DNA from: Chitinophagales bacterium
Lineage (GTDB): Bacteria; Bacteroidota; Bacteroidia; Chitinophagales; UBA2359
DNA length: 39,813 nucleotides
Direction of reading: 5' to 3'
Assembly (NCBI GenBank): GCA_020629005.1
Contig: JAHDEE010000035.1
Location: 1 to 39,813 of the forward strand
A program made the translations under genes and the position numbers. Below, piece after piece: positions 1 through 39,813 of the stretch. The stretch's first letter is position 1, and every line of letters starts with the position of its first letter. The notes beneath the pieces were generated by a model, which saw nothing but the letters and a program-made list of their open reading frames with translations, searched no databases and was not told the DNA's origin.

Positions 1-40
1 CAATAACGGGCCTTTCGACTCCGCTCAAGGACCGTCATTG
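1..40. repeat. Imperfect inverted repeat (hairpin) at window edge
   Basis: Two 14-base arms (1-14 and 27-40) match as reverse complements at 12 of 14 positions around a 12-base loop containing TCGACTCCGCTC. It could be an intergenic repeat or the terminator of a gene left of the window. No T-run follows on the plus strand, so a terminator role is unproven. The element may continue to the left, out of view. Confidence 0.5.
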
Positions 41-190
41 GCTACTGCATTAATATGAGCAAAGTCCTTTTTCTGGCAGGCGAAATAGTTTTTACTCACT
101 CTGGCGCTTGGTTTGCGATGATTGTTGGAACCAATAAATAGTATCGACAAGAGGACTGGCCTTGGGGTATTTTGCCTGAAGAAATTCTCC

Positions 191-241
191 AAAGCCTTGG
201 GTTTTTGGTTCTTTTTGGCCAGCAAAAAGAACGAAGGCTTT
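191..241. other. Nested perfect hairpin in non-coding DNA
   Basis: An inner perfect 10-bp stem (208-217 with 223-232, 5-base loop) sits inside an outer perfect 8-bp stem (191-198 with 234-241), followed by TTATTT. The arrangement could act as a terminator for a gene entering from the left or as an RNA structure. The rest of 41-383 shows nothing I can support: a 66-codon minus-strand reading frame over 25-225 has low-complexity lysine-rich content and no family resemblance. This stretch looks non-coding. Confidence 0.5.
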
Positions 242-383
242 TATTTACGGGCATCGTAAAAAATTACAATCTACTTTGATTTTTGAGGGTATAACTATTC
301 TGACTCCCGCGTAGCAATCCTTCGCTTCCACAATCACCCTCCCAATTGATCGTTAACTCCTGACTGAATCATGACTGAATTCG

Positions 384-391
384 TATTTTTG
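384..391 (+). promoter_or_regulatory. Bacteroidota -7 box directly before the ligase start
   Basis: TATTTTTG matches the Bacteroidota TAnnTTTG -7 element exactly and ends five bases before the ATG at 397. With the usual spacing, transcription would begin at or within a few bases of the start codon, giving a leaderless or nearly leaderless mRNA. No convincing TTTG -33 box lies 19-21 bases upstream, which lowers confidence. Confidence 0.45.
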
Positions 392-396
392 CACAC

Positions 397-3075
397 ATGA
401 AAATAGGCATCATCTTCGGCGGGGCCTCAAGAGAACGCGAAATATCCTTTGCAGGCGGTAGAACCGTCTACGATAATCTCGACAGGGACCTCTTTGAGCC
501 AGTTCCCATCTTTATGGACAGCGGAGGAAAGCTGGTGCTCCTGGATTGGCAATATGTTTATAAAGGCAGCATTCGCGACTTCTACCCACCAGCAGAAGAT
601 TTGCCAGCTGGCACTGATCCATATCAGATCTACGCAGAATCAGTCGATAGCAAAAACGAGCAGCAGACAGATATACTTCGCAAAATCGGAACACCTGTAG
701 CTGCCGAAGACCTTTCTAAACATATTGATATGGCCTTCCTTGCCCTGCACGGAGCACTCGGCGAAGATGGGGTGATGCAGGCGGTGCTCGAAAGGCAAGG
801 AATCCCCTATACCGGCTCGGGAATCATGGCTTCTTCCATAGGAATGGACAAAGCATTCCAAAAGGACATGATGCAAAAGGCAGGCTTCGAAACCCCAAAA
901 AACTTCCTGATCAAACGAAGGCAATGGAAAACACAGACTGAATCTAGCTCTTTTTTCGAGGAGGCCGTAAAGCAAGTCCAACTGCCTTTTGTTATTCGCC
1001 CGGCATCCCAGGGTTCCTCCATTGGAGTCAGCATGCAAGCAGCAGACTGCGAGCAAGAATTCATCGCCAACTGCGAGAAAGCCTTTTTTCTAAAAAGCAT
1101 CAGTAAAACAGAATGGGATGAGCAAAAGAGCAAGCACAGCTTCATACAATCCCTAATAGATCTCCGCGAAGGCCTTGGACTGCCCTTGCTAATCAAAGAC
1201 CAATACTTCGATCACCCAGTAGCACTCGAAGCCTTCATTAGTTTGCACTTCGAAGCCAGCGATGAGCCGATTCAATTGGAAGGATTGCACAAGGAAAACG
1301 AAATCATCGTAGAAGAATTCCTCGACGGCAAGGAGTTCTCCTGCATTGTTCTTCGCGATGAAGACAATCAAAGTCTAGCCCTTCCCCCAACAGAGATTCG
1401 AAAGGGAAAGGAGATCTTTGACTATCGATCTAAATACCTGGCCGGACTCAGCAGTAAGATTACCCCGATAGATTTGCCAACTGAGCAAATCAGGGCAATT
1501 CAAGACGAATGCTGCCGGCTGTTCGACTTCTTTCGTTTCAACGTATATGCCCGTATCGATGGTTTTATCAAAGCGGATGGCAGGATTTACCTCAACGATC
1601 CGAACACTACTTCGGGAATGTTGCCCTCCTCTTTCTTTTTCCACCAGGCAGCGGAGATCGGTCTTACTCCTTCCCAGTTCCTAACCCTAATCCTGCGTCA
1701 GTCACTGATGGAAAGGGTGCAACATAACGCCCTCCCAACCTGGTACAAGTATCAGCAAATGCTCGATCAATTGGATCGCGATCTGGAAGCCTTAAAAGCA
1801 AGAACCAAACAAAAGACAAAAATTGCTGTCATTCTCGGGGGTTATTCTGCGGAACGGCATATTTCCGTTGAAAGCGGTAGAAACATCTACGAGAAACTGA
1901 GTTCTTCCGATAAGTACGAGCCTATCCCCTTCTTCCTTACTGGCTCCGCCAGCCATTTCGAGCTTTTTCACATCCCGATCAACATTCTGCTCAAAGACAA
2001 TGCAGATGATATTGTGGAAAAGATTCGTTCTTACACAAGGCATGAGATCATTGATGAGATCAAGGAAAGGGCAAAGGCGATCAGCGAAAAGTACGCCTAT
2101 CATCAATTGATCGATGAACCGGTAAAGGTTGAAGTGGCAGACCTAAGCAAGATGGTCGATTATGCTTTCATTGCCTTACATGGTCGCCCAGGTGAAGATG
2201 GCGCACTGCAGACCGAACTCGAAAAGTACCATATCCCTTATAACGGATCTGGTGTCCCCTCGTCGCAAATCACCATCGACAAATTTGACACGGGAAGCGA
2301 TTTGAGAAATCTGGGTATGCTGGTTGCCACTCAGGAGCAACTCCTAAAGAAAAACTGGCTTGCAAACAGGCTTGCAACCATCGAAAAGATCGAAAAGCGA
2401 TTTCCTTACCCCTTCATTGCCAAACCTGTCGACGATGGATGTAGTGCTGCTGTGAAGAAAATCGATGACAGAGATGAGTTGGAAGCATATGCGGACATGA
2501 TTTTTAGAGAGCAAGAAGCTCTGGTTCCAGAACTAATCGAGCGGCTGGAACTATTACCGAAAGAAGAGTTTCCGCTTAAGGAACGATTTCTGATAGAGAA
2601 CCTGATTGAGGCGCAGCAAGCAAGCCATTTCCTGGAGATAACAGGAGGCTTATTGACCCATCATAGTGATAATGGCATCATTTATGAAATATTCGAGCCT
2701 TCAGAAACCCTGAAAACGGATGATATATTATCTTTGGAGGAAAAATTTCTGGCTGGCCAGGGACAAAACATTACGCCTGCGAGATATACGGATAAGCCCG
2801 AACTAAATAGGAAGATCGCAGAAAAAGTCAAGCATGAACTCAAAAAGGTCGCAAAAGCCCTAAATATCGAGGGATATGCAAGAATTGACGCCTTTGTCAG
2901 AATCTTTGAAGATGAGCGAGTTGAAACAATCATCATCGAAGTCAACTCATTGCCGGGTATGACACCTGCAACCTGCATTTTCCATCAATGTGCCATCAAT
3001 GGTTACAAACCATTCCAGTTTATTGACAAAATAATCGAATACGGATTTGAAAAGTTCACTGATAAGGTTTCTTAA
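397..3075 (+). CDS. Tandem (fused) D-alanine--D-alanine ligase, two ATP-grasp halves
   Basis: The 892-residue product holds two D-Ala-D-Ala ligase units end to end (about 1-465 and 473-892); a normal Ddl is 300-370 residues. Ddl joins two D-alanines with ATP for peptidoglycan precursors in the cytoplasm. Each half starts with the Ddl N-terminal motif (ASREREIS near 10, YSAERHIS near 483) and has HGxxGEDG (118-125, 595-602). The first half keeps the GSSIG loop (207-210), EEFLDGKEF (306-314) and FDYRSKY (341-347). However, it has Arg201 where the ATP-binding lysine of xVKP is expected, and Asp401 where the metal-ligand Glu is expected. The second half keeps Lys676, Glu848 and Asn850, but its glycine-rich loop is GCSAA and it lacks the EExxxGxE segment. 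A long insertion (about 215-300) separates loop motifs in the first half. The 3' end overlaps the PASTA gene. Ligase homology is certain; which half is active is unknown. Confidence 0.9.
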   Translation: MKIGIIFGGASREREISFAGGRTVYDNLDRDLFEPVPIFMDSGGKLVLLDWQYVYKGSIRDFYPPAEDLPAGTDPYQIYAESVDSKNEQQTDILRKIGTPVAAEDLSKHIDMAFLALHGALGEDGVMQAVLERQGIPYTGSGIMASSIGMDKAFQKDMMQKAGFETPKNFLIKRRQWKTQTESSSFFEEAVKQVQLPFVIRPASQGSSIGVSMQAADCEQEFIANCEKAFFLKSISKTEWDEQKSKHSFIQSLIDLREGLGLPLLIKDQYFDHPVALEAFISLHFEASDEPIQLEGLHKENEIIVEEFLDGKEFSCIVLRDEDNQSLALPPTEIRKGKEIFDYRSKYLAGLSSKITPIDLPTEQIRAIQDECCRLFDFFRFNVYARIDGFIKADGRIYLNDPNTTSGMLPSSFFFHQAAEIGLTPSQFLTLILRQSLMERVQHNALPTWYKYQQMLDQLDRDLEALKARTKQKTKIAVILGGYSAERHISVESGRNIYEKLSSSDKYEPIPFFLTGSASHFELFHIPINILLKDNADDIVEKIRSYTRHEIIDEIKERAKAISEKYAYHQLIDEPVKVEVADLSKMVDYAFIALHGRPGEDGALQTELEKYHIPYNGSGVPSSQITIDKFDTGSDLRNLGMLVATQEQLLKKNWLANRLATIEKIEKRFPYPFIAKPVDDGCSAAVKKIDDRDELEAYADMIFREQEALVPELIERLELLPKEEFPLKERFLIENLIEAQQASHFLEITGGLLTHHSDNGIIYEIFEPSETLKTDDILSLEEKFLAGQGQNITPARYTDKPELNRKIAEKVKHELKKVAKALNIEGYARIDAFVRIFEDERVETIIIEVNSLPGMTPATCIFHQCAINGYKPFQFIDKIIEYGFEKFTDKVS

Positions 3076-3994
3076 GCACTTCTTCATCCATTTGCTACTA
3101 ATGGGGCTTGTGCTGATGTTGCTCATTTGGGGAGTCATGACAGCCCTGAATGCCTATACCCACCACGGGGAAAGCATCACCGTGCCGGATGTGACAGGCA
3201 TGACCTTAGATCAAGTGGAAAAACTGCTTAACAGCAGAAATCTGCGATATAGGGTCATGGACTCTACTTATGTCAGTGGAAAGCTTCCCGAGGCAATCAT
3301 TGACCAAAATCCGCCGGCAAATGCAAAGGTAAAAGAGAACCGTCGCATATACTTGACCGTAAATGCCAAGGTTCCGCCAAAAACCCGCATGCCCGATCTG
3401 CTAACCGTAGACCTGGTCAATGCCAAGATACAGCTAAAGGGTAGTGGATTGAAGCTCGGAAATGTAGAGTATGTACCGTTCAGCAAGAAAATTGTGCGTA
3501 GTGCGCTCATGAATGGCAGAGAAATTGCTAAAGGTACCGAGATTCAAAAGGGCTCTGTCATTGATTTGATCGTCGGTAATGGTCAGGCCAACTACTATAT
3601 ACCTGTGCCGAAACTGACTGGATTGACCTTGAATGAAGCTCGATCAGTTTTGGGAATGCGACAACTGCTAGAAGGGGCAATTGTCCCCAATCCAGGAGTT
3701 ACAAACAGAGGCGCTGCCTACGTCTATCGACAGGAGCCTGCCTTTGGTGGGCAGATCGCAAGAGGAGAGCCAATAGATCTTTGGTTACAGAACGAAGTTC
3801 CCTTCTTCTACGATGACACAGAATCGCAGGACGCAGTTCCTGATTATGAAGGTATGAGAAATCAAATTGAACAAGAAAGAGAAAGAGTATTGGACCAAAG
3901 TCCGGGAGGATTCCCCCCGGCACCAAATGGGGTCTTCCCAGACGATAACCAGGAAAGTGCGCCAGATAGCAATAACCCCGATGGATGGGAATAA
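3047..3994 (+). CDS. Membrane-anchored PASTA-domain protein
   Basis: A 315-residue protein starts with a basic stretch and one transmembrane helix (about 10-34). Three PASTA domains follow (about 40-103, 107-176, 180-248; first motif TVPDVTGMTLDQVEKLL), then an acidic, proline/asparagine-rich tail. PASTA domains bind muropeptides or beta-lactams in division-linked kinases and PBPs; here there is no kinase or transpeptidase domain. The topology predicts domains in the periplasm. The start chosen is TTG at 3047, which overlaps the ligase by 29 bases and supplies the positively charged N-terminus. The next ATG (3101) would begin inside the membrane helix. Overlap with ddl implies co-transcription and possibly translational coupling, fitting a cell-wall role. 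Exact function is unknown. Confidence 0.88.
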   Translation: MKSSLIRFLKHFFIHLLLMGLVLMLLIWGVMTALNAYTHHGESITVPDVTGMTLDQVEKLLNSRNLRYRVMDSTYVSGKLPEAIIDQNPPANAKVKENRRIYLTVNAKVPPKTRMPDLLTVDLVNAKIQLKGSGLKLGNVEYVPFSKKIVRSALMNGREIAKGTEIQKGSVIDLIVGNGQANYYIPVPKLTGLTLNEARSVLGMRQLLEGAIVPNPGVTNRGAAYVYRQEPAFGGQIARGEPIDLWLQNEVPFFYDDTESQDAVPDYEGMRNQIEQERERVLDQSPGGFPPAPNGVFPDDNQESAPDSNNPDGWE

Positions 3995-4146
3995 CAGCGC
4001 GACATTCCAGGCAATTTGGGTTTTGCAGCAGCAAGTCAATACTTGCGTCCTACTATACGATTATGATTCTCTCTACGTTTAGTCTGGGAGTAGCCTGCAA
4101 ATCTCGAATCATCATCAGGATTCAACCCCCTCGGAAAATGATTAAC

Positions 4147-6552
4147 ATGAAACACACCATCTCCCTGCTGCTTGGCATTTTGCTGGCTTCACAACTATTC
4201 GCCCAAGAAGCCTTAACAAGTGTCAAATATAACGTTGCATATGAGCAGATTCGCCTAAACCAATTGCAGGAAAAGACACTCGAAGGACCCACCGGCTTGT
4301 TTTTCACAGTCAGTGGCTTACAAAATGCCACTTGCCAGAGTGAGGACGGATCCATCGTCATTACTCCAGTTAACGGAACTCCTCCCTATAGTATTAATGT
4401 GCTGGGAGCTGGCTTCACCGAGAGTTTTCCGGTAGTGCTTAGTAATGAAGACTTTGCTATTTCTAATTTGCCAGCTGGAGGGTACAGCATCACCATTACA
4501 GAATTGACGGACCAGACAAAAACCTACACTGACCTGGTTTTGGTCGATAACAAATCGACAGATCCGGTGCCATCCGGCAACATAGTGTTGACAGATGCAG
4601 GCTGTAATGGTATTGGATGTATGCAAATGGTTGCCAGCCCGACAACGCAGCAGCAGTCCTTTGCTGTTTTCAACTCCAACCATGAGCAAATAGGATCTCT
4701 ATTGGATAATGGACTAAACACAGTATGTGAAGAAGTCGGAATATACTATGTGCGTAGAACGAGTCCGGATTCCTGTAACTCCTACTACGAGTTAGAAATT
4801 ATACCGGAACTCATCGCGCCAATTCCTTTTATTGAAGATTTCACGACCAGCAGCGGTGAACCAGATTTTGCCCTTTGGGCCGATCGATCTGCCTATGTAA
4901 ATACCGGTTTCCCAAAGAATCCACCCTCTATGGGTGTGGCCACCTTTGATGGACTAAATGATGAAGGTCTCCCTTACGAAAATGTGCCATTCTTTAATGG
5001 TTTTGCGGACAAGCTGACTACCAGACCCTTTTGCCTTGCCTCCTTTGTCCCTTCAGACAGCCTATACCTGAGCTTCTTTTACCAGGCAGAAGGCAACGGA
5101 GATTATCCAAATCCGGTTGATTCCCTTATGCTGGAATTACTGGATGATGAAGATAATTGGAATCTGGTTTGGGCGGTCCCCGGCAGACAAGGAAACGGCG
5201 ACTTTGAGCAGGTAATTATTCCTGTCAAGGAACAAAAATACTTTCACGATGGATTCAAATTCCGCTTTCTAAACAAGGCGACGATTTCCGGTTTGAATGA
5301 TCATTGGCATGTAGATCTGATCCGCTTTGATGCGGATCGAACCTTCGACGACCTATTCTTTAACGATGTATCCTTCGCTTACCCACCCAAGGGGCTGCTA
5401 AGCAACTATTCTTCGATGCCCTGGAATCAGTTTCAGGGTCATCAGGAAAAGGAACTGAACACCAACATGGAGTTCTATATCAAAACCTACGATGATGATA
5501 TTCTGGGTGTAAGTACCTTTATGGAAACTGCGACATCCCTGGTTAACACATGCGAAGAATTCGCAACCGATAGCCTGGGTCAATACATATTTGTTGATAC
5601 TGGAGAAGTAGAAACCTGGAATATTTATCCTACTGTAGCCGGAGCGGTCGACAGTTTGATTACCAGACAGGATTCCGTACCCGCCTTTGAGGACACCTGC
5701 GGTGTAGATGTAGTCGTTAGAACAAGTTACAGCCTGGATATCAATGATACCGTTAAGGTGTACAATCAGGATCAGGTCTTTTCCAATTACTTTGCTTACG
5801 ATGACGGTGAAGCCGAAAGGGGCTATGCCCTCTATGGTGGCAATGCCATGCTGGCGCATCGCTTCGTACTCAACGAACCGGATTACATCAGGGGCCTCAG
5901 TGTGAATTTTGTGCAAGTGGTACAGGACTTTTCAACGCTTCCTTTCAGCCTCGCAGTTTGGAAGAGAATTGACAATGACAATAGCGGGGAAGACGATGAT
6001 CTCCTTTATCAGTCTGAATCCGAATTGGCAAAGTTTTCAGGAGTAGTGAATGGCTTTGCGACTTACAGATTTGACCTTCCGCCTGGCGACGAAATAATGG
6101 TGGAAGATACTTTCTACGTTGGCTTTATTCAAGATGAAGCCCAGGAAATCATAGTAGGTTATGATCGCAATACTGCCAGAAACGAGCAAGTGTGGTATAA
6201 TACCAGCGGAGAATGGTTTAGCAGTATCTTTCCCGGAGCACTAATGCTCCGCCCGTTGATGGGATGCGAATTGGACTTTCCCGTTGCAAATGAAACCAGC
6301 ACTGAAATTGAGGATGCGGCTGGCCTGCAGGTATTTCCCAATCCAAGTTCAGGGCTGATTCGATTTGAAACCGGCATACAAGCTCAGCAGTATCATGTTG
6401 AAGTACTTGATCTTTATGGGCGCCTGGTTTATGTAGACAAAAGCAATGACAAAAACCTTGATTTAGTGAACATTTCCCCGGGAATGTATATTTTAAGGGT
6501 GAGGACAGAAGCCGGCGATATGCTAGGCACTCAAAAATTCATAAAGAACTAA
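4147..6552 (+). CDS. T9SS-secreted protein with SprB-like repeat and type A sorting domain
   Basis: About 801 residues from the ATG at 4147, chosen because it gives a clean signal peptide (hydrophobic LLLGILLASQLFAQ, cleavage after AQ). ATGs at 4138 and 3985 in the same frame only add non-signal sequence. Residues about 54-125 resemble an SprB-type repeat (SEDGSIVITPVNGTPPYSI). The middle is an uncharacterised beta-rich region with a jelly-roll look (around 280-460). The last about 75 residues are a T9SS type A sorting domain (LQVFPNPSSGLIRFE ... GMYILRV ... KFIKN). The product should cross the inner membrane by Sec, cross the outer membrane by T9SS, and be surface-attached or released. No enzymatic motif was recognised. 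Confidence 0.87.
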   Translation: MKHTISLLLGILLASQLFAQEALTSVKYNVAYEQIRLNQLQEKTLEGPTGLFFTVSGLQNATCQSEDGSIVITPVNGTPPYSINVLGAGFTESFPVVLSNEDFAISNLPAGGYSITITELTDQTKTYTDLVLVDNKSTDPVPSGNIVLTDAGCNGIGCMQMVASPTTQQQSFAVFNSNHEQIGSLLDNGLNTVCEEVGIYYVRRTSPDSCNSYYELEIIPELIAPIPFIEDFTTSSGEPDFALWADRSAYVNTGFPKNPPSMGVATFDGLNDEGLPYENVPFFNGFADKLTTRPFCLASFVPSDSLYLSFFYQAEGNGDYPNPVDSLMLELLDDEDNWNLVWAVPGRQGNGDFEQVIIPVKEQKYFHDGFKFRFLNKATISGLNDHWHVDLIRFDADRTFDDLFFNDVSFAYPPKGLLSNYSSMPWNQFQGHQEKELNTNMEFYIKTYDDDILGVSTFMETATSLVNTCEEFATDSLGQYIFVDTGEVETWNIYPTVAGAVDSLITRQDSVPAFEDTCGVDVVVRTSYSLDINDTVKVYNQDQVFSNYFAYDDGEAERGYALYGGNAMLAHRFVLNEPDYIRGLSVNFVQVVQDFSTLPFSLAVWKRIDNDNSGEDDDLLYQSESELAKFSGVVNGFATYRFDLPPGDEIMVEDTFYVGFIQDEAQEIIVGYDRNTARNEQVWYNTSGEWFSSIFPGALMLRPLMGCELDFPVANETSTEIEDAAGLQVFPNPSSGLIRFETGIQAQQYHVEVLDLYGRLVYVDKSNDKNLDLVNISPGMYILRVRTEAGDMLGTQKFIKN

Positions 6553-6558
6553 GGACCG

Positions 6559-6870
6559 ATGCAAGATATTACCGTCGCTGACCTAAAGGACCGCATAGAC
6601 AAGGAGGAAAAAGTAATTCTCATTGACGTAAGAGAACCTTACGAGTTTGAAGAATTCTCCTTGACTGGTGCCGAAAACATTCCACTTGGGAATCTGATGA
6701 ATGTTATGGACGACCTGCTGGATACCTACAAAGATTCTGAGGTTATCGTAAGCTGTCGTTCTGGGAATCGTAGTGGAATGGCTAAGCAGCTGATGGTTTC
6801 GCAAGGTTTTTCCAATGTTCGTAATTTGCTCGGCGGGGTGATGGCCTGGAAAGAAGCTTTCGGTTCTTAG
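6559..6870 (+). CDS. Single-domain rhodanese-like protein
   Basis: A 103-residue cytoplasmic protein that is one complete rhodanese domain. It has the LIDVREPYEF motif (21-30), AENIPLGNL (38-46), and the active-site loop CRSGNRS with Cys66 as the predicted persulfide carrier, ending in the family's GGVMAWK. Such proteins move sulfane sulfur or act as sulfurtransferase accessory domains. The gene starts 6 bases after the preceding gene and its TAG stop shares a G with the GTG start of the next gene, so it lies in a tight run with the multihaem cytochrome. A functional link to the cytochrome is only suggested by this coupling. Confidence 0.9.
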   Translation: MQDITVADLKDRIDKEEKVILIDVREPYEFEEFSLTGAENIPLGNLMNVMDDLLDTYKDSEVIVSCRSGNRSGMAKQLMVSQGFSNVRNLLGGVMAWKEAFGS

Positions 6871-8792
6871 TGAGACTTACGCTACTTATCAAGACAAGTC
6901 TGGTCCTACTTGTCCTTTCTCTCTTTATCTATTGTCAATCAAACAAGCCAATTAGTCAAAAGGCTAAGGCATCGCCGTATGCAGGTCATAATGATACGGT
7001 GGCCTATGTTGGCATGCAGGAGTGTCGACTTTGCCATAGCGATATTTACGATACCTACATTCGTACAGGAATGGGCAAGTCGTTCGATTTGGCGACCAGG
7101 CAAAAGAGTATTGCCACTTTCGATCAACACAGCCTCGTTTACGACAGCGTGGGCAATTACCATTACTTCCCATACTGGAAGAATGACTCCCTCTTCATCA
7201 AGGAGTTTAGACTTTCCGGAAAAGACACGGTTCATCAACGGGATCAATATGTGCAATACATCGTTGGTTCGGGCCAGCATACCAACTCGCACATTTACGA
7301 ACACAATGGCTTTCTGTTTCAAGCACCCATCACCTACTACAGCCAGGAAGGTCGCTGGGATCTTGCTCCCGGCTTTGAAGGAGGATTTAGCTCCCGATTC
7401 AATCGACTGATAGGCAATGAATGCATGAACTGTCACAATAACCACCCTGAGTTTGTTGCTGGATCAGAAAACAAATTCCTGGAGGTTCCAAGGGGTATTG
7501 AATGTGAACGATGTCATGGTCCGGGAGAAGTGCATGTGCTCGACAAAAAAGCAGGTGTAATAGTCGATACGTCAATACGCGTTGACTACAGTATCGTTAA
7601 TCCCGGCAGATTGAGCCGGGATCGTCAACTGGACCTTTGTCAGCGATGTCATATGCAGGGAATAACTGTACTGAAAGACAGCATGGATTTTGCAGACTTC
7701 AAGCCTGGCATGCAGCTCAACAAGTTCATGGAGATTTTCCTGCCTGAATATGATGGTGGACAAAACAATTTCATCATGGCTTCCCAGGCGCATCGAATGA
7801 ACAAGAGCAAGTGTTTCAAGATGTCGCAGATGACTTGCATCAGCTGCCATAACCCACATGTCAGTGTCGAAGACACCCCTTTGGAAACATTTAATACGGC
7901 ATGTAAGAATTGTCATCAGGATAGCGGAGACAAATTGACCTGCAATCTTGATATCAACGCAAGAATGCAGAAGAAGGATGACTGCTCTGGCTGCCATATG
8001 CCTAAATCGGGAAGCATAGATATTCCCCATGTGGAGATCACGGATCATTTTATTCGCATACCTTTAAGTGAGGAAGAAAAAACTGGTGTAGAAGAATTCA
8101 TCGGCCTCGCATGCACCACGAATGCAAGCCCAGATCCACTTGATGTGGCACAGGCACAGATCAACTTCTACGAGCAATTTCAGGCAGATCCCGCTGTGCT
8201 GGACTCTGCAAGATTTTACCTCAATCAATCGGGCAATTCGCTGAGAAAAACGGAGATCGCCATCCACATGGCTTTCCTTCAATCGGACTACAAAAGCATC
8301 CGAGAACTGGCGGCCACAGCAGATAGAGCATTTGAGAAGCCATGGACTTATTACCGTGTGGGAGAAGCAGAATTGCAAGCTACCAATAACAAGGAAGCAT
8401 ATGCCCTGTTTGAAGAGGCCACCAAACGAATGCCACTTAATTTGGATTTTCAAAACAAGTTCGGATCTGCTGCTGCTGCCTTAAACAATTTTGAAGAGGC
8501 AAAAACTGTATTTGAAAAGATCATTTCAGAAAATGCACAGCATGTGGCTGCATTATCAAACCTGGGCTTCGTTTCCATGAAGTTGGGAGACAGTTCAAAA
8601 GCTATGCAACTCTATAAGCAAGCCATGCAGCTTGATCCTGATTATGCTCCTGCCAAATACAATCTTGTTGGTCTTTACACCTTTCAAAGAAAGTATGACA
8701 AGGCAAAGCAACTGCTGCGACAAATGCTCTCCGAGAATCCTAAAGATCAAAAGGCGAGAGATCTGCTAAGCGCCTTACAGGCAAGCATCTGA
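6870..8792 (+). CDS. Seven-haem cytochrome c lipoprotein with C-terminal TPRs
   Basis: A 640-residue protein with a lipoprotein signal (LSLFIYC, lipidation at Cys22). Seven CxxCH haem c motifs lie at about 52, 185, 212, 257, 323, 345 and 372. A TPR region follows from about 450 to the end (e.g. VAALSNLGFVSMKLGDSSKA). This matches multihaem cytochromes of the c554-like type fused to tetratricopeptide repeats, anchored in the periplasm or outer membrane. They probably carry electrons, with TPRs for partner binding; the substrate cannot be read from sequence. Start is GTG at 6870, overlapping the rhodanese stop (TAGTGA). Haem attachment would need a cytochrome c maturation system elsewhere. Confidence 0.9.
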   Translation: MRLTLLIKTSLVLLVLSLFIYCQSNKPISQKAKASPYAGHNDTVAYVGMQECRLCHSDIYDTYIRTGMGKSFDLATRQKSIATFDQHSLVYDSVGNYHYFPYWKNDSLFIKEFRLSGKDTVHQRDQYVQYIVGSGQHTNSHIYEHNGFLFQAPITYYSQEGRWDLAPGFEGGFSSRFNRLIGNECMNCHNNHPEFVAGSENKFLEVPRGIECERCHGPGEVHVLDKKAGVIVDTSIRVDYSIVNPGRLSRDRQLDLCQRCHMQGITVLKDSMDFADFKPGMQLNKFMEIFLPEYDGGQNNFIMASQAHRMNKSKCFKMSQMTCISCHNPHVSVEDTPLETFNTACKNCHQDSGDKLTCNLDINARMQKKDDCSGCHMPKSGSIDIPHVEITDHFIRIPLSEEEKTGVEEFIGLACTTNASPDPLDVAQAQINFYEQFQADPAVLDSARFYLNQSGNSLRKTEIAIHMAFLQSDYKSIRELAATADRAFEKPWTYYRVGEAELQATNNKEAYALFEEATKRMPLNLDFQNKFGSAAAALNNFEEAKTVFEKIISENAQHVAALSNLGFVSMKLGDSSKAMQLYKQAMQLDPDYAPAKYNLVGLYTFQRKYDKAKQLLRQMLSENPKDQKARDLLSALQASI

Positions 8793-8836
8793 CCTGACTG
8801 CTTCAGCTGATGCGAGCTTCTGCTTTTCTTGGTACT

Positions 8837-9027
8837 GGAGGGGATGCAGCTGCAAAATAGCCCCGGGCGAAACGGTATGAGCTGCCTGGATAGCGTGACG
8901 AATGCCAGCAGATGCTGGCTCGGAGCTTGCGGAGAGACAGCAGCTGCTGAGCATGAGCAGCTAGCCAGGTAGTGAATAATAGTGTAGCACGGGAACAACA
9001 GTAATGGAGCGATCCAGGCATCGCTCC
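8837..9027. repeat. Structured intergenic repeat, copy 1
   Basis: This about 190-base non-coding element lies between two convergent genes and is related to the reverse complement of 28988-29170. Shared landmarks in the same order are GGAGGGG, then TGCAAAATAGCC (8851-8862), a GAAxCGG segment, and a closing GGAGC...GCTCC hairpin (9006-9027). The interior contains several CAGC/GCTG-rich inverted repeats. Open frames across it lack any family signal, so I treat it as a dispersed non-coding repeat rather than a gene. Confidence 0.6.
9006..9027. terminator. Hairpin between convergent genes, possible bidirectional terminator
   Basis: A perfect 8-bp stem (9006-9013 with 9020-9027) with a 6-base loop sits 38 bases beyond the stop of the giant minus-strand gene and ends repeat copy 1. 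On the plus strand it is followed by AATAAATAATTTT, a weak T-rich tail, so termination there is plausible but not strong. Confidence 0.4.
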
Positions 9028-9065
9028 AATAAATAATTTTAATCCTTGATCTAAAATCAAATATC

Positions 9066-12000
9066 CTAGCGCACAAATTTTGTGCTTAGTCTCTCTCGTT
9101 CAGAATATACAGATAGGAAATAAGTACCGGCTGGCAGCTCAGCTACTGAAATACGCGCTTGATTGAAACCGCTGGTAAGGTTCATTTTCCCTTGCCGCAG
9201 AAGCTGTCCTAAGACATTCCTGATTTCGAAATCCACAGCTTCCTCAATATCGGAATTCAGGCTTAGGTTTAGATTCGCTTGTACCGGAATCGGAGAAACC
9301 TGAAGCGCAGAAAGACCATTGTTCTCCACGGACCCAAAAGCGGTTTTCAGGGGATGAATCGAACCATAAATGGATTGATAGGCCAGGACATAGTGCCTGC
9401 TTTCTTGTGGCTTTTCCAGGCGTACCTGATAGCTGGCATTTCCTGCTGTGTAGTTGACGCTCGTCAGTACTTCAAATTCATGACCGTCTATAGATTCTAA
9501 CACAAGGAAATTATCGATGTTGGGGGATTCTAGCACGGTCCAGGAAATCTCCCTCTGCTCTTCAAAGTCGTTTACTTGCAGGTCTTCGCTATAGCTGCCT
9601 ACAATCTCGCAACTGGGAAAGTGTAGGGTTTCATTCATGCTCCAGCCGGAAGCATCGGAAATTTGCACATCGACTGAGAAAGCGTAGGGGGATGTTCCTA
9701 CTTCAATAGAAGGTTCGTTTTGCTGAATCGTGCCCCAGAGGTCGCTGGTGAAGTTGTAAGGGGCTACACCATTTAACACAGCAAGGCCAAGCGAAGAGCT
9801 GGCATCATTGGCTTCGAGACAGGTTCTCTCCCAGGTCACGAACGTAGCGCTAAGTGTACCACAATCGAAAACAAGTTCACCAGAAGAACTGAGGCAAGTC
9901 AAAGCTTCCGCATTATTATTCCAAACAAGAAAGTTCATACAGGAAAGATCATTGTAGGTGCCAAGCTGCGCAGAAAAGCCATTACTGCCATCCAATATCG
10001 ACTGTCCTCCCTGTTGGTCATCAAACACATAGGAATCTGCAGTATTCGAATTCAAGACCGTTGCTGTCACAGTATACTGGCCATTGGCTGTACAGCCTGG
10101 AACGAAGGAAACGATTGGTGCAACGCAGCCACTGGTATTGGAACAACTCAAAGTCTGAGATTCGCTGGTAACGAAGCAACTGGAATCATCGTTGTTGATC
10201 GCCGAGAAACTCACCGAGGCCCCGCTATTGTAGGGACCAAATGTGAGTTGGAAATTGTTGGCCGCTGAGGCTTGTTGACTATTCCCATGACCGTCTTGCA
10301 CCAGATAACTGTTGGCAGAACCAGGCGTGAGCGTCACAGAAACCGTAAAGGCATCGAAGGTGCTGCAAACAGCCGAGGCACTGATTTCCGCAGGAACACA
10401 TGATGAGTTACAGTCGGCAAAGAAAATTGGCGTCTGTGTTGGATCACAGTTGAGTCCTGCACTTTGAGCAGTAGTATTAACCACAGTGAAAAAGGGATTT
10501 TGTACATCCGGGTCAAAAACAATTTGAGCTGGATCCAGAGGATTCCCTGCATTGTCTACCACCATAAAATCAGGACAAGCCGGCGTGTAAATTGCTTCGC
10601 AACCATTGCTGGCAAAAGTAACCGAGCCTACCGGGTCTGGATAGATGGTGACCGAAGTACTGGAGGAGCTAGAGCTACCATCACTGCAATTGACGGTGAA
10701 AATATAAGTTTGCACCAATGGTGCACAGGAATTTACTGATTCAGAAATCGAGAGGGAGTTTCCATCACCTAAGAGGTTACCAACTCCATCAGACCATTGA
10801 GCAGATACCAGCGTTCCTTGAGGATCATCCACAGTTGCTGTAAGCAGCGTTTGTTCAACTTCACAAAGGGCAGCTGGTCCCGTGATTCCCAAAATAGTCG
10901 GGCAAGATCCGATAACCTGGGTACAATTGTAGTTCACCTGAACGCTGGACTGGTAACAAGAAAGATCAGCCGCTACCGTAGGATTCAGCACATTGAAAAT
11001 TGCCGAAATGTTCATTCCTTCTTCCGTGGTGGAAATAATGGCAGGCTGTCCTGCCGCTTCTCCATTGATCTGGAAGTTTGGACAATCCGGACTTGCCGTA
11101 ACGGAACAATTGGCCAATTGAATGGTGGCGGTAGGCTCAGGGTAAATCGTCAAACTGACTACCCGTGTGTCCTCGGTGCCGTCCTGGCATGTCACCCGAT
11201 AAGTGTAGCTGTGTGTTTCGCCCTGGCAAGCAGTGATTTGCTCTGAAACCACAAGACTTGATCCATTGGTAATGATACCATTGCTGTCTGTCCACTGCTC
11301 GGAAACAGGTATTATCTCAGGATTACTTAGTGTTGCACTCAGCGTAATCGATTGGCCCGAACAGATGCTTTGGTCTTCTGTGATGCTGGCAATTGTTGGG
11401 CATTCGGAAGCTGCACAGTCGTAGTTAAAAGTATCGCTGATGCTTTCGCAAGCCAGGTCAAATTGTAAGCTTACAGGTATTGTTCCTGAGCTGGTCTGAG
11501 GTGCTATACTTGATGGTAAGACCGAAACTTCGTAGCCAGCCAGATTACAGCTCGGATCAACTTGCAAGGTATAACCGGTCTCGCAGGAGCCAGCAGCCTG
11601 GTAAGACAGCGTGCCTAGTACGTCGATATCTATTGAGCTACTCTGAGAAGAATTCGGACAATTTACCTGATCATTTGAAACAAGCACTGCATAATAGCTG
11701 ATCGTTTCTACACCGCAGTTGGTATTGGTATGTGCAGCGGTGATATTAGCGCCGCTGCCCGCATTACTTTCCACTCCGTTCGCAACTTTGAACCAGTTGA
11801 TTGAATAGCCGATTGACTCTGGGTCACTGACCGCTATGCTTAGTGTAGTTGTGCCACCAGAGCAGATGTATGCTTCTCCAGCCGGAGCATCCACAAAGGA
11901 AGGACAGGATACAGAAGATATGACGCAATTGTATGATGCCGAAACCTGGTTAGAGGAGCAGTCTTCAGGCACTCCCTCTTCCGTGTTGACAATATTGAAA

Positions 12001-15000
12001 GTAATGGTCGAAGTATCTCCACTGGTTTCCGTGCTATAGCTAACAGGGGATTGCTGACCATCAATTGTAAAGTTTTCACAAGTACTGCTTGCCACAAGGC
12101 TACAGCCATCAGCGCTGAGGCTGAGGTTTGCTGTCGGATCGGGATATATAGTAACCACTATTTGCTCTGTTTGCTCGCTACCATTCAAGCACTTTATGAA
12201 CGCGGTTATGGTACGACTAGTGGAGATGCAGGTGCTGTTTTCCAGATTGCTAAGCGTAATGCTTGTTCCGGAGCCTAGGCTTTGGCCATCGGCTCCTTGC
12301 CAGTCTATTTCATCCAGCTGACCACTGGGATCAGATACTTCCACAGAAAGTGTGGGCATATCACCCGAACAAACAAATAGATCGTTTGAGCTTGAAATGA
12401 CTGATGGACAGCCGATAGAGGTACAATCATAACTCTCGGTGAGACTCACATTTGCGCAAGTTAGCGTGCTTGGCGCAGCAGGAATACTCAGGTCAATGTT
12501 TACCTGCGACTGATCTCCCGCGATCTCGGTACTGCTACTAAAGGTTTCGCCTTCAGCACCTCCGTTGACGCTGAAGATTGGGCAATCCGGAACTGCCACG
12601 ATGGTACAACCACCTCCTGTGACAGAAATGTCAGCGCTTGGAATCGGGTAGGTGCTGACATTGACTTCTGCTTCAGCAACTGTTCCATCAAAGCAGTAGA
12701 CTGAGCAGCGAAAGGTTCTCTGGTCTATCTCGCAATCATTGGTTTCTCCCGTAACTGTGAGTGTGCTTAGATTCCCATAAACGAAACTCTCGCCTACCTC
12801 TGTCCATTCAATGTAATTGATTTGGTTGTCCGGGTCAAATAGTGAAATGGAGAGAAGCGAAGAGGCTCCTTCACAGATGGCTTGATCTTCGGTGATACTG
12901 ACAATGGATGGGCACACCAAGGCACCGCAGTTGTAATTGGCTGAAGCTTGACCTGTGGAGCAGGCCAATCCGAATGGTGCGCTGGAATTGACAATATCGA
13001 AACTAACTGGGTTTGTATTTCCCGGAATACTGGTCTCAGATATCGCTGAGCTGCCAGGAGCATTCCCGTTGATTGAAAACTCGGGACAATCCGGGTCAGC
13101 CTGAATCGAGCAACCACTTACGAAGAGGGAAGCTGAGATTTCCGGATAGGAATTCACAATTGTGGTTCCGCTCACTGAAGTACCATCCGTACAGTTCGCC
13201 GTAAACTCATAAGTGACACTTGTTCCACCACAGGGCACAGAGCCAATATCCAGAACAAAACTGTTTTCAATGCTAATGATGACCGAGCTTCCGGCTTCGG
13301 TCCAGGCAACACTGCTTAGGCTACCATTAGGATCTGAGACTGATGCAATCAAGCTGATCTGATCGCCTTCGCAAGTTTCAAATTCCGGACTAATAAAGGT
13401 GATTTCCGGGCAACCTCCGTTTCCTGCGCAAGCATAGCTGCCGTTATAGGTTTCGCTAAAACAAGCTGGTCCTTCAAGTGGGCTGACATTCCATGAAGCG
13501 GTGCCGCTATCGCCAATATTGACTGAAGTTGGTACATTGATCGCTGTCACCTGGTAATTGCTGCAATTGGAAGTAAGCGCTGGTACTTGACAGTTTTCTG
13601 AGCTAAATACAAGATTAGATTGATCATACTGCGGATAGATATTGAGTGTAAGGCTACCGGCCGCCAGGGGGTTCGGATCTTCGGAACAAGTTAGGCCGAC
13701 GTACAAGGTGGTAGTTTGAGCCAAGCAGCCGTCGCCTTGGTATTGAGCAACATAGCTGGCTGTGTTTATACTTTGAGTCAGCGAGGCATCAGCGTACCAT
13801 TGTGTGGCAGTGATTAGTCCATTTGGGTCACTGTAAGCAATCATTGATTCAGCAGCATTGAAATTGGGTATGCCACCGTCGCAATAATCCTGGTTGCTGT
13901 TTGCCAGGCCAGTAAGCTCAGGACAAGTAGCATTGGGGCAGTTGTATGCGATTTCGTATTCTTCGGTAATGCAATCACCTCCCTGGCTGTAAGTTACATT
14001 CCAGACGGCAATTCCTGATTGTCCTGGCTCCACGGCCGTCGGTACAGATACCGGATTGATCAGATAATTATCACAAGTACTTGTTAAGTTCGGAATGCTG
14101 CAATTGACATTACTGGCCTGCAGCAATGACTCATCATAGGGTGGATAAACGATCACCGTTCCAACGGGAAAGGTCTCCGTTGGAGCCCCCGGATTAAGAC
14201 AAGTAAAGCTTACAGAATAGTCAATGCTGGTGGGTTCACAGCCATTTGCGCTTAGCGAGGAAACAAAATCGAGCCCTGTTGCTCCGGGAATTGCCTGGCC
14301 GTCTTCATTCCATTGTATGGTATAATCTGTGTTGAGAACAGCATTTGCCGGAGTGATGCTCAAAGCCGCTGAGACTGATTCGCCAGAGCAAACAGCTGTT
14401 GGCAATGCCGACTGCACATTGACAACAGGACATCCCGCACAAGTATAATTTACTGTTACTGGTTCCGTAAAGCAACTCACACCATCACTAAGATAGCCAA
14501 CATTCCAGGTCGCAGTGCCAGAACTTCCTGGCGGTACAGAGCCAGGCACAGAGACCGGAGTTATGTTGTAAGCCGGGCATGAACTAGACACGGTCGGGAC
14601 AGAACACTCTTCATTGCTAATATTTAGCAGGTTCGCATCAAATTGAGGATGCAAAGTAAAGGCTACTTCTCCCAAGCCAACAGGTGGGCCAATTAGGCAT
14701 TGTGCTGCTACATATAGTGTGACGAATTCGGGATCACAATTGTTACCCTGCCCGGAATGCTGGTAATCCGAAGCAGTAGCTACTATCGAAAATGCAGGAT
14801 CTGTGTACCAGGAGTAACCATTAAACTGCTGATTAGGATCAGTATAAAACCCTCCTAGATCATCGATCGGATCAAGGTCAAGCGGATCTTCTCCTGGGCA
14901 AAGGTCCCAACTTGTATTGACACTGGTAAAGAGCACAGGGCAGGATAAGACAATACAGGAGTTGGTCAAAATTTCCTGGGCTTGCTGACAACCAGCTTCA

Positions 15001-17180
15001 TCAGTGACAGAAAGAATAAAAGAATCGCTTCCTGGCAAAATTATCTCCGTTGCTTCTCCGCTTTCATTGCTTGTTCCGACTAATGGTGTAGGCAATGAGT
15101 TACCCGATTCATCCAGAATCTCCCATGTATATACGCTGTTATCTGCTTCAGGTTGTCCTCCTGTGAAGACTGCTGTTACAGTACAATTGGAAATGGAAAT
15201 ACTGTTTATGTTCAGTTGATTTAAGAATGTTAGCTGAAAGCCAGTTCCCACATTGTGGCATTCCCCATAAAAGTCGTTTGTGTAGTCTTCCGCTGTGATT
15301 GGCGCGACCCATACTGAATTCGCCGAGGAAAAATTGGTCCATGTAAGCGATCCCGTGTCCGAACTACCCAGGGTATTGCCAGTGAAATTCGGGTCGTTTT
15401 CGACATCATAGTCAAAGGCCGGGCTGGGGCCACTGGTATTAAAGACTCCATATACAATTCCTGGGATAAAAGCGTCATCCGAGTAGGTCGGATTCGCCGG
15501 GCCTGTGATAGTGTATTCCTCGCCAAAACAGACGAATGGATCTCCGGTAATAGTACCAGCCACAGCTTCACAAGTGTCATCAAACGGCGGGCAGATGTCC
15601 TGAGCCAGTGTTGCGATATTTCCATAGTCTGCCCAGTTGATGGAAAGATCAAAGAGGCAATCACCATTGGCACCGTTTAGGTTGATAGTTGTAGTACCTC
15701 CCGAATCATCAATATCTGACTGAAACATTTTCAGCCAGTATATCCCATTGGATAGGATTGTTCCCGTAAGCACTGGGACCGGTGGTAAATCTGTTGTGTA
15801 AATTTGTCCCTCGCTGGCGATTACATTGAAGGTTGGCACACAGCCTCCATCGGGGCCGGTTACAATGAAACCAACCCAGATAAACGGTGGATCTGGATTA
15901 ATAGGAATATCGCTCAAGAATCCATCTTCTTCACAAAACAGGACAGCCGTTTGCGTGCCCGTAAAATCTTCTGCCACAAACTGAGCAACCGCTCCACTGT
16001 CTTCGCAGTTACAATCTTGCTCGCAACTGCAATAATCCTCGGAGCCAGTGCAGAGATTATCTCCACAAATATCTCCGCAATTGTCAGCAGAAACGAGTTG
16101 AATAGCGAAATAGCCATTCTTCACCTGCCAGTTGTCGGTTATCAAACCACAACTACCCTGCTCATTGATATACACTGTGTAAATTCCTGTCGTTGTAGCA
16201 GTAAATTCGACTTCACAGTCTGGGGCCGAATTCAGACTTGAGCCCACAACGGATGCATCAGGGGCAACGACAACTATTTCAATGGGCCAGGTGCCTGTGT
16301 TCGGACCAGTACAGGTATTGATGCTATATACATTGCCTTCAATTAGCGGCAGGTTGTAGGCCTCCGTAGGGAAAACTTCCCAGGGGGAGCCATCATTTGG
16401 ATCATTGAAAAACTGTGAAGTAAACACCGTTCCCGGTGGGCCACAGAGAGGATCAGGAGCCCCCGACAGAATTTGATTCATTGTTTGAGACACTGTGTAA
16501 TTGTCCAGAACCCACAAAGTACAATCCTGAGGACAAGGGGGAGCTGAGGCAGTACCTCCGCCCGTACAGGTAAAGGAAGGGACCCCATTATCTTGGTTTT
16601 CGTAAAGTGGCCCGCCGCAATCATTTTCCACGCTAACATAAATGATCACACCAGTATCGATGGCGGGCGTAAATGTAATCGAACAACCGGATGCGGTACC
16701 AATTACAGCAAATGCCAAAGTCCCGTCCCATTCCGCTACTGTTATTAAAGCCGGGGAGCCCCAGGTAGTTGGCAAGTAGCCTGAACAAAACTCAAAGGTA
16801 TATTCAACTCCGGCGGTGAGACCATTAATGGAATAGGCTTCATTTCCCCATACCTCAAATTCACCTGCCAGAAGAGGAATTTCACAGTTTTCAGCGCAGG
16901 GTGCCAATGTTTCGAAATCAGAACGAAGCGCTTCTCCTGCAAATTCCAAACATGGGCTGGAGCCACCTCGCAATTGCATTTCCTCCCCTTTCCAGATCGG
17001 TTTTGCCAACTGGCCACGATGCTCAATTTTATGGCTATCGAAACAATCTGCCTTTCGTGATGGAGTGACAGATAATACTTGTGATTGCACTGAAGAAGCC
17101 AGAGTCAAAAGTAATAAGACCATAAATTGCATGGGCAACAGGATGCCCATGCGGCCATTCAAAAAACTTGGAATTCTCAT
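9066..17180 (-). CDS. Giant cysteine-rich modular T9SS-secreted protein (2704 aa)
   Basis: A signal peptide (hydrophobic core MVLLLLTLASSVQS, about 20-34) opens the protein; ATGs at 17150 and 17132 are alternative starts. An N-terminal region (about 40-740) holds beta-sandwich-like segments of the pre-peptidase kind and a compact Cys-rich patch (about 368-392; CGDNLCTGSEDYCSC). Nine tandem modules of about 168 residues follow (about 745-2262). Each starts CPxI and carries around eight cysteines, usually with a YPxP-like strand and a DCPxF-like strand. Two shorter about 85-residue modules come next (about 2262-2435), then an FN3-like linker and a type A sorting domain (QVSPIPVQANLNLSL ... GTYFLSV ... 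KFVR). Likely a surface adhesin or matrix protein exported by T9SS. No catalytic motif was seen. Both module types recur in the upstream giant gene. Confidence 0.88.
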   Translation of the reverse strand: MRIPSFLNGRMGILLPMQFMVLLLLTLASSVQSQVLSVTPSRKADCFDSHKIEHRGQLAKPIWKGEEMQLRGGSSPCLEFAGEALRSDFETLAPCAENCEIPLLAGEFEVWGNEAYSINGLTAGVEYTFEFCSGYLPTTWGSPALITVAEWDGTLAFAVIGTASGCSITFTPAIDTGVIIYVSVENDCGGPLYENQDNGVPSFTCTGGGTASAPPCPQDCTLWVLDNYTVSQTMNQILSGAPDPLCGPPGTVFTSQFFNDPNDGSPWEVFPTEAYNLPLIEGNVYSINTCTGPNTGTWPIEIVVVAPDASVVGSSLNSAPDCEVEFTATTTGIYTVYINEQGSCGLITDNWQVKNGYFAIQLVSADNCGDICGDNLCTGSEDYCSCEQDCNCEDSGAVAQFVAEDFTGTQTAVLFCEEDGFLSDIPINPDPPFIWVGFIVTGPDGGCVPTFNVIASEGQIYTTDLPPVPVLTGTILSNGIYWLKMFQSDIDDSGGTTTINLNGANGDCLFDLSINWADYGNIATLAQDICPPFDDTCEAVAGTITGDPFVCFGEEYTITGPANPTYSDDAFIPGIVYGVFNTSGPSPAFDYDVENDPNFTGNTLGSSDTGSLTWTNFSSANSVWVAPITAEDYTNDFYGECHNVGTGFQLTFLNQLNINSISISNCTVTAVFTGGQPEADNSVYTWEILDESGNSLPTPLVGTSNESGEATEIILPGSDSFILSVTDEAGCQQAQEILTNSCIVLSCPVLFTSVNTSWDLCPGEDPLDLDPIDDLGGFYTDPNQQFNGYSWYTDPAFSIVATASDYQHSGQGNNCDPEFVTLYVAAQCLIGPPVGLGEVAFTLHPQFDANLLNISNEECSVPTVSSSCPAYNITPVSVPGSVPPGSSGTATWNVGYLSDGVSCFTEPVTVNYTCAGCPVVNVQSALPTAVCSGESVSAALSITPANAVLNTDYTIQWNEDGQAIPGATGLDFVSSLSANGCEPTSIDYSVSFTCLNPGAPTETFPVGTVIVYPPYDESLLQASNVNCSIPNLTSTCDNYLINPVSVPTAVEPGQSGIAVWNVTYSQGGDCITEEYEIAYNCPNATCPELTGLANSNQDYCDGGIPNFNAAESMIAYSDPNGLITATQWYADASLTQSINTASYVAQYQGDGCLAQTTTLYVGLTCSEDPNPLAAGSLTLNIYPQYDQSNLVFSSENCQVPALTSNCSNYQVTAINVPTSVNIGDSGTASWNVSPLEGPACFSETYNGSYACAGNGGCPEITFISPEFETCEGDQISLIASVSDPNGSLSSVAWTEAGSSVIISIENSFVLDIGSVPCGGTSVTYEFTANCTDGTSVSGTTIVNSYPEISASLFVSGCSIQADPDCPEFSINGNAPGSSAISETSIPGNTNPVSFDIVNSSAPFGLACSTGQASANYNCGALVCPSIVSITEDQAICEGASSLLSISLFDPDNQINYIEWTEVGESFVYGNLSTLTVTGETNDCEIDQRTFRCSVYCFDGTVAEAEVNVSTYPIPSADISVTGGGCTIVAVPDCPIFSVNGGAEGETFSSSTEIAGDQSQVNIDLSIPAAPSTLTCANVSLTESYDCTSIGCPSVISSSNDLFVCSGDMPTLSVEVSDPSGQLDEIDWQGADGQSLGSGTSITLSNLENSTCISTSRTITAFIKCLNGSEQTEQIVVTIYPDPTANLSLSADGCSLVASSTCENFTIDGQQSPVSYSTETSGDTSTITFNIVNTEEGVPEDCSSNQVSASYNCVISSVSCPSFVDAPAGEAYICSGGTTTLSIAVSDPESIGYSINWFKVANGVESNAGSGANITAAHTNTNCGVETISYYAVLVSNDQVNCPNSSQSSSIDIDVLGTLSYQAAGSCETGYTLQVDPSCNLAGYEVSVLPSSIAPQTSSGTIPVSLQFDLACESISDTFNYDCAASECPTIASITEDQSICSGQSITLSATLSNPEIIPVSEQWTDSNGIITNGSSLVVSEQITACQGETHSYTYRVTCQDGTEDTRVVSLTIYPEPTATIQLANCSVTASPDCPNFQINGEAAGQPAIISTTEEGMNISAIFNVLNPTVAADLSCYQSSVQVNYNCTQVIGSCPTILGITGPAALCEVEQTLLTATVDDPQGTLVSAQWSDGVGNLLGDGNSLSISESVNSCAPLVQTYIFTVNCSDGSSSSSSTSVTIYPDPVGSVTFASNGCEAIYTPACPDFMVVDNAGNPLDPAQIVFDPDVQNPFFTVVNTTAQSAGLNCDPTQTPIFFADCNSSCVPAEISASAVCSTFDAFTVSVTLTPGSANSYLVQDGHGNSQQASAANNFQLTFGPYNSGASVSFSAINNDDSSCFVTSESQTLSCSNTSGCVAPIVSFVPGCTANGQYTVTATVLNSNTADSYVFDDQQGGQSILDGSNGFSAQLGTYNDLSCMNFLVWNNNAEALTCLSSSGELVFDCGTLSATFVTWERTCLEANDASSSLGLAVLNGVAPYNFTSDLWGTIQQNEPSIEVGTSPYAFSVDVQISDASGWSMNETLHFPSCEIVGSYSEDLQVNDFEEQREISWTVLESPNIDNFLVLESIDGHEFEVLTSVNYTAGNASYQVRLEKPQESRHYVLAYQSIYGSIHPLKTAFGSVENNGLSALQVSPIPVQANLNLSLNSDIEEAVDFEIRNVLGQLLRQGKMNLTSGFNQARISVAELPAGTYFLSVYSERERLSTKFVR
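10390..14950 (-). repeat. Nine tandem about 505-bp coding modules (A type)
   Basis: Within the 2704-residue protein, nine successive units begin CPVLF, CPVVN, CPELT, CPEIT, CPSIV, CPSVI, CPSFV, CPTIA and CPTIL, spaced about 165-172 residues apart. The first three form one subgroup (long form, with GTATWNV-like strands). The last six form another (SITEDQAICEG and SVTIYPDP-like motifs). The even cysteine number per unit suggests internal disulfides. Two more divergent units occur in the neighbouring giant gene near 21340-22376. Confidence 0.8.
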
Positions 17181-17453
17181 ATACGGGAACTGATCAATTT
17201 ATTAAACCTACCGAGATAGAAGTGAAACATTACCAATGCAAGCAGGCCACATGATTGATCGGTGGGAAAGTCATATTCCCAGCTCGGAAGTATTTTTACT
17301 TGGGCAGGCCTTGTGAAAATACTGAAACTAACACAGATCGCCAATTACAGTAGGCTTTTCACAGGGCGGACCACCGTTAACAAAATAGCCAAAAATCTAG
17401 AAGGATTCCACAAAAGAATACACAATGTCAAGATAAAAACGGCATTACGAGTT
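17181..17453. other. Intergenic stretch upstream of the 2704-aa gene
   Basis: This spacer must hold the promoter of the downstream giant gene if the terminator at 17454-17489 works. I found only a weak candidate -7 box (TAGGTTTA on the minus strand, near 17203-17210) without a well-placed TTTG. A plus-strand frame at 17262-17561 runs through the terminator and the end of the neighbouring gene and has no family signal. Nothing else is recognisable. Confidence 0.4.
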
Positions 17454-17489
17454 AAAAAAAAAGCCTCTATACTGCTGTATAGAGGCTTT
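17454..17489 (-). terminator. Strong intrinsic terminator of the 1847-aa gene
   Basis: Read on the minus strand, a perfect 13-bp stem (17477-17489 pairing with 17460-17472) with a 4-base loop is followed by an uninterrupted T-run (17462 down to 17454). It starts 24 bases after the stop of the upstream giant gene. This is a textbook Rho-independent terminator and implies separate transcription of the two giant genes. Confidence 0.92.
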
Positions 17490-17513
17490 AGGACTTTTTA
17501 TCTCAAGGATTTA

Positions 17514-20500
17514 CTACTGCTTGATGAATTTTCGCGTCTGTACTTGTCCTTCTGTGCTTAGCTTTATGAGGTAGGCACCTGTGACAAGATTCGCTACATC
17601 GAGCTGTACAAGTCCGAGACCAGCACTTACCTGTCTCGTTTGCTCAATCAAGCGTCTTCCGGTCAGGTCGAAGACTTCAATTTGCATATTGGCATTCCTA
17701 TCCAGACTAAAACCAACCTGTAAAAGATCAGATACAGGCACCGGAGCGACTGACGTCAATTCAAAACCTTCCTGGCCTTGCTTCAAGGTCAAAATTCCTG
17801 AAGAACTCAATTCACCTGAAGCACCTACGGCATCTAGTCGGTAGTAAGCTGTTCCAAGAGGAGCGTTGTAATCCACGAAATCATAATTTACAAGATAGTC
17901 TGAATTTCCAACTGCGTCGATTCGTCCAACAAGCTCAAAATTAAGCCCATCAAGGGATCGTTGCAGCAGGAAATGATCATTGTCAATCTCTTGCGCTGTA
18001 GACCAGTACAACAAGTTTCCGATATCGAGAGAACGGCCATTGAAGCCAATCAGATCAATCGCAGTTTCTGGCTTGCAAGTAATTGGCTCACTAATAAATG
18101 AGGCCTGACAAACCCCTCCGTCGCTAACGGCTATGTTATACGCTTCACCCGCAATCATGTCCAGCTGTAAGACACTGGCACCACCTCCAGGATTCACTGG
18201 TAGATTGATGTTCACTGTCCCAGTTACCTGATATTGACCATTTACGGGATTTCCTCCCGAAATTTCAGCAAGCACGATATAAGTGGCAAAAGGAAACTCC
18301 GTATCGCAAATCACTTGCGGTTCGATGATAATCGGGTTCTGACATGTAGGTGGCTGACAATCCGGAGGATTTTCAGTCACTGCTCCGAAGCAAATTCCAC
18401 CGTCCGTAAGGCTTAAAGTTATAGGTTGACCCAATTCAGCCTGAGCAACAAATACACTGTTGCCACTTGCACTGTGGGTATAGGATATACCGTTTTGCTC
18501 TATGAAGTAGAACCCTTGATTACCTGCAGGATTACCCCCGCTGATCGCAAAGTCTATTGTATAGAATCCCTGATCGTAGAAGCAATCGGAACCAACTGCC
18601 ACTGCTATAATGTCTGATTGACAAGAACAATCGGGTATTGGACCGATATAGCCGGCAGCGCAGAGTCCGTTGTCATCAGCTACAATATCGATAGCAACAC
18701 CGTTACTAACAGTAACCGGAAAGGCAGAGCCTGGAGTAATGGCCTGGTTTTGAAGGCCAGAACCATTTACATAATAGAATCCACCATTGGCTTGTGGGCT
18801 GCCACCTGACAATAGGATGTTTACGGTATAAGTTCCAGCAGAGTAGTTACAAGTAGCTGGTCCTACATCGAATGTGATTGGTATCTCACACTCACAGATT
18901 GGTGCATCCTGAACCAAAGTACCACTGCAGCTCGCTGCGCCAGTGCCGTCATTAGCTATAAGGTTCAGCGCTTCACCATAGTTCAGCGTAACCACCAGGG
19001 GTTGACCAGCAGCTATCTGCCCCCCAAAGCTTCCGCTCACATTATAGAAGCCTCCATTGCTTGCAGGATAACCACCATTGATAGTTGCCGTAACGGTATA
19101 AGTCCCACTGGTAAAGTCGCATACGCCTTCATCGGCTGTGATTACAATTGGACTATCGCAAACACATTCAGGTGCTGGTTGGGAATAGCTGGCAGAGCAA
19201 CTAGTTTCAGAAGTTCCATCGTTAGCATTGATAGTTAAAGGCTCTCCAAATGGAAGCGTCAATTCAAAAGAAGTTCCGGCAGCATTTTGCCCCTCGAAAC
19301 TCCCACTTACATTATAGGTGTCAGAATTTGCTTGCGGGTATCCTCCACTTATTGTTACTGTCACGGTATAGTTTCCAGCTGACAGATTACATACTCCTGG
19401 CGTAGCAGTGATGCTAATTGGATTATCACAAGCGCAGTTTGGTGCAGGTTGTGAATAAGTTGCAGGGCAGCCTGCTCCAGCACCGTCATTTGCTTGCAGA
19501 TTTAACTCTTCACCAATAGGTACCAGAACCGTAAATGGAGTTCCTGCCACAGCCTGGCCAACATAGCTACCAGAAACATTGTAGGCATTTCCATTCGCGG
19601 AAGGATTTCCACCGGATATAGTAACTGAAACCGAATATTGACTATTCGCTAAGTCACAAACTCCTGCGGTAGCTGAGATTACAATCGGTGTTGGTGCCGC
19701 CAAAGAGAAATCAGCAGAACAGCTGCCTACATCAGTACCATCATTGACCATGATTGCAAAAGGCGCTCCTTGTGCCATCGCTACCACCAAGGAAGAACCG
19801 GCTGCCACAGTCGTCTGTCCACCATTAGTACCACTGACATTATAAACTCCACCATTTCCTCCAGGATCACCACCGCTAATAAAGACTGTAGCCAGATATC
19901 CACCTGTTGCAGTGTCGCAAGACACACTTCCAGTAATCGAAATCGGCACTTGACATTCAGGCGGAACACAGTTTATGTCATCCCCGCCGAGGTAGATGCC
20001 AATACACTCTGTAATACCCAGACCGAGGTCCGAAGCTTCAAGGCTAATATTTTCTCCAATTGTTTGAGATACTGTAAATTCTACGCCTTCTGCAATACTT
20101 CCCTCGAAAGTTCCCGAAACTGCGTAGTTCCCACCATTCGTAAAGTCAGGATTACCACCGGTGATCACAAAGGTTTGCTCATAGAAGTTGCCATCGTAGA
20201 AACACTCAGAATTTACTACAGTGATTTCTATTGGGTTATCACACTCCTCCTTACAGGTAAAAGCTTCGCTTGCATAGGATTCAGAGCATGAACCAGGACC
20301 GATGCCATCTGAAGCGACAATGGTAACAGGTGTTCCCAACCCTTGTTGGATGGTAACTGTTGAACCAGCTGCTACATCTTGGCTGACAGTCCCACTCAGT
20401 GTATAGTTTCCGTCATTGTTTTGTGGATTTCCCCCTGTAATCTCCAGGATTACTTCATAGTAACCATCCTGATAGTAGCAAATATGCTCCAGCTCTGTAA

Positions 20501-23057
20501 TGGTGATTTCGCTTTGGCATTCACAATTTTGGTTGCCGGAAACGCTATTGCTGGTACAGCCATTTCCATCAGTTGCTTCAACAACAAATTCAGTATTGGA
20601 AGGCACCCCGCTCAGCACATAGATGGCTGGACGCTCTCCTGATTCTGTGCCAGAAACAATATAGCTGCTGCCATCGTAAGCTGGCAAACCACCAGACATA
20701 GTTACTTCAACTGAGTAAGTGTCTGTATTATCACATACAGTCTCGCTGGTCATAATCTGAATTGGATCAAGGAACACAAAAGAGCTAGTAGAAATATCAA
20801 GGCAATCGCCAGAGAGATCTGGCATTCCAGAACCGTCATCACTAAACGCTACTGCGGAAACATAGTAAAGCGTATTCGTAGAACCTCCCACATCTGCAAG
20901 TGAAAAATCACCCGTAGCACCGGAAGCCAACACTTCATCCAAAGACAATGTTTCACTTGTGTGCACATAGTACACCAGGCTTTCCTCAGCCCCGGTCACC
21001 GGCGAGTCAGTAGCAATGGACAAGTCAACTCCTGCACAGAGAATAGAGGTTTCCGACGGCATTGTCCCGGCATCTGCTGTACAACAAACCAGGCTTAATG
21101 CTTCTGAACTAATATTACAATCCGAATCATCTGCGCTTACAAGAGTGATAAAGGCAGTAGATCCTCCATCGTAGCTGCCAAATGTGTAGGTTCCGGATTC
21201 TGTTACTTCCAGTGCTGGAGTACCCTGATTGTCCGTCAAAGAATAAGCGCTGGCAGAACCAAAATCGCTTATGGTAACAGTGGCAAAGAAATCACTCCCA
21301 TCACAAGAAGCTTCAAAGCTTGCTTGAGGCACCGCACAAGCACAAGCTGCTGCATAATTACCTTCAGATGAGCAGCCTGCTGGTGCACCTGGAACGGAGA
21401 CCTCATACCCCACAAAGGCGCTCTCACCTGCAGCTAGTGGACTAGGAATCCCACTGAACGGTTCATCGTTCACGGTGTAGGCTATATTGAGACCATCACA
21501 ATTTGGCTGAATAGCCCAATCGCATCCACCATCCGGCAGATTAAAGTCGACTCCTTGCTCAGGTGAATCGTAAACAGTGATACTTCCAGCCTGAACCAGC
21601 GTTGCGTCGATACCTTCGAGGCTGCAACTTACTGTTGCCACCAATTGATAAGAAGCAGATCCACAAGCTGGAGGTGCATCTACGGTAGCAGAGAAGGAAG
21701 GACCAGTTACACCAGTATCTTCTCCATTAAGCAGCCAGCTAATGGTACTTTCGCTATTATTTCCTCCTTCGAGGCTTACTTCCGCACTAATTTCCAAATC
21801 GTCTTCACACCTATCTCCATCGATACCAGTAACCAAGGTTGCTACTTCGCAGTCCGGGCAAGTAACGGTATAGTTACCCTCAGTGCTGCATCCTTCAGGA
21901 GCACCTTCAGCAGTGGCTATATAATCAAAAGCAACTGAATCACCAGAACTAAGAGCAGCAGGTTCATCGGCCGTAAATCCACCTGCACCATCGCTGTACA
22001 AAACCGTAATCGCTTCAGGGCAGGTATTCAAAATTGCAGCTGAACAACCGACTTCAGCAGGAATCGTCAAGGCGGAAGAGTAATCATCCGGATAAACTGT
22101 AACTGTAATGCTGCCGCCATCAAGAGCTACAGCAGAATCCTCGGTGCACCCTATTGTCAAAGCAAAGACGGTAGTTTCAGGACCATTACATGGATCTCCA
22201 GAGTGGGCTACATTGAAATCGCCAGCATCAATACTCTGTCCATCTTGTGTCCAACTGAAAGTGGCTATTTCGTCGTTATCAAGGGCAACAGTAGCCGGAA
22301 GGCTAACATCAGCATTTCCACAAGCTTCGATCACATCAGCTATTGGGCTATCAACAGAAGTTGGGCATGTGGGACAAACTATCGGAGGAATATTCAGGTA
22401 AAAGGTTCCCAAACAGTTGCTTTTATCGCTGATGCTTGCGGCGTAAGTATCACCAACCGTTGCCGGTATTGTGAATACTGTGTCATCAGGATCATCAGAT
22501 TCCAGCCCAGGTATAAAGAAACCTTCGCCAGATCCTCCGGTTATTGTGATTGTGATTGTTGCATCACCAGTTCCATCACCAGTACAGGTAACATCGGAAG
22601 AAACCTCAAAGTCCTCATAGGGAGGGTGCAGGAAAATATAATTCGCAGCAGATTGTCCCGCACAATCACCTGCAGCGTCAAGCGCATACCACTTGAACCA
22701 ATAGCCCCGGCCGTTAGCAAGCTCAGAGTCATCGTTTATTAGGAAGTTAATATATTGATCATTAGGATCGGGTACTGCACTTAAGTCAACTGTGGTCAGT
22801 TCAGTTACTCCAGTACCGAGCGGATCAAAATCCGGTGAGTTGCCCGCCGCATTGACTGCCACCAAGACATACTCATATCCTCCTTCTGGAAAGTTTAATG
22901 CGATGTCATACTCGTTCAGGTAACAGGTGTTTTCTGCCAGCAACAGAGCCGGAGCGACTTCTAAATCGCCGCATTGAGCTTTCAAATCTCCCGCAGCGAC
23001 AAGACTTGCCACCCATGCGACCAGTAGGCACATGACCACTCTGTAGAAACATTTCAT
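17514..23057 (-). CDS. Giant cysteine-rich modular T9SS-secreted protein (1847 aa)
   Basis: A signal peptide (core VVMCLLVAWVASLVAAG, probable cleavage after LKAQ) precedes an about 200-residue N-terminal region. Two A-type modules (about 227-572) and one B-type module (about 572-655) are related to those of the next giant protein. A spacer domain (about 655-758) follows. Then come ten tandem modules of 85-95 residues (about 760-1660) with the signature CxxPIxIT ... C ... YTVTVTISGGxP ... YNVSGS ... NDGT ... C. An FN3-like linker (DHFLLQRSLDGLNFELVG) and a type A sorting domain (SVAPVPVSDLLQVGF ... GAYLIKL ... KFIKQ) close the protein. A surface structural or adhesive role is inferred from architecture; no enzyme motif was seen. 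A promoter (23189-23219) and a strong terminator bracket the gene as a single unit. Confidence 0.88.
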   Translation of the reverse strand: MKCFYRVVMCLLVAWVASLVAAGDLKAQCGDLEVAPALLLAENTCYLNEYDIALNFPEGGYEYVLVAVNAAGNSPDFDPLGTGVTELTTVDLSAVPDPNDQYINFLINDDSELANGRGYWFKWYALDAAGDCAGQSAANYIFLHPPYEDFEVSSDVTCTGDGTGDATITITITGGSGEGFFIPGLESDDPDDTVFTIPATVGDTYAASISDKSNCLGTFYLNIPPIVCPTCPTSVDSPIADVIEACGNADVSLPATVALDNDEIATFSWTQDGQSIDAGDFNVAHSGDPCNGPETTVFALTIGCTEDSAVALDGGSITVTVYPDDYSSALTIPAEVGCSAAILNTCPEAITVLYSDGAGGFTADEPAALSSGDSVAFDYIATAEGAPEGCSTEGNYTVTCPDCEVATLVTGIDGDRCEDDLEISAEVSLEGGNNSESTISWLLNGEDTGVTGPSFSATVDAPPACGSASYQLVATVSCSLEGIDATLVQAGSITVYDSPEQGVDFNLPDGGCDWAIQPNCDGLNIAYTVNDEPFSGIPSPLAAGESAFVGYEVSVPGAPAGCSSEGNYAAACACAVPQASFEASCDGSDFFATVTISDFGSASAYSLTDNQGTPALEVTESGTYTFGSYDGGSTAFITLVSADDSDCNISSEALSLVCCTADAGTMPSETSILCAGVDLSIATDSPVTGAEESLVYYVHTSETLSLDEVLASGATGDFSLADVGGSTNTLYYVSAVAFSDDGSGMPDLSGDCLDISTSSFVFLDPIQIMTSETVCDNTDTYSVEVTMSGGLPAYDGSSYIVSGTESGERPAIYVLSGVPSNTEFVVEATDGNGCTSNSVSGNQNCECQSEITITELEHICYYQDGYYEVILEITGGNPQNNDGNYTLSGTVSQDVAAGSTVTIQQGLGTPVTIVASDGIGPGSCSESYASEAFTCKEECDNPIEITVVNSECFYDGNFYEQTFVITGGNPDFTNGGNYAVSGTFEGSIAEGVEFTVSQTIGENISLEASDLGLGITECIGIYLGGDDINCVPPECQVPISITGSVSCDTATGGYLATVFISGGDPGGNGGVYNVSGTNGGQTTVAAGSSLVVAMAQGAPFAIMVNDGTDVGSCSADFSLAAPTPIVISATAGVCDLANSQYSVSVTISGGNPSANGNAYNVSGSYVGQAVAGTPFTVLVPIGEELNLQANDGAGAGCPATYSQPAPNCACDNPISITATPGVCNLSAGNYTVTVTISGGYPQANSDTYNVSGSFEGQNAAGTSFELTLPFGEPLTINANDGTSETSCSASYSQPAPECVCDSPIVITADEGVCDFTSGTYTVTATINGGYPASNGGFYNVSGSFGGQIAAGQPLVVTLNYGEALNLIANDGTGAASCSGTLVQDAPICECEIPITFDVGPATCNYSAGTYTVNILLSGGSPQANGGFYYVNGSGLQNQAITPGSAFPVTVSNGVAIDIVADDNGLCAAGYIGPIPDCSCQSDIIAVAVGSDCFYDQGFYTIDFAISGGNPAGNQGFYFIEQNGISYTHSASGNSVFVAQAELGQPITLSLTDGGICFGAVTENPPDCQPPTCQNPIIIEPQVICDTEFPFATYIVLAEISGGNPVNGQYQVTGTVNINLPVNPGGGASVLQLDMIAGEAYNIAVSDGGVCQASFISEPITCKPETAIDLIGFNGRSLDIGNLLYWSTAQEIDNDHFLLQRSLDGLNFELVGRIDAVGNSDYLVNYDFVDYNAPLGTAYYRLDAVGASGELSSSGILTLKQGQEGFELTSVAPVPVSDLLQVGFSLDRNANMQIEVFDLTGRRLIEQTRQVSAGLGLVQLDVANLVTGAYLIKLSTEGQVQTRKFIKQ
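18075..20775 (-). repeat. Ten tandem about 270-bp coding modules
   Basis: Ten units of about 90 residues carry four spaced cysteines each. The central units (starting CDNPISITATPG and CDSPIVITADEG and the two before them) are the most alike, and the outer ones are more diverged. That is the pattern expected when an array grows from the middle by unequal exchange. Units share SGGxP and YxVSG strands. I judged similarity by eye on translated sequence. Confidence 0.82.
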
Positions 23058-23188
23058 AACTATCCTAATTTAAGATTATTGTATTATTCGTTGACAATCA
23101 TTGGGTTAGCAGCATATCGCTGCAATCTCTATTCCCTCGATCTTACTATGTAGAAAACAGCCCTGATAACTAGCAATAAATATAATTA

Positions 23189-23219
23189 CAAAGTTGCGAA
23201 ATGCGCAATTTTCAACAAA
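23189..23219 (-). promoter_or_regulatory. Bacteroidota-type promoter for the 1847-aa gene
   Basis: On the minus strand, TTTG (23219-23216), a 19-base spacer and CAACTTTG (23196-23189; one mismatch to TAnnTTTG) form a good sigma-A promoter of the Bacteroidota type. Predicted start of transcription is near 23183, giving an about 125-base leader before the ATG at 23057. Confidence 0.6.
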
Positions 23220-23281
23220 AAATGTGGCCTCGAAATCGGGGTCCTTGTCCGTATCAAGTCTTTGCTATAACCAGCCACAAT

Positions 23282-25156
23282 TTACCATCTATTAACCAAT
23301 AACCCATTACGATATAACGTAATAAATGATTCAAGTTCCGTCCTCAATTTGCGACATTCAGGACCTGAAATCTGGCGAGTCAAATATGGGTCTCTTTGAT
23401 GATTATAACAACTTGCACTCTTAGCGCCGTCAAATAGCATAATGTGGCTGGGTGTAACAGCCTGATATAGCCCATTCAGGAATTGAAAACTGATTTCAGG
23501 ACGTTGTTTCTCCCAAATACTGCTGCCTAAACTGTGGAAGTTCTTTGAATAGCCCAAAAAATCAAGCACTGTAGGCAAAATATCAACTTGCTGGACCATT
23601 TCTGCGGAAGAAGCGTGCAGCTCCGCGAGATCTATAGAGGGATGATAAAACAAGATTGGAATCTGGTACATACCGGTTCTGGTTACTCGCTCTTGCCCAA
23701 AAGGAGGAGCGGTGTGATCCCCTGTAATGACAAACAATGTCTTTTTGTAAAAGGCCTCTTTGCTAATTGTTTCAAAGAAGCTCTGCAAGGATTTATCCAC
23801 ATATCGCAGGGAGCTTTCAAATGCTTCCGCATCAGAGTCAATTTGCCCAGGAAACTGTTCCGGAATTCTATACGGGTGATGGGGATTTAAGGTAAACAAT
23901 CCCATAAAAAACGGCTCTTCAAACGCCGCTATCCTGGCACTTGCAAACTCCAAAAACTTGTGATCCCAAACACCCCAACTACCATCAAAATCGCCAATGC
24001 CATATTCGTCTCGTCCAAAATACCTTTCGAAACCAGCAGATAATGCATATGCATCAAAATGCATAGAACCATTCTCCGCACCATGAAAGAAAGCAGATTG
24101 ATATCCAACTTCGCCTAGATAGGCCGGTAAGCCGGCAACAGGAGTCAGAGAATACTTGGAGGATATGAAGGGTGCAGGCATCATCGCCGGGATTCCTGAA
24201 AATATCGCAGGAATCCCCTCAATCGACTTTTTTGCATTCGCATAGGCTTCCGGAAAAAAGATGCTTTTTGACGCCAGACTGTCAAGGAACGGGGCATACT
24301 TCCCAGCTTGTCCAATATAACTGGATGAAAGGCTTTCAATCACGATGACTATAACATTATGGCCCTTGTTTTTAAGCTCAGAACGAGAATAGTCTTTCAA
24401 ATACGGTCTTACCATCCCAGCTTCTTCCAACTCCATGAATTGCATGTCCGGAAGGGCCTCCGATTTCATTGAGTGCATTACGCAAAATGGGCTGTTGGTG
24501 AGCAGCGCCACCTCCCCCAATGATGCCATCCCCATGGCATCTATCGGCTTCAGCGGTTTCATTTGCAAACCGCCTCTTAGACCTACAATCGTAAGAGCAA
24601 GACAAGAAATAAACAACAGCAGCTGGCTAAACACATTATCAACCTGCCTGGCTGGACCAATCTCCTGCGTCTTGGTATGCAATTGCTTAGACGCAAGAAT
24701 CAGAATAACAAATACAAAAGCCTGAATAACAATCAAATACCAAAACTCCCTGAGAAAACTGGGCAAAAGATTCCAAGCATCCCCCATCATGTCGGTCGAA
24801 TCCCAAGTCATGCGTTTCATGGTGTAAGGGAAGTAGATAATATCCGCAATTCCAATGGCTATCAGCAAACCATTAAACAATACAAAGCAGCACTGTAAGA
24901 GCAACTTCGGGACAAGCGCTCTCAGGGTATCAAATGGACAAAGTGCCCACAGTAGCAAAGGTAAATTTGCATAGAGAATTGCGGAAATGTCAAATCTCAG
25001 CCCGGAAAGAGAAAGTACGCAGAGGCGCAGAAAGCCAGTCTCCGGAAAAATATTGCCATTATAAGACCAAAAGGCAAAACGAAGAAGAACAAAACAGAGC
25101 AGTACCAGGAGGAGACAAAGCGAGAGCCTTAAGATGCCAGCTTTGTAGCTGCTCAT
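23282..25156 (-). CDS. LTA-synthase-like sulfatase-fold membrane protein
   Basis: A 624-residue protein with about five N-terminal membrane helices (near 8-28, 44-75, 84-108, 138-156, 176-194) and a periplasmic alkaline-phosphatase-superfamily domain from about 265. Family signatures are IVIVIES (metal-ligand Glu274), NAKKSIEGIPAIFSG (Ser311 in the nucleophile position, where LtaS has Thr), NPHHPYRIP, and ITGDHTAPP (metal-binding Asp/His). LtaS relatives transfer phosphoglycerol or phosphoethanolamine to envelope glycans or lipids. Bacteroidota lack classical lipoteichoic acid, so the acceptor here is unknown. It starts 10 bases after nadC and is probably co-transcribed with it. The fold assignment is firm, the substrate open. 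Confidence 0.85.
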   Translation of the reverse strand: MSSYKAGILRLSLCLLLVLLCFVLLRFAFWSYNGNIFPETGFLRLCVLSLSGLRFDISAILYANLPLLLWALCPFDTLRALVPKLLLQCCFVLFNGLLIAIGIADIIYFPYTMKRMTWDSTDMMGDAWNLLPSFLREFWYLIVIQAFVFVILILASKQLHTKTQEIGPARQVDNVFSQLLLFISCLALTIVGLRGGLQMKPLKPIDAMGMASLGEVALLTNSPFCVMHSMKSEALPDMQFMELEEAGMVRPYLKDYSRSELKNKGHNVIVIVIESLSSSYIGQAGKYAPFLDSLASKSIFFPEAYANAKKSIEGIPAIFSGIPAMMPAPFISSKYSLTPVAGLPAYLGEVGYQSAFFHGAENGSMHFDAYALSAGFERYFGRDEYGIGDFDGSWGVWDHKFLEFASARIAAFEEPFFMGLFTLNPHHPYRIPEQFPGQIDSDAEAFESSLRYVDKSLQSFFETISKEAFYKKTLFVITGDHTAPPFGQERVTRTGMYQIPILFYHPSIDLAELHASSAEMVQQVDILPTVLDFLGYSKNFHSLGSSIWEKQRPEISFQFLNGLYQAVTPSHIMLFDGAKSASCYNHQRDPYLTRQISGPECRKLRTELESFITLYRNGLLVNRW

Positions 25157-25166
25157 GCGACGATAA

Positions 25167-26012
25167 TTATGATTCTTTGATCGCCTTTAGACTCATATCC
25201 AGGGATTGATAGGAATGTGTCAAGGCTCCTACCGAGATATAGTCCACTCCGGTTTTCGCATAGGAAGCAATGGTATCCAAATTGATCCCGCCAGATGCCT
25301 CGGTCTCAAATCGACCATCAATGATTTTCACAGCTTCGACGATTCTCTCTGGGCTAAAATTGTCCAACATAATCCGATCTACCTGGCCAACTTCCAGTAC
25401 TTCACCCAACTCTTCCAGATTCCGAACTTCAATCTCAACCTTCAAATCTAATTCCTTGTCAGTCAGATACTTCCGGGTCGATTCTATCGCTGCTTTGATT
25501 CCACCAGCATAATCATGGTGATTGTCCTTGATCATAATCATGTCGTACAAACCCATCCTATGATTATGCCCACCTCCAATTCTGACAGCCCATTTCTCCA
25601 GCGCACGAAAGCCAGGCGTAGTCTTGCGTGTATCCAGAAGTTTTACCTCGGAACCTTCCGTCAGTTTCACAAATCTATTGGTCATCGTAGCAATTCCACT
25701 CATGCGTTGCATACAATTCAAGACCAGTCGCTCTGCTTGTAAAATCGATTGTGTTTTTCCTGAAACAAAGAAGGCAATATCTCCAAACTTTACTTCAGCT
25801 CCGTCTTCAATAAAGACCTCTACTTCAAGCTGAGAATCAATGTGTTTAAAGATTTCTATCCCCAGCTCCACACCAGCTAATATGCCTGTGTCCTTTACAA
25901 TTAATCTTGCCTTGTCAACCGCCTCTTCTGGAATGCAGGACAAGGAAGTATGATCGCCGTCTCTTATGTCTTCATCTATAATACGCTGAATAAAATTGCT
26001 TAAATCCATCAT
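25167..26012 (-). CDS. nadC: Nicotinate-nucleotide pyrophosphorylase (quinolinate phosphoribosyltransferase)
   Basis: A 281-residue cytoplasmic enzyme that converts quinolinate and PRPP to nicotinate mononucleotide, CO2 and PPi in de novo NAD synthesis. Clear NadC motifs are RLVLNCMQRMSGIAT, LDTRKTTPGFRALEKWAV, GGGHNHRMGLYDMIMIKDNH, and the C-terminal ASGGINLDTIASYAKTGVDY with ISVGALTHS. Length is normal for the family. The start codon may be the ATG at 26012 or the adjacent one at 26009. It lies 36 bases downstream of the DUF4783 gene and 10 bases upstream of the LtaS-like gene. A 14-base palindrome sits just before the start. Confidence 0.97.
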   Translation of the reverse strand: MMDLSNFIQRIIDEDIRDGDHTSLSCIPEEAVDKARLIVKDTGILAGVELGIEIFKHIDSQLEVEVFIEDGAEVKFGDIAFFVSGKTQSILQAERLVLNCMQRMSGIATMTNRFVKLTEGSEVKLLDTRKTTPGFRALEKWAVRIGGGHNHRMGLYDMIMIKDNHHDYAGGIKAAIESTRKYLTDKELDLKVEIEVRNLEELGEVLEVGQVDRIMLDNFSPERIVEAVKIIDGRFETEASGGINLDTIASYAKTGVDYISVGALTHSYQSLDMSLKAIKES

Positions 26013-26018
26013 TCATTT

Positions 26019-26032
26019 CTTTTGCGCAAAAG
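26019..26032. promoter_or_regulatory. 14-bp perfect palindrome just upstream of nadC
   Basis: CTTTTGCGCAAAAG is a perfect palindrome ending 7 bases before the nadC ATG. Its minus-strand half overlaps CACTTTTG (26034-26027), one mismatch from the -7 consensus TAnnTTTG. It could be an operator over an internal promoter. No -33 element was identified. Confidence 0.4.
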
Positions 26033-26048
26033 TGAGACATAAAAACTA

Positions 26049-26426
26049 CTAATCCAACTCGATACAGAATTCTGAAACCTTTTGCTCATTCACTACAAAA
26101 TAGATCCGGTAAAGCGCTCCTTCCCGATCAATTTCGCCAATCGCAAACTCCGAACCATCATTTGATTCTCCGCTGTGCTTCATTTGGTAAGTCTCTGTTG
26201 GAAAAGTCTCAAAAAACTGCTGCAAAATCCCTATGCCCTTCTCTTTCTCGTAAGAATCTTCCTCCTCCAAAATGGTGAGCTGCACATCATCATCTAACTG
26301 CCTTAGCAATTCACCAATATCATTATTTTTCAGCCCATCAGTAATCGTCTGAATGATGCTGGTTTGTGCATATGTTATGCAAAACAACATCATCAAAGTG
26401 CAAATAAATAACCAACTCTTTTTCAT
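26049..26426 (-). CDS. DUF4783 family small secreted protein
   Basis: A 125-residue protein with an N-terminal signal peptide (core LFICTLMMLFCITYAQ). The mature part has an NTF2-like alternation of strands and helices, including a GIGILQQFFETFPTETYQMKHSG segment split by a helix-strand turn. It matches the DUF4783 proteins that lie immediately upstream of nadC in many Bacteroidota. The conserved neighbourhood supports the call. Its role is unknown; a periplasmic location is predicted. First gene of the minus-strand trio with nadC and the LtaS-like gene. Confidence 0.78.
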   Translation of the reverse strand: MKKSWLFICTLMMLFCITYAQTSIIQTITDGLKNNDIGELLRQLDDDVQLTILEEEDSYEKEKGIGILQQFFETFPTETYQMKHSGESNDGSEFAIGEIDREGALYRIYFVVNEQKVSEFCIELD

Positions 26427-26859
26427 AAGGCATTACATTAAAAATAAGTAGATTTTAACCCTAAAACCTGCCTCGAAAGCGGTCTGTTAGCTGAAGATAT
26501 ACAATAAAATAAGCCTAGTCAAAATCCATTCACAGAATAAAACTGACAGCAGTAGCTTAGGTTTAAGCCAACTGCTCATAATCTAACAAAAAGAGCCTGT
26601 CTAAAACATGAAAACGCAGGCTTGTATTACTACACATAGCATACGTAAACAGCTTGCCTACCCAAATCTACACAAGCAAAAAATAGCAATACCCATGCTC
26701 TTCAGCCTCAGGCAAAGAGGTCAAATTACCATCCTACGACCCATTTCTAACGCCAAACCTCGCTTTTATGCCAAAAGTTTGGAATTCAGAGACACAGATG
26801 CTTTCATTTTTATGAGAAAAGTACTATCCTTATGAATTAATCTATCTAATCTATCTATC
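26427..26859. other. Divergent intergenic region, no gene seen
   Basis: This 433-base gap separates the minus-strand DUF4783/nadC operon from gpmI and must contain both promoters. No perfect TTTG/TAnnTTTG pair was found for either. A direct repeat TAATCTATC occurs twice back to back (26838-26855) just before the gpmI start. A 6-bp inverted repeat AGCCTG/CAGGCT lies near 26595-26624. A 75-codon plus-strand frame (26608-26835) has no family resemblance and no signal features, so it is not called. Confidence 0.5.
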
Positions 26860-28398
26860 ATGAAAAAATCTAAAAAAATCTGTCTGGTTGTACTGGACGG
26901 TTGGGGGCACGGGAGGGACTCCAAACGGAGCGCAATCGCCCGTGCCAAAACCCCGGTTATTAATCGAATGTTCATTGACTACCCCAGTGCTGAACTTGCC
27001 ACAGGAGGAACTGCCGTTGGACTTCCCAAAGGACTTGCCGGAAACTCCGAAGTAGGACACCTAAATCTCGGCGCAGGCCGGGTCATCGAACAGGATATTG
27101 TACGAATCAACAATGCAATCGAAGATGGCTCCCTGGCTAAGAACAAAAAGCTCCTGGCAGCCATCAAGTATGCTAAGAGCAAAAAGAAGGCCATACATTT
27201 GATGGGGCTACTCTCTGACGGAGGTGTACATTCGCACACTGACCACCTCCACGCTCTTTGCGATATTCTCGACCAGAACAAAGTAAGTTCTTACTACATT
27301 CACGCTTTCCTCGATGGACGCGATACTGCCCCTAAAGCAGGCGCCAACTTCGTAAAAGCACTGGAAAAGAAGCTCGCAAAAAGCAAAGGAGAAGTTGCAT
27401 CAGTCATTGGACGCTACTACGCAATGGATCGTGATAAGAGATGGGATCGCACAGCCCTCGCTTATAACATGCTTACCCAAGGAGAAGGAAACATGGTTTC
27501 AGATCTCACTAAGGCGGTGAAAAAATCTTATACGAATGGAGACACAGATGAATTCGTAAAGCCGATCGTAAAAGAAGGTAAGAAAGGAAAACCAATGGCT
27601 GTGATCGCAGAAGGCGATGTAGTTCTGGCTTTCAATTTCCGAACCGACCGAACAAGACAACTTTCCATCGCACTTTCGCAAAAGGATATCAAAGAAGCGG
27701 AGACAAAGAAACTCAAACTAAAGTTTCTTACCATGACTCCCTATGATAAATCTTTTAAAGACGTAGATTTTCTCTTTGAAAAGCAAGACGTATCAGACAC
27801 TTTGGGACATGTAATTTCCAAAGCAAAGATGACGCAGCTTCGGGCAGCAGAAACAGAAAAGTATCCTCATGTCACCTATTTCTTTTCTGGAGGAAGAGAA
27901 AAGCCTTTTACCGGAGAGCAGAGAATACTTGTGGACTCACCTCAGGTAGCCACCTATGACAAGCAGCCAGAGATGAGTGCGTTCGAACTGACCGAGCAGG
28001 TAGTGAACGCAATGAAAAAGAGAGGGCGTCCAGACTTTGTTTGCTTGAATTTCGCCAATACTGATATGGTCGGTCATACCGGCAATATGAAAGCCGCAGT
28101 CAAAGCCGTCAAAACGGTCGACAACTGCCTGGGAGATGTAATCGATGCCGCCCTGGACAACAAGTACTCGCTTGTAGTGCTATCAGACCATGGCAACGCC
28201 GATATCATGGAAAATGAAGATGGTAGTCCACACACCGCACATACCGACAATCCTGTACCGCTACTGATAATTGATCCAAACAATAACTGGCAAGTCGCAG
28301 ACGGCACCCTTGCAGATGTCGCTCCAACCATCCTTTATATGATGGGGCTGAAAGCACCCAAGTCTATGAACGGAAATGTACTGGTCAGTGAAGCATAA
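26860..28398 (+). CDS. gpmI: 2,3-bisphosphoglycerate-independent phosphoglycerate mutase
   Basis: A 512-residue cytoplasmic glycolytic/gluconeogenic enzyme interconverting 3- and 2-phosphoglycerate, Mn-dependent, alkaline phosphatase superfamily. The catalytic serine lies in GNSEVGHLNLGAGR (Ser63). The metal-binding Asp13 is in VVLDGWG. Other family segments include LMGLLSDGGVHSHTDHL, FLDGRDTAPKAG, IGRYYAMDRDKRWDRT, FRTDRTRQ, SDHGNADIM and PHTAHTDNPVPL. The length is full. An oddity is SKRSAIARA where most members read GNAIxxA. The stop overlaps the start of the following lipoprotein gene. Confidence 0.98.
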   Translation: MKKSKKICLVVLDGWGHGRDSKRSAIARAKTPVINRMFIDYPSAELATGGTAVGLPKGLAGNSEVGHLNLGAGRVIEQDIVRINNAIEDGSLAKNKKLLAAIKYAKSKKKAIHLMGLLSDGGVHSHTDHLHALCDILDQNKVSSYYIHAFLDGRDTAPKAGANFVKALEKKLAKSKGEVASVIGRYYAMDRDKRWDRTALAYNMLTQGEGNMVSDLTKAVKKSYTNGDTDEFVKPIVKEGKKGKPMAVIAEGDVVLAFNFRTDRTRQLSIALSQKDIKEAETKKLKLKFLTMTPYDKSFKDVDFLFEKQDVSDTLGHVISKAKMTQLRAAETEKYPHVTYFFSGGREKPFTGEQRILVDSPQVATYDKQPEMSAFELTEQVVNAMKKRGRPDFVCLNFANTDMVGHTGNMKAAVKAVKTVDNCLGDVIDAALDNKYSLVVLSDHGNADIMENEDGSPHTAHTDNPVPLLIIDPNNNWQVADGTLADVAPTILYMMGLKAPKSMNGNVLVSEA

Positions 28399-28936
28399 CA
28401 ATTTACTTAAGATATTTATTTTATACATAATTATAATAACAGGTTGCGCACCCTCTCCGGAGGCTGTGCAGCCTGCTTTTTCTTTCTTCTCACTACAGGA
28501 TTACTTCCAAAACGAAATCACAAGTTTAGAAGAAAAGCAACCGCAAGTAAGCAAGGAAGTTATACTCAATCAAGAAGTCGAAAAGCTGCAAGTCAGCGAC
28601 TTAAATTGGGAACAGGAACTCTCTTTCTTTCTCGAATCAGACATCAACAAACGGGCCTTGATGGAAAGTTACAAGGTAGACACAATAAGGCATGACAAAT
28701 CCCTTGAAGTACACTACAAAGCAACCGAAGACAAGCTCGCAGTTCAAACAATTGACCTCAGCTTTCCTCCTAATTCCAATGCACCATCAAGTATAAAAAT
28801 CCATCGACGAAGTAACAATATGTTCTACGAATCTGATATGAAACTAAGCTATCAGCAAGGCTCCTACTCTATCGATTCTTACAACAAAACCCTACTCACA
28901 AGCCCAACAAATCTGAGCATCAGCTGCAATTGGTAG
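28388..28936 (+). CDS. Conserved hypothetical lipoprotein
   Basis: About 182 residues from the GTG at 28388, which overlaps the gpmI stop. An ATG at 28376 would add four residues and a 23-base overlap. The N-terminus is a lipoprotein signal (ILYIIIITGC, lipid on Cys20). The mature part contains WEQELSFFLESDINK, a pattern I recall from unnamed Bacteroidota lipoproteins, and ends in alternating beta strands. Outer- or inner-membrane anchoring in the periplasm is predicted. Function is unknown. Transcription is probably from the gpmI promoter. Confidence 0.75.
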   Translation: MKHNNLLKIFILYIIIITGCAPSPEAVQPAFSFFSLQDYFQNEITSLEEKQPQVSKEVILNQEVEKLQVSDLNWEQELSFFLESDINKRALMESYKVDTIRHDKSLEVHYKATEDKLAVQTIDLSFPPNSNAPSSIKIHRRSNNMFYESDMKLSYQQGSYSIDSYNKTLLTSPTNLSISCNW

Positions 28937-28987
28937 CACAGATGTACCAGTAACAAAAAAACATAACACTTATAAATATTTTATTTT

Positions 28988-29170
28988 GGAGCGAAAGATT
29001 CATGCTCCCGGCACTGTCCTGCGCGCTATCCGCTGCAATGCTACTACCCTTCGCTGCTTCCTGCATCCCCTGGCAAGGTCTCCTTAAGGGAGCCCTTGCC
29101 AGGGGCGCAGTCAGGCGCTCAGTGCAGCAGCATTTCCGCTTCTATCGCGGCTATTTTGCACCGCCCCTCC
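28988..29170. repeat. Structured intergenic repeat, copy 2 (inverted)
   Basis: This is an about 183-base non-coding element, in opposite orientation to 8837-9027. It opens with GGAGC/GCTCC arms (28988-28992 and 29004-29008) and ends with GGCTATTTTGCA (29149-29160) and CCCCTCC (29164-29170). The interior differs from copy 1 and carries a long perfect stem. Like copy 1 it lies between convergent genes. Several short open frames cross it without any family signal. Confidence 0.6.
29067..29105. other. Perfect 12-bp stem-loop inside repeat copy 2
   Basis: Arms 29067-29078 and 29094-29105 are exact reverse complements (CCCCTGGCAAGG and its partner). The 15-base loop itself contains CTCC/GGAG able to extend the stem. 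No T-run follows on either strand, so it is structured DNA or RNA rather than a typical intrinsic terminator. Confidence 0.7.
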
Positions 29171-29184
29171 CTCCAACACACCAC

Positions 29185-29219
29185 TACTCTCTACTCTCTA
29201 CTCTCTACTCTCTACTCTC
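29185..29219. repeat. Heptanucleotide tandem repeat (TACTCTC)x5
   Basis: Five perfect copies of TACTCTC run from 29185 to 29219, so the last base of the array is also the third base of the M20 peptidase stop codon (TAG on the minus strand, 29221-29219). The array therefore lies immediately 3' of a gene end and next to the intergenic repeat. Slippage here would not change any called protein. Confidence 0.9.
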
Positions 29220-30592
29220 TAACAAGCACTCAACCTCGCAAACTCCTCATAGAAATATGGGATCGTCTCAATACCCTTATAGAAATTGAACAAGCCGTAA
29301 TGCTCATTCGGAGAATGGATCTGATCGCTGTTAAGTCCAAAGCCCATCAAAATTGTTTTTAGTCCCAAAGTCTTCTCGAAAAGTGCCACGATAGGGATAC
29401 TTCCACCGGCTCGGGCAGGAAGCGGAGCCTTGCCAAATCCCTTTTCCATTGCATAATGCGCAGCCTTGTAGCCCTTGTTATCAGTGGGAGTTAAATACGG
29501 CTGACCACCGTGAAACGGATCAACCTTTACCGAAACGCTACTAGGTGCAATTGCTTCGAAGTGCTTCTGGAAAAGATCGGCAATTTTGTGTGGGTCCTGG
29601 TTTGGCACAAGTCGCATAGAGATTTTTGCATGTGCTTTTGAAGGCAACACCGTCTTGGCACCTTCTTCTGTGTATCCACCCCAAATGCCATTGCAATCAA
29701 GCGTTGGTCTGATGGAGGCTCGCTCTATCGTTGTATAACCCGCTTCACCTTGTACATCAGCAATTCCCAGCATTTCCTTGTATGCATCCAGGTCAAACGG
29801 AGCCTTGTTCATAGCACTGCGCTCTTGCTCACCAAGTTCAAGTACATCATCGTAGAAATTCGGAATGGTGATATGGTTGTTCTCATCAGTGAGAGAAGCA
29901 ATCATTTTGCAAAGTACATTGATGGGGTTAGCTACTGCACCACCAAAAGTTCCAGAGTGCAGGTCCATGTTTGGCCCGGTAACTTCCACTTGTAAGTAGG
30001 TGATCCCCCGAAGGCCGCAGGTGATAGAAGGAATATCATTGGCAATAATAGATGTGTCTGAAACCAAAACGACATCTGCCGCCAACATTTCTTTATTCTG
30101 CTCAAGAAAAGGCCCCAGGCCTTCTGAGCCGACCTCTTCTTCACCTTCAATCATAAATTTCACATTGCAAGCCAGACTACCGGTTTTTACCATTGCCTCG
30201 AAAGCCTTGATATGCATATACATTTGCCCTTTGTCATCGCAGGCCCCGCGTGCATATATTTTCTCATCTTTAATCACCGGATCAAATGGTGGAGAATCCC
30301 AAAGGTCAAGTGGATCAGGAGGTTGCACATCATAATGACCATAAACCAACACGGTTGGTAAAGTTGGATCAATAATTTTTTCGCCGTACACAATAGGATG
30401 GCCCTCAATTTCGCAAACTTTCGATACATCGGCTCCTGCCTTTTCGAGCTCATCCCTGATAAGGGCAGCAGCTTTTTGCATATCGGCACTTCTAGAAGGA
30501 TCAGCACTTACTGAGGGAATGCGCAACAGACCCAATAGCTCATCCAGAAATCGGTCTTTGTGTTCGCTGATGTAGCTTTGACATTTTTGCAT
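29219..30592 (-). CDS. M20 family metallopeptidase (dipeptidase)
   Basis: A 457-residue cytoplasmic zinc peptidase of the M20 dipeptidase type (carnosinase/CNDP-like or succinyl-diaminopimelate desuccinylase-related). Metal and catalytic motifs are VLVYGHYDVQP (His86, Asp88), YARGACDDKGQ (Asp119), MIEGEEEVGSEGL (Glu151-153), a later SDTS segment and IHSPNEHYGL near the C-terminus. The dimerisation/lid domain has MDLHSGTFGGAVANP. Length and motifs are complete. Likely role is hydrolysis of dipeptides. It has its own promoter (30648-30679). The gene is convergent with the gpmI-lipoprotein pair and divergent from the outer-membrane gene pair. Confidence 0.93.
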   Translation of the reverse strand: MQKCQSYISEHKDRFLDELLGLLRIPSVSADPSRSADMQKAAALIRDELEKAGADVSKVCEIEGHPIVYGEKIIDPTLPTVLVYGHYDVQPPDPLDLWDSPPFDPVIKDEKIYARGACDDKGQMYMHIKAFEAMVKTGSLACNVKFMIEGEEEVGSEGLGPFLEQNKEMLAADVVLVSDTSIIANDIPSITCGLRGITYLQVEVTGPNMDLHSGTFGGAVANPINVLCKMIASLTDENNHITIPNFYDDVLELGEQERSAMNKAPFDLDAYKEMLGIADVQGEAGYTTIERASIRPTLDCNGIWGGYTEEGAKTVLPSKAHAKISMRLVPNQDPHKIADLFQKHFEAIAPSSVSVKVDPFHGGQPYLTPTDNKGYKAAHYAMEKGFGKAPLPARAGGSIPIVALFEKTLGLKTILMGFGLNSDQIHSPNEHYGLFNFYKGIETIPYFYEEFARLSAC

Positions 30593-30647
30593 AGTCTCGA
30601 AATTGAAATGTTAATATGGCCAATGGTGGCCCTGGGCTAAAGAGCTG

Positions 30648-30679
30648 CAAAAATACATATTGACTCTTTGTGCAGCAAA
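30648..30679 (-). promoter_or_regulatory. Consensus Bacteroidota promoter for the M20 peptidase
   Basis: On the minus strand a TTTG -33 box (30679-30676), a 20-base spacer and a perfect TATTTTTG -7 box (30655-30648) match the Bacteroidota consensus. Transcription should start near 30642, leaving an about 50-base leader before the ATG at 30592. Confidence 0.78.
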
Positions 30680-30747
30680 CCGCCTCTCTTGTCTCATATT
30701 TAAGCCAGATTAAGACCTGAATTAACTATTTTGTCGCAAATTACGCT

Positions 30748-31605
30748 ATGAGTTTACATCCCATATCCATTGCTCTAATGCTTGCGCTTCTTGTGCTTGG
30801 TGGAACTGCTGAGGCTGGCAACGACCTCAACGCAGTAGGAGGCAGAAGTGCGAGTTTGGCACATGCTTCGAGTCCTCTATCGGGCCCTTTCAGCACCTTC
30901 TATAATCCGGCTGGCTTGGCAAGACTCGAACAAATCAGTTTGGCAGCTTATTCTCAAAACCGGTTTTTGCTGGAAGATTTGAATCATCACAGCGTTGCAG
31001 CAGCGCTACCCACCAAGTCAGGCACTTTTGGAATCGGAGTGAGCTATTATGGATTTGAACTTTATAATGAAGCCAAAGGAAGTTTGGCTTATGGAAGAAA
31101 GTTGGCCCAAAACCTAACCTTGGGAGCTCAGTTTGACTTTTATCAGATTAGCCAGGCTGATTTCGACAGTAAAAGTGTGATGACCTTTGGCATTGGCGCA
31201 CAATATCGGCCTGTAAAAGATATCACGATCGGGGCGCATCTCTACAATCCAATCAATGCTAAGGTAACGGATTACACAGTGGACAACCTACCTACAATCA
31301 TACAACTAGGCATTTCTTACGAGGTGATACCAAACGTGCTTGTAATCACTGAAGCAGAAAAGAACATTGACGAGAAAGTAATCATCAAAGCTGCAGTGGA
31401 ATATCATCCCGTACCAGCCCTATTTGTTAGGGGAGGCATTGCCAGCAATCCGGGAATCATGGTACTTGGTGCCGGCATACAGCTTAAGAAATTTCGAATT
31501 GATGTGGGTGGAAGCTATCATTCTTACCTGGGATATAGCCCTCATGCCAGTCTAACATTTGGTCACCTGTTACCTTTTAAATCAAAAGATGAGCAGCCGC
31601 AATAG
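30748..31605 (+). CDS. PorV/UPF0164-like outer-membrane beta-barrel protein
   Basis: A 285-residue protein with a signal peptide (core ALMLALLVLGGTAEA). The family's N-terminal motif is GGRSASLAHASSP, followed by FYNPAGLA. The remainder is amphipathic beta strands ending in an aromatic-containing strand, typical of 14-stranded FadL/PorV-like barrels. Members in Bacteroidota include T9SS shuttle proteins (PorV, PorQ) but also many of unknown role, and I cannot assign it to either of those two. A TATTTTG box lies 15 bases before the ATG. Its 3' end overlaps the next outer-membrane gene by 17 bases, so the two are co-translated. Confidence 0.78.
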   Translation: MSLHPISIALMLALLVLGGTAEAGNDLNAVGGRSASLAHASSPLSGPFSTFYNPAGLARLEQISLAAYSQNRFLLEDLNHHSVAAALPTKSGTFGIGVSYYGFELYNEAKGSLAYGRKLAQNLTLGAQFDFYQISQADFDSKSVMTFGIGAQYRPVKDITIGAHLYNPINAKVTDYTVDNLPTIIQLGISYEVIPNVLVITEAEKNIDEKVIIKAAVEYHPVPALFVRGGIASNPGIMVLGAGIQLKKFRIDVGGSYHSYLGYSPHASLTFGHLLPFKSKDEQPQ

Positions 31606-33697
31606 TTTACGCTTATTCCTGCTGCTGGTCTTTATCTTGAGTTCAACACAACTGAAGGCCCAGGATGATCGCGATCGCGAACAGCAGCTAAATGCTTTCG
31701 AGCTAATCATAGAAGCCCTTTCTGAGCAAAACGATGAAGGCCTGACGGATGATACTTATCTGCAGCGTCTGTACGACATCTATGAGGATCCCATCGATCT
31801 CAACCGCGCTACGGAGGCACAACTGAGGAGCCTGGGATTGCTCAGTCAACCTCAAATCGATCAACTGCTGAATTATATCGACCGGGATGGAGATATGATG
31901 AGCATTTATGAACTTCAGGCTGTACCGCTGCTCGATGCTCAGACCATTGAGAACATACTGCCTTTTGTAATGGTAACCGGTAGGCGGGAGGTAGTACAAC
32001 CTACAATGCGCCACATGCTGTTTAACGGAAAAAATGAGCTCTTTCTGCGAATGCAACGAGTATTGCAAACGAAAGATGGATACCGCGATCGGATGGAGGG
32101 CGATAGCACCATCGCTGCTCCCTATCAAGGTAGTCCTGAAAAGCTCTATTTGCGATACAGACATAAGTATAAAACGCGCTTGAGTTACGGCCTCACGGCT
32201 GAAAAAGACGATGGCGAGGACTTTTTCCGAGGATCCAATAAGAATGGTTTTGACTTTTATTCAGCACATCTTTTTTTGCGGGATGTAGGGCCATTCGAGA
32301 GTCTTGCAATTGGAGATTATGAGGTCAATATCGGGCAGGGATTGGTCGCCTGGTCAGGATTTGCTTTCAGCAAAGGTCCCTATGTGTTGGATGTCAAGCG
32401 AGTCGCTAGACCGCTCAAGGCTTACACCTCTGTAAATGAAGCAAACTTTTTCCGCGGTATCGGTGCAACAACCAGCTGGAAACGCTGGCATCTAACAGGT
32501 TTTGCATCACGTAGAAAAATTGATGCAGGTATCGGTGTGCTGGATACGGTAACGAATAGCATCGATGCAATTAGCAGCTTTTACGAAAGCGGATACCACC
32601 GAACACTTTCGGATATCGCAAAAAAGAAAACGGTCGAAAAAACCAACTTTGGTGGACATCTGTCTTACTACTCCAGAAAGTTCAGCCTTGGATTAACAGC
32701 CATGTACACAGGTCTGGATCGACCAATTCTGACGGATCTTGACCCTTACCAAACCTTTCGCTTTCAGGGCGATAAATTGGTGAATTTTGGAATCAACTAT
32801 CACTATCTTTGGCATAATATCCACTTCTTTGGTGAAGCTGCGATGGATGATAATCAGGCGATTGCTACTATACAATCAGCCATGATCAATTTTGATGCCC
32901 CGCTCCAGATGGGTATCGTTCATCGCTACTACCAAAAAGACTATCAGTCCTTTTCCAGCGGAGCCTTTGGAGAAAATGGATCTCCCAGCAATGAATCTGG
33001 AACTTACATTTCTGCCACCTTTAAGCCGTTTCATGGATTGACGCTCGACACTTACTACGATTTGTTCAGGCATTCTTTCTTAAGATTTGAAATAGACGGT
33101 CCTTCAAGAGGAAATGACTACTTCGCACAGCTGACTTATCGTCCCAGCAGACGTACAGAGACTTATGTACGTTTTAAGAATGAAGTCAAGGAAAAGAATC
33201 GTCGTATTGGAGAAAATGAGGAAGCTGGCGCCTCCAAAGAGCTGTACAACACTGATCTGAAACGATTACGTTGGCATTTTCAGCATAGAGTGAACAGCGA
33301 AATTACCTTGAAAAGCCGTGTAGCATTTTCCTGGTTTGATTCGGGAACTGAAGAAATCGAAAAGGGAATGATGCTTTATCAGGATTTTAATTACGCTCCT
33401 AAGAATTGGCCACTTACCTTTGCCACGAGATTTGGACTATTTGATGTTGCCAGTTCAGATACCCGTATTTACACCTATGAGAATGATATTCTTTACGCTT
33501 TTTCAGTTCCAGGTTTTCAAGGAAAAGGCAGTAGATTCTATCTGATGACAAAGTACGAGCTGAATAGGCACTTTAGTTGCTGGCTACGCTTTGCACAAAC
33601 TTATTACAGTGATCGAGATGTCATTAGTAGTGGGAACGAGGAAATCCTGGGTAATAAGCGTTCTGACATCAAAGTGCAGGTCCGCTTTAAATGGTAA
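31589..33697 (+). CDS. Helix-hairpin-helix plus outer-membrane beta-barrel protein
   Basis: About 702 residues from the ATG at 31589, chosen because it begins a proper signal peptide (LRLFLLLVFILSS, cleavage after KAQ); an upstream ATG at 31559 would add ten residues without purpose. Residues about 69-127 form a ComEA-like double helix-hairpin-helix (DPIDLNRATEAQLRSLG ... AVPLLDAQTIENILPFV). The rest (about 145-702) is strand-rich and ends in a beta-barrel-like strand (KVQVRFKW), indicating an outer-membrane barrel. It is a recurrent Bacteroidota architecture of unknown function and commonly pairs with a PorV-like gene, as here. HHH motifs usually bind DNA, which is surprising in the periplasm and would suit DNA uptake, but this is speculation. 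Confidence 0.82.
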   Translation: MSSRNSLRLFLLLVFILSSTQLKAQDDRDREQQLNAFELIIEALSEQNDEGLTDDTYLQRLYDIYEDPIDLNRATEAQLRSLGLLSQPQIDQLLNYIDRDGDMMSIYELQAVPLLDAQTIENILPFVMVTGRREVVQPTMRHMLFNGKNELFLRMQRVLQTKDGYRDRMEGDSTIAAPYQGSPEKLYLRYRHKYKTRLSYGLTAEKDDGEDFFRGSNKNGFDFYSAHLFLRDVGPFESLAIGDYEVNIGQGLVAWSGFAFSKGPYVLDVKRVARPLKAYTSVNEANFFRGIGATTSWKRWHLTGFASRRKIDAGIGVLDTVTNSIDAISSFYESGYHRTLSDIAKKKTVEKTNFGGHLSYYSRKFSLGLTAMYTGLDRPILTDLDPYQTFRFQGDKLVNFGINYHYLWHNIHFFGEAAMDDNQAIATIQSAMINFDAPLQMGIVHRYYQKDYQSFSSGAFGENGSPSNESGTYISATFKPFHGLTLDTYYDLFRHSFLRFEIDGPSRGNDYFAQLTYRPSRRTETYVRFKNEVKEKNRRIGENEEAGASKELYNTDLKRLRWHFQHRVNSEITLKSRVAFSWFDSGTEEIEKGMMLYQDFNYAPKNWPLTFATRFGLFDVASSDTRIYTYENDILYAFSVPGFQGKGSRFYLMTKYELNRHFSCWLRFAQTYYSDRDVISSGNEEILGNKRSDIKVQVRFKW

Positions 33698-33756
33698 GCG
33701 AATGTTTGAAGCCAATAAGGTAGCTACATGCTGTGGCTGCACTGCATACAAACTTT

Positions 33757-33768
33757 GATGCTAGCATC
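33757..33768. other. 12-bp perfect palindrome upstream of dapD
   Basis: GATGCTAGCATC is self-complementary and lies 39 bases before the dapD start. It could be an operator half-site pair for the dapD unit. A TTTG overlaps its left edge (33754-33757) but no good -7 box follows. Confidence 0.35.
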
Positions 33769-33807
33769 GAGTTATCGCATTGCACAGTATAAAATCAAGG
33801 AAGGAAA

Positions 33808-34617
33808 ATGCATAAGGAAATCATAGAAGGTATTTGGGATGATCGCGATCAGCTCAAGGATACTTCAAAGCAAGCCATCATAAGAGAGGTTATTGAAGAA
33901 TTAGATAAGGGACGCTTACGGGTGGCCGAGCCTTCAGAGGATGGCTGGATAGTAAACGACTGGATCAAAAAGGCGGTCATCCTAAACTTTCCCATTAGCA
34001 CAATGGAAGTTATTAATGTAGGCCCTTTTGAGTTTCATGATAAGATGCCCCTTAAGAGAGACTACAAAGAATTGGGCGTACGTGTAGTTCCTCACGCCAT
34101 TGCAAGACATGGTGCTTTCATTGCCCCTGGGGTAATCATGATGCCAAGCTATGTCAATATCGGTGCTTATGTGGACTCAGGCTCAATGGTAGATACCTGG
34201 GCCACGGTTGGTTCCTGCGCTCAAATTGGTAAGAATGTGCACTTGAGTGGCGGCGTTGGCATAGGAGGTGTTTTAGAGCCTGTTCAAGCTGCTCCTGTGA
34301 TTATTGAGGACAACTGCTTTATCGGCTCCAGATGTATTGTAGTCGAAGGAGTACGAATTGAAGAAGAGGCCGTTCTTGGTGCCAATGTAGTCATCACACA
34401 GTCTACCAAAATTATTGATGTCAGTGGAGCAGAGGCAATTCATTACAAGGGCCGGGTTCCGGCAAGATCAGTTGTAATTCCTGGCAGCTACACCAAATCG
34501 TTTCCTGCTGGTTCCTATCAAGTGCCCTGTGCATTGATCATCGGTCAGCGAAAGGCCTCAACAGACAAGAAAACCTCTTTAAATGAGGCTTTGCGAGATT
34601 TTTCTGTTGCTGTTTAA
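33808..34617 (+). CDS. dapD: 2,3,4,5-tetrahydropyridine-2,6-dicarboxylate N-succinyltransferase
   Basis: A 269-residue cytoplasmic left-handed beta-helix acyltransferase that succinylates tetrahydrodipicolinate in the lysine/diaminopimelate pathway. Diagnostic segments are RVVPHAIARHGAFI, VMMPSYVNIGAYVD-like hexapeptide coils, GSMVDTWATVGSCAQIGKN, LSGGVGIGGVLEP and IEDNCFIGSRC. Length is normal. Unusually for this phylum, a good Shine-Dalgarno-like AAGGAAGG (33797-33804) precedes the ATG by three bases. The gene is followed after 31 bases by a beta-lactamase-fold gene on the same strand, likely in one transcript. Confidence 0.97.
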   Translation: MHKEIIEGIWDDRDQLKDTSKQAIIREVIEELDKGRLRVAEPSEDGWIVNDWIKKAVILNFPISTMEVINVGPFEFHDKMPLKRDYKELGVRVVPHAIARHGAFIAPGVIMMPSYVNIGAYVDSGSMVDTWATVGSCAQIGKNVHLSGGVGIGGVLEPVQAAPVIIEDNCFIGSRCIVVEGVRIEEEAVLGANVVITQSTKIIDVSGAEAIHYKGRVPARSVVIPGSYTKSFPAGSYQVPCALIIGQRKASTDKKTSLNEALRDFSVAV

Positions 34618-34648
34618 ACGCATTACCAATAGATTGCTCCTAGTACAC

Positions 34649-35731
34649 ATGCGCTGCTTATACTGCTTCATATTGCTACTGTTTCTGCCTGCATTTTTCG
34701 TGCAGGCACAGCTTGACCCGGATTTGGAGCAATCGATCAATTCAATGATTCGTAAACAGCAGTACAAGTACGGAAATCCTATCATTCAGGTTGGAGTGAT
34801 TCAAGCTGACAGATCGCAACTGTTCCTTTGGGGAGATGAACCCAAAAGTACTGTACCGGATAGTCTCCTGATGTTTGAGCTAGGAGCCACAACCAAGATC
34901 TTTTCGGCAATCATTATGATGGGACTCGCCAAAGACTCCATAATCAATATCGAAGGCCCTATCAGCGAGTTTCTGCCAGACAGCATTAGTAATGCAAAAC
35001 TGGATAACATAACCTTCTCCTCTCTTGCTTCGCATACAAGCGGCATGATGCGCTATCCCTACAATCTCAGATTCTCGCATTGGAACCAGGATAATCTGTA
35101 TCGTGATTATACAGACGAAAAGTTGCTGGAATTCCTGGAACGATACACCTTTAAGCAGAGTGAGGACAGCAAAAAGAAAAAGTACTGCCCATACAAATAC
35201 TCAGATGCCGGTTACGGTCTATTAGGCTATTTGATGGAAACTGCTTCTGGAAAAACCTATTCAGAACTTCTTGACTTGTACATAAAGAAACCCTTGAAAC
35301 TCAAGGCTACAGATGTGATTACTCCAACAATGCAGCATCTCGCAAGTCCCACGGACCTCAAAGGTGAACCCGCCAGCAATTGGATCTTTGATTCTATGGA
35401 GGCTACTGCAGGATTGGCAAGCAATCTGTATGAGATGATGGTCTTTGCTGCTGCTATTCTGAATCAAGAAGTTCCGCAGTATTTCAGCAGCACTATGCAA
35501 TTGATCTCCTGCACAGAGATGCAGTATCTGAAGGCAGGATATGGCTGGCACATCTTTATGGCCAATCGAAAGGATCCGCTTGTGTATACACATGCAGGTA
35601 ATACCGGCGGCTACAGCAGCTACATAGCCATCAATCCCAGCAACAAAACAGCAGTTGTACTTTTGAGCAATTCGAACGCCAGGGTTGATCAGCTTGGAAT
35701 TGATTTGCTCAACCTGATTAGCGGAAGATGA
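34649..35731 (+). CDS. Beta-lactamase-fold (serine hydrolase family) protein lacking the catalytic serine
   Basis: 360 residues from the ATG at 34649, which begins a clean signal peptide (FILLLFLPAFFVQAQ); an in-frame ATG at 34583 would overlap dapD. It aligns by eye with class C beta-lactamase/D-aminopeptidase family proteins: FELGATTKIFSAI (75-87), ITFSSLASHTSGM (121-133), YSDAGYGLLGYLM (184-196), and THAGNTGGYSSYI near the C-terminus. In active members the first motif is GSxxK, with Ser acylated; here it is Ala80-Thr-Thr-Lys83 (GCC at 34886). The YxN motif is Tyr184-Ser-Asp186. The predicted periplasmic protein is probably not a conventional serine hydrolase and may bind peptidoglycan peptides or act as a regulator. 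Placement after dapD suggests a wall-related role. Confidence 0.85.
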   Translation: MRCLYCFILLLFLPAFFVQAQLDPDLEQSINSMIRKQQYKYGNPIIQVGVIQADRSQLFLWGDEPKSTVPDSLLMFELGATTKIFSAIIMMGLAKDSIINIEGPISEFLPDSISNAKLDNITFSSLASHTSGMMRYPYNLRFSHWNQDNLYRDYTDEKLLEFLERYTFKQSEDSKKKKYCPYKYSDAGYGLLGYLMETASGKTYSELLDLYIKKPLKLKATDVITPTMQHLASPTDLKGEPASNWIFDSMEATAGLASNLYEMMVFAAAILNQEVPQYFSSTMQLISCTEMQYLKAGYGWHIFMANRKDPLVYTHAGNTGGYSSYIAINPSNKTAVVLLSNSNARVDQLGIDLLNLISGR

Positions 35732-36279
35732 CCAGTAGTCCACCACCAGCAATCTGCTACAACTTAAACCATTAACTTTCCAGGAGATCCCGAAGCTGTC
35801 GCAAGTCCAGGACAAAAGTCCTTGTTGGACTAACATATCGGGCTTTCCTTATCTCTCTAAGCCTCTGCCTAATACAGATTTTTATTGCCACCCATCAAAA
35901 CAACTCAATTTTGGCATGACATCTTCGTACAACATATATCGCTCTTCACTCACGCACACCATTGTTATAATCAGTTGATTTTCAACTTATTAGCAACAAA
36001 TCAAATTCATTGAATGAGTGGCGCAATTCTTGTGAGTACGTGTTTTGTTAGGAAAGTGTCTACAAAACTGGTTACTAGTGTCCATAATTGTGAGCACAAG
36101 TTGTTATCACATTTATGGAATATTTGGCGCTTTTATCTTTTGTCAAATGTCTTTTGATCTGAGCTTCACCATTAATGCCTCATTAACTAGACACCCTGTC
36201 CTTTTTTTGGCACAGGGATTGAAGCTTAGTTGGCCTCGGCTTTTAGACCAATACATTATTTACCAAAACTTAAATTTTT
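35732..36279. other. Long intergenic region with a hairpin
   Basis: 548 bases without a supportable gene. A hairpin at 35804-35831 (AGGAC-AAAA-GTCCT extended by AGTCC/GGACT across a 4-base bulge) follows the beta-lactamase-fold gene and may end its transcript, though it lacks a T-run. The remainder is AT-rich and should carry the promoter for the next gene; no perfect TTTG/TAnnTTTG pair was found. A plus-strand frame at 36045-36350 overlaps the next gene's signal peptide and is judged spurious. Confidence 0.5.
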
Positions 36280-36876
36280 ATGAAGAAGTTATTATTCACG
36301 GTTGCAGCATTCTGTCTTCTGACATTTGGCATCAATGCTCAATCTGCTGATTGTGACATCACCGGATTTCGTACTCAGACAATTGGAGGATGGGGAGCTG
36401 CACCAAGCGGCGATAACCCAGGGAGCTACCTTCAAGCTAACTTTGACAACGCCTTTCCTGATGGATTGACAATTGGTTGTGATGCTACTAGCGTATCCTT
36501 TACCAGCTGGAAGGCTGTCAACGATTACCTGCCAGCGGGTGGTACCCCTGATGTACTCAAGAAGAGCTACACAAACCCGAAGCCAGCTCAATTGAAGAAC
36601 ACCCTTGTATCGCAAGTGATCGCATTGACTTTGAGTCTGGGCTTTGATATCGCAGACCCTAACTACAGTTCTTCCACAACAAACCTTGGTGATTTGATGA
36701 TCGCTGAAGGCGAGTTCATGGGAATGACTGTAAACCAGGTATTAGCAATGGCCAACGATGCACTTTGCGGCGATGGCGATGTAGATGCTTTGAATGCGGC
36801 TGTTACGTCAATCAATGAAAACTTTGTGGACGGAACTTACTTCGGTACTTTCCTAAACTGTCCTTTCAGAAGATAA
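36280..36876 (+). CDS. Small secreted protein of an unnamed 'TQTIGGWG' family
   Basis: A 198-residue protein with a signal peptide (LFTVAAFCLLTFGINAQ). The mature part has two striking blocks: FRTQTIGGWGAAPSG with NPGSYLQANF near the N-terminus, and LVSQVIALTLSLGFDIADPNY in the middle, split by a turn. The C-terminus has NENFVDGTYFGTFLNCP. I recall this combination from secreted Bacteroidota proteins, where it can also be a C-terminal domain of larger surface proteins. I know no function or domain name. There is no T9SS sorting domain, so a periplasmic or Sec-exported fate is likely. It is flanked by a 548-base upstream gap and a strong terminator, suggesting a single, perhaps well-expressed gene. 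Confidence 0.82.
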   Translation: MKKLLFTVAAFCLLTFGINAQSADCDITGFRTQTIGGWGAAPSGDNPGSYLQANFDNAFPDGLTIGCDATSVSFTSWKAVNDYLPAGGTPDVLKKSYTNPKPAQLKNTLVSQVIALTLSLGFDIADPNYSSSTTNLGDLMIAEGEFMGMTVNQVLAMANDALCGDGDVDALNAAVTSINENFVDGTYFGTFLNCPFRR

Positions 36877-36901
36877 TTCGTAGCTGATCTCGCAAGACTA
36901 T

Positions 36902-36959
36902 GCATGATCAAATCGATGCCAACTGATTGCAGAGTGGGCTCGATTTGATCATGCTTTTT
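36902..36959 (+). terminator. Strong intrinsic terminator with 15-bp perfect stem
   Basis: Arms 36902-36916 and 36940-36954 are perfect reverse complements (GCATGATCAAATCGA and partner). GCC/GGC can extend the stem into the 23-base loop, and TTTTT (36955-36959) follows immediately. It ends the small secreted protein gene 25 bases after its stop. It also sits only 15 bases before the start of the LysM gene, so it could act as an attenuator for that gene. Confidence 0.88.
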
Positions 36960-36974
36960 GCATTACAAGCCTCT

Positions 36975-38201
36975 ATGAATCCAAATTCTGGAATTTGCAT
37001 TTCGGTATTGATATTCGCATTCTCCGCACTTTTCCAACAAACGGCTCAGGCACAGGTAGTTGAGTCGAGCAGCAAGGGACTGTATTCCTGGAAGCATGTT
37101 GTAAGGAAAGGGGAGTCTTTGCATGGCCTCTGTCAGGACTTCGGCATTTCCCTGATTGATTTGAAGAATTGGAATCAACTTCGAATCAACTCAGTTGCAG
37201 AGGGCGATACAATCAATATCCCTATTTCTCCATTTGACAAGATGGTCGATGGAGCTTGCACCGCTGTGCAATTTTATAAGTGCCGAATCAATCAGACGCT
37301 TCCTCAAATTTCCCAGATTACCCAGATTCCCATTCTTGATATAAAGAAGACCAATCAACGTTTGGGGCGTAGCGTTGAGGACCAGGAATATCTAATGCTT
37401 CCATATATTGCCCCTCCACAAAGTCTTGAGAAGAGTGAAAATCGTCGAATTGCTGGCATTGTTTCCTTAGGGCAGTTCGCTGCCAACGCCTGGGATGGCA
37501 GTAAGAAACTGAACTACAGCATCAATCTAAGGGGCAGCCTTCGATATGCCTGGGAATATGATCGTTGGAGGAATGTGCTCAATGTAAACACAGCCTTGGG
37601 TGTTCGACACGAACTCGGCAGAGACATGAACAAAAATCTCGATCAGTTCGACTTCCTCAATCAAATTCAGTATCGATTGCAAGGCAGCACCTCGGCCTTT
37701 GCCATCTACGCCATGCAGAGTCAATTTTTTAGAACCTATTTCGTGAGGAGCAATGGCGATCGCGTCCTGATTTCCAATTTTATGTCACCGGCCTATACAA
37801 ATTTTGCTGTAGGTCTACAATTCGAGGGTAACTCCTTCAATGTAGAAGTAGGGCTATATGAACTCAAAACCACGTATGTGCTTGACCAGCACCTCTATGT
37901 TGATGAATTTGATGAAGTGTACGGAGTGCCTTATGGTGCCAACAAGTTTCTGGAGCATGGAATGTCCCTGCGTGTCAATGTCTACTATTATGGAGGCGAA
38001 AAGCTCATCATCAATGGCAACATGACCATGTTTTCCAATACCGAAACCATCGACTTCTATCTTCGAAATGACCTGACCTACCGAATTAGCAAGAAGCTCC
38101 GCCTGTCAATGTTGAGTCAAATACAGTACGATGTGGATGCTGCAGCGCATGCTATTTATCGAAACGAAATCCAGCTGGGTTACTCCTTTATCTTTCGTTA
38201 G
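36975..38201 (+). CDS. LysM protein with C-terminal outer-membrane barrel-like domain
   Basis: 408 residues from the ATG at 36975. This start yields a signal peptide (CISVLIFAFSALFQQTAQAQ) and lies beyond the terminator; in-frame starts at 36951 (ATG) and 36927 (TTG) fall inside the terminator stem and loop. A LysM domain follows cleavage (HVVRKGESLHGLCQDFGIS ... LKNWNQL ... INIPI), then a weaker LysM-like repeat (CRINQTLPQISQITQIPI ... LMLPYI). The last about 250 residues are strand-rich, with IVSLGQFAANAWDGSKK resembling the start of DUF3078-type barrels and a terminal strand ending in IFR. Predicted to tie the outer membrane to peptidoglycan. The barrel family assignment is tentative. Confidence 0.78.
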   Translation: MNPNSGICISVLIFAFSALFQQTAQAQVVESSSKGLYSWKHVVRKGESLHGLCQDFGISLIDLKNWNQLRINSVAEGDTINIPISPFDKMVDGACTAVQFYKCRINQTLPQISQITQIPILDIKKTNQRLGRSVEDQEYLMLPYIAPPQSLEKSENRRIAGIVSLGQFAANAWDGSKKLNYSINLRGSLRYAWEYDRWRNVLNVNTALGVRHELGRDMNKNLDQFDFLNQIQYRLQGSTSAFAIYAMQSQFFRTYFVRSNGDRVLISNFMSPAYTNFAVGLQFEGNSFNVEVGLYELKTTYVLDQHLYVDEFDEVYGVPYGANKFLEHGMSLRVNVYYYGGEKLIINGNMTMFSNTETIDFYLRNDLTYRISKKLRLSMLSQIQYDVDAAAHAIYRNEIQLGYSFIFR

Positions 38202-38275
38202 TAGTCATACTTTAGTAAGAAACAATAGTAATGTTACCTACTCTCGCCTCAAAAACAAACCAGACACTCACAGCC

Positions 38276-39676
38276 TTACTGTTTCACAACCTTTTTCGTA
38301 GTCCTAGCTCCATCAATTCCGATCAGCTCCAAGAAGTACAGACCCTCCACGTATTCTGATAGGTCAACCGAACCGGGATTCTCTTCAATGATCTTTAGCA
38401 GCCTTCCTTTGGCATCCAGAACACGCACAGCCGCAAGCTCAGCCGGTTGCAGCAAACTGACTACAGCAGAAGTAGGATTAGGAGAAAACTTTAGCTCAGT
38501 CAAAGAATTCAAGTCGAGGTTAGATACCGCATTTTTAGCATTCTCCAAAAACAGCAGGCCGGAAGTCTCACTCTCGTAATCTTGTTGCGGAATCACAATG
38601 TCCATATCGCCATCAGCATCCAAGTCACCAGTTGTGAGAAAGCCATTGTCCTCAAAATCAAATAGCACCAGTTGACTTGGCCCAAAATCGGGCGCATCAG
38701 CGGATCCAAGATTCGAAACGACATAAAGCGAATTGGAGGCATAATCGTAACGAAGCAAATCCAAATCCCCGTCACCGTCAAGGTCAGAGAAGCTGGCAAG
38801 CGCAAAATCAGTTTCACCAAATTGCTCGTCTGTTGAAGTCGAGGAAGCAAAAGCAGCCTCTGTAGCAGAACCGATATTTTCGTGATAGCTTGCAACATAT
38901 TCAACAGAGCCAGATTCGTAATCTATTAGCAACTCAGTTGCCCAAAGATCGAAGTCTCCGTCATTGTCTACATCGGCAAAGCTGGTGCCCAGCTCGTAAC
39001 CCGTCATACCAATACCAAATGGATTGAATACTGGAGCAAGAAACTCAGGATTAGCGGCATCTCCAACATTTTCATAAAGCAGCATGCCCGGACCTTCGAA
39101 TCCTACCCCGTAACTATAGAAGGTTCCCAAAAAGATATCTAGATCTCCATCGTCATCAATATCGACAGATGATAGCACTGCACCAGAGCAGTTCACTGGT
39201 TCCAAACCAAAAGCATCTTTCATCGGGGTACCGAAATCTGCCATGGATGCTGTACCTCTGTTTTCTACAAAAAACAGGGAATTCCCGTAGCCGACCTCTT
39301 CATAGTCAAAGTACTGCGAGATAATAAGGTCCAGGTCGCCATCGGCATCAATATCAATCAGCAAGGGCTGGATAACATCCTCTGAAGAATCCATAACAGG
39401 CATAGTAAAGGCGCCTTCAACAGGATCAAGAAAGGGTTGGGCAAAGCCAGGAGTTGCAAGTAATATTCCCCCAGCTACTGCTGCCGAGGCCAAAAATTTT
39501 TGCCATCTACTGCTCTGCATGGTCGCCCCTAGCTCTTTGCTGATTTTGACAGCCTTTCGAACTAGTTTTTGTATCGTTTTGCTGCCAGGGTCGATTCTCT
39601 TCGTTAGCTGCCGATCAATTCTCTTGATGATCAATTTCAGCTTTTTCTCTCTTCTTTGGGTATGCGTAGCTTCCAT
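38276..39676 (-). CDS. FG-GAP/VCBS repeat protein with T9SS sorting domain and long basic N-terminus
   Basis: A 466-residue protein. Residues 1-59 are strongly basic (runs of Lys/Arg) and precede a signal-peptide-like hydrophobic segment (FLASAAVAGGILLATPGFAQ, 61-80). Five DxDxDGDxD calcium-binding motifs follow (DIDADGDLD, DIDDDGDLD, DVDNDGDFD, DLDGDGDLD, DLDADGDMD), as in integrin-alpha-like FG-GAP/VCBS repeats, spaced about 55-75 residues apart. The C-terminus is a type A sorting domain (LKFSPNPTSAVVSL ... GLYFLEL ... KKVVKQ). An internal ATG at 39520 (Met53) would give a conventional signal peptide, so the start is uncertain. The protein is probably exported and surface-attached by T9SS. 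Convergent with the LysM gene. Confidence 0.85.
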   Translation of the reverse strand: MEATHTQRREKKLKLIIKRIDRQLTKRIDPGSKTIQKLVRKAVKISKELGATMQSSRWQKFLASAAVAGGILLATPGFAQPFLDPVEGAFTMPVMDSSEDVIQPLLIDIDADGDLDLIISQYFDYEEVGYGNSLFFVENRGTASMADFGTPMKDAFGLEPVNCSGAVLSSVDIDDDGDLDIFLGTFYSYGVGFEGPGMLLYENVGDAANPEFLAPVFNPFGIGMTGYELGTSFADVDNDGDFDLWATELLIDYESGSVEYVASYHENIGSATEAAFASSTSTDEQFGETDFALASFSDLDGDGDLDLLRYDYASNSLYVVSNLGSADAPDFGPSQLVLFDFEDNGFLTTGDLDADGDMDIVIPQQDYESETSGLLFLENAKNAVSNLDLNSLTELKFSPNPTSAVVSLLQPAELAAVRVLDAKGRLLKIIEENPGSVDLSEYVEGLYFLELIGIDGARTTKKVVKQ

Positions 39677-39813
39677 ATTCTATTTCTTTCAGGATTTTGG
39701 GAATACAATGATACACAAAATGTCAGTTTTTAGGAATAGAGAATCAATAACTGTCCACTTTGACTTGCTAGAAATGATTTATCCATCGTTATTTTTCTCC
39801 ACCAGCCAACAAG

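Follow-up and report, generated by a model that had tools for sequence, protein, structure and literature searches.

D-Alanine-D-alanine ligase (Ddl), an essential antibiotic target (D-cycloserine), is as a rule described as one unit of roughly 300–390 aa. Fused forms are also on record. The plant DDL is a fusion of two units that is found across the plant lineage (PMC9954125), and the moss Ddl has been reported to be closest to the Fibrobacteres-Chlorobi-Bacteroidetes group (PMC9434261). In the MurC-Ddl fusion (PRK14573 / NF011171) the ligase is joined to MurC. As regards specificity, Phe at the position of Tyr216 marks the D-Ala-D-Lac ligases of lactic acid bacteria (PMC5996685).

Here we analyse a tandem Ddl encoded by a Chitinophagales bacterium (GCA_020629005.1, contig JAHDEE010000035.1). 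The whole stretch of DNA analysed, referred to as the window, comprises 39,813 nucleotides. Each half of the tandem has the same domain pair as DdlA/DdlB (TIGR01205, PF01820 + PF07478; 2dln, 3i12, 6u1d) and nearly all of the catalytic residues. The tandem differs from these enzymes in that it carries two units per chain, that half 1 has the fixed substitutions E270D, A271P and P275S, and that half 2 has the fixed substitutions E17H, S150C, Y216F and S281T as well as a six-residue insertion. The plastid DDL of plants (Arabidopsis, Physcomitrium) resembles the Bacteroidia tandem in consisting of two fused Ddl units, a likeness drawn from published architecture, but it is a plastid-targeted eukaryotic protein. 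With the F-type Ddl (D-Ala-D-Lac ligase, 1ehi) half 2 shares the Phe at the Tyr216 position; however, it has Cys in place of Ser150 and Thr in place of Ser281, it is fused to a Y-type half, and there is no phylogenetic tie between the two. The MurC-Ddl fusion is also a Ddl fusion but with a different partner, and the tandem scores 183 bits against this model, whose cut-off is 1015 bits. The double DDL fusion is already published for plant plastids, whereas no description of a Bacteroidota tandem Ddl was found in the open literature searched, a scope outside which most subscription papers lie.

Architecture and genomic setting of the tandem

The first-pass annotation had interpreted the locus as one polypeptide with two Ddl units, and this interpretation holds (Table 1). 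Dala_Dala_lig_N (PF01820) and Dala_Dala_lig_C (PF07478) are found in each half, separately above the Pfam cut-offs. An alignment of the two halves with each other spans 460 columns at 28% identity (E 1e-36). An AlphaFold2 model of the whole chain, computed with 76 homologues, has a mean pLDDT of 88.7 and a pTM of 0.88. The fold of half 1 matches solved Ddl chains with a VIA Z of up to 39.6 (the search covered model residues 1–450), and the profile of half 2 matches solved Ddl structures by sequence, with a best E value of 4.2e-35. Judging from the family-model match of the 892-aa protein, automatic database annotation would read plain D-alanine-D-alanine ligase.

Table 1. Features of the tandem ddl locus, with positions in the window and residue equivalents in DdlB
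Feature	Position	Strand	Basis
Tandem fused D-Ala-D-Ala ligase, 892 aa	397..3075	+	Single ORF; PF01820 + PF07478 twice
Half 1, residues 1–440, canonical-type Ddl unit	397..1716	+	Catalytic positions kept; fold match; retained alone in family f85
Arg201 (DdlB Lys144 position)	997..999	+	Lys in 55/81, Arg in 26/81 tandem proteins
DPNTTS: Asp401 (Glu270), Pro402, Asn403, Ser406 (DdlB Pro275)	1597..1614	+	Fixed in 81/81
Linker, residues 441–471, predicted helix	1717..1809	+	No column reaching 95% conservation
Half 2, residues 472–892, second Ddl unit, altered conserved active site	1810..3072	+	Alignment columns; profile matches
Glu486-Arg487-His488: Glu15 retained, Glu17 replaced by invariant His	1852..1860	+	Alignment
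Cys682-Ser683, glycine-rich loop (DdlB Ser150-Ser151)	2440..2445	+	81/81 homologues
Glu734 and Glu747 (DdlB Glu180/Glu187), six-residue insertion between	2596..2637	+	Both invariant
Lys783-Phe784, omega loop (DdlB Lys215-Tyr216)	2743..2748	+	Phe in 80/80 rows with a residue there
Glu848 and Asn850, metal ligands (DdlB Glu270, Asn272)	2938..2946	+	Alignment
Gene for a PASTA-domain membrane protein, overlaps ddl end; start codon uncertain	3047..3994	+	PF03793

A PASTA gene adjoins the tandem ddl in 49 of 63 loci. At the loci L045 (4995–8726) and L129 the membrane-anchored PASTA protein is fused in frame to the tandem, giving frames of 1255 and 1200 aa. A tandem-specific link to PASTA was considered and rejected, since single Ddls of other clades also adjoin PASTA genes, namely at seven of the eight such loci examined. 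A PASTA neighbour is thus a general feature of ddl in this class. Elsewhere in the window, positions 6870–8792 encode a protein in which CXXCH cytochrome-type motifs are followed by TPR repeats, and positions 9066–17180 encode a protein of 2704 aa that combines PKD-like domains with a type IX secretion sorting tail. The source genome also encodes MurF both as a separate protein and fused to alanine racemase (L211 379–2865; G000:C408:1399–2661), and a VanX-type M15 peptidase (PF01427; L212 1228–2073).

Active-site residues of the two halves

Residue conservation was scored on an alignment of 81 tandem proteins, and equivalents are given in DdlB numbering. In half 1 the equivalents of H63, E68, K97, S150, E180, E187, K215, Y216, R255, D257, N272 and S281 are invariant in these 81 proteins, and that of E15 is invariant within the sampling. 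The canonical Ddl catalytic set is therefore retained save for two exchanges, the conservative K144R at a position variable between Lys and Arg, and E270D, which is fixed. Both had been taken as losses, Arg201 of the ATP lysine and Asp401 of the metal-binding Glu. The distribution at position 201 (Table 1) does not bear out a lost lysine. Likewise, Asp occupies position 401 in all 81 tandem proteins and also in 32 of 32 proteins of family f85 (see below), whose sole Ddl is half 1. Judged by these alignments, Arg201 is a tolerated swap and Asp401 a fixed clade state, and neither is a sign of decay.

Half 2 retains E15 (E486), H63, E68, K97, K144, S151, E180 (E734), E187 (E747), K215 (K783), R255, D257, E270 (E848), N272 (N850), P275 and G276. 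Its fixed differences are the replacement of E17 by His488, of S150 by Cys682, of Y216 by Phe784 and of S281 by Thr859. With regard to the Ddl active-site set, everything but S150 (Cys) and Y216 (Phe) is retained, in 29 of 29 sequences, and K676, S683, E734, E747, K783, R829, D831, E848 and N850 are invariant. The Lys783-Phe784 pair aligns with the Lys-Phe of the solved DdlB mutant Y216F (1iow).

The first-pass annotation had placed Arg201, Asp401, Lys676, Glu848, Asn850 and the GCSAA stretch (681–685) correctly, but two of its statements on half 2 have to be revised. The GCSAA loop had been called degenerate; since C682 and S683 are identical in every one of the 81 homologues, the loop is fixed and not decaying. 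An EExxxGxE segment had been declared missing, yet the invariant equivalents of Glu180 and Glu187 are present and merely spaced apart by the insertion (Table 1).

The two halves have a mean pairwise identity of 53.7% (half 1) and 53.9% (half 2) over 2850 pairs, and the columns with at least 95% identity number 119 in half 1 and 108 in half 2. From these near-equal values it follows that half 2 is as constrained as half 1, catalytic positions included.

Distribution, origin and the half 1-only family

A second, ordinary ddl, which the first-pass annotation had considered, was not found: a PF01820 search of the source genome yielded no protein beyond the two halves (456-contig draft, 96.7% complete, in which a gap could hide a ddl). 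Other PF07478 matches in this genome were rejected as candidates, as all of them are devoid of the Ddl N-domain. A scan for further double Ddl proteins yielded 37 loci, all in Bacteroidota-named genomes (Aureispira, Cesiribacter and Imperialibacter among them), which encode the same double protein with 48–78% identity.

Of 197 Bacteroidia genomes sampled, 93 show the tandem-type pattern, i.e. at least two PF01820 matches, and these span 36 family codes; the count was made by hand and includes a few fragmented assemblies, hence about 90 tandem genomes. Their open frames mostly measure 860–1000 aa. Most of the remaining genomes of the sample have one PF01820 match in a frame of about 330–410 aa. 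Since no additional Ddl N-domain was detected in the tandem genomes of this sample, the tandem replaces the ordinary Ddl. Roughly 220 sampled genomes from other classes of the phylum contained no tandem.

Maximum-likelihood trees separate the first halves from the second halves, each set forming its own group (100/100). Both groups stand apart from all 20 single Bacteroidia Ddls (99/96), which join other Ddl clades. It is important to note that long branches lead to the outgroup in these trees, and therefore the placement of the root is less sure. The simplest reading is a single internal duplication and fusion that took place before these lineages spread.

Family f85 (61 genomes, 36 genera) has a Ddl of about 550–680 aa, which corresponds to half 1 plus a remnant of ~100 aa of the half 2 N-terminal domain; the ATP-grasp (catalytic) part of half 2 has disappeared. 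Two of the 61 proteins are fragments. In two f85 genomes examined with PF01820 no other clear Ddl was found. All catalytic residues of half 1 are kept in the 32 proteins aligned, and position 201 is Lys throughout (32/32). The family branches from within the half 1 clade, and the loss of half 2 is therefore secondary. These observations suggest that half 1 is the essential ligase and may do the job alone. The loss of half 2 also shows that at least one lineage can do without this half, and its role may be minor. Position 406 is Pro in 32 of 32 f85 proteins versus Ser in 81 of 81 tandem proteins, which hints at a link between Ser406 and the presence of a second half. At the f85 loci L130, L131 and L170–L199 the N-terminal remnant of half 2 is decaying. 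No PASTA gene was found beside the f85 ddl in two 12-kb loci (L201, L206).

Proposed roles of the two halves

We consider it probable that the tandem, of single duplication origin, is the only Ddl of the cell, with half 1 as the catalytic unit and half 2 as a conserved nucleotide-binding partner. In such a protein half 1 would work as an ordinary ligase and supply D-Ala-D-Ala to MurF, and half 2 would bind ATP or ADP in its altered pocket. Half 2 may at the same time be the built-in partner of half 1, so that the usual Ddl homodimer, with its dimer-like packing, would be realised within one chain. From this position it might either regulate half 1 or catalyse a reaction with a different second substrate. 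Going by the residue patterns, D-Ala-D-Ala synthesis most likely falls to half 1, and half 2 has most likely kept nucleotide binding. That its ATP and metal residues are conserved is, however, not proof of turnover. The first-pass annotation had proposed that one half is a regulatory partner or that the specificity differs; both readings survive, for half 2.

Alternatively, both halves could be active D-Ala-D-Ala ligases, with doubled catalytic sites and a Phe/Cys pocket in half 2 that still takes D-Ala. We regard this as unlikely, even though half 2 retains a nearly full catalytic set and DdlB Y216F has been solved with ADP and phosphoryl phosphinate (1iow), so that Phe is compatible with formation of the intermediate. 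The exchanges S150C, Y216F and S281T lie in pocket-facing loops of every half 2 homologue and argue for a changed task, and one family (f85) has lost half 2.

Quite improbable, in our estimate, is a half 2 that makes another product, e.g. a depsipeptide or another D-Ala-D-X dipeptide, through the replacement of Tyr216 by Phe as in D-Ala-D-Lac ligases. To our knowledge peptidoglycan ending in D-Lac has not been documented in Bacteroidota, which counts against such a product. The F-type rule, moreover, stems from Lactobacillales enzymes that retain Ser150, whereas half 2 has Cys and further swaps. What speaks for this alternative is that Phe or Tyr at the position in question decides between depsipeptide and dipeptide in lactobacilli (PMC5996685), that the Latilactobacillus Ddl in our alignment also has Phe, and that the source genome encodes two MurF-type proteins.

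Half 2 might also be a catalytically dead pseudoenzyme whose sole retained role is that of a structural partner in the dimer. Ddl commonly crystallises as a dimer (PMC6899670), and what f85 keeps of half 2 is only a part of the N-terminal domain, as expected if packing matters. In a half kept for structure alone, K676, S683, E734, E747, K783, R829, D831, E848 and N850 would not have to be invariant, and the loss or drift of catalytic residues expected of a pseudoenzyme was not seen in half 2 in the homologue alignment. This explanation, too, appears hardly probable to us.

Complementary decay, by which each half would lack different active-site residues and one composite function would remain, can practically be dismissed: there are indeed fixed positions at which the halves differ, but neither half is without the essential set, both keep nearly the whole ATP, Mg and transition-state set under equal constraint, the substitutions are fixed clade-wide or, like R201, tolerated, E734 and E747 are present, and f85 shows half 1 able to stand alone. 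The functional split proposed on that basis fares better, as the fixed half-specific differences make a split likely; what falls is decay as its reason.

About half of the sampled Bacteroidia rely on a tandem form that is annotated merely as Ddl. A farther-reaching scenario, which we put forward as speculative and rather doubtful, is that half 2 either acts as a ligase on a substrate of its own or serves as an ATP-sensing allosteric site and that, in addition, the fused DDL of plant plastids descended from the Bacteroidia tandem. If this were true, two distinct D-amino-acid ligase sites would be coupled in one polypeptide, and the half-specific chemistry would be relevant to chloroplast peptidoglycan. 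Family f85, which is devoid of the second ATP-grasp domain, represents a natural deletion experiment on the second Ddl unit. The double DDL of plant plastids has an unexplained second unit, and together with f85 it makes the role of this unit directly testable.
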